Shown one piece after another: positions 1 to 64,000 of a DNA stretch of 64,000 bases; within the stretch, counting starts at the first letter, position 1; every line of letters starts with the position of its first letter. Where the stretch lies: the NCBI GenBank assembly GCA_022450155.1, contig JAKUQR010000005.1, positions 62,001-126,000 of the forward strand, in the 5' to 3' direction. The notes beneath the pieces are model-generated. The model did not search any database. It was not told the DNA's origin and worked only from the letters and a program-made list of their open reading frames with translations. The position numbers and the translations under genes were made by a program. Source of the stretch: Gammaproteobacteria bacterium. GTDB taxonomy: Bacteria > Pseudomonadota > Gammaproteobacteria > Arenicellales > UBA868.

Positions 1-34
1 GGTTTGGCCTTTAACCGTATCCCGCACAATACAG

Positions 35-400
<366 letters not shown>

Positions 401-421
401 TTAAAACAACTCTAGACTTTC

Positions 422-904
422 CTACAACAGCGCCAAAATGCTTTTTGCATCGCTGACTTCGAACTTTCTGGGTTCCTCAACTTGCAGGTGTGTAACAACG
501 CCGTCGTTCACGACCATCGCATACCGCAATGAGCGAACACCAAAGCCCGCACCGGACATATCGGAGTCCAGGCCGATAGCCCTGGTAAATTCTCCATTAC
601 CATCCGCCAGCATCATCACTTCCTCACCTGCCCCGTGAACATCTCCCCAGGCGGCCATCACCCATGCATCATTCACTGAAAGGCAGATAATGAGTTCCAC
701 ACCGTTGGCACGAATTTGGTCGGATAACTCAATATATCCTGGCAGATGAAGCTTCGAACATGTAGGCGTAAATGCACCGGGTAGCGCAAACAACACCACC
801 CGCTTATCCTGAAAGAGCTCACCAGTACGAACCGACTCCGGCCGTTCTTCACCCATAACCTTAAGTTCTACATCTGGAACTGGTGCACCAATCTGTATTG
901 CCAT
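422..904 (-). CDS. Prx5-type peroxiredoxin (redoxin domain)
   Basis: This is a thiol peroxidase of the Prx5/AhpE-like group that reduces hydrogen peroxide and organic hydroperoxides, probably in the cytoplasm with glutathione or glutaredoxin as donor. From the chosen start it has 160 residues. The signature PGAFTPTCS places the peroxidatic cysteine at C49, followed by the typical HLPGY. A longer frame runs up to 952, but the ATG at 904 has a strong ribosome-binding site (AAAGGGGGG) and begins MAIQIGAPVPDVEL, as family members do. It is followed in the same direction by the P-II gene and faces the threonine aldolase gene divergently. No glutaredoxin domain is fused to it. The function is well supported; the electron donor is inference. 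Confidence 0.93.
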   Translation of the reverse strand: MAIQIGAPVPDVELKVMGEERPESVRTGELFQDKRVVLFALPGAFTPTCSKLHLPGYIELSDQIRANGVELIICLSVNDAWVMAAWGDVHGAGEEVMMLADGNGEFTRAIGLDSDMSGAGFGVRSLRYAMVVNDGVVTHLQVEEPRKFEVSDAKSILALL

Positions 905-1091
905 TAAGCCCCCCTTTCTGTAAAAAATCCTATTAGCGCATAGTATCCACAATTGCCACCCCGCCTGCCAACAGACATCTTAATTGGATCTATGGATTCC
1001 GAACCCCATGCGATGGCACCACCGCTATGATAAATTACCTTTCGAAATCAGTTTGTTTACCGCCTCCAAAACTAAATTATGGTGTTTCGAA

Positions 1092-2114
1092 TTGGATTCT
1101 GTAGTTGACCTGAGAAGCGATACTGTCACTAAGCCTAGTATTGGCATGCGTCAAGCTATGCTTAATGCTGATGTTGGCGATGACGTTTATGGGGAAGATC
1201 CGACGGCCGCCGCTCTAGAAGAGAAAGCAGCCGAACTATTGAAAACGGAATCTGCACTTTTTGTGACAAGCGGTACCCAGAGCAACCTCCTGGCTCTGCT
1301 GAGCCATTGCCAGCGTGGGGACGAATACATTGCGGGTAGCCAGGCACACAGTTACCTCGAAGAAGGTGGGGGTGGAGCCGTTTTGGCCAGTATCCAACCA
1401 CAGCCAATTGAAAACAGTCACGACGGTACCATCGATTTGAACAAGGTCGAAGCTGCGATCAAACCAGATGACTTTCACTACGCAACGACCCGACTGTTCT
1501 GCCTGGAAAACACTTTTTATGGCCAACCTCTACCCATTACCTATCTGGAAGAGGCGGCCACTCTGGCCCGGCACCATGGATTGTCGTTGCATCTAGATGG
1601 TGCCCGCTTATTCAATGCGGCTATCAAACAAAATACGCCAGCACATGAAATTTCCCAACACTTCGATTCTATATCAGCCTGTCTTTCGAAAGGCCTGGGT
1701 GCCCCCATGGGATCAGTCCTCTGCGGAACCAGAAAATTCATTCAAGATGCCAGGCGCTGGAGAAAGATGCTGGGGGGCGGGTGGCGGCAAGCCGGAATCG
1801 TGGCATCGGCTGGACTCTACGCACTCGAGCACAATATTGAACGACTGGTCGACGACCACGAAAATGCGCTTCTCCTCTCAAGACTGCTCGAGGAAATCGA
1901 TGGCTTGGCTATCGACAAGCCCAAAGAACGGACAAATATGGTCTTTGTAACCGTGCCCGAAGTGATTGTACCCGAGCTAACACCCCGACTTCGCCAGGCC
2001 GGCATTCTAATCACCTGCGAGAGTAACCCCGTCAGGTTGGTAACACATCTGGATATCGATAAGCCCGCGATCTATCGCTCAGTAGAAGCTTTCCGACACG
2101 CTTTAAGCCATTAG
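1092..2114 (+). CDS. ltaE: Low-specificity L-threonine aldolase
   Basis: This is a fold-type I PLP enzyme that cleaves L-threonine and L-allo-threonine to glycine and acetaldehyde. Visible family signatures are VDLRSDTVTKPS near the N terminus, GDDVYGEDPT, TSGTQSN, the HLDGAR motif and the PLP-binding lysine in SACLSKGLGAPMGS (residue 200 from the chosen start; K197 in E. coli LtaE). The open frame begins further up, with a TTG at 984 and an ATG at 1008, but homologs start just before DLRSDTVT. The TTG at 1092 with GGTG seven bases upstream fits best, so the start is uncertain. The gene converges with the indolepyruvate oxidoreductase gene with a 25 bp gap. Glycine made here could feed the gcv operon elsewhere in the window; that link is inference. 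Confidence 0.9.
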   Translation: MDSVVDLRSDTVTKPSIGMRQAMLNADVGDDVYGEDPTAAALEEKAAELLKTESALFVTSGTQSNLLALLSHCQRGDEYIAGSQAHSYLEEGGGGAVLASIQPQPIENSHDGTIDLNKVEAAIKPDDFHYATTRLFCLENTFYGQPLPITYLEEAATLARHHGLSLHLDGARLFNAAIKQNTPAHEISQHFDSISACLSKGLGAPMGSVLCGTRKFIQDARRWRKMLGGGWRQAGIVASAGLYALEHNIERLVDDHENALLLSRLLEEIDGLAIDKPKERTNMVFVTVPEVIVPELTPRLRQAGILITCESNPVRLVTHLDIDKPAIYRSVEAFRHALSH

Positions 2115-2139
2115 GTCCTGATTACGAAAAATTTATTCG

Positions 2140-5100
2140 TCAGGCAGCGTCCTCCACCTCAACTGGCTGCGCCTGAAACTTTAACCAGAGGTTTTCTGCC
2201 GTTGTCTGCGCTTTGCTTGCGTTAGCGCTTTTAATGTGCCCAAAACCTCGAATAGATAACGGCAGTAAAGCGATTTCAATCGCGACTTCGAGATTGGCAG
2301 CAGACAGTCCTGCACACAGATTATTCACTGTCTGCTCGTAATCCTTAATCAACTGTTGATCAAGCAACTTCTCCTTGCTGTACCGAAACGGGTCTAGCAC
2401 GCTTCCGCGTATTCGGCGTAACGAAGTCATCAACCTGAATAGCGAGAATATCCAACCGCCAAACGCTCTTTTTTGAATCGCACCGTTTTTACGACTGAGT
2501 TTTGAGATGATAGGTGGGGCCAAATTCAGCTTTAGTCGATAGGGCCCCTCGAAGGTGCGCTTCAAGCTCTCCTTGAAGCTTTTATCCGTATACAAGCGAG
2601 CGACTTCATATTCGTCTTTAACAGCCAGCAATTTGTGATAGGCCTGTGCAGTCGCAAGTGTAAGTCGCAAATCAGTTCGTTCAATGCCGGATTCCACATT
2701 TTGCACGACATCCACCAACGCACGATAACGCCTGGCATATCCTTTGCTCTGATAAGTCACCAGGTGACTTTCCAGCCGCTCTACCGTTTGTGCAACAGTT
2801 TCGTCGATAGCAGCTGGCTGATTGGCAGGGAAAGATCCCAGCAAACGGGCAACTTCATCGGGATTTGCTACTGCTGCCCGGCCCATTCGGAATGCCTGAA
2901 TATTCATCTCGACTGCCTGCCCGTTGAGCTCAATAGCTTTTTCAATCGCAACGGAAGGCACGGGTATACCCCCAAGCTGGTATCCAAATCCCAGAATCAT
3001 CAAGTTTCCAGCAATCGATTCTCCAAAAGCTGCTGTAGCGGCCGCCGTTGAGTCGACCGTATGAAGAGATCTGCCAACACAATCTCGAATGGAGAATAAC
3101 AGTTTCTCTAGTGGGAACTGTGTGTCGGGGTCCTTAATAAAATCACCAGACATCTGCTGATGGGTATTCACGACAGCTACTGTGCCCGTCCTCAATTTTC
3201 TTAAATTTTCAGCAGAAGCAGAGGTCACGATATCGCAACCAAGCAGAAGGTCCGCGCCACAATCAGCAACATGGGTGGCGCTGATATCCTCGGGCTTCTC
3301 TGCCAGAATAATATGGCTAGTAACGGCACCCCCTTTTTGCGCCAGTCCAGCCATATCCAACACGGAGCAACCCTTACCCGCGAGATGAGCCGCCATACCT
3401 AGTATTGCACCGACAGTTACGACACCCGTCCCTCCTATACCCGTAAGCAGAATACTGTAATGCCCGCTAATAGCGGTCACTTCTGGCTCCAGTAACAAAG
3501 ACTCCGCCAGCGCCTGAAAACCAGTATTGCTACGCTCTTTTTTTAGAGTTCCCCCGATCACCGTTACAAAACTCGGGCAAAAACCGGACTGACAAGAATA
3601 ATCCATATTACAGGTCGATTGATTGATCGCCCTTTTGCGCCCAAATTCTGTCTCGACAGGCACCAAGGCAACACAATTCGATTGAACCCCACAATCGCCA
3701 CAGCCTTCGCAAACGGCTTCATTGATAAATAACCGTTTATCAGGAATCGCCATCTCACCCCGACGACGACGCCGACGTTTTTCAGCCGCACAGGTTTGGT
3801 CGTAAACAATCACACTGGTACCAGTAACCTCACGCATTTCGCGTTGTACCTGATCAAGATCGTCACGATGGTAAATTGTGGTATCCGGTGCCCATTGACT
3901 GGTTTTGGAGTATTTTTGCGGATCATCGGACACAACAGCGATGCGCTTGACACCCTCCGCATGGACTTGACGAGTAATGGTCGCCGGATCAACCTGACCG
4001 TCAACGCGCTGTCCCCCGGTCATCGCAACCGCATCGTTGTGCAGTATCTTGTATGTGATATTGACACCTGCCGTAACGCTGGCACGAATCGCTAGAATTC
4101 CTGAGTGAAAATAAGTGCCATCACCGATGTTTTGAAAGACGTGCTTCGTTTCACTGAATGGACTCTCCCCGATCCAACTGGACCCTTCCGCCCCCATCTG
4201 AGTAAACCCAACTGTGTTTCTATCCATCCATGCGGCCATAAAATGACAACCGATACCAGCCATTGCCCGACTTCCATCGGGCACCACGGTAGAACTGTTG
4301 TGAGGACACCCCGCACAGAAGTATGGTGTCCGTATCATCGCCGGAGAGGTTGAACAATCGCGTCGCTGTCTTTCTTTGAGAGTTTGAATCTGCGTGCTGA
4401 GATCCTCGTTGCCACTGATGTTGGCCAATCGCTCGCCGATCACCAGGGCTATATCCATGGCTTCCAGTCGCCCGTGCGCCGGAAATAAGGTTTGCCCGTT
4501 TTCAGTTCGTTTACCTACGATAACCGGGGCATTGGGGACACCGTAGAGAATCTCTCGAATTTGCTGTTCGACCAGACCTCGCTTTTCTTCAACAACGATA
4601 AGTCGTTTCAGGCCTTGCGTGAAGTCGCGAAGTCCGTGTGGCTCAAGGGGCCAGGACATTCCGACTTTATAGAGTTTCAAGCCCAGGGCCCTTGCGCGAG
4701 TTTCGTCGATATTCAGCTCTAATAACGCACGCCTAACATCCAGATAGGATTTACCCGTCGTCACAATCCCTGTATGGGCATCGTGGTCACCCAAAATCTG
4801 GCGATCGATTGGATTGGTGCGACCGAACGCCTCGACTGCCTCGAGTTTGTATCGGTGCAGCCTCTCCTCCTGTTCCAGAAATCCATCGGGCCAACGAATA
4901 TGCAGCCCACCGCTGGGAAGAACAAAGTTTTCGGGCACCTCGGTTTGAATACGGTCAAACGAAACCGAGACAGAGGCGGATGCCTCTACTGTGTCATGTA
5001 CGCACTTAAGACCTACCCAACAACCGCTGTAGCGAGATAATGACCAACCGTAGAGTCCGTAATCCAGAATATCCTGAACTCCAGCTGGATTGAGGATTGG

Positions 5101-5604
5101 TACCATCGCATTGACCAGCGAATACTCACTCTGGTGGGCGGTGGTCGACGATTCACAGGCATGGTCGTCCCCCACCAATAGTAGGACACCCCCGTGGCGG
5201 GAGGTCCCTGCTAAATTTCCGTGTCGTATCGCGTCACCCGAACGGTCCACGCCAGGACCTTTTGCGTACCACATCGCAAACACACCGTCATATAAACCAT
5301 CACCTCCCAGACCGGCCTGCTGCGTCCCCCAGACTGCCGTTGCTCCCAGGTCTTCATTAACTGCTGGCGCAAACTTAACCCGGTGTTGGGTCAGGAATTC
5401 CTGGGCGAGGAATAGTTGCTGGTCTAGGCCACCAAGGGGAGAACCACGGTATCCCGTCACAAACCCCGCGGTATTCAGCCCGATAAGCTGATCTTTCTGA
5501 GACTGAAGCATTGGCAGCCGAACCAGGGCCTGAATCCCGGACACAAAGATCTGACCCTTTTCGAGCGTATACTTATCCTCAAGCGCAACGTCTCGTAGTT
5601 TCAT
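2140..5604 (-). CDS. Indolepyruvate:ferredoxin oxidoreductase, fused alpha-beta type
   Basis: This large 2-oxoacid oxidoreductase (1154 residues) decarboxylates indolepyruvate or other aryl pyruvates to acyl-CoA and passes electrons to ferredoxin. It is the single-chain proteobacterial form that joins IorA-like and IorB-like parts. The N-terminal two thirds carry the pyrimidine-binding and TPP-binding regions (GYRGSPLGGLDQQL near the start; CAGCPHNSST and GIGCHFMAAW in the middle). A cysteine-rich iron-sulfur segment lies around residues 635-690 (CEGCGDCG, CNMDYSCQSGFCPS). The C-terminal IorB-like gamma domain begins with LLTGIGGTGVVTVG near 720. The gene faces a GlxA/AraC-type regulator across 142 bp, which suggests substrate-responsive control of amino-acid catabolism. 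The electron acceptor is unknown; the 7Fe ferredoxin gene at 27078 is one candidate. Confidence 0.93.
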   Translation of the reverse strand: MKLRDVALEDKYTLEKGQIFVSGIQALVRLPMLQSQKDQLIGLNTAGFVTGYRGSPLGGLDQQLFLAQEFLTQHRVKFAPAVNEDLGATAVWGTQQAGLGGDGLYDGVFAMWYAKGPGVDRSGDAIRHGNLAGTSRHGGVLLLVGDDHACESSTTAHQSEYSLVNAMVPILNPAGVQDILDYGLYGWSLSRYSGCWVGLKCVHDTVEASASVSVSFDRIQTEVPENFVLPSGGLHIRWPDGFLEQEERLHRYKLEAVEAFGRTNPIDRQILGDHDAHTGIVTTGKSYLDVRRALLELNIDETRARALGLKLYKVGMSWPLEPHGLRDFTQGLKRLIVVEEKRGLVEQQIREILYGVPNAPVIVGKRTENGQTLFPAHGRLEAMDIALVIGERLANISGNEDLSTQIQTLKERQRRDCSTSPAMIRTPYFCAGCPHNSSTVVPDGSRAMAGIGCHFMAAWMDRNTVGFTQMGAEGSSWIGESPFSETKHVFQNIGDGTYFHSGILAIRASVTAGVNITYKILHNDAVAMTGGQRVDGQVDPATITRQVHAEGVKRIAVVSDDPQKYSKTSQWAPDTTIYHRDDLDQVQREMREVTGTSVIVYDQTCAAEKRRRRRRGEMAIPDKRLFINEAVCEGCGDCGVQSNCVALVPVETEFGRKRAINQSTCNMDYSCQSGFCPSFVTVIGGTLKKERSNTGFQALAESLLLEPEVTAISGHYSILLTGIGGTGVVTVGAILGMAAHLAGKGCSVLDMAGLAQKGGAVTSHIILAEKPEDISATHVADCGADLLLGCDIVTSASAENLRKLRTGTVAVVNTHQQMSGDFIKDPDTQFPLEKLLFSIRDCVGRSLHTVDSTAAATAAFGESIAGNLMILGFGYQLGGIPVPSVAIEKAIELNGQAVEMNIQAFRMGRAAVANPDEVARLLGSFPANQPAAIDETVAQTVERLESHLVTYQSKGYARRYRALVDVVQNVESGIERTDLRLTLATAQAYHKLLAVKDEYEVARLYTDKSFKESLKRTFEGPYRLKLNLAPPIISKLSRKNGAIQKRAFGGWIFSLFRLMTSLRRIRGSVLDPFRYSKEKLLDQQLIKDYEQTVNNLCAGLSAANLEVAIEIALLPLSIRGFGHIKSANASKAQTTAENLWLKFQAQPVEVEDAA

Positions 5605-5746
5605 CTGCCCTTCTCTGACTCATCCACCAACGAATAATAACAGCTTCATGATCGAACCACTTCCTTCTGAGCCTTGTATTTTCCGATCTCGATACGTTAA
5701 ATACCACACTACTCTTATATCTTTAGGCCGCCAGTCCTGAATCTCG
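5605..5746. promoter_or_regulatory. Divergent control region, oxidoreductase / GlxA-type regulator
   Basis: These 142 bp separate two divergently transcribed genes and must hold both promoters. The region is AT-rich compared with its neighbours, with a stretch such as TCTTATATCTTTA. On the oxidoreductase side GAAGGGCAG precedes the start codon as a ribosome-binding site. I could not place convincing -35/-10 pairs or a clear dyad operator by eye. AraC-family regulators often bind direct repeats, which are hard to see without alignment. Confidence 0.45.
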
Positions 5747-6751
5747 ATGAGCACGCACCCCACGCCGACCAGATATGGATTTTTGTTGTGTCCGAACTTC
5801 ACCCTGATCGCATTGTCTTCGGCTGTAGAGCCATTGCGCATGGCGAACAGAATCAGTGGACGCAGCCTCTACGAGTACACTCTTTTTAGCTTCGATGGCA
5901 AGGAGGTTAGATCGAGTGGCGGATTAGATCTAGCGCCGGTTTCAAAACTAACCGATCGCGAACAACTCGATGCGTTGTTTCTTTGCGCTGGAACAACACT
6001 CGATGGCGCCTGGGACCAGATCGTCGTCTCTCAGCTAACCCCTCTGACCCGACGCAAGATTATTATTGGTGGAATCTGTACAGGGAGCTATCTTCTGGCC
6101 CGTACTGGACTGCTTAACGGCTACCGATGCACCATCCACTGGGAAAACATCTTTGATATGCACGATGAATTTCCAGAACTGGTTGTGTCCTCGGAACTCT
6201 TTGAACTCGATCGGGAACGCTATACCTGCTCGGGTGGTACTGCACCACTAGATATGATGTTGACTCTCGTCGCCCGTGACCACGGTACCGAGTTGGCCAC
6301 TTTAATTTCTGAGCAGTTTATCTGTGAGCGAATACGTGATTCTAAGGATCGGCAACGGATACCACTTCGCCAACGTTTCGGAGCTAGCCAACCTAAGTTA
6401 GTCGACGCGGTCGAACTGATGGAAAACAACATTGAAGAACCCATGAGCCTGGATGAACTCGCTCACCACGTCGGAATTTCCCGCCGACAGTTGGAGCGAA
6501 TATTTCAGAAACATCTAAATTGCGTGCCCACCCGTTACTACCTGAACCTCCGTCTACGTAGAGCACGTGAACTGCTATTACGGACTCCAAGATCAATCGT
6601 CGATGTCGCCTTTTCCTGTGGGTTCGTCTCCGCACCACACTTCAGCAAATGCTATCGGGACTTTTTCGGAAAACCGCCGCGCGAAGAACGACAAGCCAAA
6701 TCTCAGTCCAGTACAAACAACAGGCCGGCTTCCACCAGTTCCACGGTTTAA
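5747..6751 (+). CDS. GlxA-family transcriptional regulator (DJ-1/PfpI + AraC HTH)
   Basis: This is a two-domain regulator of 334 residues. Residues about 8-185 form a DJ-1/PfpI-like amidotransferase fold used here as a sensor (GFLLCPNFTLIALSSAVEPLR; ICTGSYLLARTG with a cysteine at the nucleophile-elbow position near 110). Residues about 220-320 form the double helix-turn-helix AraC domain (MSLDELAHHVGISRRQLERIF, then DVAFSCGFVSAPHFSKCYRDFFGKPP). This is the layout of CdhR, ArgR and GbdR of Pseudomonas, which respond to carnitine, arginine or glycine betaine. Its placement divergent from the indolepyruvate oxidoreductase gene suggests that it controls that gene. The ligand is unknown. It converges with tadA with a 29 bp gap. 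Confidence 0.92.
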   Translation: MSTHPTPTRYGFLLCPNFTLIALSSAVEPLRMANRISGRSLYEYTLFSFDGKEVRSSGGLDLAPVSKLTDREQLDALFLCAGTTLDGAWDQIVVSQLTPLTRRKIIIGGICTGSYLLARTGLLNGYRCTIHWENIFDMHDEFPELVVSSELFELDRERYTCSGGTAPLDMMLTLVARDHGTELATLISEQFICERIRDSKDRQRIPLRQRFGASQPKLVDAVELMENNIEEPMSLDELAHHVGISRRQLERIFQKHLNCVPTRYYLNLRLRRARELLLRTPRSIVDVAFSCGFVSAPHFSKCYRDFFGKPPREERQAKSQSSTNNRPASTSSTV

Positions 6752-6780
6752 TTCGATGTGACCACTCCGGAACTGAATGC

Positions 6781-7248
6781 CTATCGTCTCCGCAATGCAA
6801 AAAACTGCTCCAGTCGCTCACTACAGTCGGTCTCTAGTATTCCCGCAATAACTTGACATCGATGGTTAGTCAAGGGTGATTCAAGGAGGTTCATGGCCGA
6901 ACCCGCAGCACCGATCTCCGAATCACGCGCACCAAAAACCAGATTACCGACGCGGGCGTGCAACAGAGCACCAGCACACATGGGGCATGGTTCAAGGGTA
7001 ACGTACATTATCGTCTCAGGTAATCGGTAGTTTCCGATGCGAGCGCCCGCATCACGAAGCGCCATCACCTCTGCGTGTGCGGTCGGATCTGACAATCCAA
7101 TTGATCGGTTGTGACCGCGACCAACAATCCGATCACCGGCTACCACAATAGCGCCTACCGGAATCTCCCCATTCACTGAGGCCACAGCAGCTTCTTCGAG
7201 CGCAACCCGCATCCATGACTCATGGTTTGGCTTAATCAAAGTAGACAC
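6781..7248 (-). CDS. tadA: tRNA-specific adenosine deaminase TadA
   Basis: This essential enzyme converts A34 to inosine in the anticodon wobble position of tRNA-Arg(ACG). The cytidine/deoxycytidylate deaminase motifs are complete: TAHAEVMAL (zinc ligand H58, proton shuttle E60) and EPCPMCAGAL (zinc ligands C88 and C91). The length of 155 residues fits the family. The start used is GTG, because the sequence before WMRVALEEA aligns with the N terminus of E. coli TadA; an internal ATG at 7212 would cut into that part. An upstream region of 279 bp separates it from guaA and contains two hairpins. Confidence 0.95.
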   Translation of the reverse strand: MSTLIKPNHESWMRVALEEAAVASVNGEIPVGAIVVAGDRIVGRGHNRSIGLSDPTAHAEVMALRDAGARIGNYRLPETIMYVTLEPCPMCAGALLHARVGNLVFGARDSEIGAAGSAMNLLESPLTNHRCQVIAGILETDCSERLEQFFALRRR

Positions 7249-7278
7249 AACGATTGATGGTCCTGAATAGACCGAACG

Positions 7279-7295
7279 CCTGATCCTGGATCAGG
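7279..7295. repeat. 17 bp near-perfect palindrome upstream of tadA
   Basis: CCTGATCC and GGATCAGG are exact inverted copies around a single central base. The palindrome lies about 30 bp upstream of the tadA start. No T-run follows on either strand, so it is not a classical terminator. An operator or an RNA hairpin in the tadA leader are the obvious alternatives. Confidence 0.7.
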
Positions 7296-7298
7296 TCT

Positions 7299-7316
7299 GT
7301 TCCCTTACAGGGTAAC
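7299..7316. repeat. Small hairpin next to the tadA-upstream palindrome
   Basis: GTT-CCCT-TAC-AGGG-T-AAC can fold with a 3-base loop and one bulged base. It lies four bases from the 17 bp palindrome, giving a tandem hairpin array upstream of tadA. The stem is short, so this could be chance. Confidence 0.45.
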
Positions 7317-7527
7317 AAGTTAGTCTTTATCACGACATGTATCATCGAGTACCGCCTGAATTGTTGGTCAACCCATCCGCCATTGTTGTATTGCAGATAA
7401 TCGATTCTTCTAGAATTGACCCAGTCAACTTTACCCTTTGGAGATTTGCATCAGCACCAGATTTTGTTAAACATCACGCAAAACTGCCGCGGAAAAGCAC
7501 TCAAGGTCACCATCGAATCTTCAACAC

Positions 7528-9111
7528 CTATTCCCACTCTATAGTTGCGGGGGGCTTAGATGAGATATCGTAAGTCACTCGACTCACACCACGGACCTCG
7601 TTAATGATACGGGTGGAAACACGCGCCAACACCTCGTATGGAAGTCGCTTCCAGTCCGCAGTCATGAAATCAGTGGTTTCAACCGCACGAAGAGCAATCA
7701 CGTACTCATATGACCGATTGTCTCCAACAACACCGACTGACCGTACTGGCAGAAAAACTGCAAATGCCTGACTTGTGGAATCGTATAGATTGCTCCTATG
7801 AAGCTCATCAAGGAATATAGCGTCCGCCTGGCGAAGGATATCGACATATTCTCGCCGGACCTCACCCAGAATTCTCACCCCCAGCCCAGGTCCCGGGAAC
7901 GGATGCCGATGGACAATAGGTTGCGACAGTCCCAGTGCTACGCCCACCGCGCGCACCTCGTCTTTAAACAGTTCGCGCAGCGGTTCCAGCAGTTCAAGCT
8001 TTAGAGTATCCGGTATGCCACCCACATTGTGATGCGATTTGATTACCTTTGCCTTACCAGTGCCCGTACCTGCCGACTCGATCACATCAGGATAGATAGT
8101 ACCCTGCGCCAGCCAGCAAATATTTTCTATTTTGTCTGCCTCTTCCTGGAAAATATCCACAAATACTCTGCCTATCATCTTTCTTTTGAACTCGGGATCC
8201 GTTATTCCAGACAAGGCTTCTAGAAATCGCTCTGAAGCATCCACCTGAACAATGCGCATACCGAAATCGTCCCTAAAGGTCTCCATAACCTGCTTGACCT
8301 CACCCTGACGTAGCAGTCCGTTATCCACAAAAATACAAGTCAACTGATCTCCAATCGCTCGATGGAGAAGCGCAGCGACAACTGAAGAATCCACACCACC
8401 GGATAACCCCAAAACCACCCCGTCTTCACCGACCTGGTCTCTGACTCTGAACAAGAGGTCATCAATGATATTTGCCGGCGTCCAATCACCGCCGCAGCCA
8501 CAGATGTCCCGGACAAAACGTTTCATCATTGCCCGACCCTGTGTGGTATGGGTCACCTCAGGATGGAACTGGACCCCAAAGAACCTGCGATCGGAATCTG
8601 CGATCGCAGCCATCGGTGCGTTCTCGCTCACAGCCAGAACCCTAAAACCATCGGGCAGGGTGTTCACTCGGTCGCCGTGACTCATCCAGACTTTGAGAAC
8701 ACCTGTACCGTCGGAATCTAGGCGATCATGAAGACCGTCGATCAAAGGATTCGTCGATGTCAAGCGGATCTCTGCAAATCCGTACTCTCGTTGTTTTGCG
8801 GCTTCGACTTTACCGCCGAGCTGAGCAGCCATCGTCTGCATGCCGTAACAAATACCCAGAATCGGGCAATCCAGGTTGAACACTTCCTGATCGGCACGCG
8901 GTGTGTCACTTTCTGTGACCGTCGCCGGACCGCCTGACAAAACGACACCGGCCGGCCTGAAAGCTTTTATCCTGCTGATGTCTGCATCAAACGGCAAGAT
9001 TTCACAGTAAACATTCAGTTCACGGATACCCCGAGCAATCAGCTGTGTGTACTGTGAACCGAAATCCAGAATCAGGATTTGCTGGGCATGCGGGTCGCTG
9101 GAGTGGTTCAT
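7528..9111 (-). CDS. guaA: GMP synthase (glutamine-hydrolysing)
   Basis: This enzyme aminates XMP to GMP with glutamine and ATP in the last step of de novo GMP synthesis. The class I glutamine amidotransferase domain occupies residues 1-205 with the triad C88 (GICYGMQ), H183 and E185 (QFHPEVTH). The ATP-pyrophosphatase domain follows with the P-loop SGGVDSS at 237-243, then the dimerisation domain with [17 protein letters not shown] and the C terminus KPPATIEWE. The length of 527 residues is typical. It follows guaB on the same strand with 36 bp between, the standard guaBA arrangement. The ribosome-binding site is weak. Confidence 0.98.
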
Positions 9112-9147
9112 CAGACCATCAGTCAGTTATGGTCTACCCCGAACGTG

Positions 9148-10614
9148 TCAGGTATCGCTACTGTAATTTGGTGCTTCTTTGACCACGGCGACATCGTGCA
9201 CATGACTCTCTCGCATACCTGAATGGGTGATACGCACAAAACGACATCTGGTTCGCATTTTATTAAGGTCAGGGCAGCCGGTATATCCCATACTTGCGCG
9301 AAGACCACCGGCAAGTTGATGAACGATTGATGCCATCGGACCTTTGTATGGCACGCGACCTTCAATTCCTTCCGGTACGAGTTTAGCAACATCAGGTTCA
9401 CCTTCCTGAAAATATCGGTCTTTTGACCCCTGTTCCATAGCACCCAGAGACCCCATCCCACGGTAACTTTTATAGGAGCGTCCTTGATACATCTCAATCT
9501 CCCCTGGAGATTCGTCTGTACCCGCGAAAAGACTGCCTATCATCGTGCAGTGGGCACCAGCAGCAATTGCCTTGGCGATATCACCGGAATAACGAATACC
9601 CCCATCGGCGATCAGCGGTATTCCTGACGTTACCAACCCTCTGACCACATCCTGTATTGCCGTAATCTGGGGAAGCCCTACGCCCGCGATGATTCGCGTG
9701 GTGCATATAGATCCTGGACCGATCCCTACTTTTACACCATCCGCACCAACTCCGGCCATCGCCAGCGCTGCATCCGCTGTCGCTATATTTCCGCCAACAA
9801 CATCGACTTGGGGATATTCCCGCTTAATTAATGCTATTCGATCGAGCACACCTCTGGAATGCCCATGGGCCGTGTCCACAACGATTGCGTCGACACCCGC
9901 ATCCACAAGTTTGTCTACCCGCTCCTGTGTATCTGCGCCTGTGCCTACAGCAGCGGCAACGCGCAATCGACCTTTCCCGTCCTTACTCGCAGTTGGATAT
10001 TCGGTCTGCTTCTGTAGGTCTTTAACTGTGACCAGGCCTTTTAGTTCGAAATCATCATCTACCAGCAGGACTTTTTCTATTCGGTGTTCATGCAGCAAGT
10101 GTTTGATTTCACCCTTACCGGCACCCTCCGGCGCAGTAATCAGTTTATCTCTGGACGTCATTACCGCCGTAATCGGCTGGTCAAAACGTGTTTCAAATCT
10201 GAGATCTCGGCTGGTCACTATGCCCGTCAACCGCCCCGAAGCATCGAGAACCGGGACACCCGATATCTTCATTTTCTGAGTAAGATCTATAACCTCTCGA
10301 ACGGTCACTGTCTCAGCGACACAGATAGGGTCTGTAATCACCCCACTTTCAAACTTTTTCACGATAGACACCTGGGCGGCTTGTGCATCAGGACTCAGAT
10401 TCCGGTGCACAACACCTATCCCGCCCTGCTGAGCTATACATATGGCGGTTTCCGATTCGGTCACCGTGTCCATCGCCGCGGTGACCAGTGGCAAGCTGAG
10501 GGCGATATTGCGGCTAAATGGCGTGCTCAAACTGACGTCCCGAGGTAGAACTTCCGAAAAAGAAGGGACAAGGAGGACATCGTCAAAGGTAAGCGCAAGT
10601 TCCATGTCTTCCAT
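9148..10614 (-). CDS. guaB: IMP dehydrogenase
   Basis: This enzyme oxidises IMP to XMP with NAD+, the committed step of GMP synthesis. It is a TIM barrel with two inserted CBS repeats (about residues 93-205). The catalytic cysteine is C304 in [11 protein letters not shown], and the flap region carries the [15 protein letters not shown] segment. The length of 488 residues matches the family. The first gene of guaBA, it has a good promoter directly upstream whose predicted transcription start coincides with the ATG used here. An alternative ATG three codons in (10605) would leave only an 8-9 base leader. Either way the mRNA has almost no 5' untranslated region. Confidence 0.98.
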
Positions 10615-10620
10615 CAGCGG

Positions 10621-10649
10621 ATTATAGGAGTTGACTTTCCACGGGTAAA
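10621..10649 (-). promoter_or_regulatory. Sigma-70 type promoter of guaBA
   Basis: On the minus strand TTTACC (-35) is followed after exactly 17 bases by TATAAT (-10), a perfect consensus -10 box. Six bases later comes the guaB ATG, so the expected start of transcription is the A of the ATG itself. This predicts a leaderless guaBA transcript. No ribosome-binding site lies between the -10 box and the ATG, in line with this reading. Confidence 0.7.
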
Positions 10650-10716
10650 CCTTGCGGGGTCTGTGTAACTCAATACCGACGCCAAGCAGCAGTTATCTGC
10701 TCGATAAGACTACTGA

Positions 10717-11052
10717 ATGAATCGATTACGCGATCTTCTCCTAGTTTCGTTCATTGCATCACTGAGCCTGGTATTTACACCGGTATACGCCGGCAGCAAT
10801 GCTGCTGAAACCATAACCCAGGCAGAACAGGATTTGAAATCTGCCACTCGCGCCGGTGCGGTATGGCGTCTCGTTGACAAAGCAACTGGATCTGGCGCTG
10901 TAGGGATTGATAAACTCCTGAAGCTTGCCAAAAAGAAGCTTGATGAAGGCCATAACGATGAAGCAAAACGACTGGCTGCTCTCGTATCGTGGGCCGCGCT
11001 GTCTGGAATCAGCCAGGCCAAGTCACAGGAACAGGCAAAACCACTTTACTAA
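10717..11052 (+). CDS. Small exported protein resembling SoxXA-binding protein SoxK
   Basis: This is a 111-residue protein with a clear signal peptide: charged MNRLRD, hydrophobic LLLVSFIASLSLVFT, and cleavage expected after VYA near residue 25. The mature part is mainly helical and reads AGAVWR, then KLLKLAKKKLDEGHNDEAKRL, then QAKSQ near the end. This spacing of an AGxxWR element, an alanine-rich repeat-like helix and a terminal Q-rich helix resembles small SoxXA-binding (SoxK) proteins, which help assemble the periplasmic thiosulfate-oxidising SoxXA cytochrome. No other sox gene is in the window, so the assignment is tentative. It is transcribed divergently from guaB, alone, and ends in a strong terminator. 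The start ATG lacks a good ribosome-binding site. Confidence 0.75.
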   Translation: MNRLRDLLLVSFIASLSLVFTPVYAGSNAAETITQAEQDLKSATRAGAVWRLVDKATGSGAVGIDKLLKLAKKKLDEGHNDEAKRLAALVSWAALSGISQAKSQEQAKPLY

Positions 11053-11073
11053 CCTCACTGATCAGTTGTTGCC

Positions 11074-11099
11074 AAAAAGCCGGCAAAGCCGGCTTTTTT
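11074..11099 (+). terminator. Rho-independent terminator after the SoxK-like gene
   Basis: AAAAAGCCGG and CCGGCTTTTTT form a GC-rich stem with a 5-base loop ending in a T-run. It lies 22 bp after the stop codon of the small exported protein and 40 bp before xseA, so it isolates the small gene as its own transcript. Confidence 0.9.
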
Positions 11100-11139
11100 A
11101 TTTGTTGAGTTTCATCGATCAACAATTCACAATGCTCCA

Positions 11140-12510
11140 ATGTTGATCGACCATGTCTTTAGTGTTTCCGAATTCACTCGATCAATCCGCGACCTTCTAG
11201 AAGAATCCTATCCAGAAGTCTGGGTACGGGGTGAGATCTCGAATCTTGCAACCCCAAGGTCAGGCCATGCGTATTTTTCACTGAAAGACGAGGACTCACA
11301 AGTGAGATGCGCTTTGTTCCGCACTCACCGACTTCGACTTGCTTTGCCACTTGAGGAAGGCACTGCTGTGTTAATCCGAGGCAAGCCTTCGATCTATCTT
11401 GGTCGAGGCGACTTCCAGATTATTGTCGATTACGTCGAACCTGCCGGCGAGGGAGAACTTCGAAGGCGATTCGAACAGCTCAAGGCTGAACTCGAACGAC
11501 AAGGTTTATTTGATGAAAATATAAAGCGAGCGTTGCCCTCCATACCCAACAAGATCGGCGTAATCACGTCTCCTACCGGCGCAGCAGTACACGACATTTT
11601 AACGACGCTGGAACGCAGGTTTGCGATGGCAAAAGTTCTCGTGCTGCCAGTTGCTGTGCAAGGCGATAATGCAGTTCCTGCTATCGTCAACGCATTGAAT
11701 CAAATACGACAAATTCGGAGTTGTGAAATTGTGATCCTTGCTCGAGGCGGGGGCAGTCTTGAAGACCTGTGGGCTTTTAACGAAGCAACTATCGTTCACG
11801 CGATTCGCGCCTGCCCCGTTCCTGTGGTTACTGGAATTGGCCACGAAACAGACTTTACACTCGCTGATTTTGCTGCCGACTTTCGAGCCGCAACGCCGAC
11901 AGCGGCTGCAGAAGCAGTGACGCCCGATAGAAACGAGTTATCCGCTCGTTTAGCTGGTTTGGGCAATCGAATATCTCTGACGATGCTCAGAATATTACAG
12001 GATCGCGGACAGCAACTAGATGCCGCAGCAGGACGACTGCACCACCCCAAGACTCGTCTCAACGGCCAGCGTTACCAACTTCTTGCCCAACAGGCCAGGC
12101 TTCAGTCGGCTGTCCGCGAACCCCTCCACGGCTACCGCTTGGCTCTGACACAGATAATTCAGCGACTGCACGTCAATTCACCCGTTGCTACCATCAGATC
12201 AAATCAAGTTGGCTTTCAGGCATTTTTACGCCGTCTGCAACGTTCGGGCACAACCATCACAGCCTTACATCGGCAACAGGTCGGTACCTCTGAAGGCGCA
12301 CTTGAGATTCTCAACCCAAGACGAACACTAGGGCGGGGCTACGCGATCGTAAAACGTCTAACCGATGGTACGATAGTGACTTCAGCGGCTGATACCACCC
12401 CTGGGGATGCGCTAATTACGGAGTTACGCCAGGGTAGCGTTAGCAGCACCGTGACAGGCATCAGCACAGACTTGACCGACCCCACCAGTCACCACACGGA
12501 CTCAGACTGA
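11140..12510 (+). CDS. xseA: Exodeoxyribonuclease VII large subunit
   Basis: This is the catalytic large subunit of exonuclease VII, which degrades single-stranded DNA to oligonucleotides together with XseB. The N-terminal OB-fold is clear (SVSEFTRSIRDLLEESYP, VWVRGEISNL, GHAYFSLKD). The nuclease core has GVITSPTGAAVHDILTTLERR and ILARGGGSLEDLWAFN, then GIGHETDFTLADFAADFRAATPT split over its conserved blocks. The C-terminal coiled-coil region ends with NPRRTLGRGYAIV. The 456 residues are normal. It sits convergent with der with a 32 bp gap; xseB is not in the window. Confidence 0.97.
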   Translation: MLIDHVFSVSEFTRSIRDLLEESYPEVWVRGEISNLATPRSGHAYFSLKDEDSQVRCALFRTHRLRLALPLEEGTAVLIRGKPSIYLGRGDFQIIVDYVEPAGEGELRRRFEQLKAELERQGLFDENIKRALPSIPNKIGVITSPTGAAVHDILTTLERRFAMAKVLVLPVAVQGDNAVPAIVNALNQIRQIRSCEIVILARGGGSLEDLWAFNEATIVHAIRACPVPVVTGIGHETDFTLADFAADFRAATPTAAAEAVTPDRNELSARLAGLGNRISLTMLRILQDRGQQLDAAAGRLHHPKTRLNGQRYQLLAQQARLQSAVREPLHGYRLALTQIIQRLHVNSPVATIRSNQVGFQAFLRRLQRSGTTITALHRQQVGTSEGALEILNPRRTLGRGYAIVKRLTDGTIVTSAADTTPGDALITELRQGSVSSTVTGISTDLTDPTSHHTDSD

Positions 12511-12542
12511 ACTGGCAAATCAGGCTCTAGCTTGTACTTCTT

Positions 12543-13913
12543 TTACCTTGCTTGACCACGAATTCTGGATGATTTTTGTCTTCCGGATGTCCGCCTACCA
12601 GCGGAATAAGGGTTCTTTGATGTTCGCAGTTCAAGCCGAACCCGTGTACCCACCAGTTCAAATGCTTTACCAAAAGTACTTGCGATGTATCGTAGGTAGT
12701 TCGCTGGCAACTGTTCAAGCATATTGCCATGTAACACGACGGTTGGTGGGTTTTTGCCGCCCTGGTGGGCATACTTGATCTTTACCGGACGGCCCTGCCG
12801 CAAAGGTGGAGCGTGACGTGTCATGGCCTCTCTTAACACAGCATTGAGCCGGGAAGTTGGCATCTCAATCCAATTGGAGCGCAAAGCGGCCATCACTGAT
12901 TTGACCACATCGGTAACTCCACTGCCATACAACGCGGAGATATAGAGTGTATGGTGTTCGGGCAAGAATGGAAATCGCCGATCCAACGTCCGACGGAGAT
13001 AATTTTTGTCCCGACGTTCCATTCCATCCCATTTATTGACAACCAGCACCACACTCCGGCCACTCGCCTGGATCAGGCCAGCGATTGTGAGGTCCTGTTC
13101 TAGTACCCCTTGCCGGCCGTCAAGAATATGCACGACAACCTGCGAATCCGCTATCGCCTGAAGGGTCTTCACCACAGAAAATTTCTCCAGCGACTGTGTG
13201 ACTCTGGAGCGACGACGTACACCTGCCGTATCAATCAACATTAATGGCTGATCGAATCTATCTAAGGCAACTTCGATACTATCCCGCGTGGTGCCCGGTT
13301 CGTCAGTGACGATTACTCTTTTTTCCGACAGCAACGCATTCGTTAACGTAGATTTACCGACATTGGGTCGCCCAATGAGCGCTACACGCGGACGATCAGA
13401 TTGTTCAGGCTTATGTTCTACGCTCGGAAACTCAGTCTCCAGCAACATAAGAAGATCGACAACACCAAAACCTGTTCTTGCCGATACCGCTCTTGGGATC
13501 CCTAAACCAAGTTCATTAAACTCGGCTGAAACGATGTCCGGCTCCAGGTCCTCCACTTTGTTGACGACCACGAAAACCTTTTGGCCACTTTGCCGCAACC
13601 GTTTCGCTATTTCAAATTCCTCGGGTACAGCACCAGCACGCCCATCTGTCAAAAACAGCAGAGCGTCGGCTTCACCTAATACGTGCTCGATCTGCTCTTG
13701 AACCGCGATTTCGATCGCACCACCTCTGGTCGTAAGACCACCAGTATCAACAACCAAGCACCGTAAACGACCCTGAAGACACATTCCATAAATCCTGTCT
13801 CGAGTCACACCGGGTTGATCATCTACCAATGCTTTGCGACTGCGGGTCAGTCGATTAAACAGCGTCGACTTACCCACGTTGGGTCGGCCAATGAGTGCGA
13901 TAACCGGGAGCAT
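12543..13913 (-). CDS. der: Ribosome-assembly GTPase Der (EngA)
   Basis: Der is an essential GTPase with two tandem G domains that acts in assembly of the 50S subunit. The first G domain has GRPNVGKST at 9-17 and the G3 element DTGG near 56; its G4 motif reads NKVE (118-121) rather than NKxD. The second has GRPNVGKST at 181-189, DTAGVRRRS and NKWD. A C-terminal KH-like domain follows with a basic tail. The length of 456 residues is typical. It is the last gene of the minus-strand run hisS - yfgM - bamB - der, 45 bp after bamB, and its ribosome-binding site lies in a stem-loop. Confidence 0.97.
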   Translation of the reverse strand: MLPVIALIGRPNVGKSTLFNRLTRSRKALVDDQPGVTRDRIYGMCLQGRLRCLVVDTGGLTTRGGAIEIAVQEQIEHVLGEADALLFLTDGRAGAVPEEFEIAKRLRQSGQKVFVVVNKVEDLEPDIVSAEFNELGLGIPRAVSARTGFGVVDLLMLLETEFPSVEHKPEQSDRPRVALIGRPNVGKSTLTNALLSEKRVIVTDEPGTTRDSIEVALDRFDQPLMLIDTAGVRRRSRVTQSLEKFSVVKTLQAIADSQVVVHILDGRQGVLEQDLTIAGLIQASGRSVVLVVNKWDGMERRDKNYLRRTLDRRFPFLPEHHTLYISALYGSGVTDVVKSVMAALRSNWIEMPTSRLNAVLREAMTRHAPPLRQGRPVKIKYAHQGGKNPPTVVLHGNMLEQLPANYLRYIASTFGKAFELVGTRVRLELRTSKNPYSAGRRTSGRQKSSRIRGQAR

Positions 13914-13920
13914 CGTATTT

Positions 13921-13942
13921 CACCTTCACCAAGTGGAAGGTG
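13921..13942 (-). promoter_or_regulatory. Stem-loop covering the der ribosome-binding site
   Basis: On the minus strand CACCTTC and GAAGGTG form a 7 bp perfect stem with an 8-base loop. The 3' arm is the Shine-Dalgarno sequence of der, seven bases before the ATG. The fold would hide the ribosome-binding site in the bamB-der gap. It may tie der translation to ribosomes coming from bamB or to temperature; no T-run follows, so it is not a terminator. Confidence 0.5.
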
Positions 13943-13958
13943 TTAAAAATTGTTTTCC

Positions 13959-15125
13959 TCAGCTGCCCTCGTCAAGCAGCCAGGCTGTAATCGTACCTTG
14001 TTCTGACAATGTATAAAATCCTTCGAAATCCTGACTGACTGACGTTGCCATAATTGCGCCAGCACGGACTCGACCTCGACCCTTTAGCTGACCTGTGTTT
14101 ACATCCATTACATGAACATAACCCTGATAGTCGCCGGCCACACAATACTTAGAACCTGGAATCGCGATAGGATTCGTTACCCCTCTGCCCTTGAGTCGAT
14201 CCTGCTTCCATACCTCGATACCAGTCTTTTGGTCAAGTGCCACCACAACACCGTCATCCAGTGTTATTAGCAATTCATTGTCACTGACAGCCAGGTTCCT
14301 TAAGGTAGATCTTGGCATCTTCCACTCTACTTTTTGAGCCGTTAAGGAAATCGCATACACCTTATCCTGGTAGGCGGCCACAAACAGCCGGTTACCTGCT
14401 ATCAGAGGATCTGCATCAATATCGATCAGGCGGTCTATCTGATTGGACCCCCGAGGACGGGAAATCGGCGTTTTCCAGAGCTCCCGCCCAGATTCGGTGT
14501 CTATCCCGGACAAGTGACCACTGGCGTAACCAACCACTACAATTTCATCAACCTGGACAGGCACAGACAGCCCTCGAACACTGAGCGAAGGTACATTATT
14601 TCTTAAACGCCAACTAACCGTGCCGGAGTTCTTGTCCAGACCGATAACTTGGCCGTCCCCTGTCCGAACAATGATACGCTCGTCTGCGACGATGGGCCGC
14701 GCAAGCACTTCTGCGCCAACAGTAGACTGCCACAGCAAATTTCCGTCAGTCGCATCTAGGACCAGCAGTTGCCCCTCCGTCGAAGCCACGACCACAATTC
14801 CATGTCCGAACCCGACCCCTGCTGAAATCTCCAATTCCGAATCCACCTGCCAGACAACAATGCCCGTAGCAGCATCCAAGGCGTAAACCTTACCCCCCGG
14901 TTCTGCCGCGAATATTCGTGACCCCTCGACTAATGGCTGCAGCAGAATATTGGCCGAATCGTAGGATTCCCCAGTATCAAATCGCCAGATGGGTGCCACC
15001 TTGAAAGAGGATTGCTCGGGTACAACTGCAGGTGGCGGGCCTTCACGCATAAAATGAATCGGGCGCGGTGCACAGCCGACCACCACTGTGACCACAATGG
15101 TCACGGCTAACAACTGCTTAATCAC
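13959..15125 (-). CDS. bamB: Outer-membrane assembly lipoprotein BamB
   Basis: BamB is an accessory lipoprotein of the BAM complex that inserts beta-barrel proteins into the outer membrane. A lipoprotein signal is visible: a hydrophobic stretch from residue 4 with lipobox VVGC and the lipidated cysteine at C18. The rest is an eight-bladed beta-propeller of PQQ-like repeats (VYALDAATGIVVWQ, LLVLDATDGNLLWQ, VIGLDKNSGTVSW, VVALDQKTGIEVW, VHVMDVNTGQLKG). The length of 388 residues is usual. Its ATG overlaps the yfgM stop codon by four bases, showing translational coupling inside the hisS-yfgM-bamB-der operon. Confidence 0.96.
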   Translation of the reverse strand: MIKQLLAVTIVVTVVVGCAPRPIHFMREGPPPAVVPEQSSFKVAPIWRFDTGESYDSANILLQPLVEGSRIFAAEPGGKVYALDAATGIVVWQVDSELEISAGVGFGHGIVVVASTEGQLLVLDATDGNLLWQSTVGAEVLARPIVADERIIVRTGDGQVIGLDKNSGTVSWRLRNNVPSLSVRGLSVPVQVDEIVVVGYASGHLSGIDTESGRELWKTPISRPRGSNQIDRLIDIDADPLIAGNRLFVAAYQDKVYAISLTAQKVEWKMPRSTLRNLAVSDNELLITLDDGVVVALDQKTGIEVWKQDRLKGRGVTNPIAIPGSKYCVAGDYQGYVHVMDVNTGQLKGRGRVRAGAIMATSVSQDFEGFYTLSEQGTITAWLLDEGS

Positions 15126-15787
15126 TGGTTGCTACCGATACTACCCGCATAGTTTCGTTTGGACGTGAGTAAGGCCCTGGAGGAAGATGCCGGTGCAAGT
15201 GCCTGAAGCGCTCGATCGTAGGCCTCCGCGGCGTCAGAGTACTTGTGCTGCGCAACAAGAATATCGCCGAGAACTTCCGGGTACTCGGACTCAAAACCAC
15301 CGACATCGTCTGTGGTTACCAACTCTTGTGCCCGAACCAGGTCACCCGCTAACAATGTCACTCGGGCCAGCCGAAGCCGAGCGAGCTGACGCATCGCTGG
15401 ATCGTTTGACTTTGTCATGACATGGGTGAGTGCTTCCATGGCATTCGAAAGCTCGTTATTTTTTATCGCCAGTTTTGCGATCATCAGGTAGGCCATATCG
15501 ACATATGGTGTGGACCGGTAGTCCTTAGCGAGCATCTGTGCTCGATCTTGTGCCTGCTCGACCGAACCGGATTCATCGTATGCCAGCATTTCCTGGAACA
15601 CGTCAGATGCCGATAAAGCACGATTCTCGGTATACACCTGCCAACCTTTGAAACCGCCAACTCCAGCGACACCGATAGCGACTCCCGCCACCATTCCCAT
15701 GCCATTCTTCTTCCACCACGCTCTTAGTTTTTGAGTGTCATCATCTTCGGCAACATGAATTTCCAGTATTTTGTCGTTCTCAGCCAT
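15122..15787 (-). CDS. yfgM: YfgM-like membrane-anchored TPR protein
   Basis: YfgM is a single-pass inner-membrane protein that works with the SecYEG/PpiD periplasmic chaperone network. The protein begins with a short acidic cytoplasmic part, then LRAWWKKNG and a transmembrane helix at about 29-47 (GMGMVAGVAIGVAGVGGF). The periplasmic part is helical and TPR-like (VDMAYLMIAKLAIKNNELSNA; RLARVTLLAGDLVRAQEL). The chosen ATG has GAGG six bases upstream; two in-frame codons before it (GTG, ATG) are also possible. It overlaps the end of hisS and its stop overlaps the bamB start. Confidence 0.92.
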   Translation of the reverse strand: MAENDKILEIHVAEDDDTQKLRAWWKKNGMGMVAGVAIGVAGVGGFKGWQVYTENRALSASDVFQEMLAYDESGSVEQAQDRAQMLAKDYRSTPYVDMAYLMIAKLAIKNNELSNAMEALTHVMTKSNDPAMRQLARLRLARVTLLAGDLVRAQELVTTDDVGGFESEYPEVLGDILVAQHKYSDAAEAYDRALQALAPASSSRALLTSKRNYAGSIGSNQ

Positions 15788-17075
15788 CATCACCCTCGCT
15801 CGTTACTTTTGCTTCACTCAACCTACAACAAACATAATTAGCGAGTTCCGACTCGTTGACCTGAGTCTGGTCACCAGACTCACGCAATGATTTAACGGTG
15901 GCATAGCCGTTCGTAAACTCGTCATCGCCAATCACAACGAGTAATTGAGCACCACTCTGATCCGCCCGCCGAAGTTGACGTTTAACCGCCCCACCCCCGC
16001 AATTAACGACAGTATGTATTCCAGTATCGCGAAGCTTCTCGGCAGTCTTCAAGGCGTAACTCATCGTATGACTCCCAATAACGCACACCCAGACATCGGG
16101 TTGATTGTTCACGGTGGAGCCCGCAATGTTCTCGTAAACCTCGACCAAACGTTCAACACCACACGCAAATCCTGCAGCCGGTACGGGTTGACCACCCAGT
16201 TGCAACACCAGACCATCATAGCGGCCGCCAGCACACACGGCGTTCTGTGCTCCAAGCAAATCAGTTGTCCATTCAAATACAGGTCCCGTGTAATAGTCCA
16301 GCCCCCGAACTAATCGGCTGTTGACTTCAAACTCAATCCCGTTCTCAGACAAAATAGTTTGCAAAAGCGAAAAGTCGTCTTTCGACTGACCGTCAATAAA
16401 ACTGAGTAGATCCGGAGCCTCAGCCAATATCTGCCTGGTCTGCGGGACCTTACTGTCCAGTATGCGTAGCGGATTTCGATCAAGTCGCCGTTGGCTGTCT
16501 GGATCAAGATCATCTCGGTGTCGATCGAGATAGGATTTGAGCGCCTCACGGTACAACCCACGCGCCTCCGGGTCTCCCAGGGTGTTAATCTCGAGCGTCA
16601 ACCGACTGAGTCCGAGTTGCCGCCAAAGCCTAGTCCCGACCATCATGATTTCAGCATCAATATCCGGGCCTGACCATCCCAAGGCCTCGATTCCAAACTG
16701 CTGAAACTGCCGATAGCGACCTTTCTGAGGTCGTTCCCGCCGAAACATCGGCCCCATGTACCAAAGCCGGTGGTGTTGATTGTGCAAAAACCCATGCTCG
16801 ATTCCAGCCCGCACACAGGCCGCAGTCGCCTCGGGTCTCAGAGTCAAGCTGTCGCCGCTGATATCATCAAACGTATACATTTCTTTTTCAACGATATCGG
16901 TCTGTTCACCAATTGATCGCTTGAAAAGCTCCGTCCGCTCAAGCAGTGGCGTCCGTATTTCTCGGTACCCATATGAATTGACAACCTCACGAATTGCGCT
17001 TTCTACCCGGTACCAGACATCGGATCGCCCTGGCAGCAGATCATTCATACCGCGCACAGAATTGATCTTCTCCAC
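15780..17075 (-). CDS. hisS: Histidyl-tRNA synthetase
   Basis: This class II aminoacyl-tRNA synthetase charges tRNA-His. The N terminus SVRGMNDLLP is diagnostic. Motif 2 is MYTFDD followed by LRPEATAACVRAGIEHG and FRRERPQKGRYRQFQQFG; the histidine-specific motifs LVRGLDYYTGPVFEW and CAGGRYDGLV are present. A C-terminal anticodon-binding domain follows with QLRRADQSGAQLLVVIG. The length of 431 residues is typical. It follows rodZ by 6 bp, and the ispG gene that usually sits between them in E. coli is absent. Confidence 0.97.
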   Translation of the reverse strand: MEKINSVRGMNDLLPGRSDVWYRVESAIREVVNSYGYREIRTPLLERTELFKRSIGEQTDIVEKEMYTFDDISGDSLTLRPEATAACVRAGIEHGFLHNQHHRLWYMGPMFRRERPQKGRYRQFQQFGIEALGWSGPDIDAEIMMVGTRLWRQLGLSRLTLEINTLGDPEARGLYREALKSYLDRHRDDLDPDSQRRLDRNPLRILDSKVPQTRQILAEAPDLLSFIDGQSKDDFSLLQTILSENGIEFEVNSRLVRGLDYYTGPVFEWTTDLLGAQNAVCAGGRYDGLVLQLGGQPVPAAGFACGVERLVEVYENIAGSTVNNQPDVWVCVIGSHTMSYALKTAEKLRDTGIHTVVNCGGGAVKRQLRRADQSGAQLLVVIGDDEFTNGYATVKSLRESGDQTQVNESELANYVCCRLSEAKVTSEGDDG

Positions 17076-17081
17076 CTGGAG

Positions 17082-18386
17082 CTATTCTCCCCGACCTTGG
17101 TTTGTGATGGCCCTATGCTTGCCACCGATCTGAGTGATGCCGACTTGAAAACGGATTTGCCCACCATTATCAGGAGATGGGATCTCGACCACCTTTCCGT
17201 CATAGAGCACCCGGACGCCTTCGGACACACGCAAGCGAACATCGAATGGGGGCGTTCCAGATAGCGTGACTACTTTACCCGATGGCAAATAGCGCCGAAG
17301 GAGTTCATCACCTTCACCATCATACACTATGACCTGACTACCGCGTTTAAGCACAATGGTGATCTTGTGCCTCGACTGAGCCACGACTCCGGGCAAACCG
17401 GACTCCCGACCTGCGAGGACTTTGGACTGCTTTAGCTTAATCCCCTCTACTGGCGTCTCTGAAGTGTCGAATCCGCTACTGCCGGCAGGAGTGGATTCTG
17501 CTCGTGACAATCTTACCTGTGCTACAAAACCCGTCTGCACCAGTACGTCTGCAACGGGATTGATTGCCGACCGCTCCGGAGCCACGTTTGTTTGTAAAAT
17601 CTGCTTTTTGCTTTGTTTCTTCTTTACGCTTGTATTCCGCGATAGATCAGTCGTAGTCGGGCGTACGGCTATTTGTTTAGAATCCGGTGTCGGGGAAACA
17701 GTCTGGTCGTTACGCATCGCTACTGAATCATCACCCACTGTCTGCTGTGACTCGCCCAACCTTGTACCAGCAGTTGATTCAGCTTCGCCAATCTTGTTGT
17801 TATTTGTCACAGAAGATGGTGCAACCTGTATCACGCCAATGACTTTTCCCTCCTCCGTCACCGTCGAGCCTTTATTCGAGACCGACTCAGCCTCACTGGT
17901 TTTCTCAGATCGCGTGTCGACTGGAACAGGTTCCTTCTGAATCTTTGCCAGTTCATCGTTGAGTTCGTTGCTGGCGAGATCAATTCTCTCGACATCGCCG
18001 GATCTCTTTAGATAGGCACCATAAAGCCCACCCACAACAACGATCATCACGACGACAGTGACTACCCAGCGATAATGAATCGCAATGGGCTGCCGGTGGT
18101 TAATATTTTCTGTGATCGTACCCGGTCCATCTTGGGTCGGCGGCAGAAACTTTTCATGCTGCTGTATGGCACTTTCGACATTGACGTTGACCAGTTTTCC
18201 ATAGCTGCGTAAATAACCGACCACATACGTCCATCCAGCCAACTGATCGTAGTCGTCGTTTTCAAGCGCCTGAATAATATAGGGCAGCAAATTAAGTTCA
18301 TCCGCGACCTCTTTCTCGCTCCAGCCATAAAGCTGACGAGCACTGCGCAATAGCTCACCGGGTGTAGAGCCAGTCCTGTCACCCAT
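17082..18386 (-). CDS. rodZ: RodZ-like cytoskeletal HTH membrane protein
   Basis: RodZ couples MreB filaments to the cell wall machinery and affects cell shape. From the chosen ATG the protein has an N-terminal Cro/C1-type helix-turn-helix (GELLRSARQLYGWSEKEVAD, then LLPYIIQALENDDYDQL), one transmembrane helix (WVVTVVVMIVVVGGLYGAYL, about 107-126), a long serine/threonine-rich low-complexity periplasmic linker of about 180 residues and a C-terminal DUF4115 beta domain (GSQVIVYDGEGDELLRRYLPSG; GTPPFDVRLRVSEGVRVLYDG). The ATG at 18386 has AAGGTGG upstream and starts one base after the pilW stop; a GTG six codons earlier is less likely. The linker is long for the family. Confidence 0.92.
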   Translation of the reverse strand: MGDRTGSTPGELLRSARQLYGWSEKEVADELNLLPYIIQALENDDYDQLAGWTYVVGYLRSYGKLVNVNVESAIQQHEKFLPPTQDGPGTITENINHRQPIAIHYRWVVTVVVMIVVVGGLYGAYLKRSGDVERIDLASNELNDELAKIQKEPVPVDTRSEKTSEAESVSNKGSTVTEEGKVIGVIQVAPSSVTNNNKIGEAESTAGTRLGESQQTVGDDSVAMRNDQTVSPTPDSKQIAVRPTTTDLSRNTSVKKKQSKKQILQTNVAPERSAINPVADVLVQTGFVAQVRLSRAESTPAGSSGFDTSETPVEGIKLKQSKVLAGRESGLPGVVAQSRHKITIVLKRGSQVIVYDGEGDELLRRYLPSGKVVTLSGTPPFDVRLRVSEGVRVLYDGKVVEIPSPDNGGQIRFQVGITQIGGKHRAITNQGRGE

Positions 18387-18387
18387 A

Positions 18388-19158
18388 TCAGCCACCTTGA
18401 GCACCCGAAATCAGCTGTTTCACTTCAGCAGCTTGCGGGCTATCGGGATAAGACGTACGCAGCAGGTACGCATAGTGCTCCACCAGCGAGTCGGACCCAA
18501 GCTCCCTCTCGTTGTTCACTGCCAGCAGCAAACTGTCCGGGGTGGGATTACCCAGTTCAAAATACCGTTCCAGAAAACCACGCGCCGACAGGTGCCGGCC
18601 CAGTCTAAAACTCACGGCAGCAGTTTCGTACAACACAGGGCCATTTACTGGTTGAACCCGCAAAACCTTGGCGAGATGCTCGTAAGCCTGCTCATGCCGA
18701 CCACTTAGATTCATACACACCCCTATCCGGTAGTGGCTGATATATCGACTGGGATTGAACGGGTCATTCAACGCAGTTGTCAGTTGGTCTATGCCCTCCA
18801 AATGAAGCCCCAAGGTGCATAGATAACTGCCGAAGTCGTTTCTGACCCGATAGTTACCTGGATCAGCAACAATTGCGTGTTCATAATGTTCACGGGCCAA
18901 CGTTGTATGCCCGAGTTTCAACTTCAGCAAGGCCATCGCGTGGTGTGCACCCGAATGACCCGGACCGAGCGCCAATGCATATTCCAGCGCTTCTTGCGCA
19001 GCAGCCAAACGCCCCTGCTGGAGATATGCAAGACCCAGGCGTGTATGGAGATCAACTCGTTGAGGCACGCTCCATGTTTTCGATCCTTGGTCGTCAGTAA
19101 CACAACCTGTGAGGAGGATGATGACGACGGTCAAGGCTGCAACGTTTAACTTCAACAT
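18388..19158 (-). CDS. pilW: Type IV pilus assembly lipoprotein PilW/PilF
   Basis: PilW/PilF is an outer-membrane TPR lipoprotein that helps the PilQ secretin to localise and multimerise. A lipoprotein signal is present ([16 protein letters not shown], lipidated C19). TPR repeats follow: [63 protein letters not shown]. The length of 256 residues fits. It lies between rlmN, whose 3' end it overlaps by seven bases, and rodZ, the usual gammaproteobacterial order. No other pilus genes are in the window. Confidence 0.94.
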
Positions 19159-20252
19159 TGTGCTATCGCCTGTTCGTGTTTCCAGCGTCTTCTGGTTCGA
19201 TCTGTAAAATGGCCAGCGAGCTGCCCACAGGCAGCCTCGATATCCTTACCCCGAGTGCGTCGTGTGACCGTCATTAAACCAGAGGATAATAGAATCCTCC
19301 GGAAAGCATCTATTGTACTTTGATCACTACATTCATATTCTATTCCAGCCGATTTATTGAAAGGAATAAGATTGATTTTTGCTGGCAGGCCATACAACAA
19401 TCGGGCCAGTGCTTGCGCCTCCCCTGCTGAATCATTGACACCCTTAAGCATTACGTATTCAAAAGTTACTTGGCGTTTGTTTCCGCCAGCTGCATAACGA
19501 CGACAAGATTGCAACAGCTGTTCTATCGGATACTTCTGGTTCAATGGAACAAGCTCGTCTCGGAGTTTGTTATTTGTCGCATGCAACGACACTGCCAGAC
19601 TTACAGGACAGTCCAGAGCAAGTCTCTCTAACGCGGGCACCACGCCCGCCGTGCTTAAAGTGATTCGCCGGCGCGACATGCCAAACGAAAGATCATCCAG
19701 CATCAAATGCAACGCGGCAACAACCGCGTCATAGTTCAATAAAGGCTCACCCATCCCCATCATCACAACATTGGTTACTGGCCTATCCCCGTAGCCAAGT
19801 GCCTGCAAATCCGTCTTAACGACCAGCAGCTGTCCAATGATTTCGGCGGTGGTAAGATTCCGACTAAATCCCTGCCTGGCGGTGGCACAGAACGTGCAGT
19901 TAAGCGAGCAACCCACCTGGGCAGATACACATAAGGTACCGCGGTCGTCTTCAGGGATGAAGACAGTCTCGATACAGTTGCCATCTTCAAGTCGCAGCAA
20001 CCATTTTCGAGTGCTGTCTGAAGATTGCCGGACTGTAACTGTTTCAGGAACAGAGATCTGCGCCAACTGCTGGAGCTGATCCCGCAAAACCTTGCTCAAA
20101 TCGGTCATCTGAGAAAAGTCATTTACCCCGCGTTGATAGACCCACCGCAGCACCTGGCGGGCATGAAACTCACGAGCACCCAGACTCGCGAAGAAACTCT
20201 GCATTTCGATGCGAGCCATGCCGATCAGGTTTTGACGTTCAGGCTCAGTCAT
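19152..20252 (-). CDS. rlmN: Dual-specificity rRNA/tRNA methyltransferase RlmN
   Basis: RlmN is a radical-SAM enzyme that puts a C2-methyl group on A2503 of 23S rRNA and A37 of some tRNAs. The radical-SAM cysteines are C115, C119 and C122 ([15 protein letters not shown]). Further family marks are [24 protein letters not shown]-like [16 protein letters not shown], and the methyl-carrying cysteine in [14 protein letters not shown] near the C terminus. The length of 366 residues is normal. It lies between ndk and pilW as in many gammaproteobacteria. Confidence 0.97.
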
Positions 20253-20258
20253 TACATT

Positions 20259-20687
20259 TCAATTGCGACTGCAAATGTCAGACGGATCAAAAAAGTAATT
20301 GATCTCCTGTAGGGCTGTGGTCAGCCCGTCAGATCCATGAACAGCGTTCGCCTGTACTGACTCTGCAAAGTCGGCACGGATGGTTCCGGCCGTGGCTTCT
20401 GCCGGATTGGTGGCACCCATCACGCCGCGGTTTTGTTGGATGGCCGCTTCACCCTCTAGGACCTGAACGATTACCGGACCCGAAATCATGTACTCAACCA
20501 GTTCACCGTAGAACGGTCTATCCTTATGCACGGCGTAAAAGGTCTCTGCTTGCTCACGACTCAAATGCATCATTCGGCAGGCAACGATTTTGAGTCCTGC
20601 CGATTCAAAACGATCCATAATCTTGCCGATTACATTCTTAGCAACAGCATCAGGTTTTATGATGGATAGGGTCTGCTCAATCGTCAT
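20259..20687 (-). CDS. ndk: Nucleoside diphosphate kinase
   Basis: This enzyme transfers the gamma-phosphate between nucleoside triphosphates and diphosphates through a phosphohistidine. The protein of 142 residues starts [17 protein letters not shown], the standard Ndk N terminus, and carries the active-site motif NAVHGSD with the phosphorylated histidine. The open frame continues 22 codons further up, but the ATG at 20687 has GGAG eight bases upstream and matches homologs. It lies six bases before rlmN, so both are probably cotranscribed. Confidence 0.97.
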
Positions 20688-20833
20688 TGAATACTCCGGC
20701 TTGGTGGGGTGAATTGGGTTAAATTGGGTTGGCTGACTGTGTTGCGCTTCCATCCAAGTTTACCGACACAAAACACGGAACCAGAAGTCGTTAGCGGGCA
20801 CTACTGACAGCATCGCGTAACTCTATGATTTTA

Positions 20834-22225
20834 TTACCTGCGTATAACCTCGGCAATCAAAGTATCGGCTTGCACTGCGATGACACTAACGTTGACAAAT
20901 TCACCGATGTCGCCGGTGCAGACATCTACTTTAACCGGCATATAGTTGGCTAACCGTGCGTTATAACCAGGCATCGGCCGGGTTGACGAACGCTCAATCA
21001 AAGCCTCGCTCGATCGACCAGACCATGAACGGAGTGCGCGATGGCGCCATTTCGCGCTCTCTACCCTGATCAAACTGGCGCGTTCACGTCGCAGCTCGAG
21101 AGGCACCTGGGCAGGAATGCGTGATGCAGGTGTACCGTCACGGAGCGAATAGGGAAATACATGGGGATAGAGGATCTGCAGATCCTCTACTGCGTTGACA
21201 GTATCCCGAAACTGTTCATTCGTTTCGGTCGGGAATCCGACCATCAGGTCTGCGCCTAGCACCAAATCCGGTACCATTTCTTGTGCCCTTATTACACGCT
21301 CGTACAATAGTTCTCGACTGTAACGCCGTTTCATACGTTTGAGAATCAACGTATTGGCGCTTTGAATCGACACATGAAGATAAGGGCAGAATCTCCCGCC
21401 AGACGACAATTGTTCTAGCAGTTCATCCGTAATGTGGTGAGGGTCAATCGAGCTCAGTCGAACTCTGAAATCCCCGCTCAGATCATCTATTTTCTTGAGC
21501 AGTCTTACCAGCCCAGCACCTTGAACTTCCGCCGGATCATTTGTCTCTGAAGTACGAAACGATCCCAGGTCAACACCGCAAATTACGATTTCATGGTGCC
21601 CCTGGGATATGAGCTGCTCAACCTGCTCAAGTACTGCAGAAACCTCAAATGAACGGCTAGGACCCCGCGCTTTATGAATGACGCAAAAAGTACATGAATG
21701 ATCACACCCCTGCTGTACCTGAACGAAGGCCCTCGTCTGGTCATCATAACGGGGCACCAACTCCGGCGGCATGCAAGACCCGTTACCCAGACCGTAGTCA
21801 GAATACTTGTCCGCTTGGTCCTGCAGATCGCTGCTTACCGTGTTTGCACGCAAAATCTCAGGGATGCTGAATTTCGCGTCGTTTCCCACGACCAGATCAA
21901 CCCCATCGATTTCTGTGAGTTCGTTTGGGGCGAGTTGCGCGTAGCACCCTGTTACAACGACTTTGGCACTGGGGTTACGCCGTAGCACCCGCCGTATCTC
22001 TTGGCGGGTCTGGCGGTCGGCTTCTCGAGTTACGGTACAGGAATTAATGACATATAAATCGGCTTCCTGGCTCGAATCCACCATTGTCCAGTGATCACGA
22101 ATCAGCCCCTGCGCGATAATATGAGACTCGTAAACATTGATTTTACAACCTAAGGTCTTCACAGCCGCGCGGCGACCGGTCGCGTTTAGACTATCAGGCA
22201 CAGCAGATTCAACCCGCGTCGTCAT
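20834..22225 (-). CDS. mtaB: tRNA (t6A37) methylthiotransferase MtaB
   Basis: MtaB is a radical-SAM enzyme that adds a methylthio group to t6A at position 37 of tRNA. The N-terminal MTTase domain has three cluster cysteines, C27 (TLGCKIN), C63 (NSCTV) and C94 (TGCYAQ). The radical-SAM cluster is C174, C178, C181 (GCDHSCTFCVIHKARG). The C terminus holds a TRAM-like domain. TLGCKINVYES and the reading CVIHKARG fit MtaB rather than MiaB (CTVPYTRG) or RimO. It is inserted between iscA and ndk, a place where E. coli carries isc and hsc genes. A 22-base perfect palindrome lies within the coding sequence. Confidence 0.92.
   Translation of the reverse strand: MTTRVESAVPDSLNATGRRAAVKTLGCKINVYESHIIAQGLIRDHWTMVDSSQEADLYVINSCTVTREADRQTRQEIRRVLRRNPSAKVVVTGCYAQLAPNELTEIDGVDLVVGNDAKFSIPEILRANTVSSDLQDQADKYSDYGLGNGSCMPPELVPRYDDQTRAFVQVQQGCDHSCTFCVIHKARGPSRSFEVSAVLEQVEQLISQGHHEIVICGVDLGSFRTSETNDPAEVQGAGLVRLLKKIDDLSGDFRVRLSSIDPHHITDELLEQLSSGGRFCPYLHVSIQSANTLILKRMKRRYSRELLYERVIRAQEMVPDLVLGADLMVGFPTETNEQFRDTVNAVEDLQILYPHVFPYSLRDGTPASRIPAQVPLELRRERASLIRVESAKWRHRALRSWSGRSSEALIERSSTRPMPGYNARLANYMPVKVDVCTGDIGEFVNVSVIAVQADTLIAEVIRR
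21168..21189. repeat. 22-base perfect palindrome inside mtaB
   Basis: TAGAGGATCTG and CAGATCCTCTA are exact reverse complements with no spacer. It lies in frame in the codons for VEDLQILYP. Coding constraint does not demand it, but it could be chance. Confidence 0.8.
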
Positions 22226-22247
22226 GACAGTAATACCGTAAAGAGAA

Positions 22248-22265
22248 AGGGCGCCGCGGCGCCCT
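22248..22265 (-). terminator. Rho-independent terminator after iscA
   Basis: AGGGCGCCG and CGGCGCCCT form a perfect, very GC-rich hairpin, followed on the minus strand by TTCTCTTTACGG. It lies 30 bases after the iscA stop and just before mtaB, so iscA ends its own transcript here. mtaB probably has a separate promoter or depends on readthrough. Confidence 0.85.
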
Positions 22266-22294
22266 CAACGAAAGAATTCGGAGCGGATACTGGG

Positions 22295-22621
22295 TCAGTC
22301 GACTGTAAAGCTCTCGCCACAGCCACATTCATCTTTTGCATTGGGGTTTTTGAACTTGAAAACCGCTGACAAACCGTCTGCCTGATAATCTATCTCCGTG
22401 CCGTCGAGGTACTTGACACTGTCACTATCTACGATGACGTTAACCCCTTGGCTCACGTATATACTGTCCTTTTCGTCGATTTTATCCGCATAGTCCACAA
22501 CATAGGCCAGACCGGAACAACCTGTCGTTTTTACACCCAATCTAAGTCCTTCGCCGTAGCCGCGTACGCTGAGATATTCCCGTACACGAGTTGCAGCTGC
22601 TTTGGTCAATGTTATCGTCAT
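22295..22621 (-). CDS. iscA: Iron-sulfur assembly A-type carrier IscA
   Basis: A-type carriers receive and pass on iron-sulfur clusters. The 108 residues align over their whole length with E. coli IscA (GLRLGVKTTGCSG; FKFKNPNAKDECGCGESF), with the three conserved cysteines at C35, C99 and C101. ErpA is an alternative but the N terminus TITLTKAAATRV and the C terminus are IscA-like. It stands alone with its own terminator: trmJ lies upstream, but iscR, iscS, iscU and the downstream hscB, hscA and fdx of a standard isc operon are absent. An 8 bp inverted repeat lies in its upstream region. Confidence 0.95.
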   Translation of the reverse strand: MTITLTKAAATRVREYLSVRGYGEGLRLGVKTTGCSGLAYVVDYADKIDEKDSIYVSQGVNVIVDSDSVKYLDGTEIDYQADGLSAVFKFKNPNAKDECGCGESFTVD

Positions 22622-22686
22622 GGCTTAATTTTCTTCTTTGTTGCTGAGAGCCAATTTGCCTCGGACTCGCATATTTCCCAGCATTA

Positions 22687-22714
22687 CAGTCGTTAGTCTA
22701 ACATGCAACGACTG
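22687..22714. repeat. Inverted repeat between trmJ and iscA
   Basis: CAGTCGTT and AACGACTG are exact inverted 8-mers with a 12-base spacer. The element begins 12 bases after the trmJ stop and 65 bases before the iscA start. It lacks a T-run, so it is either an operator for iscA or an RNA hairpin at the trmJ 3' end. I could not match it to the IscR consensus by eye. Confidence 0.6.
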
Positions 22715-22725
22715 CCTCATGGTCC

Positions 22726-23454
22726 CTAATCCTTACGACAGTAGCACTGAATCGAGGTCAATATGCCACGCAAAATATTGACCTCATCCTCGCGCAGAGG
22801 CGTACGACTGAATATACGCTTTACCTTGCGTAACAGTTTCTGGGAAGGCGTTTTTAGAAATCCTGTTTCAATGAGCATATCTTCCAGATGCTTGTAAAAT
22901 CCTTGAACCTCTGACGAGGTAGCCAGTCGTTCTTGATCGGAAACTAATTCTGTTTTGTGAGCATCCGGTTCAAAAGTTTTCTTAAGCTCGTACACCATGA
23001 TCATAACCGACGCTGCCAGATTAATTGACGCAAACCCCTCTTCCACCGGAATGCGAACATGATACTGGCAACGTTCAAGCTCACTATTAGTCAAACCAGA
23101 AGCTTCTTGACCGAATACGAAGGCTATTTGATCTGTCAAGACTCGCTCTCTTACTTTGGCCATGACAGCTTTGGGGGAAAACTCAACCCAACCCACCGAT
23201 CGTTGCCGTGCGGTCGTACCAATCACAAGTCCACAGTCGGCCACCGCATCATCCAGGCTTTCGCAGACTGTTGCACGTTCGAGTAGATGATCGGCGCCGG
23301 CGGCGCGAACCGTAGCTTCGCCCGATGGAAACGTTTGTGGTGCAACGAGATAAAGGCGATCAAGACCCATGTTCGCCATTGCTCGGGCAGTGGCACCGAT
23401 GTTACCAGGATGGGTCGTGTTAACCAGAACGATTCTTATTCGGTCGAGTCTCAT
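22726..23454 (-). CDS. trmJ: tRNA (Cm32/Um32) 2'-O-methyltransferase TrmJ
   Basis: TrmJ is a SPOUT methyltransferase that methylates the 2'-O of C32 or U32 in several tRNAs. From the chosen start it has 242 residues. SPOUT motifs are visible: VLVNTTHPGNIGATARAMANMG, IGTTARQR, FGQEASGLTNSELERC and the knot region SINLAASVMIMVYEL. The frame continues 40 codons upstream, but the ATG at 23454 has GAGGTGG upstream and matches homologs. It is divergent from suhB, as in E. coli, where trmJ precedes the isc operon. Here only iscA follows. Confidence 0.96.
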   Translation of the reverse strand: MRLDRIRIVLVNTTHPGNIGATARAMANMGLDRLYLVAPQTFPSGEATVRAAGADHLLERATVCESLDDAVADCGLVIGTTARQRSVGWVEFSPKAVMAKVRERVLTDQIAFVFGQEASGLTNSELERCQYHVRIPVEEGFASINLAASVMIMVYELKKTFEPDAHKTELVSDQERLATSSEVQGFYKHLEDMLIETGFLKTPSQKLLRKVKRIFSRTPLREDEVNILRGILTSIQCYCRKD

Positions 23455-23591
23455 ATACCACCTCGTTTGATGTTTAGAGCATATACCGCCAGGGCTACAA
23501 TCCGTTATCCTGTATTCATCAGCAACAATCAGCCCTCCCGGCCAAAATTGCTGTCTACAGAGACCAGTCAGCAATTAAAGGAAACCAATCC

Positions 23592-24380
23592 ATGCATCAA
23601 AGGCTTAATCATCCAATGCTCAACACTGCCATCCGAGCTGCACGACAATCGGGGCGTATTATTCTAATGCACTACAATCGCCTTGATCGCCTCGAGGTAA
23701 CCTCCAAGGGTCGTAATGACTATGTCAGTCAGGCCGATACCGAAGCTGAGGAAGCCGCATTAGAAATCCTAACCAGCGCGTATCCAGAGCATGGTGTCCT
23801 CGCCGAAGAAAGCGGCATACGGGAAGGAGGTGACTACACATGGGTCGTTGACCCACTGGACGGGACCACCAATTTCCTCCATGGGTTCCCACAGTTTTCG
23901 GTCTCCATAGCTGTGCTACGCGGTCAAACAATCGAACATGGGGTTGTTTATGATCCACTTAGAAATGAGCTGTTTACCTCAACTCGAGGCCAAGGGGCTC
24001 AGCTTAACGAACGGAGAATACGCGTCAGTTCTGTTGCCCGACTTGAGCAATGCTTGCTCGGCACTGGGTTTCCTTTTCGGGAAATAGAAAACTTTGACCA
24101 TTGGATGAAGACGTTTCGGAAGCTAACTATGAAAACGTCCGGAGTCCGGCGAGCAGGATCAGCAGCACTGGATCTTGCTTATGTTGCTGCAGGGCGGCTC
24201 GATGGGTTTTGGGAATTCGGATTGCAGCCCTGGGATTGTGCCGCAGGGGCGCTGCTGATTCGTGAGGCCGGTGGCCTGGTGTCTGACATGGACGGCGACC
24301 AGCAATTTCTCGAAAATGGAAACGTAACGGCAGGTAACCCCCGAATTTTTGACGACCTGCTGAAATCATTACGTCCATAG
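23592..24380 (+). CDS. suhB: Inositol-1-monophosphatase family protein SuhB
   Basis: SuhB is a magnesium-dependent inositol monophosphatase that in E. coli also takes part in rRNA antitermination with Nus factors. The 262 residues carry the two IMPase signatures: [16 protein letters not shown] (metal ligands D87 and D90, preceded by the EES at 72-74) and [15 protein letters not shown]. The start ATG has AAAGGA nine bases upstream. It is divergent from trmJ and followed by mutS after 8 bp, so suhB and mutS are probably cotranscribed. Confidence 0.96.
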
Positions 24381-24388
24381 ACACTCCA

Positions 24389-26980
24389 ATGGTAAAAGCT
24401 CGTGACTCGACCCAGAGTGGGCATACACCCATGATGCGCCAGTATCTGGAGATCAAATCGTTACACCCCGATACACTGGTCTTTTATCGTATGGGTGATT
24501 TTTACGAACTGTTCTATGCAGACGCAGAGAAAGCATCCCGCCTGCTCGATATTACGCTAACAACCCGAGGTCAATCAGCAGGCCGGCCCATTCCCATGGC
24601 TGGCGTACCTGCCCACAGTGTTGACCAGTACCTGACCCGCCTGCTTCGACAGCGTGAGCCTGTCGCCATTTGCGAGCAAGTTGGTGTTGCAGGCAAAAGC
24701 AAAGGTCCTGTGGAGCGAAAGGTTATTCGGGTCATAACGCCGGGTACACTGACCGACGAGAACCTGCTTGATGAACGGCTGGAAAACAGCATTGCAGCAG
24801 TCTATGTGGACGGGTCCAAATGTGGTTTAGCAGTATTGGAAGTCTCAAGCGGGCGTTTCTACGCCTGTGAACTGCCAGATCCCACGGAATTGTCCAACGA
24901 ACTTGAACGTACGGCACCAGCTGAATTGCTATACCCAGAAGAGGCTGATCCCGATCTGTACCCCCGGATCAAGTCAATATCTTCCCGCAACATCCCCTCC
25001 TGGTACTATGATCTGAACCGTGCCAGTCAACGCTTGTGTGAGGTCTTTGGCACTCATGACCTGAAAGCTTTTGGTAGCAATGATTATCCGACTGCAACAT
25101 CAGCTGCCGGCGCGCTGGTGCAATACGTACAAGATGTCCATGAAAATGCATTGGCACATGTCGACGGCTTAAAAATAGAGAACTACTCCAATCATGTTCT
25201 GCTCGATGCCTCAACACGCAGAAACCTAGAAGTTGAAAGATCCCATGGAGCCGGCGGCCAATCGCTGCTCCATCTTTTTGATCGTTGTGCAACCAGCATG
25301 GGTAGCCGACAACTCCGGCGTTGGATAACCCGACCCACAAGAGATCGTCACGAACTTAATATCAGGAATGACTCAGTCGAGGAGCTCCTCGACAACCGTA
25401 CAGCAGAAATTTTTGAGCAACTCAGGCAAATTGGTGATCTAGAGAGAATTCTGTCACGAGTTGCCATAGGCTCGGCACGGCCGTTTGACTTGGTTAGGCT
25501 CAGGCAAGGTTACCGCGCGCTGCCGGAATTGGTCGATAAGCTTAAGAATTACAACAGTGAGCGACTGATTCAAATTTCCAGACTGGCTGGTCCCGAACCC
25601 GAAACTCTCGGGCTGCTAGACCGAGCCATTGATGACGAACCTGCGGCACAATTGCGCGATGGCGGAGTGATCCGTACCGGATTCGACCGGGAGCTTGATG
25701 AACTCCGAGAGTTGCAAACCTCGAGTACAGCGCGGCTGCTTGAATTCGAAAAAATGGAGCAGGAAAATTCAGCAATTCGTGGTCTGAAAGTAAAATTCAA
25801 CCGGGTACACGGTTACTACATAGAAATACCAAGATCCCGAACCGATGATGCGCCAGCTCATTATCACCGCAAGCAAACGCTCAAAAACGTTGAACGTTAT
25901 TCGACTGACGAACTGAAGTCGTTCGAAGATCGATTGCTGGGCGCCAAAGAAAAAGGGCTGGCCCGTGAGCGTCTGCTTTACGACCGAGTATTAACCCAAC
26001 TGCAGCCGGCTATATCGCGGCTACAGCGCGGTGCACAGGCACTCTCAGAGCTAGACGTTCTGGATACGTTTGCAAGACGAGCAGAAGAACTTAGATTGTG
26101 CCGTCCTCAGTTGACCTCTGAGTCTGTACTGCAGATAAAGGCAGGGCGCCATCCAGTAGTCGAACACAGCCAGGATGAACCATTTATCAACAATGATCTC
26201 GAACTGGGCCCGCACAACCGGATGCTGATGATTACCGGACCAAACATGGGTGGGAAAAGCACCTATATGAGACAGACCGCCTTGATCGTTCTACTTGCAC
26301 ACACCGGAAGTTTCGTACCCGCAGATGAGGCAATAATAGGCCCGGTCAGCCAAATTTTTACACGCATAGGGGCGTCTGACGACCTTACTGGGGGTCGCTC
26401 GACCTTCATGGTCGAAATGACTGAGATGGCCTACATCCTTCGCAACGCCACTCGTGACAGTCTTGTGCTGGTAGATGAAATCGGCCGAGGTACCAGCACG
26501 TTCGATGGTCTTGCCCTGGCCTGGTCCTGTGCACTTGACTTGGCTGAAAGGGTTCAAAGTTTCTCCCTTTTCTCTACCCACTATTTTGAGTTGACCTCGC
26601 TTCCTGAATCATCCGGGAATATGGACAATGTTCATTTAGATGCCATTGAACACGACGGCAAGGTAGTCTTTCTCTACAAAGTCAAACCTGGGCCAGCAAA
26701 CCAGAGCTATGGTCTTCAGGTTGCTCGATTGGCTGGAATCCCAGAATCGATCCTGATTGACGCGAAACAGCGACTGTCTAATCTGGAACAAGGGCACTTG
26801 CAGGACATCTCAAAGCAAACTGATCAGCTAACGATATTTTCAGACCCTGACCGTGAGCCACTGAAGCGTCTCCGCCAGTACCTTGAGAGAATCGACCCCG
26901 AATCAATCAGCCCTCGAGACGCCCTGGACCGATTGTATGAGCTTCGTCGACTTTTAGAACAGAACGGTTCAGGCGTTTAG
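24389..26980 (+). CDS. mutS: DNA mismatch repair protein MutS
   Basis: MutS recognises mismatches and small loops and starts mismatch repair with MutL. The mismatch-binding Phe-X-Glu is F38-Y39-E40 in [11 protein letters not shown]. The connector, lever and clamp domains follow, then the ABC-type ATPase with Walker [14 protein letters not shown] near residue 617, [14 protein letters not shown], Walker [16 protein letters not shown] and the conserved FSTHYFELT. The C terminus ends in a short helical tetramerisation-like part. The length of 863 residues is typical. It follows suhB by 8 bp. Confidence 0.98.
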
Positions 26981-27022
26981 TGGTTTACGATCTACTCAAA
27001 GTTACCTAGAATTGCCCTGAAC

Positions 27023-27039
27023 AACGCGGCGCCCGCGTT
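27023..27039. repeat. Hairpin between mutS and fdxA
   Basis: AACGCGG and CCGCGTT form a perfect 7 bp stem with a 3-base loop, ending in TTT, 42 bases after the mutS stop. It could act as a weak terminator for suhB-mutS, but the T-run is only three long. Confidence 0.5.
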
Positions 27040-27077
27040 TAGCAGGCAGCTGTGACAGCCAAGACCGGAGAATTTTT

Positions 27078-27401
27078 ATGACTTACGTAGTCGTCGATTC
27101 GTGTATCCGCTGCAAATTGACTGATTGTGTTGAAGTGTGTCCCGTCGACTGTTTTCACGAAGGGCCCAACTTCCTTGTGATTGATCCAGAAGAGTGTATC
27201 GACTGCAGTCTGTGTGAACCAGAATGCCCGGTAAATGCCATCTACGCCGAAGAAGACCTGCCTAAAGACCAACAGGAGTTTATGGCTCTGAATGTCGAAC
27301 TGTCCGCTTTGTGGCCAGTCATTACAGAGATGAAGGACCCGCCCGCTGACGCTGATCAGTGGCGTGAGGTAACTGGGAAACTACAATACCTGGAGCGCTG
27401 A
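27078..27401 (+). CDS. fdxA: 7Fe ferredoxin FdxA
   Basis: This is a small electron carrier with one [3Fe-4S] and one [4Fe-4S] cluster, similar to Azotobacter ferredoxin I. Cysteines C9, C17 and C50 fit the 3Fe site; C21, C40, C43 and C46 fit the 4Fe site ([37 protein letters not shown]). The 107 residues are usual for the FdxA group. The ribosome-binding site CGGAGAA is good. It is placed directly after mutS, as in a number of gammaproteobacteria. It may serve ferredoxin-linked enzymes such as the indolepyruvate oxidoreductase; this is inference. It converges with yajQ. Confidence 0.96.
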
Positions 27402-27446
27402 CATTAATGCTGCTACGACCATAGCGTTAAAACATAAAAAGCAGTC

Positions 27447-27932
27447 TCAGTCTCGAAAATTCGTATATTGCAGAGGCACCGGGGTATCCTCGTTCTTCAA
27501 AAACGATATCACTGTCTGCAGATCATCGCGCTTCTTACCCGTAACCCGAATCTGTTGGCCCTGGATCGCTGCCTGGACTTTTAGTTTCTGGACTTTTATT
27601 TGTTTAACCAGCGACTTAGCCAGTTCGGTATCGATCCCGTGTCGGATCTGAATCTTTTGCTGTGCCTTCCCCCCACCCCGCTCCTCAACCTGCCCTCTCT
27701 CAAGACAACCCACATCAACCCCACGCTTGGAGAGTTTAAGTTCGAGGATATCCAGAGCCTGGCCAACTTTGTACTCGTCATCCGCAAGGACCGTTAACAC
27801 AGATTCCGCCTGTTCAATCTGGGCATCACTGCCTTTGAAGTCATAACGATTTTTTATCTCCCGATTGGCTTGGTCAACAGCATTCTGGACCTCATGCCAC
27901 ACCACTTCGCTCACAATATCAAATGACGGCAT
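27447..27932 (-). CDS. yajQ: YajQ family nucleotide-binding protein
   Basis: This is a small cytoplasmic protein with two ferredoxin-like folds; members bind nucleic acid or cyclic di-GMP (in Xanthomonas). The 161 residues show the family blocks PSFDIVSEVVWHEVQNAVDQA, NRYDFKGSDA, ADDEYKVGQALDIL and AAIQGQQIRVTGKKRDDLQ. Start and length are standard. It stands at the end of the minus-strand run after pgpA, 94 bp away. Its role here cannot be told from context. Confidence 0.96.
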   Translation of the reverse strand: MPSFDIVSEVVWHEVQNAVDQANREIKNRYDFKGSDAQIEQAESVLTVLADDEYKVGQALDILELKLSKRGVDVGCLERGQVEERGGGKAQQKIQIRHGIDTELAKSLVKQIKVQKLKVQAAIQGQQIRVTGKKRDDLQTVISFLKNEDTPVPLQYTNFRD

Positions 27933-28026
27933 TTCAATCTCCTCTAACTATTCCGGCGTATGCTCAGCTTCCGATACCGGTTCATCGTATTATCCATGAC
28001 CATGCACTGTTAGCGAAATTCAGATG

Positions 28027-28515
28027 TCAAGAAAATATATTAACCCTGATGATCAACTGAAGCAGAGCATTGGTCATGAGACCAGCAATCAGATCGTCGC
28101 CCACAATACCCAACCCACCTGAAAACCTCCGCTCAACGGCATTAATCGGGGGCGGCTTGAAAATATCGAGCGCACGGAACAGTACAAATCCGGCCAGCAA
28201 GGACCATGGTGTTAAGGGTACAAACGCCATCGCAACGAGGAATCCCGCCATCTCATCGACTACGATAGAAGGATCGTCGGTACCGTCCATCTGCTTTTCA
28301 GCCACAGCAGCCACATACACAGCGCCCAGAACAAACACCAGCAAAAAGATCAGAAATACCTCGACTGACCAAACAAGCTGAAGGCACACCAATGGAACCG
28401 CCACGGCAGTTCCCACCGTACCGGGCGCAACCGGCGAACAGCCTGCGCCAAATCCGCGCGCCAGCAGGACGGCCGTTCGATTGTGGAGTTCTGACATGTC
28501 GCTCGTACCAGTCAT
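28027..28515 (-). CDS. pgpA: Phosphatidylglycerophosphatase A
   Basis: PgpA is an inner-membrane phosphatase that makes phosphatidylglycerol from its phosphate. The sequence has the family marks GFGAGCSPVAPGTVGTA, IVVDEMAGFLVAMAFVP and DIFKPPPINAVERRFSGGLGIVGDDLIAG, with several hydrophobic helices. The ATG at 28515 overlaps the thiL stop codon (ATGA), which suggests translational coupling; the frame also allows starts at 28542 and 28497. The thiL-pgpA order is normal for gammaproteobacteria. Confidence 0.95.
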   Translation of the reverse strand: MTGTSDMSELHNRTAVLLARGFGAGCSPVAPGTVGTAVAVPLVCLQLVWSVEVFLIFLLVFVLGAVYVAAVAEKQMDGTDDPSIVVDEMAGFLVAMAFVPLTPWSLLAGFVLFRALDIFKPPPINAVERRFSGGLGIVGDDLIAGLMTNALLQLIIRVNIFS

Positions 28516-29477
28516 GACCACTCGTGACGGTAACCCGCCCAAATCCCCGTTAAATCGTGATTATCTGTTCCCGTTAACGCTATACCTGCGTGCGACCGGA
28601 CCGATCCAATACAAGTGAGGTTGATGTTGCACTTGTCTTTCAATTGCTCAATCGGCAATCGCTGTGCTGGATTCGCTGTAAAGCAGATTTCGTAGTCGTC
28701 ACCGCCGGTCAGCGCTTTTTGCCGAGCTAAAGATTCGCCACAAGCGCCGATAGCCTGCGGAGACAGTGGCAAACACGATGTGTCGACGCTCGCACCCAGC
28801 GTTCCACTTTCCTTAAGAATATGACCCAGATCCGCAAGCAAGCCGTCTGAGATGTCGATGCCCGCAGTGGCGATCGCACCAAGCGCAAGCCCCAGTTCTA
28901 CTCTCGGTTTCGGCCGATTTAATCTGCCAACCAGGTAGCCCCTGTCATTGTCGCTCGCCCCAAGTACACCGCGCACCAGATCTAACCCGATAGCTGCATC
29001 CCCCAGCGTGCCTGAAACCCACACCTGATCACCCGCCTGTGCACCATTCCGCCTCAGTGCTGTCCCCGACTGCACTTGGCCGCCGACAGTGGCACTCACA
29101 CAAAGTGGGCCTCTAGCAGTATCTCCTCCGATAAGTTCTACGCCAAATTCTGTCGCCAGTGAAAACAACCCCGTGCTGAATCCCTCCAACCAGCTTTCGT
29201 TCGCATCGGGCAACACCAGGTTCAGCAAAAACCAGCGTGGGGTGGCCCCCATCGCGGCAATGTCACTCAGATTGACCGCCAACAGTTTAAAACCCAGATC
29301 ATGTGGAGTTGTTCCTTCAGGGAAATGTACACCCTCAACCAGGGTATCGGTCACAAGCACCAAATTTTTGTCGGTATCAGCTTTGACAACAGCACCATCG
29401 TCACCGATACCCACGACAACTTCTGAAGATCTACTGTCGCGGCGGAAGAATTGCTCTATGAGTCTGAATTCGTCCAT
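28512..29477 (-). CDS. thiL: Thiamine-monophosphate kinase
   Basis: ThiL phosphorylates thiamine monophosphate to thiamine diphosphate, the active cofactor. The 321 residues contain the PurM-like motifs VGIGDDGAVV, VTDTLVEGVHF, LAVNLSDIAAMGATPRW, LIGGDTARGPL and GIDISDGLLADLGHI. The start overlaps the end of nusB by 22 bases and the end overlaps pgpA. Thiamine diphosphate is needed by the TPP enzymes in this window (indolepyruvate oxidoreductase, AceE-like E1). Confidence 0.97.
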   Translation of the reverse strand: MDEFRLIEQFFRRDSRSSEVVVGIGDDGAVVKADTDKNLVLVTDTLVEGVHFPEGTTPHDLGFKLLAVNLSDIAAMGATPRWFLLNLVLPDANESWLEGFSTGLFSLATEFGVELIGGDTARGPLCVSATVGGQVQSGTALRRNGAQAGDQVWVSGTLGDAAIGLDLVRGVLGASDNDRGYLVGRLNRPKPRVELGLALGAIATAGIDISDGLLADLGHILKESGTLGASVDTSCLPLSPQAIGACGESLARQKALTGGDDYEICFTANPAQRLPIEQLKDKCNINLTCIGSVRSHAGIALTGTDNHDLTGIWAGYRHEWS

Positions 29478-29935
29478 TCTCGGCTGGTGACTTCATTGTC
29501 TTTTTCACTGCTGGATTCCACTACAGGCTTCTGGTTTACCAGAGCATCCAGAACCCCATTGACAAACCGAAATCCTTCCTCCGAACCGAACACACGTGAC
29601 AACTCGATCGCCTCGTTAAGCACCACTTTCCGAGGAACATCAGGACGAAACAGCAGTTCGTACGTCGACAGCCTCAAAATTGCCCGCTCGACAGGATCAA
29701 TCGAAGCCAGTTCCCTGGAAATGTATCGTTCAAGCTGGCTGTCTAGCAGCTGGCACTGACGCGGGACGTTTTCGATAAGATGCTTAAAATAGGAACGCTG
29801 AACGCCGACAAATGCCTCGTCATTGATGAAAGCATCTTCGATCTCACCAACGGATTGACCCGTGATATCCCACTGGTAGAGCGCCTGAACGGCGTTTCTT
29901 CTTGCCAGGTGGCGACTGTTATGTTTAATGGCCAT
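29456..29935 (-). CDS. nusB: Transcription antitermination factor NusB
   Basis: NusB binds boxA RNA with NusE and supports antitermination of rRNA operons. The 159 residues show the all-helical fold motifs RRNAVQALYQWDITGQ, ELASIDPVERAILRLSTYELL and VVLNEAIELSRVFGSEEGFRFVNGVLD in shorter blocks. A hydrophilic tail after residue 140 is longer than in E. coli. It starts 5 bp after the ribB stop; ribH, normally between them, is missing. Confidence 0.96.
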   Translation of the reverse strand: MAIKHNSRHLARRNAVQALYQWDITGQSVGEIEDAFINDEAFVGVQRSYFKHLIENVPRQCQLLDSQLERYISRELASIDPVERAILRLSTYELLFRPDVPRKVVLNEAIELSRVFGSEEGFRFVNGVLDALVNQKPVVESSSEKDNEVTSREWTNSDS

Positions 29936-29940
29936 GAACC

Positions 29941-31047
29941 CTACGGTTGCGATACATAGCCGACAACCTCCAGACCGAAACCCGAAATGGCATGAGTACG
30001 AAGTGGCGTTCCGAGTACCTTGACCATGCCGACATTCAGATCGGCTAGGATCTGACTGCCGGCGCCGAGCATCCTTAATTCCCGCCCTTCACCATCAGCG
30101 CCTACTTCTCCTCGCAGACGTTGATCGAGTGTTGTGGTGTCATCGGCATAAGCCAGCAGAACAAGTACACCTCCACCCTCCCCTGCAATACGTTCAAGGG
30201 CCGCATCTACTGACCACCTTCCAACCCCGCGGGCTTCCGCAAGCATGTCATAGACGCCCCGATGAGTCTGTACGCGAACCATAGCCGGAACATCAGGCCT
30301 AATTTCGCCACTCACCAGAGCGAGGTGGACATGCCTCAGTTCCACATCTTCGTAGATAATCGCGCGGAAAACACCATGACGTGTCTCTACTCTGTTTTCT
30401 GATACCCGCCAAACTGTGGGTTCATTCTTGAGTCGATAGCGGATCAGATCAGCAATAGCCCCAATGCGCAGTCCGTGTTTTCCACCGAACCCAACCAGGT
30501 CCGGCAAACGCGCCATGGAGCCGTCCGGATTCAGAATTTCGCAGATCACACTCGCGGGCTCAAAACCGCACAGTCGGGCCAGGTCTACGCCCGCCTCGGT
30601 ATGCCCGGCCCGCGTCAACACACCTCCCGGCTGCGCCATCACAGGAAATATGTGCCCCGGAGTAACAATATCATCGGCAGAGGCTGCCTCACTGACCGCG
30701 GTGTGAATGGTGGTCGTCCGATCCGCCGCCGAAATACCTGTGGTGACACCTTTGGCTGCTTCGATTGAAACGGTGAAATTAGTCGAATAGCGTGAATTGT
30801 TGTCTCGAACCATCAAAGGCAAATTGAGACGCCGACACCGTTCTTCAGTGAGAGTCAGACATATCAAGCCGCGGCCATAGGAGGCCATAAAATTAATGTC
30901 ATCAGCCGTGACACACCCCGCCGCTATAACGAGATCGCCTTCATTTTCACGATCCTCATCATCGACAAGGATGACCATTTTCCCGTCTTTATAGTCCTCA
31001 AGGATTTCCTCGATAGGACTCACTGAAATCTCTTTATTCGCTGTCAT
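29941..31047 (-). CDS. ribB: Dihydroxybutanone-phosphate synthase with degenerate GTP cyclohydrolase II domain
   Basis: The N-terminal domain (about 1-205) makes 3,4-dihydroxy-2-butanone 4-phosphate from ribulose 5-phosphate; visible are LVDDEDRENEGDL, YGRGLICLTL and RAGHTEAGVDLARL. The C-terminal domain (about 210-368) has the shape of GTP cyclohydrolase II but lacks the zinc cysteines (no CxxxxxxxCxC block where QTHRGVYDML stands), so it is probably not a cyclohydrolase. Such RibBX-like proteins occur in Pseudomonas and relatives, which then need a separate RibA. The ATG at 31047 with GAAAG upstream is preferred over a TTG four codons earlier. ribE lies upstream and nusB directly downstream. 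Confidence 0.93.
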   Translation of the reverse strand: MTANKEISVSPIEEILEDYKDGKMVILVDDEDRENEGDLVIAAGCVTADDINFMASYGRGLICLTLTEERCRRLNLPLMVRDNNSRYSTNFTVSIEAAKGVTTGISAADRTTTIHTAVSEAASADDIVTPGHIFPVMAQPGGVLTRAGHTEAGVDLARLCGFEPASVICEILNPDGSMARLPDLVGFGGKHGLRIGAIADLIRYRLKNEPTVWRVSENRVETRHGVFRAIIYEDVELRHVHLALVSGEIRPDVPAMVRVQTHRGVYDMLAEARGVGRWSVDAALERIAGEGGGVLVLLAYADDTTTLDQRLRGEVGADGEGRELRMLGAGSQILADLNVGMVKVLGTPLRTHAISGFGLEVVGYVSQP

Positions 31048-31093
31048 GGTTTCTTTCAAAGGTCAAGTCTGCCAGCACAGGCGGGCTCGATCA

Positions 31094-31699
31094 CTAAGAG
31101 CAGTGCCGCAACCGATCCAGATAACGAGCGACCAGGTCTGCTTCCAGATGAACGCAATCACCCACTGAGCGCTCACCAAGCGTCGTCACCTCCAAGGTAT
31201 GAGGCACAACGTTTACATCAAATTTCACAGCACTGGTCAGATCGTGCACGCCATTTACAGTAAGGCTGACACCATCGACTGTTATAGAGCCCTTTTCTGC
31301 CATGTAGGGTGCAATATCCCGATCACCACTGAAGGTCATTCGGACAGATCGGGCTGAGTCTTCACGCGACTCCAGATATCCGACACCATCAATGTGCCCC
31401 GTCACAAGATGGCCCCCATAACGGTCATTAAACATCATTGCGCGTTCGAGATTAACCATCGTACCGGTCTGGAGTAAATCCAGCGTCGACCGTTCCAGCG
31501 TTTCGACTGAAACATCGAATGTAACGAGTGTCTCGTTAATATTTACGACCGTTAGGCAAACACCGCTGACAGAAATGCTTTCGCCTAATTCCAGATCAGT
31601 AGCGCATAAGCCCTCGACGTTGACCTGAATCGACAGGTCTCCATCATGGTGCATCAGATCAGTAACCTTCCCCTGCGCAGCTACGATGCCGGTAAACAT
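31094..31699 (-). CDS. ribE: Riboflavin synthase, alpha chain
   Basis: This enzyme dismutates two molecules of 6,7-dimethyl-8-ribityllumazine to riboflavin and its precursor. The protein of 201 residues starts MFTGIV and has the two homologous lumazine-binding barrels, each with the ISVSGVCLTV / ITVDGVSLTV element and with GGHLVTGHIDGVG in between. It lies 3 bp after ribD. Its substrate is made by RibH, whose gene is not in this cluster. Confidence 0.97.
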   Translation of the reverse strand: MFTGIVAAQGKVTDLMHHDGDLSIQVNVEGLCATDLELGESISVSGVCLTVVNINETLVTFDVSVETLERSTLDLLQTGTMVNLERAMMFNDRYGGHLVTGHIDGVGYLESREDSARSVRMTFSGDRDIAPYMAEKGSITVDGVSLTVNGVHDLTSAVKFDVNVVPHTLEVTTLGERSVGDCVHLEADLVARYLDRLRHCS

Positions 31700-31702
31700 T
31701 GC

Positions 31703-32812
31703 TTACCCCGTGCCATCAGTACGGCCATAAGTCACCTTTAGGTCCCGCCCCAGACGAGAGATGTTCTTGATCTCTAACCGTACCCGGTTCTCGATATTGC
31801 GAATGCCGCGAATGACAAACATACCTCGGCCGCTAGTGCTCAGTATATCCGGAGAACTGTAGACAATGATCTCGTCGACCATATCCCTGGCAATAAATGC
31901 GCCTGCGACGCCTGCACCAGCTTCAACCATGACTTCGTTAACCTGCTTCTCTGCCAGCAACGTGAGCAATTGATCAAGATCTACCCGTCCATCGTTACCG
32001 ACCATCTGAATGCATTCAGTTCGGTTATCAAAACTGTAATCAGCTGCCGGCTGAGCTGAAGTCACAACCAATACCGGCCCATCAACACTGAATAACTCAG
32101 CCCCCGGTTCCAGGCGCGCATTTCCATCCAGCACAACGCGCAAGGGTTGTTTGACTGGCTCATCCACCCGCGCATTCAGCCTCGGATCGTCCTCAATCAC
32201 CGTCCCAATACCAGTAACCAGAGCACAACTCTGCGCTCGATAGTGATGGACATCCCGCCTGGCCTCTTCAGAGGTGATCCACTTGCTGCTGCCATCCATA
32301 GCGGCGGTTCTTCCATCCATCGTCGCGGCAACCTTGACACGCACCAATGGTCGACCTTTGAGCATACGCAATTCGAAGCCCGGATTAAGGGACCTCGCTT
32401 CGGATTCACAAACGCCTGAAAGCACCTCTACGCCGGACTGCTGCAAACTTTGAATTCCCTTTCCGGCGACCTTTGGATTAGGATCGATAGCTGCAACGAC
32501 AATCCGTTCTATACCTGCTTTCATCAATTCCGCAACACACGGACCTGTTCGTCCTGTGTGATTACATGGCTCTAAGGACACATACAGTTGTGCACCGCGT
32601 GCTGCGGCTCCAGCGTTTTCAAGCGCAACGATCTCGGCATGCGGCCCGCCCGCCTGTGCATGCCAGCCTTCACCGACAATTACATCGTCCTTGACGATGA
32701 CACACCCCACCCTGGGATTGGGTTTGCTCGTATACAGGCCCTTTTTGGCTAAGGCGAGGGCCAGCCTCATGTAGTGTTTGTCCTGATCGTTTTGCATAGG
32801 ACCGCGTCTCAT
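31703..32812 (-). CDS. ribD: Bifunctional pyrimidine deaminase/reductase RibD
   Basis: RibD carries out the second and third steps of riboflavin synthesis. The N-terminal deaminase domain has GGPHAEIVAL (H58, E60) and EPCNHTGRTGPCVA (C83, C92). The C-terminal reductase domain has RPLVRVKVAATMDGRTA, SSKWITSEEAR, VTGIGTVIEDDPRLN and the end block EVMVEAGAGVAGAFI. The length is 369 residues. Its ATG overlaps the nrdR stop by four bases (ATGA). An internal ATG at 32797 is possible. Confidence 0.97.
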   Translation of the reverse strand: MRRGPMQNDQDKHYMRLALALAKKGLYTSKPNPRVGCVIVKDDVIVGEGWHAQAGGPHAEIVALENAGAAARGAQLYVSLEPCNHTGRTGPCVAELMKAGIERIVVAAIDPNPKVAGKGIQSLQQSGVEVLSGVCESEARSLNPGFELRMLKGRPLVRVKVAATMDGRTAAMDGSSKWITSEEARRDVHHYRAQSCALVTGIGTVIEDDPRLNARVDEPVKQPLRVVLDGNARLEPGAELFSVDGPVLVVTSAQPAADYSFDNRTECIQMVGNDGRVDLDQLLTLLAEKQVNEVMVEAGAGVAGAFIARDMVDEIIVYSSPDILSTSGRGMFVIRGIRNIENRVRLEIKNISRLGRDLKVTYGRTDGTG

Positions 32813-33327
32813 GCTTTCTTGACCGACTCGCCAGTACCAAGCAATGAAAGCTGGTCGGTGTCTATCTCTTGTTCTTTTGCGTGCCGCAAACGCTCGACCT
32901 CATCTGCAAACGCTGAAACATCCTCAAAACTACGATAAACAGACGCGTACCTGACATAAGCCACCTCGTCTATTTCGCGCAGGCTTTCCATGACAAACTG
33001 ACCAATCAACGAGGACCGCACTTCCCGCTCGCCAGACAGCCTCATCGATTTCGAGATTCCCAGCAGTAAGGATTCGATATGATCCTGGCCGACGGGTCGT
33101 TTTTCCAGCGCCCGCATTATTCCGCGTCTCAACTTCTCCTCGTCCCACGCCTCACATCTGCCATCACTCTTGATCACCCGAGGCTGTTCTACTTCAAGAC
33201 GTTCAAATGTCGTGAAACGATGATCGCAGTGCTGGCAGGCCCGGCGTCTGCGCACGGTATCACCCCCGTCACTCAGTCGCGAATCGATGACGCGTGTAGC
33301 GTCTGATGTGCAGCTGGGGCAGCGCAA
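32809..33327 (-). CDS. nrdR: Transcriptional repressor NrdR
   Basis: NrdR is an ATP/dATP-sensing repressor of ribonucleotide reductase genes. The N-terminal zinc ribbon has C3, C6, C31 and C34 (MRCPSC, ACQHC). The ATP-cone domain covers about residues 49-139 (PRVIKSDGRCEAWDEEKLRRG; VAYVRYASVYRSFEDV). The length of 172 residues is slightly longer than usual because of a hydrophilic tail. It heads the nrdR-ribD-ribE-ribB run, 33 bp after secF. No ribonucleotide reductase gene or NrdR box is visible nearby. Confidence 0.97.
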   Translation of the reverse strand: MRCPSCTSDATRVIDSRLSDGGDTVRRRRACQHCDHRFTTFERLEVEQPRVIKSDGRCEAWDEEKLRRGIMRALEKRPVGQDHIESLLLGISKSMRLSGEREVRSSLIGQFVMESLREIDEVAYVRYASVYRSFEDVSAFADEVERLRHAKEQEIDTDQLSLLGTGESVKKA

Positions 33328-33360
33328 GTTGGCCCCGATCGGAGCAGAAGCACCGCTGCA

Positions 33361-34368
33361 TCAGGGCAGCGACTCTGCTTCCTCTCCTTCTTTCTTGGCC
33401 AAACGCATGTCTTCGCGCGTAATACGCAACCCGAGCACCACTGGGCTTGCGACGAAAATAGACGAATATGTTCCAACCAGTATGCCGATGAATAGAGCCA
33501 CTGCAAAACCTTTGATAATCTCCCCACCAATCAGGATAAGCGTGACCACGACCAGCAGGGTCGTCAACGAGGTCAGCACCGTTCGTCTGAGAGTCTGATT
33601 AATCGCACTGTTCATGATTTCGACAATCGTTCCTTTTCGCATCTTGCGAAAATTTTCCCGAATCCGGTCAAAGACAACAATTGTGTCATTCAGCGAATAA
33701 CCGATTACTGCGAGAACCGCGGCCAGTACCGGTAACGTAAATTCCAGCCCCAGCAGCGAGAAAAGCCCGACCGTGACCACAACGTCGTGGACAAGTGCGA
33801 TCACCGCTCCCAATGCAAATCGCCATTCAAAGCGCCAGGCCACATAGGCCAGTATGCCAATCAGCGCGTACAGCATTGCCAGTCCTCCCTTTTCAGTCAA
33901 TTCGCTGCCGACCTGTGGACCCACGAACTCAACTCGCCTCATCTGCACTGTGCACTCCCCCGTCTTGCCATTCTGGAATACACAGCGCTGACTCGCGTTC
34001 TCCGAGGACTGGGCAAGCGTCTCACCGTAGGGCATTCTCAGCGAAGACATAATGAGGCTGCTGGTTTCTGCTGCATCGGCTTCAGGGTTAGCCGGCAGTT
34101 TGATCAACATATCCCTGGATGTCCCAAAATACTGGACAGTGACGTTGTCGATACCCGAGCGCCGGAGATTTTTGCGCACTTCCTCGGCACTGACGGAATT
34201 GCTGTACGAAACCTCGACCAGAGTCCCGCCGGTAAAGTCGATGCCAAGATTCAGGCCTCTGAAAAACAACGACGAAAAACCAATCACAATGATCACAATG
34301 GAGATGACTGCCGCAATTCGGCGCCGGCCGATAAAATCTATCCGGGTATCTCGTTTAAGAAATTCCAA
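33361..34368 (-). CDS. secF: Protein translocase subunit SecF
   Basis: SecF pairs with SecD to use the proton gradient in late steps of Sec protein export. The 335 residues have six transmembrane helices with one periplasmic loop after the first. Family motifs are NLGIDFTGGTLVEV near the N terminus, the helix-4 area VLAVIGYSLNDTIVVFDRIRENF and INQTLRRTVLTSLTTLL. It follows secD by 11 bp in the yajC-secD-secF order. Confidence 0.97.
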   Translation of the reverse strand: MEFLKRDTRIDFIGRRRIAAVISIVIIVIGFSSLFFRGLNLGIDFTGGTLVEVSYSNSVSAEEVRKNLRRSGIDNVTVQYFGTSRDMLIKLPANPEADAAETSSLIMSSLRMPYGETLAQSSENASQRCVFQNGKTGECTVQMRRVEFVGPQVGSELTEKGGLAMLYALIGILAYVAWRFEWRFALGAVIALVHDVVVTVGLFSLLGLEFTLPVLAAVLAVIGYSLNDTIVVFDRIRENFRKMRKGTIVEIMNSAINQTLRRTVLTSLTTLLVVVTLILIGGEIIKGFAVALFIGILVGTYSSIFVASPVVLGLRITREDMRLAKKEGEEAESLP

Positions 34369-34379
34369 GCTCTTAACCC

Positions 34380-36266
34380 TCAGATCGCAAGGCTATTGAC
34401 CCGCTTTCGACCGTACATCAGGTTAGCCAGTCCACGAGTTACGAAAATCGCAGTGAACATGGAGGTTAATATCCCGATACTCAATGTGACCGCAAACCCT
34501 TTGATCGGACCAGTCCCGAAATTGAACAGCACGATTGCCGCAATTAAGGTCGTAATGTTTGCATCGACAATGGTAGAGAGCGCACGATCGTAGCCGAGAT
34601 GTATGCTGGCTTGCGGGGTATTGCCGTTCCGAAGCTCCTCCCTGATGCGTTCAAATATAAGCACATTCGCGTCCACAGCCATCCCGACGGTCAACACAAT
34701 CCCCGCTACCCCGGGAAGCGTAAGGGTAGCCTGAAACATGGACAGTACCGCAACAATCAAGACCAAATTCAGACCCAGGGCGACATTCGCAAACAAACCA
34801 AAGGCCCGGTAATACAACAGCATAAACACGAGAACCAGCACAAACCCAATAACCACCGAAAGAAACCCCTGCTCAATGTTCGCCCGGCCAAGGCTGGGAC
34901 CTACGGTCCGCTCTTCTATGATTTCCACAGGTGCTGCCAGCGAACCAGCTCGCAGCATTAGCGCCAGGTCGCGTGCTTCCGTGACACTGTCCAGGCCTTC
35001 GATCTGGAATCGTTTGCCCAGTTGATCTCTGATTACTGGTGCGGTAATGACTTCTTCGATACGCTCCCTGACTCGAACGGGTCTCCCCTGCTGATCCGTC
35101 ACGACTTGGCCATCGGCACTGATCTTGGCGCGTGAACGCGTTTCAATATAGACGACTGCCATCCGCTTACCAATATTGTCTCCTGTTATCCGCTGGTTGA
35201 TGCGGGACCCGACCGCATCAAGGGTGATGCTGACGATGGGACTTCCATTCTGAGTATCGATACTGGCCGCTGCATCGGCGATGTTCTCGCCCGAGTAGAT
35301 CACCCTTTTTTTCAGTAGAATCGATCGACCATCGCGCAACTTGTAGAGCCTCGATCCCGGTGGCGTCTTTCCATTCAGAGCCGCCTCGAGGCTGTGCTCT
35401 TCGTCGACCAGCATCATTTCTAGTGTCGCCGTTCGTCCAAGAATGCGTTTCGCCCTCGCTGTATCCTGAACCCCGGGCAACTGAACCACGATCCGCCTGT
35501 CGCCTTGTCTTTGAACGACGGGTTCAGCAACGCCTAACTCATCGATCCGGTTCCTGAGCGCAGTGATATTTTGTGTCAGCGCGAATTCTGAAAGATCCTG
35601 TACCTCGGACTCGCTGAGACGCACAGTCAAAAGCTTCTCGCCCTGAACTTCGGCATCATCCACCACAAGCCCGGAAAACTCCCGTTGGATAAATTTCTGG
35701 GCTTCCTGTAGGCGGGAAACGTCGCGTAGCCATATATCAATGGTACCGTCCGGCCTATTGCGCACTTCCTTGTAACGCAGTTTTTCCTTTCGAAGCGCGG
35801 CCCGGATATCCGCAACGTAACGCTCTTGCGCCCGCCGCGCAACACTGTTCATATCGACTTCCATCAGGAAGTGAACCCCCCCTCTCAGATCAAGCCCCAG
35901 GTACATTGGCTTAGCCCCAACGCTTGTAAAGAGATCGGGCGCCGCCGGAAGTAGCGTCAGCGCTACCGTGTAACGATTCCCCAGTTCCCGTTCGAGCATG
36001 TCACGGACCCTAAGCTGATCATCGGGTGTAGCAAGTCGAACACTGATACCCCTATCGTCTTTGCGAATGGATCTATACGCCGATCCACTCGCATCAACCA
36101 ATGACTGAATCTGTGCAAGATCGGACGACGTTAAGGTTGCACCGCGGGACCCCCTGATTTGTATACCCAAATCATTACCGAACATATTCGGTAAAGCATA
36201 AAAGAGGCCAGGGATGACCACCACAGCGATGATCAGCCACTTCCACCATGGATAGTGGTTCCGCAT
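34380..36266 (-). CDS. secD: Protein translocase subunit SecD
   Basis: SecD is the larger partner of SecF. The protein of 628 residues has an N-terminal membrane helix (WWKWLIIAVVVIPGLFYALPN), a large periplasmic domain (YLGLDLRGGVHFLMEVD; RNRIDELGVAEPVVQRQG; VQLPGVQD) and five more helices with VGMAVDANVLIFERIREEL and TTLIAAIVLFNFGTGPIKGFAVTL in shorter blocks. The order yajC-secD-secF is standard; 6 bp separate it from yajC. Confidence 0.98.
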   Translation of the reverse strand: MRNHYPWWKWLIIAVVVIPGLFYALPNMFGNDLGIQIRGSRGATLTSSDLAQIQSLVDASGSAYRSIRKDDRGISVRLATPDDQLRVRDMLERELGNRYTVALTLLPAAPDLFTSVGAKPMYLGLDLRGGVHFLMEVDMNSVARRAQERYVADIRAALRKEKLRYKEVRNRPDGTIDIWLRDVSRLQEAQKFIQREFSGLVVDDAEVQGEKLLTVRLSESEVQDLSEFALTQNITALRNRIDELGVAEPVVQRQGDRRIVVQLPGVQDTARAKRILGRTATLEMMLVDEEHSLEAALNGKTPPGSRLYKLRDGRSILLKKRVIYSGENIADAAASIDTQNGSPIVSITLDAVGSRINQRITGDNIGKRMAVVYIETRSRAKISADGQVVTDQQGRPVRVRERIEEVITAPVIRDQLGKRFQIEGLDSVTEARDLALMLRAGSLAAPVEIIEERTVGPSLGRANIEQGFLSVVIGFVLVLVFMLLYYRAFGLFANVALGLNLVLIVAVLSMFQATLTLPGVAGIVLTVGMAVDANVLIFERIREELRNGNTPQASIHLGYDRALSTIVDANITTLIAAIVLFNFGTGPIKGFAVTLSIGILTSMFTAIFVTRGLANLMYGRKRVNSLAI

Positions 36267-36272
36267 TTCGTA

Positions 36273-36599
36273 CTAGGAACCGCCTGCAGAACCCTTGGGA
36301 ATCATCTGAGCGATTGACGGCCGTTGCACTTTAACGTTCACTCCCTTGGCAATCTCCAGGGTCACAAAATTATTGTCAAGATCAATCACCCTGCCGAGCA
36401 ACCCGCCACTAGTTGCAACGTCATCGCCTTTCTTGACTGATGCTACCATTTCTTTATGCTGCTTGGAGCGTTTCTGCTGCGGTCTTATCAATAGAAAGTA
36501 AAACAATACAAAAATGACCACCAAGGGCAGTAGACTTAGGTAACCGCTACCGCCGTCGCCACCCACCTGAGCCCATGCATCAGAAATGAGAAAACTCAT
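36273..36599 (-). CDS. yajC: Preprotein translocase accessory subunit YajC
   Basis: YajC is a small membrane protein bound to SecDF. It has 108 residues from the ATG at 36599 (a TTG one codon earlier is in frame), a transmembrane helix at about 20-40 (LLPLVVIFVLFYFLLIRPQQ) and a cytoplasmic domain with VKKGDDVATSGGLLGRV. The N terminus AWAQVGGDGGSG is typical. It lies between tgt and secD. Confidence 0.95.
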   Translation of the reverse strand: MSFLISDAWAQVGGDGGSGYLSLLPLVVIFVLFYFLLIRPQQKRSKQHKEMVASVKKGDDVATSGGLLGRVIDLDNNFVTLEIAKGVNVKVQRPSIAQMIPKGSAGGS

Positions 36600-36635
36600 C
36601 AAATTTATCCATTAGGTCGTTGGAAAAGCGTGTGA

Positions 36636-38784
<2,149 letters not shown>

Positions 38785-38974
38785 GATTCGGCCTATATTG
38801 TCTACCGGTTAAAATTTAGGCTTGATCAATTCTCGTACTCGGCACAGAACAGTTACAACGACTGCGTCGTCGACGTTGAACTGGTTAGACCCCATCGTCT
38901 ATGACGAAATATAGTGAGGTACACTTTATGTCACGCTCAAGTTCTTGCATTTACTAGTCGGAGCTCTTGTCATC

Positions 38975-39928
38975 TTGAATCCTTCGCTACCAATTGTCGA
39001 CATTCGTTCTGGAACATCACCTATCGACGACCCAAGTGTCGCCCAACAACTGGATATGGCCCTTCAAAAACACGGCTTTTGCTACATCTCAGGTCATAAC
39101 ATAGCGACCGACAATATTGAAACGATATTCGACGCAACCCATCGCTTTCACGCGCTTCCAGAACCAGCCAAACAAAGCATCAAAATCAACCCATTTCACC
39201 GTGGCTACATTGGCTTCAACACCAGCACAGCTGTCACTTCTTCTGTTGAAAAACCAATCCGACCCAACTATTCCGAATCCTTTATGGCCATGCAGCCAGT
39301 CTTTCCTGATCACGCCCGATGGGGGACCGCGATTTTTGGGCCGAACCAATGGCCCAAACCTTTAATGCCAGCATTCAAAACCGAAGTCGAAAACTATTAT
39401 GACGCAATGGAATACCTCGCTCTTGAGTTGGTCCAAAGACTTGCAGTGGCGCTAGGACAAGATCAACTTATTTTCGATCAAGCATTCGATGATCCAACGG
39501 TCTTTCTAAGATTACTTCACTATCCTGCTGTAGCCGATTCAACGGCTGCGGACGGGTACGGTTCGGCACCACACACGGACCATGGATTTCTAACCCTCGT
39601 CTCTCAGGACCTTACCGGGGGACTGGAAGTACTCACCAGGGATAATCAATGGATACCAGCTGTACCGATTCCTGACACCTTTGTACTCAATGTTGCAGAT
39701 ATGCTGTCGTACTGGTCTGGTGGTCGTTGGCCTTCAACTCCTCATCGGGTTTCATTGAGCCCCAAGGAACGCTACTCGGTAGCATTCTTTTTCGATCCTA
39801 CCTTTGAGACACAAGTGCGGCCATTTCCGTCGCTCACCCGATCGGGCGGCAATGATTCGCCGGTTCATTACGGTAACTACCTTATGCATCGATTCAATAA
39901 CAACTACGACTACCGTTCCACACACTAA
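38975..39928 (+). CDS. 2-oxoglutarate/Fe(II)-dependent oxygenase, isopenicillin N synthase family
   Basis: This is a single-domain non-haem iron oxygenase. The iron ligands are visible as H200-x-D202 (APHTDHGFLTLVSQD) and H257 (STPHRVSLSP); the 2-oxoglutarate carboxylate would bind R266 and S268 (RYSVAFFFDP). The N-terminal DIOX region reads LPIVDIRSG and HGFCYISGHNI. The start is taken as TTG at 38975 with GGAG upstream, giving NPSLPIVDIRSG as in relatives; another TTG lies ten codons earlier. Bacterial members hydroxylate small molecules such as amino acids or act in ethylene formation; the substrate cannot be told. It converges with the serine hydrolase gene. Confidence 0.88.
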   Translation: MNPSLPIVDIRSGTSPIDDPSVAQQLDMALQKHGFCYISGHNIATDNIETIFDATHRFHALPEPAKQSIKINPFHRGYIGFNTSTAVTSSVEKPIRPNYSESFMAMQPVFPDHARWGTAIFGPNQWPKPLMPAFKTEVENYYDAMEYLALELVQRLAVALGQDQLIFDQAFDDPTVFLRLLHYPAVADSTAADGYGSAPHTDHGFLTLVSQDLTGGLEVLTRDNQWIPAVPIPDTFVLNVADMLSYWSGGRWPSTPHRVSLSPKERYSVAFFFDPTFETQVRPFPSLTRSGGNDSPVHYGNYLMHRFNNNYDYRSTH

Positions 39929-39959
39929 CTAATTTGAACACCAAACAACTGGCCGCAGA

Positions 39960-41090
39960 TTATGGGTGTACGATCGAATCCATCACCAACGCTGTAAAGT
40001 CGTTCATCGATCCAGCGTCGATCCAACGTACTACGACCACGAGATCATAATCAGGATCGATCCAGACATAATTTGCGCCAGCGCCATACGCGAATACACT
40101 TGACTCGCCCGCACCTGCGTACAAGCTCCGGTTGGAGTTCAACCACCAGAGAAAACCATAGTTTAGATTCAGTGGACACGGCGCAAATAGAGGGCCTAAG
40201 CAATGCTCGGGCAGAATCTCCACATCACCCCAACGACCATGTCGGCTGATCAACAGACCCATGCGGGCATGATCTAAAGAGCTGATCCATAGACCCCCAC
40301 CCCAATGGGCACCACCTGAAACACTCTGCACTAATCGACCCTTAATTTCGATGTAGGAATTCCTGTATCCGTGCCACTCCCAACTGTGACTTGCATCAAT
40401 AGGATCCATGATGTTTTTGCGCAAAACATCTGAGAGCGACGTTTCAAACAATCGGGTTAGGCACAACGCAACTAAATTTACCCGAACATCGTTGTATTCC
40501 CAGTAACCGCCTGGTTCCATCAACTGACGAGGCTGCCCCTTTTGACTGTGGTTCGCATCCGGTCCGACTTGTCGATTCCGATCTACCTGATCCGGCTTTG
40601 ACCACAAGGTACCTTCCCATTCACTTGTCTGCTGTAGGAGGTGACGCCAGGTGATTGCATTATTGTGATCCGAAGAAAACTCTTTCAACGAATCGTAGTC
40701 GCCTGCCAGATCGTCAAAATTTCTGATAAGACCATCTCGATATGCAATCGCAGCGCAAAGGCCTATATAACTTTTCGTCGCACTGAAAGTCGGGTCTACC
40801 CGCTCGATATCTCCCCACGACGCTACTATTTGTCCATGTCTAACAATCAAGCCTGCGGGTCCTCCGCGCGGCTTGAGTGGACCCAAGATCTCATTCCAGG
40901 GTGGAGGCTCTGAACTCGCAATCGCTTTTTGTTCTGATAGATCGTACAGCCAATCGGATTCATGCTGGCAGGCGAATTCAACCGCATGGTGAAGACCTGC
41001 CGCATTTATACCGATCGACGCCGGCTGGCAGCGTAACCAACTGTCAGCGGCGGGTGGCAGATAGTTCTCGGCGGTCAATTTTCTCAGCAA
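39960..41090 (-). CDS. Serine hydrolase of the beta-lactamase/DD-peptidase fold
   Basis: This protein of 376 residues belongs to the class C beta-lactamase-related group. The nucleophile motif is S103-A-T-K106 (FSATKSYIG), and a tyrosine motif stands at Y199-N-D (GYWEYNDVRVNLVAL). The C-terminal part has LNLNYGFLWWLN and AYGAGANYVWIDPDYDLVVVVRW as in family esterases and peptidases. No signal peptide is visible, so it is probably cytoplasmic and an esterase, amidase or peptidase rather than a true beta-lactamase. Neighbours do not point to a substrate. Confidence 0.88.
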   Translation of the reverse strand: MLRKLTAENYLPPAADSWLRCQPASIGINAAGLHHAVEFACQHESDWLYDLSEQKAIASSEPPPWNEILGPLKPRGGPAGLIVRHGQIVASWGDIERVDPTFSATKSYIGLCAAIAYRDGLIRNFDDLAGDYDSLKEFSSDHNNAITWRHLLQQTSEWEGTLWSKPDQVDRNRQVGPDANHSQKGQPRQLMEPGGYWEYNDVRVNLVALCLTRLFETSLSDVLRKNIMDPIDASHSWEWHGYRNSYIEIKGRLVQSVSGGAHWGGGLWISSLDHARMGLLISRHGRWGDVEILPEHCLGPLFAPCPLNLNYGFLWWLNSNRSLYAGAGESSVFAYGAGANYVWIDPDYDLVVVVRWIDAGSMNDFTALVMDSIVHP

Positions 41091-41159
41091 ACTTCTGCAA
41101 AAGGCCGTATTGACACTATCTGCTCAACCTGTTCTGGTTCCATTTTCTGAATCGCCTCG

Positions 41160-42125
41160 TTAAAGGCTCAGCAGAGTCTGTACTATTTCTGCAGTCACAT
41201 TACCCCCGGTTACAGCGGCGACTGTAGTGCGATCCTGATCAACTTTGCCGGAAAGAAAAGCGGCAGGCGCAACAGCGCCAGCAGGTTCTACCAAAAGCTT
41301 TCCCCGATAAAGTAACGACCTAAATGATGCAGCTATATCTTTTTCCGAAACCAGAACCACATCATCTAAATATTCCTGAAGATGATGGAATGGATACGCA
41401 CCTGGAAACCGGGCGGACAACCCATCCGCAATGGTATCCCAGTGACTAAGCGTTACAGGTTCGCCAGCTTTCCTCGACAAAAAGTACGCATTTGCACCTT
41501 CAGGCTGAACACCAATAATCCTGACGCGTGGTGAGCTCAGTTTCACCGCTGTCGCAATTCCGGCAGCTACACCGCCGCTCGAGACCGGCACGAGTATTTG
41601 TTCTACTCCCGGGGCATCCTCAATTACTTCGAGGCCTATGCTGCCGTGACCCGCGACTACTGGCGGGTACTCCCATGTATCTATTGAGGTCATATCTCGA
41701 TCGCTAGCGATAGCCTCGACTGTTGGCTGCCGATTCAGTGCGTCCCGGCCACAGAAAACAACTTCAGCACCGAGTTCTTGAGTGGCTGATACTTTATAAG
41801 TGCTGGTCTGGTCGAGCATCACCACGACCACGGACACGCCCAGCTGGGCACCCGCAAATGCGAAGGCTTGCGCGAAATTGCCCGAAGAAGCGAGTACGAT
41901 ACCCCGCTTCCGTTCCAATTCGCTGAGAGACCTAATCACATTGAAAGCAGCACGAACTTTATATGCACCGGTCACCTGAAGACATTCGGCTTTGAGGAAC
42001 AGTTTTTCATGGCCAATATCACGTGGCTCAGGTGCCAGCGGTAATACTGGCGTTCTTCGAACAACAGAAGGCAACGCATCCCGTGCCGCCTCAATATCAT
42101 GCAAAGTTGTCAAAGTTACTTTCAT
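41160..42125 (-). CDS. Threonine dehydratase-like PLP enzyme (fold type II)
   Basis: The 321 residues carry the fold-type II PLP signatures: lysine K56 in LQVTGAYKVRAAFN, the substrate loop ASSGNFAQAFAFAGAQLGV and the glycine-rich phosphate site VPVSSGGVAAGIATA. It lacks the C-terminal ACT-like domain of biosynthetic IlvA, so a catabolic threonine/serine dehydratase, or a related racemase or hydroxy-amino-acid dehydratase, is likely. It stands in the cluster of unrelated single enzymes near the tRNA-Leu gene, upstream of the serine hydrolase and in the same direction. Confidence 0.9.
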   Translation of the reverse strand: MKVTLTTLHDIEAARDALPSVVRRTPVLPLAPEPRDIGHEKLFLKAECLQVTGAYKVRAAFNVIRSLSELERKRGIVLASSGNFAQAFAFAGAQLGVSVVVVMLDQTSTYKVSATQELGAEVVFCGRDALNRQPTVEAIASDRDMTSIDTWEYPPVVAGHGSIGLEVIEDAPGVEQILVPVSSGGVAAGIATAVKLSSPRVRIIGVQPEGANAYFLSRKAGEPVTLSHWDTIADGLSARFPGAYPFHHLQEYLDDVVLVSEKDIAASFRSLLYRGKLLVEPAGAVAPAAFLSGKVDQDRTTVAAVTGGNVTAEIVQTLLSL

Positions 42126-42214
42126 CTCAGAGAGAATACCCTTCTACCGTAGCTCTGCCAATGTTCCGACCACACTTAACGATTCTATATTGTTAAGCAA
42201 CCGGATTGAATTTT

Positions 42215-42244
42215 ATGACGTCAGTACGAAGAAAGCGCTAGAAT
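42215..42244 (+). promoter_or_regulatory. Putative promoter of tRNA-Leu
   Basis: ATGACG (-35 like) and TAGAAT (-10 like) are spaced by 18 bases. Transcription would begin about ten bases before the mature tRNA. The boxes match consensus only partly. Confidence 0.45.
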
Positions 42245-42261
42245 TTGCGAAAGGGGAATAG

Positions 42262-42348
42262 GCCGGAGTGGTGAAATTGGTATACACGAGGGATTCAAAA
42301 TCCCTTGCACGAAAGTGCGTGCCGGTTCGAGTCCGGCCTCCGGTACCA
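42262..42348 (+). tRNA. tRNA-Leu (anticodon CAA)
   Basis: This is an 87-base class II tRNA gene with encoded CCA. The acceptor stem pairs GCCGGAG with CTCCGGT (one G-U at the end). The anticodon arm is AGGGA-TTCAAAA-TCCCT, which puts CAA at positions 34-36 after U33, so it reads UUG. The long variable arm GCAC-GAAA-GTGC is typical of leucine tRNAs, and the T arm GCCGG-TTCGAGT-CCGGC is perfect. It stands alone, with no other tRNA or integrase nearby. Confidence 0.97.
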
Positions 42349-42442
42349 ATTCAGCGATCGATTTATGGCCATGCCCAATTGAGCAAATAGTTAGTTACCT
42401 TGTTTGCCAGGATTTGGTTATAACTGTGATTGTCGTTGCTAA

Positions 42443-42460
42443 GTTTCAGATTACTGAAAC
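42443..42460. repeat. Inverted repeat between tRNA-Leu and the VOC gene
   Basis: GTTTCAG and CTGAAAC are exact inverted 7-mers around ATTA, 28 bases before the start of the VOC gene. It may be an operator for that gene; no T-run follows. The 139-base gap holds nothing else recognisable. Confidence 0.5.
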
Positions 42461-42487
42461 CACATCTACCTAAAACACGAACCGTGG

Positions 42488-42865
42488 ATGACACTTATGA
42501 AGGGATACATAACAGTTGGCACCAATGATCTGACACGCTCGGCAGCATTCTATGAAGCTTTGTTTGAGGAACTCGGTTTTTCCCGACAACGTGAATACCC
42601 CGGAAAGGCTGTCTACTTTGGCACCGAGGATGATGTTCAGTTGGTAGTAATTACGCCGGCTGACGGCCGACCCGCCACGGCGGGTAATGGCACGATGGTT
42701 GCATTGAATGTCGACAGTCAGGAACAAGTCCAGCGACTGCATGCTCGTGCTATTGATCTAGGCGCAAGCGATGAAGGCGCGCCAGGGCCGAGAGGCAGCG
42801 ACACATTTTATGGTGCTTATTTCCGCGACCCGGACGGCAACAAGATTGCCTTCTATCTGCGTTGA
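42488..42865 (+). CDS. VOC-family (glyoxalase/bleomycin-resistance fold) protein
   Basis: This small protein of 125 residues has the vicinal oxygen chelate fold with two beta-alpha-beta-beta-beta units: GYITVGTNDLTRSAAFYEALF at the start and YGAYFRDPDGNKIAFYLR at the end. Metal ligands are hard to assign; the usual N-terminal histidine is replaced in YITVGTND, so it may not be a glyoxalase. Family members include lyases, dioxygenases and drug-binding proteins. An ATG three codons in is an alternative start. The DapA-family gene follows closely and could be cotranscribed. Confidence 0.87.
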   Translation: MTLMKGYITVGTNDLTRSAAFYEALFEELGFSRQREYPGKAVYFGTEDDVQLVVITPADGRPATAGNGTMVALNVDSQEQVQRLHARAIDLGASDEGAPGPRGSDTFYGAYFRDPDGNKIAFYLR

Positions 42866-42906
42866 AATGTCCCCTGGGACAAAACCAGACTAGGCAAAAC
42901 GACACT

Positions 42907-43839
42907 ATGAACCCCATCCAAGCTGAATCTAACCCGAGAAACAGGTTTGCGGGCGTGTTCCCGGCCAACCCGACACCTGTCACGGATAACGGCGACATTC
43001 ATGAGAAGGGCCTGAGGGCTGTTTTAGAAGACAACATGGCCTACGGTGTTCACGGTTTCTGGGTCGCTGGAACATCGGGTGAAGGCCCTTTATTGTCCGA
43101 TGCGCAAAGGGACACTGTGGCCAGAATTGCCGGAGAGACTACCCGGGGCCGCGCCTTATCGATAATGCACGTCGGCGCGATCACTACCCATAGCGCTAAA
43201 AAAGGGGCACAAAGTGCTGCGCGGGGCGGTTGTGCAGCCATAGCTTGTCTTCCGCCCTTTCTGATACGCGCAAGTAATTCCTCCATCATCGATCACTATA
43301 AGGCCGTGGCAGACAGTGCTGAGGGGCTACCACTTTTCGCCTACAATCTCCCACAATTGACTCGGGTGGAATTCGATCGAAACCTGATGGAATCTCTGCG
43401 CAGTGAAGTACCCAGTCTGATCGGCCTCAAACATTCGGCCCACGATCTATCGATGATTCGACACTGGCTCGATATGGGACTGGCGTGCTTTTCCGGGTTC
43501 GGCCATTTGCCACTGCCTGCATTGGCCATGGGTGCTGTCGGCACTGTTGACGCGCCTTTATCAATCTCACCCTGGTTGTACGTCGAACTGTACGACGCGT
43601 GGAAAGCAGGGGACCTGGACACGGCCAGAGCTAAACAGCAGGAGATCCAAGCGGTTGCAAACCTGACAGCGCGCTACGACGCTGTCTCAGATGTCGGCAA
43701 AACAATTCTTGGGCAGCGCCTGGGTATCGACTGTGGTCGAGCCATCCTCCCCAATAACCGCCTGACCAGTGATCAATGCCGTGATGTGCTCGAAACTGCA
43801 AAATCTATGGGGATTCTTCGTACTGATGTCGCCGCTTAA
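42907..43839 (+). CDS. Dihydrodipicolinate synthase/N-acetylneuraminate lyase family aldolase
   Basis: This is a class I aldolase of the DapA superfamily, 310 residues from the chosen ATG. The family motif GTSGEGP at 55-61, the tyrosine Y146 in FAYNLPQ and the Schiff-base lysine K175 in LIGLKHS are present. It is not a clear DapA: the context has no lysine genes and the sequence around the substrate site differs, so a keto-sugar-acid or pyruvate-dependent aldolase/lyase is also possible. The frame continues to a TTG 15 codons earlier that overlaps the VOC stop. Placement after the VOC gene suggests one transcript. Confidence 0.88.
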   Translation: MNPIQAESNPRNRFAGVFPANPTPVTDNGDIHEKGLRAVLEDNMAYGVHGFWVAGTSGEGPLLSDAQRDTVARIAGETTRGRALSIMHVGAITTHSAKKGAQSAARGGCAAIACLPPFLIRASNSSIIDHYKAVADSAEGLPLFAYNLPQLTRVEFDRNLMESLRSEVPSLIGLKHSAHDLSMIRHWLDMGLACFSGFGHLPLPALAMGAVGTVDAPLSISPWLYVELYDAWKAGDLDTARAKQQEIQAVANLTARYDAVSDVGKTILGQRLGIDCGRAILPNNRLTSDQCRDVLETAKSMGILRTDVAA

Positions 43840-43899
43840 TGGTGGTGCAACGTTCCACCTCAGACGAGTACTAGGACACTACAGATTCAACACTCAGTC

Positions 43900-44469
43900 A
43901 TGAAATTCCTATTCGATATTTTTCCCTTAGTGCTTTTTTTTGGCGCCTATAAGGTGTACGGCATTTACGTCGCAACAGCGACCGCTATCGTCGCCAGTAT
44001 CGCTCAAGTTTCAGTATTTTGGTGGCGAAATCGGCGGTTTGAAACCATGCATCTGATCACCCTAGGTGTGATTGTTCTGTTTGGCGGCCTTACTCTTTTC
44101 TTTAGAGACGATACCTTCATCAAGTGGAAACCAAGTATCATCAACTGGCTATTTTCAGTGCTTATCCTGGGCAGTCTGTTGACTGGCCGACGGACAGCAC
44201 TGGAGGCTCTGCTGGGTGCAAGCTTGACCCTGCCCGACAGAATATGGCGCAATGTCAATCTCAGCTGGGGTCTTTTCTTCTTGATCGTTGGACTGCTGAA
44301 TGTATACATCGCCTTTTATTATCGCCCGGAACTCAGCGAACAGGTTCGGACTGATTTCTGGGTCAACTTTAAGGTCTTTGGTCTGATGGGGCTGACCCTG
44401 GTATTTGCCATGGGCCAGATGCTGTGTATTGCAAAATACCTAAAACCAGAACACGACGAGAATCTGTAA
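43900..44469 (+). CDS. yciB: Inner-membrane septation protein YciB
   Basis: YciB (intracellular septation protein A, IspZ) is a polytopic inner-membrane protein linked to cell-envelope integrity and division. The 189 residues start MKFLFDIFPLVLFFGAYKVYGIYVATA and have five or six membrane segments. The family blocks KWKPSIINWLFSVLILGS, NLSWGLFFLIVGLLNVYIAF and WVNFKVFGLMGLTLVF are all present. The bolA-family gene follows after six bases, as in many relatives. Confidence 0.95.
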   Translation: MKFLFDIFPLVLFFGAYKVYGIYVATATAIVASIAQVSVFWWRNRRFETMHLITLGVIVLFGGLTLFFRDDTFIKWKPSIINWLFSVLILGSLLTGRRTALEALLGASLTLPDRIWRNVNLSWGLFFLIVGLLNVYIAFYYRPELSEQVRTDFWVNFKVFGLMGLTLVFAMGQMLCIAKYLKPEHDENL

Positions 44470-44475
44470 TTACAC

Positions 44476-44805
44476 ATGGCACACTCGACCGATGATCCTC
44501 AGCCAACGGCCGATACCGGCCTGACGGAAAACGCCCTCATGAAAAGTGCTGAGATGGTCCGTGAGCGACTGTACCAGGATCTGGCGGCAGATTTTGTTGA
44601 GGTAGAGGATCAGAGTCATCTCCACGCAGGTCACTCTGGCGCTGCAGCTGGAGGTCGCCACTTTGAGGTGGTCGTGGTTTCAAAAGCGTTCGAAGGACTG
44701 GCAACTCTGGCACGACACCGACTCGTTTATCAGGCAATGGGAGATGCCATGGCACAGGACATTCATGCCCTGAGTATAAAAGCCTATGCGCCCGGCGAAG
44801 TCTAG
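44476..44805 (+). CDS. BolA-family protein
   Basis: BolA proteins work with monothiol glutaredoxins in iron-sulfur and stress physiology. The 109 residues contain the family core: DFVEVEDQSHLHAGH, then GGRHFEVVVVSKAFEGLATLARHRLVY and HALSIKAYAPGE. The first 20 residues are a hydrophilic extension compared with E. coli BolA. It is coupled to yciB by a six-base gap. Confidence 0.94.
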   Translation: MAHSTDDPQPTADTGLTENALMKSAEMVRERLYQDLAADFVEVEDQSHLHAGHSGAAAGGRHFEVVVVSKAFEGLATLARHRLVYQAMGDAMAQDIHALSIKAYAPGEV

Positions 44806-44863
44806 AAAGATATATTGGATTGCCCCTAATCATCCTTTTTCAAGATGATGACTGACATCTCGG

Positions 44864-45988
44864 GTGGATAAAGCAAGTACAGTGGCGAATACAACGCCCC
44901 TTTATGCGTTACATTGTGAACTCGATGCCAAGATCGTTGAGTTCGCGAACTACCAGATGCCCCTCAATTACCCATCCGGCATCATCAAAGAACACCGTCA
45001 CGTTCGCGAATCTGCAGGTCTGTTCGATGTCTCTCACATGGGTCAGATCAAAGTCACCGGCGATAGTGCTGCCGAATTACTTGAATCGCTACTGCCCACC
45101 GATCTCAGCCACCTCGATGTCGGGCGTCAGCGCTACAGCTTCTTAACGCTGGACACAGGTGGAATTCTTGATGACCTGATGATTTCAAGATTTGAAGACC
45201 ACTATCTTCTGGTCGTCAACGCATCAAACAAACACCAGGACTTCAACCATATCGCCGGTAGGCTTCCAGCAGACTGTACAGCTGAGCTCTTGGATAATCG
45301 TTCTCTCCTGGCACTACAGGGCCCTCTCGCCAGAGAGGTCATGTCACGGTTGTGCCCAGATCTTACGACCATGCGATTTATGGATACTATGGACGCTGAG
45401 ATCGAAGGCATTAAATGTCAGGCATTCTGTAGCGGCTATACAGGCGAAGATGGTTTCGAGCTTGCGACAAATAAGGACGATGCATTGAAGCTTGCCCAGT
45501 TACTGCTCGATCAAACCGAAGTGCAACCCGCGGGACTCGGTGCTCGGGATTGCTTGCGCCTGGAAGCGGGCTTATGTCTGCATGGCAATGACATTCACCC
45601 AAACATCACACCAGTAGCGGCGGGTCTGTCCTGGGCAATCCCCGCAAGCCGCCGGAAAGGTGGCTCCAAATCTGGTGGCTTCCCGGGTTCGGAGCCCATA
45701 TTGCTGGAACTCGAAAATGGCCCCTCACTCACCCGGGTGGGGATTCAGCCTGAGGGGCGGGCACCCGTGCGCGCGCACTCTGAAATCGTAAACCCAACAG
45801 GTGAACCAGTCGGCGAGGTTTCCAGCGGGAGTTATGGGCCGACCGTCGGCAGACCGATCGCGATGGGTTATGTCAGATCCACTTGCAGCGCGGTTGGCAC
45901 CGATCTTCGGGCCATCGTGCGAGGTAAGCCTCTTAGCGTTAAGATTTGCCCCTTACCTTTTATAAAACATAACTACAGACGACACTAA
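44864..45988 (+). CDS. gcvT: Glycine cleavage system T protein (aminomethyltransferase)
   Basis: GcvT moves the methylene group from lipoyl-bound aminomethyl on GcvH to tetrahydrofolate and releases ammonia. The 374 residues show MPLNYPSGIIKEHRHVRESAGLFDVSHMGQ in blocks, LLALQGPLA, GYTGEDGFEL, LGARDCLRLEAGLCLHGND and the C-terminal beta-barrel region GYVRS. The start used is GTG with a weak ribosome-binding site; a second GTG six codons later is possible. It opens the operon gcvT-gcvH-gcvP-lipA. There is no room upstream for a glycine riboswitch: only 58 bp separate it from the bolA gene. Confidence 0.96.
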   Translation: MDKASTVANTTPLYALHCELDAKIVEFANYQMPLNYPSGIIKEHRHVRESAGLFDVSHMGQIKVTGDSAAELLESLLPTDLSHLDVGRQRYSFLTLDTGGILDDLMISRFEDHYLLVVNASNKHQDFNHIAGRLPADCTAELLDNRSLLALQGPLAREVMSRLCPDLTTMRFMDTMDAEIEGIKCQAFCSGYTGEDGFELATNKDDALKLAQLLLDQTEVQPAGLGARDCLRLEAGLCLHGNDIHPNITPVAAGLSWAIPASRRKGGSKSGGFPGSEPILLELENGPSLTRVGIQPEGRAPVRAHSEIVNPTGEPVGEVSSGSYGPTVGRPIAMGYVRSTCSAVGTDLRAIVRGKPLSVKICPLPFIKHNYRRH

Positions 45989-46011
45989 ATTACTACAGGA
46001 GCTGATCCAGT

Positions 46012-46389
46012 ATGAGCGATCTACGATATACGAACGACCACGAATGGGCGCGCCTGGTAGGTGACCTTGTGACCGTCGGAATTACAGACTATGCACAGGA
46101 TCAACTGGGGGAGCTGGTTTACGTTGAGCTTCCAGCCGTTGGCACGGCCGTTAATCAGGGCGATGAGGCCGCCGTTATCGAATCTGTGAAGGCCGCCGGA
46201 GACGTCAAGTCACCGGTCACGGGAACGATCCTTGAAGTCAATGATTCACTCAACGATGCACCCGAATCAGTTAATGACGACCCTACAGGTGAAGGCTGGT
46301 TTTACAAAATAAAAATAGCAGACACTTCAGAGTTAGATAGCTTGTTGTCCGAGTCAGCCTATAACACCATGATTTCTGAACTAACCTGA
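46012..46389 (+). CDS. gcvH: Glycine cleavage system H protein
   Basis: GcvH is the lipoyl carrier that shuttles the aminomethyl group between GcvP, GcvT and the lipoamide dehydrogenase. The protein of 125 residues starts YTNDHEWARL and has the lipoylation lysine K60 in ESVKAAGDVKSPVTG, plus the C-terminal GEGWFYKI block. The ribosome-binding site AGGAG is good. It lies 23 bp after gcvT. Confidence 0.98.
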   Translation: MSDLRYTNDHEWARLVGDLVTVGITDYAQDQLGELVYVELPAVGTAVNQGDEAAVIESVKAAGDVKSPVTGTILEVNDSLNDAPESVNDDPTGEGWFYKIKIADTSELDSLLSESAYNTMISELT

Positions 46390-46421
46390 TCCGCCGCGCT
46401 TGAATTATCTAAGGGGGAACA

Positions 46422-49331
46422 ATGCAAAAGCTGCGTAAAAGTCTTGACGATCTCGAGATTCCTCGAGATTTCATTCGTCGCCACATAGGTCCTAGTCAGT
46501 CGGATATTGACCAGATGCTGGCGGTTACGGGACATGAATCACTGGAACAACTGATCGACCTCGCAGTGCCTGCCTCTATCGTGAGTGAACGACCTTTGAA
46601 TCTGCCGCCCACTCGAAGCGAGCGTGCTACCAGCACCTACCTCCGACACATGCGACACAGGAACCGCGTATTCGTATCGATGATCGGGTGCGGCTACCAC
46701 GGCACGATTATGCCACCAGTCATCAAGCGCAATGTGCTTGAGAACCCAGACTGGTATACCGCCTATACCCCCTACCAAGCTGAAGTCAGTCAGGGCCGCT
46801 TGGAAGTGCTGCTAGGTTTTCAGCAGATGGTCATGGACCTGACGGGTATGGAGATCGCCAACGCTTCTTTACTGGATGAAGCTACTGCAGCTGCAGAGGC
46901 AATGACCATGGCGCGGAGGATCTCAAAGAGCCGCTCCAATGTCTTTTTCGTCGATACTGACTGTCATCCTCAGACCCTTGCTGTAATACGAACAAGAGCT
47001 CACTTTCTCGGTTACGAAGTCGTCGTCGGCAACCCATACACAGAGCTCGAGATCAGAGAATTTTTCGGCGTTCTCATTCAGTACCCGGCATCTACCGGGT
47101 GTCTGAACAACCCTACTGAAGCCATCTCCCAAGCCCACAAAAAAGGCGCATTGGCTGTTGTCGCAAGTGATCTGCTTGCGCTGACTCTAATTAAATCTCC
47201 AGGTGAAATGGGCGCAGACATTGTTGTCGGAAATTCACAACGGTTTGGCGTTCCCATGGGATACGGCGGCCCACATGCCGCGTTTTTTTCCACTCGTGAA
47301 GAATACAAACGATCCACACCGGGACGCATCATTGGGGTCTCAATTGATGCTCAAGGACATCCGGCGCTGCGTATGGCACTACAGACACGAGAACAACACA
47401 TCAGGCGTGAAAAAGCGACCAGTAATATCTGCACGGCTCAGGTGCTGCTTGCCAATATTGCCACCTTATATGCGATGTACCACGGCCCAGAAGGGCTCAA
47501 GGATATCGCTAGGAGGGTCCATCGTATGACGCGGATCCTAGCGGCCGGCTTGACCGAACTGGGTTACCCGCTTGTAGATGACGCGTACTTTGACACCGTC
47601 AAAGTACGCGTTCCAGGCCTTGCTGGCCGAATAGCTGCCAAGGCCCGCGAATCACAAATCAATCTGCGCTACATCGATGCAGATCATCTCGGCATCACAT
47701 TAGACGAAACAACCAAACGGAAAAATATTTTGAGCCTTTGGCGAGTATTCCATACTGGCGCTGACCGAATGTTGAGTATTGAACGCTTTGATGACGTGGT
47801 CACTGAGGCCGTACCCCAGGAGCTCTTGCGTAGAAGTAGTTTCATGGAGCATGAGATATTTCATCGTTATCACTCTGAAACCGAGATGATGCGCTATATG
47901 CGCCGAACTGCGAGCAAGGACATCAGTCTTGGTAGGTCTATGATTCCGTTGGGGTCATGCACCATGAAACTAAACGCCACATCCCAAATGCTGCCACTGT
48001 CCTATCGTGATTTTTCAAATCTGCATCCGTTTGCACCACTCGACCAAACTCAGGGCTATCAGCAGTTGTTTGAGGAACTCGAGGAGATGCTGTGCGAGAT
48101 CACCGGCTTCCACGCCATTTCTCTGCAACCCAACGCAGGGTCACAGGGCGAATACGCCGGGCTCCTTTGTATACGGGCCTACCTCCAGAGCCAAGGAGAG
48201 GGGCATCGAAATATATGCCTGATTCCCTCGTCTGCTCACGGAACCAATCCTGCCAGCGCAATCTTGGCTGGCATGAAGGTTGTTATCATACGTTGTGACA
48301 ATAATGGGAATGTAGATCTTAAAGACCTCTCCGATAAAACCGCTTTTCATAGAGATAGCCTGGCAGCCTTGATGATCACCTATCCGTCCACTCATGGCGT
48401 TTTTGAAGAATCAATCCAGGAGATCTGCCAGATTGTCCACCGCTCGGGTGGTCAGGTCTATATGGATGGTGCTAATTTGAATGCCCTAGTCGGTATCTGC
48501 AGACCCGGTGAGATTGGGGCAGATGTTGCGCACATAAACCTGCACAAGACTTTTGCTATACCGCATGGCGGTGGCGGACCGGGAATGGGTCCAATTGGCG
48601 TGCTCAGTCACCTGGCCCCATTTCTACCAGATCACCCCCTCGTTGAGGGAGTTAATCCTGCAGCAGGCGGCAAAACAACGATCGGTACGGTATCAGCGGC
48701 TCCCTGGGGGTCAGCTTCCATTCTCCCGATCTCCTGGGCATACATTGCTATGCTGGGTGCTTCGGGCGTCCGTAGATCCACCGAACTGGCTATATTGAAT
48801 GCCAACTACATAGCCAAGCGCTTGAACGAGCATTACCCCGTTGTGTACACAGGTCCCGGGGGATTAGTCGCTCATGAGTGCATCGTAGACTTGTCTGGAA
48901 TAAAGGCCCAATCTGGAATCACTGTTGAAGACGTGGCCAAGCGATTGGTTGACTATGGATTTCACGCGCCCACCATGTCCTGGCCGGTTGCGGACTCCTT
49001 TATGATTGAGCCCACCGAAAGCGAATCTTTGGCCGAACTCGATAGATTCTGTGAGGCTCTGATCTCGATTCGACAGGAGATATCAGACATCGAAGCCGGT
49101 AAAGCTGATCCCGAAAACAATCTTCTAAAAAACGCCCCGCATGCTCAGCATTTGTTGACAGAGGAAGATTGGAATCGACCCTATTCCTGGAAGCAAGCGT
49201 TCTTTCCATCACCGCATACCCGCCAGGATAAGTACTGGCCTCCTGTGGGCCGGGTGGATAATGTCTATGGTGACAAAAATCTTGTCTGTAGTTGCCCCCC
49301 AATCGAACACTACGACCAGGAAGCTGCATGA
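46422..49331 (+). CDS. gcvP: Glycine dehydrogenase (decarboxylating), P protein
   Basis: GcvP decarboxylates glycine with PLP and loads the aminomethyl group onto GcvH. It is the long single-chain form of 969 residues. Visible marks include RHIGPS near the N terminus, the glycine-loop [16 protein letters not shown] in the first half, and the PLP lysine K709 in [18 protein letters not shown] with [15 protein letters not shown] after it. The C terminus [17 protein letters not shown] is standard. A perfect 14 bp stem with a 3-base loop lies in its coding sequence. Its stop overlaps the lipA start. Confidence 0.98.
47581..47611. repeat. Perfect 14 bp hairpin (3-base loop) inside gcvP
   Basis: ACGCGTACTTTGAC and GTCAAAGTACGCGT are exact reverse complements separated only by ACC. 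The sequence codes for [10 protein letters not shown] in gcvP around residues 387-397. A 28-base perfect pairing in coding sequence is unlikely by chance in a window of this size. Confidence 0.9.
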
Positions 49332-50335
49332 ACATAAGCCAAGGCCGAAAACAACTCGGCGCGGAAAAGATGTCTCGATTACGTGTAAAATTTGCAGCCA
49401 GCAAACGAGCCGAACTGCTGCCTAAACCGCCGTGGATCAGAGCGCAGTTCCCCGGCACTCCTGAAGTTGTACGCCTTAAAACAATACTGCGAGAAAACAA
49501 CCTCTACACAGTCTGCGAAGAAGCCAGCTGTCCGAATCTTGGGGAATGTTTTAGCAACGGCACTGCCACGTTTATGATCATGGGGGACATCTGCACCCGG
49601 CGTTGCCCTTTTTGTGATGTCGCTCATGGGCGGCCCGGTTCTCTTGACGCAGATGAACCTTCCAACCTTGCACGAACTGTTAAGACGATGGGACTTGACC
49701 ATGTGGTCATCACATCGGTTGATCGGGATGACCTGCGCGATGGCGGTGCCAGCCATTTCAGAAAATGCATCGACGCTATTCGGACGGTGAGTCCCGAAAC
49801 AACAGTCGAAATACTGACACCAGATTTCCGGGGTCGCGCAATTAAAGCCATCGAGCAGCTTGCTGCTTCACCGCCCGACATTTTTAATCACAACCTGGAA
49901 ACGGTACCCCGACTGTACAAACGGGTAAGACCCGGTGCCGACTATGACCACTCATTGGGACTATTGAAAGATTTTGGGAAATGCTGCCCTGATTTACCGA
50001 CCAAGTCGGGACTTATGCTCGGTGTTGGAGAGTCGATGCCTGAGGTAGAGGCTGTGATGCAAGATATGAGAGATCACGGTGTGCAACTACTGACACTAGG
50101 TCAGTATCTACAGCCCAGCCTTGATCATCTACCGGTAGAACGTTATGTCACTCCGGAAGAGTTTCTAGATTTGGCCGCACTTGGAAGCCGGATGGGCTTT
50201 GGTCACGTTGCCTCGGGACCGATGGTACGCTCTTCCTACCATGCTGACCGACAAGCACGACGGTTTATCAGCCCGGAGTCGACAAACACCCAATTTGTCG
50301 ATTCAACCCAGAATCTGAGCGAGGTCGTCACATAA
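49328..50335 (+). CDS. lipA: Lipoyl synthase
   Basis: LipA is a radical-SAM enzyme that inserts two sulfur atoms into octanoyl-lysine on lipoyl domains such as GcvH. From the ATG overlapping the gcvP stop it has 335 residues. The auxiliary cluster cysteines are C63, C68 and C74 ([12 protein letters not shown]); the radical-SAM cysteines are C89, C93 and C96 ([10 protein letters not shown]). AGGAAG precedes the start. Location at the end of the gcv operon is unusual, since lipA is normally beside lipB, which is not in this window. Its last 33 bases overlap the end of the convergent PLP gene. Confidence 0.96.
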
Positions 50336-51514
50336 ATCTTCAGGATCTTCCAGCCCCACGGAAATTCTGAATACACCGTCACCGGCAAACGCCCGGTAAG
50401 CGTCCAGTGCTCTTCCTTCAAGCGCATAACTTGATTGCATCAGATCGTCGGTGCCTAGCCAGTAGATCAGACTGCGATGATGGCCTAATGACACTGCATA
50501 GTGAAATATCTTCAGGTCAGACATCATGCGCTCTGCCAGGCCAGGACCGTCATCAATCTGTACTGACACCATTCCAGAGTAATTATCCATCTGGCGAACG
50601 GCCAGATCGAATTGAGGGTGACTGGAAAGTCCGGGATACAACACCTTTTTAACCTTTGGATGCCCTTCCAGAAATTTCGCCACATGGGTGGCGTTTGTCT
50701 GATGCGCTTGCATTCTCATAGGCAGAGTCGCCAGCCCTCTGTTGATCAGCCAAGCATTAAATGGACTGATTACGCCGCCCATATAGATCTGACCATCCGT
50801 TTCGACACTCTTTAACGCATCTCGTCGACCAAGGACCGCACCGCCCATGGCATCACCATGTCCGCAACAATATTTCGTCAGCGAATGAACAACGTAGTCT
50901 GCACCCAACTTCAGCGGACGAGTCGCGACTGGTGAAGCAAAAGTCGAGTCAACCGCGAACTCTGCGCCAACTGAATGGGCGAGTTCTGCAACTGCTCGAA
51001 TATCGGTTAGACGCAGTGTCGGATTCGCGGGTGTTTCTGCCCAGACCAGCTTGACACCTGGCGTAATTGACCGAGCCGCTACTTCTTGATCAGAAAGATC
51101 GGCCAAAACGACTTCCACGCCCAGTCGGGTCAACATCTTTCTGGCTAACTCTGCCGTTCCCGGATAGTTGCTGTCACTCATCACCAGTCGGTCGCCCTGG
51201 CTGAGCGTACTCAACAGTAACGCCGAAGTCGCTGCCATACCCGACGCAAAACATCGGCAGGCCTCGGCCTCTTCCAGCGCCGCCAGTTTGTCCTGAAGGA
51301 CCGTGACCGTAGGGTTGTCCCAGCGACTATAGACATAAGGCGCGTCTTCAGGCTTGTCCTGAGCCGAGAAACTGACGGGTTCATCAATAACAAACGTGCT
51401 TGACATCACGATATTCGGCGCAGACGCACCGGTCGTTGGATCTGGTGATTCACCAGAGTGCACGGCGCGCGTCATGAAGCCCCTGGTCAGGCTGTTATCT
51501 TTACCCATGGCCAT
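50303..51514 (-). CDS. Cys/Met metabolism PLP-dependent enzyme (cystathionine gamma-synthase/lyase family)
   Basis: This is a fold-type I PLP enzyme of 403 residues. The family signatures are [20 protein letters not shown], the MAATSALLL block and the PLP lysine K214 in [17 protein letters not shown]. The active site lysine context and NPT(L) segment fit gamma-lyases, gamma-synthases and methionine gamma-lyases alike; which one cannot be told by eye. Its 3' end overlaps lipA on the opposite strand by 33 bases. The HNH gene lies upstream in the same direction, 18 bp away. Confidence 0.9.
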
Positions 51515-51532
51515 GCACGTTCAAGGCAATAC

Positions 51533-52132
51533 TCAACTGATCTCTCCAATACGTTCGTGAAGGGGGCTGTTTCGGGGGAAATGGGACAAAAGAAATTCCA
51601 TCTGGTCCGCCAGGATCTGCCTACCGGAAAGATAGACGTATTCGGCGTGGGTTGGGATAAATGGCACTGCCAGTAGCTCGTGTCCGAATTCTTCAGGCGT
51701 CTGATCGCCTTTTCTATGATTGCAACGTCTGCAGGCCGTCACTACATTCTGCCAGACGTCCGCACCGCCCCGGCTGAGTGGCCGTACGTGATCTCTTGAT
51801 AACTCAGTAGGGGAAAACTGCACCCCGCAATAAAGACATAGATGAGCATCGCGCCTGAACAATGCCTTGTTGACTAACGGCGGTGCGTACAAAGGATGAC
51901 GCCGTAGATGGGCTCTCGATTGCCCCAGCGTACAGATGATTGAGTGAACTTCGAGCGTACTCCGGCGCCCGGTTTTCGCATTTATCCCGCCGCGTACAAC
52001 GTACAAAGAAGAACCCATCGGGTAAAGTATCTGTTCTAGGCAATGGAGCTTCACCGTCTCTTCAAATCCAATCCATTCGATCGGCATTCCTGAAACATCT
52101 GTGCGCAGTATCCGCAGACTCGTTTCAATCAT
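51533..52132 (-). CDS. HNH endonuclease family protein
   Basis: The 199 residues carry an HNH/McrA-type domain in the middle: zinc cysteines C99-x2-C102 (CLYCGVQF), the catalytic D114-H115 in LSRDHVRPLSRGG, the asparagine in WQNVVTACRRCNHRK with C134 and C137. The N-terminal 80 residues are a separate region without a recognised family. Such single-domain proteins are common in gammaproteobacteria outside any mobile element and their substrate is unknown. It lies next to the transsulfuration-type enzyme gene, with no restriction or phage genes around, so a role in defence cannot be claimed. Confidence 0.88.
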   Translation of the reverse strand: MIETSLRILRTDVSGMPIEWIGFEETVKLHCLEQILYPMGSSLYVVRGGINAKTGRRSTLEVHSIICTLGQSRAHLRRHPLYAPPLVNKALFRRDAHLCLYCGVQFSPTELSRDHVRPLSRGGADVWQNVVTACRRCNHRKGDQTPEEFGHELLAVPFIPTHAEYVYLSGRQILADQMEFLLSHFPRNSPLHERIGEIS

Positions 52133-52336
52133 CCCTTAACTCCCCAGGTTACGCGTATTACTGTGCGTTAAGTAACCCCCAGAATCAACTACCCAGATTT
52201 CGGTATTTGGCTAACCAGATACTTCAACTAAAAGACGGTTCCGACATACTGTTTTAGACTTTGAATCCTACCAATACCTGGTTTACAGCCGGCACAGAGA
52301 TCGATATGTCTGGTATTGTGCAGCGCATTTCGCTAA
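52133..52336. other. Intergenic region between HNH and MFS genes
   Basis: This 204 bp gap holds no recognisable gene. It contains loose inverted repeats: GGTTAC/GTAACC near the HNH start and CAATACC/GGTATTG (about 35 bases apart) near the MFS end. Promoters for the HNH gene would be here. Nothing is certain. Confidence 0.35.
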
Positions 52337-53596
52337 TCATCCAACCGTCCTGACCGCGCGCCGGAGAGGTTTTTCATTGATCGGTGCATGAAGAACCGCA
52401 GCAACGATTGCCAGGATGATAGCAGCCCGCCATACCGTATCATAAGTACCCGTCAGATCATGAAGATAGCCCCCGAGCCACACCCCAATGAACCCCCCCA
52501 ATTGATGACTCAGAAATACAACCGAAAACAGCGTCGCCATATACCGTACTCCAAATATTCGGGTAACGACACCAGTGGTCAGCGGCACTGTGGACAGCCA
52601 AAGCAAGCCCATCGCACAGGCAAATAAATAAAGCGTAAATTCTGTTTTAGGCAATAACAGCAAGGCCGTTATAACCAATGCTCGTGCGGCATAAATGAAA
52701 CTCAATCCATTTGAATTACTGTGCCGTTGACCATACAGACCTACAGCAATCGAACCTATAATATTGAACACACCGATCAGCGCCAGACACCAGGCTGCAA
52801 CATTGCCTGACAAACCCAGATCGGCAACATACGCCGGTAAGTGAATCATGATAAACGACACGTGAAATCCGCAGACAAAGAAGCCGACGGTCAATAGTAC
52901 ATAGCCGCGGTGGCGAAAAGCTTCCCCCAGCGCCGCTTTAAGCGTCAGATCAATCGTGTCGGGCTCATCGAGTGTTGGGCGATTGGGCAACAACAGGGCC
53001 AGCGGAATAATACACAGGGTACACGCGCCCATAATCAACAACCCATTGCTCCAGCCGAACTGACCAATCATGCCCTGGGCAAACGGTGAAAACACTATCT
53101 GCCCCACTGAACCTGCCGCAGTGCCCAAACCCATCACCAGAGACCGTCTTTCCGGACCCACTGCCCGGACCATTGCCGCAATCGCTAGAGTAAAAGACGT
53201 GCATGCGATTCCAGCACCTGATAGAACGCCACCGGTCAGATACAGCATGCCGCCGGTATCTGATATGGCCATTCCCCAGAACCCAAGTGCATAAATTACA
53301 GCCCCGCCTGCTATCACCCACACGGAGCCATAACGATCGACAGCAGCGCCGGCAATGGGCAGGCAGATTCCCCATGCGATGTTCTGCAGAGCCATCGCCA
53401 ACGCATAGGTCTCGCGATTCCAGCCCAGCTCAACCGTCATTGGATCAAGGAACAGACCCATCCCGGAACGGGCACCAAAGCCAACTGCCGATATCAAACA
53501 CCCGGCAACCAGTACGATCGCTGGTGTTTTCCAGGTCTGACGATTTTCGGTCGCTATCACGAATCCATAAACCCTGTCAGGTTGGACAGGCCGCAT
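52337..53596 (-). CDS. Major facilitator superfamily transporter
   Basis: This is a 12-helix inner-membrane transporter of 419 residues. After an N-terminal hydrophilic 20 residues, helix 1 reads TPAIVLVAGCLISAVGFGAR. The loop between helices 2 and 3 has the MFS motif-like AGAAVDRYGSVWVIAGG. Related carriers in the oxalate/formate-antiporter-like part of the superfamily move small organic acids; the substrate here is unknown. It lies downstream of the double-ATPase ABC gene on the same strand and near the tryptophan degradation genes, so aromatic amino acids or their products are a possibility only by neighbourhood. Confidence 0.9.
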   Translation of the reverse strand: MRPVQPDRVYGFVIATENRQTWKTPAIVLVAGCLISAVGFGARSGMGLFLDPMTVELGWNRETYALAMALQNIAWGICLPIAGAAVDRYGSVWVIAGGAVIYALGFWGMAISDTGGMLYLTGGVLSGAGIACTSFTLAIAAMVRAVGPERRSLVMGLGTAAGSVGQIVFSPFAQGMIGQFGWSNGLLIMGACTLCIIPLALLLPNRPTLDEPDTIDLTLKAALGEAFRHRGYVLLTVGFFVCGFHVSFIMIHLPAYVADLGLSGNVAAWCLALIGVFNIIGSIAVGLYGQRHSNSNGLSFIYAARALVITALLLLPKTEFTLYLFACAMGLLWLSTVPLTTGVVTRIFGVRYMATLFSVVFLSHQLGGFIGVWLGGYLHDLTGTYDTVWRAAIILAIVAAVLHAPINEKPLRRAVRTVG

Positions 53597-53677
53597 AGTA
53601 CACCGTCAAATACCACCAGAATGAAAAGGCCGGTAATTGGCTTGACCACAGTAGACAAAGAACGCTTGAGAGCCGTC

Positions 53678-53698
53678 CAAATAGATGTAGGCTATTTG
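53678..53698. repeat. Inverted repeat in the ABC-MFS gap
   Basis: CAAATAG and CTATTTG are exact inverted 7-mers with a 7-base loop, followed on the plus strand by ATTTTT. It lies about 80 bases upstream of the MFS start, in a 194 bp gap after the ABC gene. On the plus strand it looks like a weak terminator, but no gene there would use it; an operator for the MFS gene is more likely. Confidence 0.5.
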
Positions 53699-53790
53699 AT
53701 TTTTAGCTTGGTGAAGCTCGGTAGCCGAATCCGCTTAAACGTCACCACTATAAGATAACCTATCAACAATGCATTGAACGATTCTAATCG

Positions 53791-55431
53791 TCAGTTCACC
53801 TTATCAGGTGTCGGCGCTAGACCCTGCGCTCGACGGTCCATCAACTGATCCAGCCAGTCTGGATCCATTTCAGGCACCGAAGAGAGCAGCAGTTCCGTAT
53901 AGGGCTCGTGCGGCGGCGCCAGAATCTGGTCTTTGCCACCTTGCTCGACTATACGCCCCTTATACATAACCACGATATCATCAGCGATGGCCTTCACCGT
54001 TGCCAGGTCATGAGTGATAAACAGATAAGACAACTGAAGACGATTCTGCAGGCTCTGCAGAAGCTCCAGTATTCCCTCAGCAACAAGCTGATCGAGCGCA
54101 GAGGTAACCTCATCACAGATGATGAGGTCTGGTTCAGCGGCCAGGGCGCGAGCAATGCAGATCCTTTGTTTTTCTCCGCCTGACAACTGGTTTGGGAACC
54201 GGTCTACAAAACTTTCCGGCAGTTCAATCTGCTCCAGCAGCTCAACGGTGCGATCCATTTTCTTTTGACCGGTCATTGCAAGATAAAACTCCAACGGCCG
54301 GCCAATTATTTCCCTGACCCGCTGACGCGGATTGAGTGCGATATCGGGCATCTGGTAGATCATCTGGATCGAACGCAGTGCATCTTTACTTCGGTCGCCA
54401 AGAGCAGCCGATAGTGATTCACCCTTAAAAGTGACTGAACCAGACTGTGGCGGAAGCAGTCCTGTAATGACACGCGCGAGTGTACTTTTGCCACTTCCCG
54501 ATTCGCCAACCACAGCGACAGTCTTGCCCTGCTCGACCCCGATACTGATATCTTCAAGTACATACTCGGTCGCACTGGGATAGCGCGCAACAACGTTGTC
54601 TACTGCAAGTATTTGGCTTTCAACCTGTTGTAGCGTTTTATCCTCCCTTAGGCTGCGGACAGACAACAGGCGTTTTGTATAGTCCTCTGTGGGGTGGGCC
54701 AGGAGGCGCCGTGCGTCACCCTCTTCTACCAAATTACCATAACGAAGCACCATTATTCTGTCCGCCAGTTGTGCCACCACGGCCAGGTCGTGCGTAATGT
54801 AAATTGCAGAAACCCCCCTTGCACGAACTGCTTCCTTGATGGCGGCCAGTACCTCGATCTGGGTCGTCACATCCAACGCTGTCGTTGGTTCATCAAACAC
54901 AACAATCTCGGGTTCACAACCCATTGCCATGGCTGTCATCGCACGCTGCAGTTGGCCACCTGACACCTGATGAGGGAATCGTTCTCCGATCGAATCAGGG
55001 TCTGGAAGATCCAGCTGGCGATAAAGGCTGCGCCCCTTCGCTTTGGCCTCCGTTCGATTCATCTTGCCGTGCTGCACTGGAGACTCGAGGAACTGCTCTA
55101 GCAGGCGATGTGCTGGGTTAAAAGCAGCCGCTGCGCTTTGCGCAACATAGCTGACACGATTGCCACGCAAATTTCGCAGTTGCTTTTCGGGCAGTGTTGT
55201 CAGTTCAAGTCCATCGAATTTGATCGACCCGGATACGATCCGGCACCCAGGTTTTGTATATCCGAGTGCTGCCAGACCCAAGGTTGATTTACCGGCACCG
55301 GATTCACCAATTAACCCAACAATTTCACCCTTTTCCAAGGCAAGGCTCAGCCCATTGACGATAGGCCTCCATTCGCCATCGATCTCAGCTTCGATAACAA
55401 CGTTTTTCATTTCCAGCAAATTGATCGACAT
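53791..55431 (-). CDS. ABC transporter with two fused ATPase domains (DppD-DppF type)
   Basis: This cytoplasmic protein of 546 residues holds two oligopeptide/nickel-type ATPase domains in one chain. Domain 1 has Walker A GESGAGKST, signature VSGGQLQRAM and Walker B IVVFDEPTTALD. Domain 2 has GESGSGKST, LSGGEKQRICIARAL and LIICDEVTSALD. Such fused proteins energise peptide or opine importers of the Dpp/Opp class. No permease or substrate-binding protein gene is in the window, so its membrane partners are elsewhere or lost. It is divergent from the tryptophan degradation genes. Confidence 0.93.
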   Translation of the reverse strand: MSINLLEMKNVVIEAEIDGEWRPIVNGLSLALEKGEIVGLIGESGAGKSTLGLAALGYTKPGCRIVSGSIKFDGLELTTLPEKQLRNLRGNRVSYVAQSAAAAFNPAHRLLEQFLESPVQHGKMNRTEAKAKGRSLYRQLDLPDPDSIGERFPHQVSGGQLQRAMTAMAMGCEPEIVVFDEPTTALDVTTQIEVLAAIKEAVRARGVSAIYITHDLAVVAQLADRIMVLRYGNLVEEGDARRLLAHPTEDYTKRLLSVRSLREDKTLQQVESQILAVDNVVARYPSATEYVLEDISIGVEQGKTVAVVGESGSGKSTLARVITGLLPPQSGSVTFKGESLSAALGDRSKDALRSIQMIYQMPDIALNPRQRVREIIGRPLEFYLAMTGQKKMDRTVELLEQIELPESFVDRFPNQLSGGEKQRICIARALAAEPDLIICDEVTSALDQLVAEGILELLQSLQNRLQLSYLFITHDLATVKAIADDIVVMYKGRIVEQGGKDQILAPPHEPYTELLLSSVPEMDPDWLDQLMDRRAQGLAPTPDKVN

Positions 55432-55622
55432 TCACCACTCCATCGTCACCTGCGACCGGGCAGCCCAGCATCGTTTTATAAGCGCTGGCTGAACACCTTA
55501 CCCGGCCGATGGGAAAAAGCAACCCCGCGCCGACCCCGGCTTCAGGATACTTTCTATACAATTGGTCCTTTGTACAACCCTCGGTAGCCTAGAATGCGGG
55601 TCCCTCGAGCTGGCATTGAATT
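55432..55622. promoter_or_regulatory. Divergent promoter region, ABC gene / tryptophan degradation genes
   Basis: This 191 bp region holds the start sides of both transcription units. A candidate plus-strand promoter is TTTGTA with TAGAAT after 15 bases, about 30 bases before the formamidase start. A small palindrome TTGTACAA overlaps its -35 area and could be an operator. No regulator gene is encoded next to it. Confidence 0.4.
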
Positions 55623-56498
55623 TTGAATTGGAAGAGCCTGTCTCCTGAGGAACTAGAGCGGGAATACTCACCGAGCAGTATGGTGGGCGACATTGAGCCA
55701 TTCATATCGTGGTACACCACCGAGTCCCAACGGGTACGAGATAACTACGAGGAACGCCTGATTACAAACCTGGCCTATGGTGCTAATCCGGAAGAACAAC
55801 TGGATCTTTTCCTACCAGCCACGCCAGCCAACTCCGGAAATCTACCTCTGCTGGTTTTTGTTCATGGGGGTTACTGGAAAACACTCTCCAAAGATGACCA
55901 CAGTTTTCTTGCCAGCGCCTGGACAGCAGCCGGCTACGCTTTTGCGAGCATCAACTATGGACTTGCGCCAGATTCAAGTCTTTCTCAGATGATTTCACGT
56001 TGCAGACGTGCACTGAACTGGCTCGGTGAAAACAGCCGAAACTACGGCTTTAAAAAAAGAAGGATTCATGTCATGGGACATTCGGCAGGTGCCCATCTTC
56101 TGGCCTGCGCAATCAGTCCGCGTATCCAGGATCACGACCACTCAGCGCTTCTCGCTCGACCTCAACGCGCAATCCTTATCGGTGGTATCTATGACCTCGA
56201 GCCGATTTCTCAAACCTACGTCAACGAACCACTGGGATTATCGATTGAAAGCGCTAGAGCACTCAGTCCACAGTTTTATGATACCGATCCGCTTGTCTCT
56301 CTGGACATCGTCTATGCAGAACATGAGACTAAAGAGTTTATAAGACAATCCAAAGATTATGCTGACAAATGCTCAAGAATTACCGCCGATACAAAACTCA
56401 GAGAAGTCCAGGGTCGACATCATTTTGACATTATGTGCGACATTGCTCGTACCGACACTGTGATCTTTCAGCAGTTGTCAGCATATCCGGAAAAGTGA
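55623..56498 (+). CDS. Alpha/beta hydrolase, AFMID-like arylformamidase
   Basis: This enzyme of 291 residues probably hydrolyses N-formylkynurenine to kynurenine. The oxyanion-hole motif is HGGYW at 81-85, and the nucleophile elbow is GHSAG with S154; the histidine of the triad is likely in GRHHFDIM near the end. HGGxW is the hallmark of the animal/fungal type of kynurenine formamidase (AFMID), which differs from the metal-dependent bacterial KynB. The start is taken as TTG, since MNWKSLSPEELEREYSPS is the typical N terminus; the ATG 19 codons later would remove it. kynU follows after ten bases. Confidence 0.88.
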   Translation: MNWKSLSPEELEREYSPSSMVGDIEPFISWYTTESQRVRDNYEERLITNLAYGANPEEQLDLFLPATPANSGNLPLLVFVHGGYWKTLSKDDHSFLASAWTAAGYAFASINYGLAPDSSLSQMISRCRRALNWLGENSRNYGFKKRRIHVMGHSAGAHLLACAISPRIQDHDHSALLARPQRAILIGGIYDLEPISQTYVNEPLGLSIESARALSPQFYDTDPLVSLDIVYAEHETKEFIRQSKDYADKCSRITADTKLREVQGRHHFDIMCDIARTDTVIFQQLSAYPEK

Positions 56499-56508
56499 GG
56501 TCGACCAG

Positions 56509-57789
56509 ATGACAACTCCGTCTCTTGACACATTGCGCAGCAGTCAGAGTTCCGGTCTGGCAGACGCCCGTAAACAAGACGAACTTGATCCCTGCTCCAG
56601 CATCAGGGAGCTTTTTGATTTACCACCTGACCTGGTTTATCTCGATGGTAACTCGCTTGGCGCAATGCCTAGGATGGTACCAGAGAAGATCCTTGAAGCT
56701 GTCACCGATGGCTGGCGTACTGGGCTAATCCGAAGTTGGAACGATCGGAACTGGCACGTACTGCCTTTGACTCTCGGCGATCGACTGGCTCCTCTGATGG
56801 GTGCCAATGCCGGGGAAGTACTGGTGGTCGATTCTACTTCAATCAATCTGTTTAAAACGTTGTCAGCCGCCCTAGAAATGCGCCCAGGCAGAACAGAGAT
56901 CGTGTCGGAGCGCCATAATTTTCCGTCCGACCTTCATATCATTCAGGGTGCAATCAGGCACTATTTCCCCCAACACAAACTTGTTGAAGGGAAGGAAAGT
57001 GATGGATCCATAGTTGAACTGATCAACCCATCCACCGCAGTGGTGACTCTTACCCACGTCAGTTACCGTACGGGAATGATTCGCGACATGAACCGAATCA
57101 CACAGGCGGCGCAACAGGCCGGCGCGCTGGTTATCTGGGATCTGGCGCACACACTCGGTACAGTACCCGTTGATTTGAATGCAGCTAATGTCGATTTCGC
57201 GGTAGGCTGTACATACAAGTACCTTAATGCCGGGCCCGGCGGACCTGCATACCTTTTCGTCGCCGATCGGCACATTGCACACGCTGAGAATCCATTGACA
57301 GGTTGGCAGGCCCATACCGATCCATTTTCTTTTGACACGCGCTTCAAGCCGGCAAGCAGTATAGATAAATTTCGTTGCGGAACACCTGCGGTTCTTTCCT
57401 ATATCGCTCTAGAATCCAGTCTGGATATATTTGAACAGCTGGATATGCACGCCATTCGTGAAAAATCAAAACAGTTGACGACCCTGTTTGTCGACCTGGT
57501 GGAATCATTCTGCAGTGCATATCCCCTGCAGCTGGTAAGCCCACGTGACAGCGATCAAAGAGGTAGCCAGGTCTCGTTCAGTCACCCCGAAGGGTGGCCA
57601 ATCATGCAGGCACTGATCGCCCATAGGGTCATCGGCGATTTCAGAGCGCCGGACCTGCTGCGATTCGGGTTTGCTCCGTTGTACACGAGGTACGAAGACG
57701 TTTGGCTGGCGGCATCGATGCTGTTCCATATTCTCCAGACCGAATGCTGGAAGGACCCGATCTATGCGGCTCCAAAACTTGTTACCTAA
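56509..57789 (+). CDS. kynU: Kynureninase
   Basis: Kynureninase cleaves kynurenine to anthranilate and alanine with PLP. The 426 residues show the family motifs FDLPPDLVYLDGNSLGAMPR, ADVLVVDSTS-like GEVLVVDSTSINLFK, IWDLAHTLGTVPVDLN and the PLP lysine K237 in CTYKYLNAGPGGPAYLF. The C-terminal half has RGSQVSF and DFRAPDLLRFGFAPLYTRYEDVW in blocks. It lies directly after the formamidase-like gene and before the indoleamine dioxygenase gene, with the typical start MTTPSLD. Confidence 0.96.
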   Translation: MTTPSLDTLRSSQSSGLADARKQDELDPCSSIRELFDLPPDLVYLDGNSLGAMPRMVPEKILEAVTDGWRTGLIRSWNDRNWHVLPLTLGDRLAPLMGANAGEVLVVDSTSINLFKTLSAALEMRPGRTEIVSERHNFPSDLHIIQGAIRHYFPQHKLVEGKESDGSIVELINPSTAVVTLTHVSYRTGMIRDMNRITQAAQQAGALVIWDLAHTLGTVPVDLNAANVDFAVGCTYKYLNAGPGGPAYLFVADRHIAHAENPLTGWQAHTDPFSFDTRFKPASSIDKFRCGTPAVLSYIALESSLDIFEQLDMHAIREKSKQLTTLFVDLVESFCSAYPLQLVSPRDSDQRGSQVSFSHPEGWPIMQALIAHRVIGDFRAPDLLRFGFAPLYTRYEDVWLAASMLFHILQTECWKDPIYAAPKLVT

Positions 57790-57870
57790 ACGATTATTTA
57801 CGAACAATCGAGCAAAATATCGTCAACCCGGCTTACCCTAGGACAGGGTGTAAAATATTCCGGATAACCA

Positions 57871-58974
57871 ATGCCTGATCTCTATAACATCGATCCTGTC
57901 AATGGATTTCTGCCGGCACAAGCACCCCTTGAGCTGCTACCTGACGAATTTGAGATCTGGGAATCAACGGCTCGAGAGTTCTCTGGATTACTGAATGCCA
58001 GCATTTTCAGAGCCTGTGCTGAAGCCATGCCGGTCATTGACGATATCTCCTCTCTCCACACGCCAATGGAACTGGAACGAGCTATGCTCCTGTTGTCTGT
58101 ATTTGGCCATGGCTTTGTCTGGCAGGGTTACGAGTCCTCTGGTTATGTGCCTGAAAATATTGCGATTCCCTGGACTCTGGTTGCTGACCGGCTGAACCGA
58201 CCACCGGCTCTCGCCCATGCGTCGTTGGTTCTGAATAACTGGAAACGTCTGGATCCCAACGGCCCCATCAGCCTGGGCAATCTGAGCACATTAATTCAGT
58301 TTCATGGCGGCCTTGACGAGTCATGGTTCTACCTGGTCACAACCGAGATTGAGGCCATCGGCGCAAGCGTTCTCAGAGAATTCGATCTTATCCAGAGGGC
58401 TCTGCCGCCTAATGACTTCGAACAGATCGAATGCTCACTCCAAGTCGTTCGAAAACACCTGATCGCATTGAACGCCACATTGGACCGTATGTATGAACAC
58501 TGCGACCCTTATATTTTCTACAACAGGGTAAGACCTTTTCTGGCTTCATTCGAATCCATCGAGTACAGGGGCTGTAAGCAGAATCCAAGGAACTACTTTG
58601 GCGGCAGTGCCGCCCAGAGCTCTTTGCTTCAAGCTATAGATGCAATGTTCGGTATCACACACAAAGAAGAACCATCGCGGACCTATCTGATCAGAATGCG
58701 CTCCTACATGCCCACCGGGCATGCTGCGTATATCAATGCACTGGAAGCTGACAGGCCGCTGGTTGGTGCCATTGAGCGACATGATGGGTGTCGGCACATC
58801 TACACAGCATGCGTTGAAGCACTGATTGATTTTCGTCAGTCCCATCTTAAGATGGTGACAAAATATGTGTCATCACAGATGTCGCAAACAGGCCCCGGCC
58901 ACACTGGTACCGGCGGTACCGACCCCGTGGTGTTCTTGAAGCAGGTAGCTAAAGATACCGCACCGTTTGGCTAA
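57871..58974 (+). CDS. Indoleamine 2,3-dioxygenase family protein
   Basis: This haem enzyme opens the pyrrole ring of tryptophan to give N-formylkynurenine. The 367 residues show the IDO family features: RNYFGGSAAQSSLLQ (the family FxGGSAxQSS element), the proximal haem ligand H325 in FRQSHLKMVTKYV and the GTGGTD loop at 346-351. It is not the bacterial tryptophan dioxygenase KynA, which is about 280 residues and lacks these motifs. IDO is best known from animals and fungi, with scattered bacterial forms. The gene comes after kynU with an 81 bp gap that may hold its own promoter. Substrate specificity is inferred from context. Confidence 0.93.
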   Translation: MPDLYNIDPVNGFLPAQAPLELLPDEFEIWESTAREFSGLLNASIFRACAEAMPVIDDISSLHTPMELERAMLLLSVFGHGFVWQGYESSGYVPENIAIPWTLVADRLNRPPALAHASLVLNNWKRLDPNGPISLGNLSTLIQFHGGLDESWFYLVTTEIEAIGASVLREFDLIQRALPPNDFEQIECSLQVVRKHLIALNATLDRMYEHCDPYIFYNRVRPFLASFESIEYRGCKQNPRNYFGGSAAQSSLLQAIDAMFGITHKEEPSRTYLIRMRSYMPTGHAAYINALEADRPLVGAIERHDGCRHIYTACVEALIDFRQSHLKMVTKYVSSQMSQTGPGHTGTGGTDPVVFLKQVAKDTAPFG

Positions 58975-59006
58975 GCGACCTTTAGTTTGAACATGAAATA
59001 GTTGCC

Positions 59007-60098
59007 ATGGCCAGAAAGATCCCGCTAGAAAGATTCGATGATTTGCCGGTGATGGCGCCGCAAATTCTGCAGGAACCCGATAACCGGCCGAGCCCCGATT
59101 TTGTTCGCCTGAATCTGAACGAAAACCCGCTCCCCCCCTCTCCCAACGCCATAGCAGCGATGCGCGAAGCCATTGGCGTGTCGAACCGGTACCCGGATCA
59201 TTCCTGTTCGGCGCTGGCCAAGATCATCTCAGTACGGACAGGAATAAGCCCGGAACGGATTGTGTTTGGGAATGGGAGCGGGGAAATGCTTTTTGCCGCT
59301 GCCGCTATTGCCGTCGAGAATGGTGATCAGGCCGTTCTGCCAGTGCCGACCTTTGCCCCAGTTGGCAAAAACGTACGACTCGCCGGTGGTAAAGTGATCA
59401 CAGTACCGGTACTGGAAAACGGATCCAACAACGTAGATGCTATGCTGGCTGCTGTCAGCGAACAGACTGCCCTGGTCTATTTGTGTACCCCCAACAGTCC
59501 AACAGGCGGGATGATTGATGCGGACCAAGTCCGGCTTGCGGCCGAGCGAGTACCCGACCAATGCCTGTTGATGGTGGACGAGGCCTATCATGAGTTTGCC
59601 GCCTGGGAAGGCGGCCCCGATGTACTTTCCTTGTTAGCCACTCGCAGCGGTCCGTGGGTGGTCATCCGAACCTTCTCTAAGGCATACGGACTGTCCGGGG
59701 CCAGAATTGGTTATGCCATCACGGGCAGTCCAAGCCTGGCGATCGGGTTCTCGAAAATTCGCATAGGCTTTAATGTCAATCGGATCGCCCTGGCCGGTGC
59801 CTGTGCAGCAATGCTGGACCAAAACTATCTTGAGATGGTCCTCGACACCGTCAGCCGCGAGAGACAACGCCTTTCCTTGGCACTGCAAGAATTCAAACTC
59901 CGCGTATATCCTTCTGCCGCAAATTTCTTGTTGGCCCGCGCTGATAGTTCATCCGAATCGATTGTAGAGCGGCTGGCTGAAAAAGCCATACTTGTCCAGT
60001 ATCTGCCCTGGCCGGACGAAAACGGATCTCTCAGAATCACAATCGGCATTTCCGCTGAGAACGACGCTCTTCTGAACGCGCTGGCGGATATTCTGTGA
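59007..60098 (+). CDS. HisC-like class I/II aminotransferase
   Basis: This PLP aminotransferase of 363 residues belongs to the histidinol-phosphate aminotransferase group. Marks are LNLNENPLPPSPNA, CTPNSPTGG, VDEAYHEFA and the PLP lysine K225 in FSKAYGLSGARIGYA. Members also act on phenylalanine, tyrosine or tryptophan, so with the kynurenine genes upstream (32 bp after the IDO gene) an aromatic aminotransferase role is at least as likely as histidine biosynthesis. No his genes are present. It converges with the SDR gene with a 27 bp gap. Confidence 0.92.
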   Translation: MARKIPLERFDDLPVMAPQILQEPDNRPSPDFVRLNLNENPLPPSPNAIAAMREAIGVSNRYPDHSCSALAKIISVRTGISPERIVFGNGSGEMLFAAAAIAVENGDQAVLPVPTFAPVGKNVRLAGGKVITVPVLENGSNNVDAMLAAVSEQTALVYLCTPNSPTGGMIDADQVRLAAERVPDQCLLMVDEAYHEFAAWEGGPDVLSLLATRSGPWVVIRTFSKAYGLSGARIGYAITGSPSLAIGFSKIRIGFNVNRIALAGACAAMLDQNYLEMVLDTVSRERQRLSLALQEFKLRVYPSAANFLLARADSSSESIVERLAEKAILVQYLPWPDENGSLRITIGISAENDALLNALADIL

Positions 60099-60125
60099 TT
60101 GAAAGGGTCAACGGAACCCAGCTGG

Positions 60126-60833
60126 TCAGCTGAGCAGCCAACCGCCGTCGACATCGACTGTCGTCCCAGTCACAAAATCGTTCTGAATCGCGAAAACTAT
60201 ACCGTTCGCGACTTCATCCGCAGTACCTGCCCGGGGAATCATGTGATCGGCCGTTGCAGAATTCAGCTTGTTCGACCGCTCAGAGCTTTCTGGGCCGAAC
60301 ATCGGCGTATCAATAATACCCGGGGAAACGCTATTGATTCGCCGCGGTGCAAGTTCTGCCGCAACACCCCGGCAAAATGCCTCTACAGCACCGCCTACTG
60401 AACTCAGTGCGATCTGCCCTGGCTTGGTTTTGCGTGCAGGGGCTCCACTCACGAGCACAATCGTACCCTCGCGGGTCATGTACTCTACACCCAGACGAAC
60501 AGCATTGGTGTAACCCCAAAGTTTGGCAAAGGAAGCCTGATAAGCGTCAAGGTCCATCTCGAGAAAAGGACCAGCAGCTCTCGACCCCCCTGTGGCTGCA
60601 CACACTAAAATATCAAACGTTGACCACTCCTTAAACAGCGCTACAAGACCGGCTCGGTCCAGAACACTGCAAGCGCGGAGTTCGACTCCGTTGGCAACAT
60701 CACCCTTAGCCTTATCGGGTTGACGACTGACCGCGACCACCTTCGTGCCGAGTCCTGAAAGTCGATTGGCCGTCGCCAGACCAATACCGGAGGTCCCACC
60801 CAGTATGATCGCCGTTTTTCCCTTCACGTCCAT
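60126..60833 (-). CDS. Short-chain dehydrogenase/reductase-like protein lacking the Tyr-Lys motif
   Basis: The protein has the Rossmann nucleotide site GGTSGIGLA and the N-terminal fold of SDRs. The catalytic serine is kept in VLVSGAPA, but where YxxxK is expected the sequence reads IALSSVGGAVEAF, so the tyrosine and lysine are absent. The end block SPGIIDTPMF and DFVTGTTVDVDGGWLLS are typical for SDRs. It is thus either an inactive or a non-standard oxidoreductase. The ATG at 60833 has GGGGAG upstream and is better than a TTG nine codons earlier. It lies downstream of the enolase-superfamily gene on the same strand. Confidence 0.9.
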   Translation of the reverse strand: MDVKGKTAIILGGTSGIGLATANRLSGLGTKVVAVSRQPDKAKGDVANGVELRACSVLDRAGLVALFKEWSTFDILVCAATGGSRAAGPFLEMDLDAYQASFAKLWGYTNAVRLGVEYMTREGTIVLVSGAPARKTKPGQIALSSVGGAVEAFCRGVAAELAPRRINSVSPGIIDTPMFGPESSERSNKLNSATADHMIPRAGTADEVANGIVFAIQNDFVTGTTVDVDGGWLLS

Positions 60834-60919
60834 TTTTTTCTCCCCATTGTTACTCGCCAAAGAATTAAATCAATCCGTCCACTGTGTCTATGACTGATCC
60901 CGCAATATCACCTGCACAG

Positions 60920-62053
60920 TCACAGGATTGACGTGCCATATTTCTGGATTGCATCGTCCGACAACGTCAGGCCAATTCCAGGATCGGGGTTGAGCGTCAG
61001 CCAACCGTCCTCTATTTTCGGCGGATTAACGAACAGCTCAGCCTGCAGCGGATCACGCTCCGGATCAGTGAACGATTCCACAATACAGCCCGAAGGGCTC
61101 GAAGCAACCAGTGGCGCGTGGATGAAACAATCGTGATGTGGCGCGATCTGCACATGGTTCAGTTCACACAGTGCTGCCATTTTGCGCCCCTGAGTAAAAC
61201 CGCCAAACATAGTACAGTCAAACTGCAGAATCTGGATAGCCTGTTCTTCAAGCAGAGCCCGGCATCCGTAACTGGTTAATTCACTCTCTCCGGCAGACAA
61301 CGGGATATTCGTTCTCTGTGCCAACAGCTTTAATTCCCTGCGATCGTCCTGCCAGCGCACAGGCTCCTCAAGCCACCGTGGTTTCACCGGTAACATGGCC
61401 TCGGCTGCTGCAATAGCAGTTTCGAGATCCCAGGCCCGGTTCACGTCGACCATCAGATCTCGATCATCACCGATAACATCACGCACAACTTCCAGTCGCT
61501 CTATGTCTTCCGACACCGACAACCCGCCAACCTTTGCCTTGAACCCCCTGTGTCCCTGCTCTTTCAGTTTGTGAAGCTCATCACGCAACTCTGATTCGTC
61601 TTTTCCATCTCGATAGTAAGCACAAGTCACATAGCACGGTACTGAATTTCGATAGCCGCCAAACAGCTGGTACAGTGGTAGGCCAGCTGTTTTGCCGACG
61701 ATGTCCCAGCAGGCAATATCGACGGCCGCTGTGATCTTTATCAGTGCATCCCTGCTCCAACCACTTTCATACGCTTTTCTTTGTGAAGTCAAAGCAAAGA
61801 GCCGCTCGTAAAGTCTTTCAGGTGCCAGTGGGTCCGCACCTACAATCTCGTCCGCGATCCCGGATTTGAAAGCCGAAATCACCGGCTCCACGGTGCTATA
61901 GCAGGTCGCTAAGCCGAAGCCAGAAACGCCTTCATCAGTCGCAAGTCGGACCAGTAATTCATTTGCCCGAGGCACAACGAAGTGACTTACCCAATGTGGG
62001 CGACCATCGTCAGGTGCTTGCAGAACGTATGCTTTGATCTGAGTCACTCGCAT
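60920..62053 (-). CDS. Enolase-superfamily enzyme (mandelate racemase/muconate lactonizing type)
   Basis: This TIM-barrel enzyme of 377 residues abstracts a proton next to a carboxylate. The base motif K172-A-K174 lies in RGFKAKVGG. Metal ligands are likely D203 (MVDVNRAW), E229 (RWLEEPV) and E256 (LSAGESELT), and a histidine pair stands at 306-307 (IAPHHDC). KxK with a histidine on the other side fits racemases or acid-sugar dehydratases of the MR group. The ATG at 62053 has GAGTGG upstream; a GTG four codons earlier is possible. The neighbours (SDR, AceE-like E1) suggest a catabolic set for a sugar acid or similar; the substrate is unknown. Confidence 0.9.
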   Translation of the reverse strand: MRVTQIKAYVLQAPDDGRPHWVSHFVVPRANELLVRLATDEGVSGFGLATCYSTVEPVISAFKSGIADEIVGADPLAPERLYERLFALTSQRKAYESGWSRDALIKITAAVDIACWDIVGKTAGLPLYQLFGGYRNSVPCYVTCAYYRDGKDESELRDELHKLKEQGHRGFKAKVGGLSVSEDIERLEVVRDVIGDDRDLMVDVNRAWDLETAIAAAEAMLPVKPRWLEEPVRWQDDRRELKLLAQRTNIPLSAGESELTSYGCRALLEEQAIQILQFDCTMFGGFTQGRKMAALCELNHVQIAPHHDCFIHAPLVASSPSGCIVESFTDPERDPLQAELFVNPPKIEDGWLTLNPDPGIGLTLSDDAIQKYGTSIL

Positions 62054-62107
62054 TGTCAGTGCCACTCAGGTTAAGTCGTCAGTATTAACGGCGAATCGGC
62101 GTTCCAT

Positions 62108-62119
62108 ATTCTCGAGAAT
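62108..62119. repeat. 12 bp palindrome upstream of the enolase-superfamily gene
   Basis: ATTCTCGAGAAT is a perfect palindrome between the AceE-like gene and the enolase-superfamily gene. It could be an operator, but a 12-mer may arise by chance. Confidence 0.35.
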
Positions 62120-62138
62120 CCGTGTAAACAATCTGAGC

Positions 62139-64000
62139 TTACGACGAATCCAGACTAGCTGAAAGGATCGATTGTGCATCGAGCCGGTAGGCCTGGTAAA
62201 GCTCAGTCAGCGTGCCCGATTCCCCATATCGATCGACCCCCAACCCGCACACACGGTGCCCCGCAACCGCACCGAGCCAAGTCAGCACCGACGGATGCCC
62301 ATCTGTAATCGTCACGATACGGACACTCGATCCAATCGCGGAGAGTAGTTTTTCGATCTGTGCGCGACACGTTCTTGATCCCCGGCGCCGTACACGTTGT
62401 GCTTGTATCCAGCCCCGGTGAAGACGATCTGCTGAAGTAATGGCAAGCACCGCAGTCGAGCCGGGAGATCGGCGGTTGAGTTCGTCGCAACTCTCGATTA
62501 CCTGGGGTACGACCGCACCGATGTATGCAATCACAACAGAACAGGAAGATTGCGGAGGCACCAGCCAGTATCCCCCATCTATAATCTCAGACGTCAGCGT
62601 ATCGTCAATCTCTCGCTCTAACTGCTCTATACGACGTGTCGTAAGGCGTAAGTACACAGATCCACCGCGACGGTCATCAAGCAGATCAGCATCTGTGTCA
62701 GTGACTTCCGACTCAGTGAGTTCTAGTTGTAAATATGAAAATGCAAACCCCATAATCATTGAAAGCTCGTCAGTGAACGCTGGCTCGAATGATGCCAAAC
62801 CTGGCTTACTCATCCCGATCAGAGGTGTCCCAATAGACTGATGAGCGCCGCCTTCTGGCGCCAACGAGATACCTGAAGGTGTGGCGACCAACAGAAAACG
62901 TGCGTCCTGGTAACAAGCATAGTTCAATGCATCCAGGCCCCTTTCGATAAACGGATCGTAGATCGTGCCCACCGGTAACAGGCGTTCTCCGAAGATCGAA
63001 TGAGAAAGCCCCGCAGCAGCGAGGAGAAGAAACAGGTTGTTTTCAGCAATACCAAGCTCAATATGCTGTCCCGTTGGCGATGCCCGCCATCTATGCATGG
63101 TTTGCAGTTCCTCTACGGTAAACATGTCTGTCTGACCATTGACATGGAACAACCCGCGCCGGTTTACCCACCCACTTAGATTGGTTGACACTGTCACGTC
63201 GGGCGACACAGTAATGATCCTTTGGGCGAGTTCAGTATCCTGCCTGGCTAAACTCGCCAGTATTCGGCCAAATGCGTCCTGGGTCGATATTTCGCGCCCA
63301 TCCGGTCGTGGAAAGGGATCAGGCACCGCGACCACAGGTGAAGTTTTTCGCCTTTGGTTTACCGTGTAAAAAGGCACCTTATCTAGGAACAAGCGCAATT
63401 CGGACCCCGACACACCTGTCCCCGCCGATGGCGACCACTCTTCTCCGTCATCGATACTATGGTCAGACTTCAGGTGCTTTATCTGGTCAGACGTCAGCAT
63501 TCCGGCGTGATTGTCTTTGTGGCCAGCCAGTGGCAGTCCGAACCCTTTAATGGTATAGGCGAAAAAACAGATTGGTCGGTCGCTCTTTACCCCCTCAAAC
63601 GCCTCCAGCATGCTTTCGATACAGTGACCACCAAGATTGGTCATCAAGGTATTCAGTACACGATCGTCATACCGTGCCAACAATTCAGACACGCCGGGGC
63701 GAGACCCAATGTCCGCCTGAAGTACTTCTCGCCAAGCTTCACCACCTTTGTACACCAAGGTGGAGTATTTGGAATTAGGGCAAGAATCTATCCACTGCCG
63801 TAAAGCATCGCCGCCGGGTAGCTGAAATGCCCTGTGCAGGAGTTTCCCGTACTTGATCGTTACCACCTCCCATCCCATACTGACAAACAGCCGATGGAAA
63901 CGTGTTAACAAGCGATCTGAAATTACAGCATCCAGACTCTGGCGGTTATAGTCGACGATCCACCACAGATCACGCACGCTGTGCTTCCAGCCTTCGAGCA
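62139..64000 (-). CDS. AceE-like pyruvate dehydrogenase E1 component (5' end outside the window)
   Basis: Only the C-terminal part of this gene is visible; the frame is open to the window edge. The part seen (about 620 residues) includes SVRDLWWIVDYNRQSLD, a block shared with homodimeric PDH E1 (AceE), KGFGLPLAGHKDNHAG, the pyrimidine domain with GIAENN (the cofactor-activating glutamate) and the C-terminal transketolase-like domain. It is a TPP enzyme that decarboxylates a 2-oxo acid. Neighbouring aceF and lpd genes are not in view, so it may be a paralog used with a different acid. Its 3' end lies 86 bp from the enolase-superfamily gene. Confidence 0.88.
   Translation of the reverse strand, partial: LEGWKHSVRDLWWIVDYNRQSLDAVISDRLLTRFHRLFVSMGWEVVTIKYGKLLHRAFQLPGGDALRQWIDSCPNSKYSTLVYKGGEAWREVLQADIGSRPGVSELLARYDDRVLNTLMTNLGGHCIESMLEAFEGVKSDRPICFFAYTIKGFGLPLAGHKDNHAGMLTSDQIKHLKSDHSIDDGEEWSPSAGTGVSGSELRLFLDKVPFYTVNQRRKTSPVVAVPDPFPRPDGREISTQDAFGRILASLARQDTELAQRIITVSPDVTVSTNLSGWVNRRGLFHVNGQTDMFTVEELQTMHRWRASPTGQHIELGIAENNLFLLLAAAGLSHSIFGERLLPVGTIYDPFIERGLDALNYACYQDARFLLVATPSGISLAPEGGAHQSIGTPLIGMSKPGLASFEPAFTDELSMIMGFAFSYLQLELTESEVTDTDADLLDDRRGGSVYLRLTTRRIEQLEREIDDTLTSEIIDGGYWLVPPQSSCSVVIAYIGAVVPQVIESCDELNRRSPGSTAVLAITSADRLHRGWIQAQRVRRRGSRTCRAQIEKLLSAIGSSVRIVTITDGHPSVLTWLGAVAGHRVCGLGVDRYGESGTLTELYQAYRLDAQSILSASLDSS

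Follow-up and report, generated by a model that had tools for sequence, protein, structure and literature searches.

A gene cluster within the window analysed here (a 64,000-nucleotide stretch, contig C5:62001-126000 of a 3.2 Mb draft genome that is 95.5% complete) probably represents a bacterial AFMID-kynU operon for tryptophan catabolism, one that has an animal-type indoleamine 2,3-dioxygenase (IDO) in the place of tryptophan 2,3-dioxygenase (TDO) and that would make anthranilate, formate and alanine. This kind of pathway is already known, and it is varied here by the use of an animal-type, IDO2-like IDO for TDO. In the proposed route, IDO would open L-tryptophan with O2 to give N-formylkynurenine, an alpha/beta hydrolase would take off formate to give L-kynurenine, and the kynureninase KynU would cleave the latter into anthranilate and L-alanine, the substrates of all three enzymes being predicted from sequence. 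The identities of the genes, their order and conservation, their catalytic residues and the lack of a detectable TDO were observed directly. Beyond the window, genome content was searched exclusively by family profiles.

The cluster was recovered as the preliminary description had laid it out, with three adjacent plus-strand open reading frames assigned to their families by Pfam and NCBIfam: the arylformamidase (AFMID/KFase)-type hydrolase (55623..56498, 291 aa), KynU (56509..57789, 426 aa) and IDO (57871..58974, 367 aa). The hydrolase starts with TTG, and its orthologues with ATG. A HisC-like class I/II aminotransferase gene (59007..60098, + strand, 363 aa) is a possible fourth member, and the co-directional genes, which run from 55623 to 60098, are separated by gaps of 10, 81 and 32 bp. 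The operon-like arrangement that had been proposed is borne out by the short gaps and by the hydrolase-KynU-IDO order, which is kept within the genus (three other genomes) and in G007, a genome from another genus in this family; the cluster is therefore not a product of chance or of assembly artefact. The named records that carry it (L017-L020) are marine gammaproteobacterial MAGs. With its counterparts in the relatives, the window's IDO shares 64-80% identity, its KynU 68-86% and its hydrolase 54-80%. In one of these genomes (G003, L017) the contig begins within kynU, so the hydrolase is not visible there. Since the flanking genes are syntenic in relatives too, gene order alone is weak functional evidence, and it is the enzymology that ties the genes together. 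The cluster is a real and conserved tryptophan-to-anthranilate operon, and probably a functional one.

The three genes are likely co-transcribed. The intergenic region between the hydrolase gene and a divergent ABC ATPase gene (55432..55622) is presumed by its position to hold the promoter, although no sigma-70-type site scored above chance; nor did any terminator. GC and GC3 of the cluster are native (51.2% GC for IDO and 51.7% for the window), giving no sign of recent acquisition. The HisC-like gene, 32 bp downstream of IDO, adjoins IDO in relatives as well; its product falls just below the hisC cut-off and is a paralogue of two better hisC copies elsewhere in the genome, and the protein may transaminate aromatic amino acids or kynurenine, or have nothing to do with the pathway. 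Further downstream lie an enolase-superfamily (MR/MLE) gene (60920-62065), also found in G007 (L020) and absent at that spot in L019, a relative within the genus, and a gene for a 612-aa protein (62139-63977), conserved in relatives, whose resemblance to AceE (pyruvate dehydrogenase E1) sets in at profile position 249, the N-terminal part being absent.

The dioxygenase matches PF01231 over its full length (310 bits against a cut-off of 26; residues 4-363 on profile positions 4-409 of 412), and this is the only family matched, with no match to the TDO profile PF03301, in keeping with its first assignment. The motifs noted in the preliminary description are also real, both in the hydrolase, as detailed below, and in IDO, where the proximal haem ligand H325 (58843-58845) aligns with human IDO1 H346 and the GTGGTD loop occupies residues 346-351. 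Positions R231 and T379 (human IDO1 numbering) are kept. In the same numbering, the pocket consists of H126, L129, V130, F163, Y164, T167, F226, Y227, R231, L234, G262, S263, A264, A265, H346 and T379. Ten of these residues (V130, F163, F226, R231, L234, G262, S263, A264, H346 and T379) are conserved in human IDO1, and most of the ten bind or line the tryptophan site in its structure (PMC5700043). Human IDO1 departs from the window protein at Y126, C129, F164, S167, F227 and G265, while the vertebrate IDO2 pocket is identical except for Ile at position 164. All other prokaryotic IDOs aligned, including those of haloarchaea, the genome's own second IDO and the one at locus L155, have His167 and Gly264, and most have Tyr226; the sole exception among those sampled is the IDO of a Bacteroidetes MAG, which has the window-type pocket at 45% identity. 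That gene (L021:7893-9095) is a lone animal-pocket IDO with no kynU nearby. The 50 best Foldseek matches listed for a structure model of the window IDO were all IDOs, at a TM of about 0.47; given this value and the poor quality of the model (pLDDT 63, six sequences), it was not taken as evidence.

Phylogeny points in the same direction. In an unrooted tree, the window IDO, its relatives and the Bacteroidetes protein group with vertebrate IDO1 and IDO2 with support of 100/99, and in a second unrooted tree the grouping holds at 100/98 once long branches are removed. In both trees, animals are represented by two sequences, obtained through PDB-chain alignments, and fungal, Gemmatimonas and Streptomyces sequences are absent. 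IDOs have been described as falling in three mixed branches, of which the one shared by mammals, fungi, Gemmatimonas and Streptomyces is the only one that seems to degrade tryptophan efficiently (PMC4217691). On the sequences compared, the window IDO falls on the mammalian side of these branches. Among the bacteria examined, the animal-type IDO occurs in very few: PF01231 was present in 9 of about 368 other gammaproteobacterial genomes sampled and in 7 of about 397 genomes of a phylum-wide sample (one match lying below the family cut-off), and the window-type pocket was seen in none of the sampled proteins from both surveys whose pockets were read. Around the gammaproteobacterial IDOs sampled, BLAST at the limit used detected neither kynU nor a window-like hydrolase nearby, and a protein search of the phylum-wide IDO neighbourhoods gave no window-like hydrolase among the matches listed. 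A transfer, one of the two histories suggested earlier, may have come from a eukaryote; the GC content is native.

Within the genome of the window, a PF03301 profile search of the 95.5%-complete draft found no TDO. A TDO-kynU pair does occur on a short contig (L023) of G003, a member of the same genus whose genome also has the IDO cluster; this genome is rated 7% contaminated, so the pair may be foreign. The window IDO would be expected to convert L-tryptophan to N-formylkynurenine. An unlikely alternative makes tryptophan catabolism incidental: the enzyme would be slow, like IDO2, or would act mainly on a different indole (D-tryptophan, 5-hydroxytryptophan, a hydroxylated compound or tryptamine). 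His126 and Thr167 are indeed found in vertebrate IDO2, which is a poor tryptophan enzyme, and slow turnover is described for those characterised bacterial IDOs that do not belong to the mammal/fungal branch (PMC4217691). In addition, the distal Thr167 corresponds to the low-affinity state of vertebrate IDO2, and the S167T substitution in human IDO1 sharply raises Km (PMC11593294), so that the tryptophan flux could be small, which counts against the operon reading. However, the tight linkage of IDO to a kynureninase and a formamidase-type hydrolase, kept across genera, argues for N-formylkynurenine as its product.

The genome also holds another IDO, of the distal-His type, and another kynureninase, whose 236 bits miss the cut-off. 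The two lie about 10 kb apart on contig C20 (about 33.7-45.2 kb; L045/L130) and count against assigning the tryptophan route to the cluster alone. Between them are hydantoinase A/B, acyl-CoA ligase, TauD-like, RidA-like and arylmalonate-decarboxylase-like genes, and the region possibly serves another indole-compound route. A second IDO and second kynureninase of this type share one contig in G002 also.

The hydrolase matches the BD-FAE and Abhydrolase_3 families and carries the motifs HGGYW (residues 81-85) and GHSAG (152-156), with nucleophile S154 (56082-56084) and the candidate acid and histidine E235 and H267, E235 standing where KFase has Asp. The profile search agreed with its original placement, giving alpha/beta hydrolase families only and no match to the KynB cyclase profile PF04199. 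It aligns with Drosophila kynurenine formamidase at 92 bits over nearly the full length, with HGGYW, GHSAGAHLL and HFDI in register, and is predicted to be an N-formylkynurenine formamidase. Its score against Lipase 1 (9n8r) is higher, at 111 bits, and its structure model (pLDDT 79) fits Lipase 1 (Z 27.3), 2pbl (26.7) and KFase (25.6-26.0) almost equally, so that the fold, tied within about 1.5 Z, does not decide function. These scores, and the presence of a cyclase-family (PF04199) gene on contig C18, speak for a rival view in which the hydrolase is an unrelated esterase or lipase, adjacent by chance, and another enzyme, such as the C18 cyclase, performs the deformylation. The tree speaks against this view, which is quite unlikely: the hydrolase forms a clade (99/99) with Drosophila KFase, on a long branch, three hydrolases from the same taxonomic order that adjoin kynU and the hydrolase that opens an Ensifer AFMID-TDO-KynU operon, whereas Lipase 1, 2pbl and several transporter-linked homologues fall outside. 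The C18 cyclase gene, for its part, has no kyn neighbours and is not near kynU, and at E 1e-10 its product matches no NCBIfam model and so is not recognised as KynB. The phylogenies of both enzymes agree with the preliminary description, the hydrolase grouping with Drosophila KFase (99/99) and not among other esterases, and IDO with the vertebrate enzymes (100/98).

KynU is plainly bacterial in sequence. It scores 326 bits against TIGR01814 (equivalog cut-off 246), has its PLP lysine at K237 (57217-57219) and matches the Pseudomonas enzyme (1qz9) at 393 bits versus 151 bits for the human one. The module had been called eukaryote-like as a whole; this description suits IDO, by tree and pocket, and a hydrolase akin to Drosophila KFase, but not the kynureninase. 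In Pseudomonas numbering, the lysine is K227, and W64, G281 and T282, which form the kynurenine-preferring signature, are kept. In human kynureninase (3e9k), the positions aligned with these three, or their direct neighbours, hold His, Ser and Asn, known determinants of 3-hydroxykynurenine preference. Furthermore, no full-length protein resembling kynurenine 3-monooxygenase (KMO) was seen among the PF01494 matches in the genome. Together with the kynurenine-type residues, this makes anthranilate the expected product, as had been proposed.

A possible anthranilate sink lies on contig C18, where a fused FAD-monooxygenase/OYE gene (NF006101, 1261 bits) is adjoined by benzoate-CoA-ligase-like, enoyl-CoA hydratase, acyl-CoA dehydrogenase and RidA-like genes, with a TRAP-type transporter nearby. 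The two-domain architecture is that of 2-aminobenzoyl-CoA monooxygenase/reductase, and anthranilate could be converted to its CoA thioester and then degraded through this locus. The NF006101 model is named salicylyl-CoA 5-hydroxylase, which counts against the role, and the link to anthranilate is accordingly a tentative one.

De novo NAD synthesis through kynurenine was also considered, with the cluster as the front end of a eukaryote-like pathway from tryptophan through 3-hydroxyanthranilate and quinolinate to NAD. The genome encodes a 3-hydroxyanthranilate 3,4-dioxygenase (HAO; NF009763, 254 bits, above the cut-off) and no NadA was found by family search, as this route would have it. Nevertheless, it is highly improbable, because KMO and a convincing NadC are missing from the genome as searched: the sole PF01729 match, at 24 bits, comes from a nicotinate-phosphoribosyltransferase-like open reading frame. 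The setting of HAO is moreover catabolic, since the gene (L044, contig C16:14000-32000) lies beside genes for an ACMSD-like amidohydrolase, UbiD/UbiX, an extradiol ring-cleavage dioxygenase and FAH, and Hut genes.

Comparison with known systems places the tryptophan-to-anthranilate operon more precisely. Bacterial kynA/kynB/kynU operons perform the same three reactions with the same type of kynureninase, and the window cluster differs from them in having IDO for TDO and an alpha/beta hydrolase for the metal-dependent cyclase KynB. The pairing of an AFMID-type hydrolase with a kynureninase, part of what was first called unusual, is ordinary in bacteria, being found in Ensifer, Deinococcus and several genomes of the same order. 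For instance, plasmid pB of Ensifer adhaerens (L182) carries AFMID-TDO-KynU with a hydrolase of the same clade, and Deinococcus radiodurans (L178) has a kynU-kynA-hydrolase operon with a more distant homologue in last place; both use TDO, not IDO. As kin of the hydrolase adjoin kynU in such operons, the gene is not exotic, and bacterial use of AFMID-type formamidases, with predicted activity, is well supported by gene context. Nor is the trio peculiar to this cluster, since IDO, kynU and an alpha/beta hydrolase also lie side by side on annotated haloarchaeal plasmids (Natronococcus, Natronosalvus, Haladaptatus), accompanied in some cases by an acyl-CoA synthetase or AMP-binding ligase. These clusters differ in gene order and strands, and their IDO of another branch (distal His167) and distant hydrolase suggest that the combination was put together there independently. 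With vertebrate IDO1 and IDO2, the window IDO shares the family and the tryptophan-pocket residues, including the IDO2-like His126 and Thr167, at 31-36% identity; it differs in residing in a bacterial operon, and its function is a predicted one. The mammal/fungal branch has published bacterial members in the enzymes of Gemmatimonas aurantiaca and Streptomyces scabiei (PMC4217691). No paper describing an IDO-kynU cluster was found in the open-access literature, to which the search was largely confined.

Altogether, the cluster extends a bacterial AFMID-kynU route that is standard in other respects, in that IDO joins TDO as an enzyme for the first step, and it bears on the origin of animal IDO. 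The function of vertebrate IDO2 is unresolved because this enzyme degrades tryptophan poorly, and an IDO2-like distal pocket in a bacterial tryptophan-degrading operon would provide a simple system for asking whether such a pocket can sustain true catabolism, and of which indole. A more speculative proposal is that marine bacteria hold a catabolic IDO lineage that is sister to, or the source of, animal IDO and that has kept the IDO2-like pocket, with His126 and Thr167, as part of a functioning operon for tryptophan. The importance of the finding would rise if the enzyme is efficient, or if a rooted tree nests the animal proteins among such bacterial enzymes. If the proposal is true, the ancestral low-affinity type of IDO would be a genuine tryptophan-degrading enzyme.
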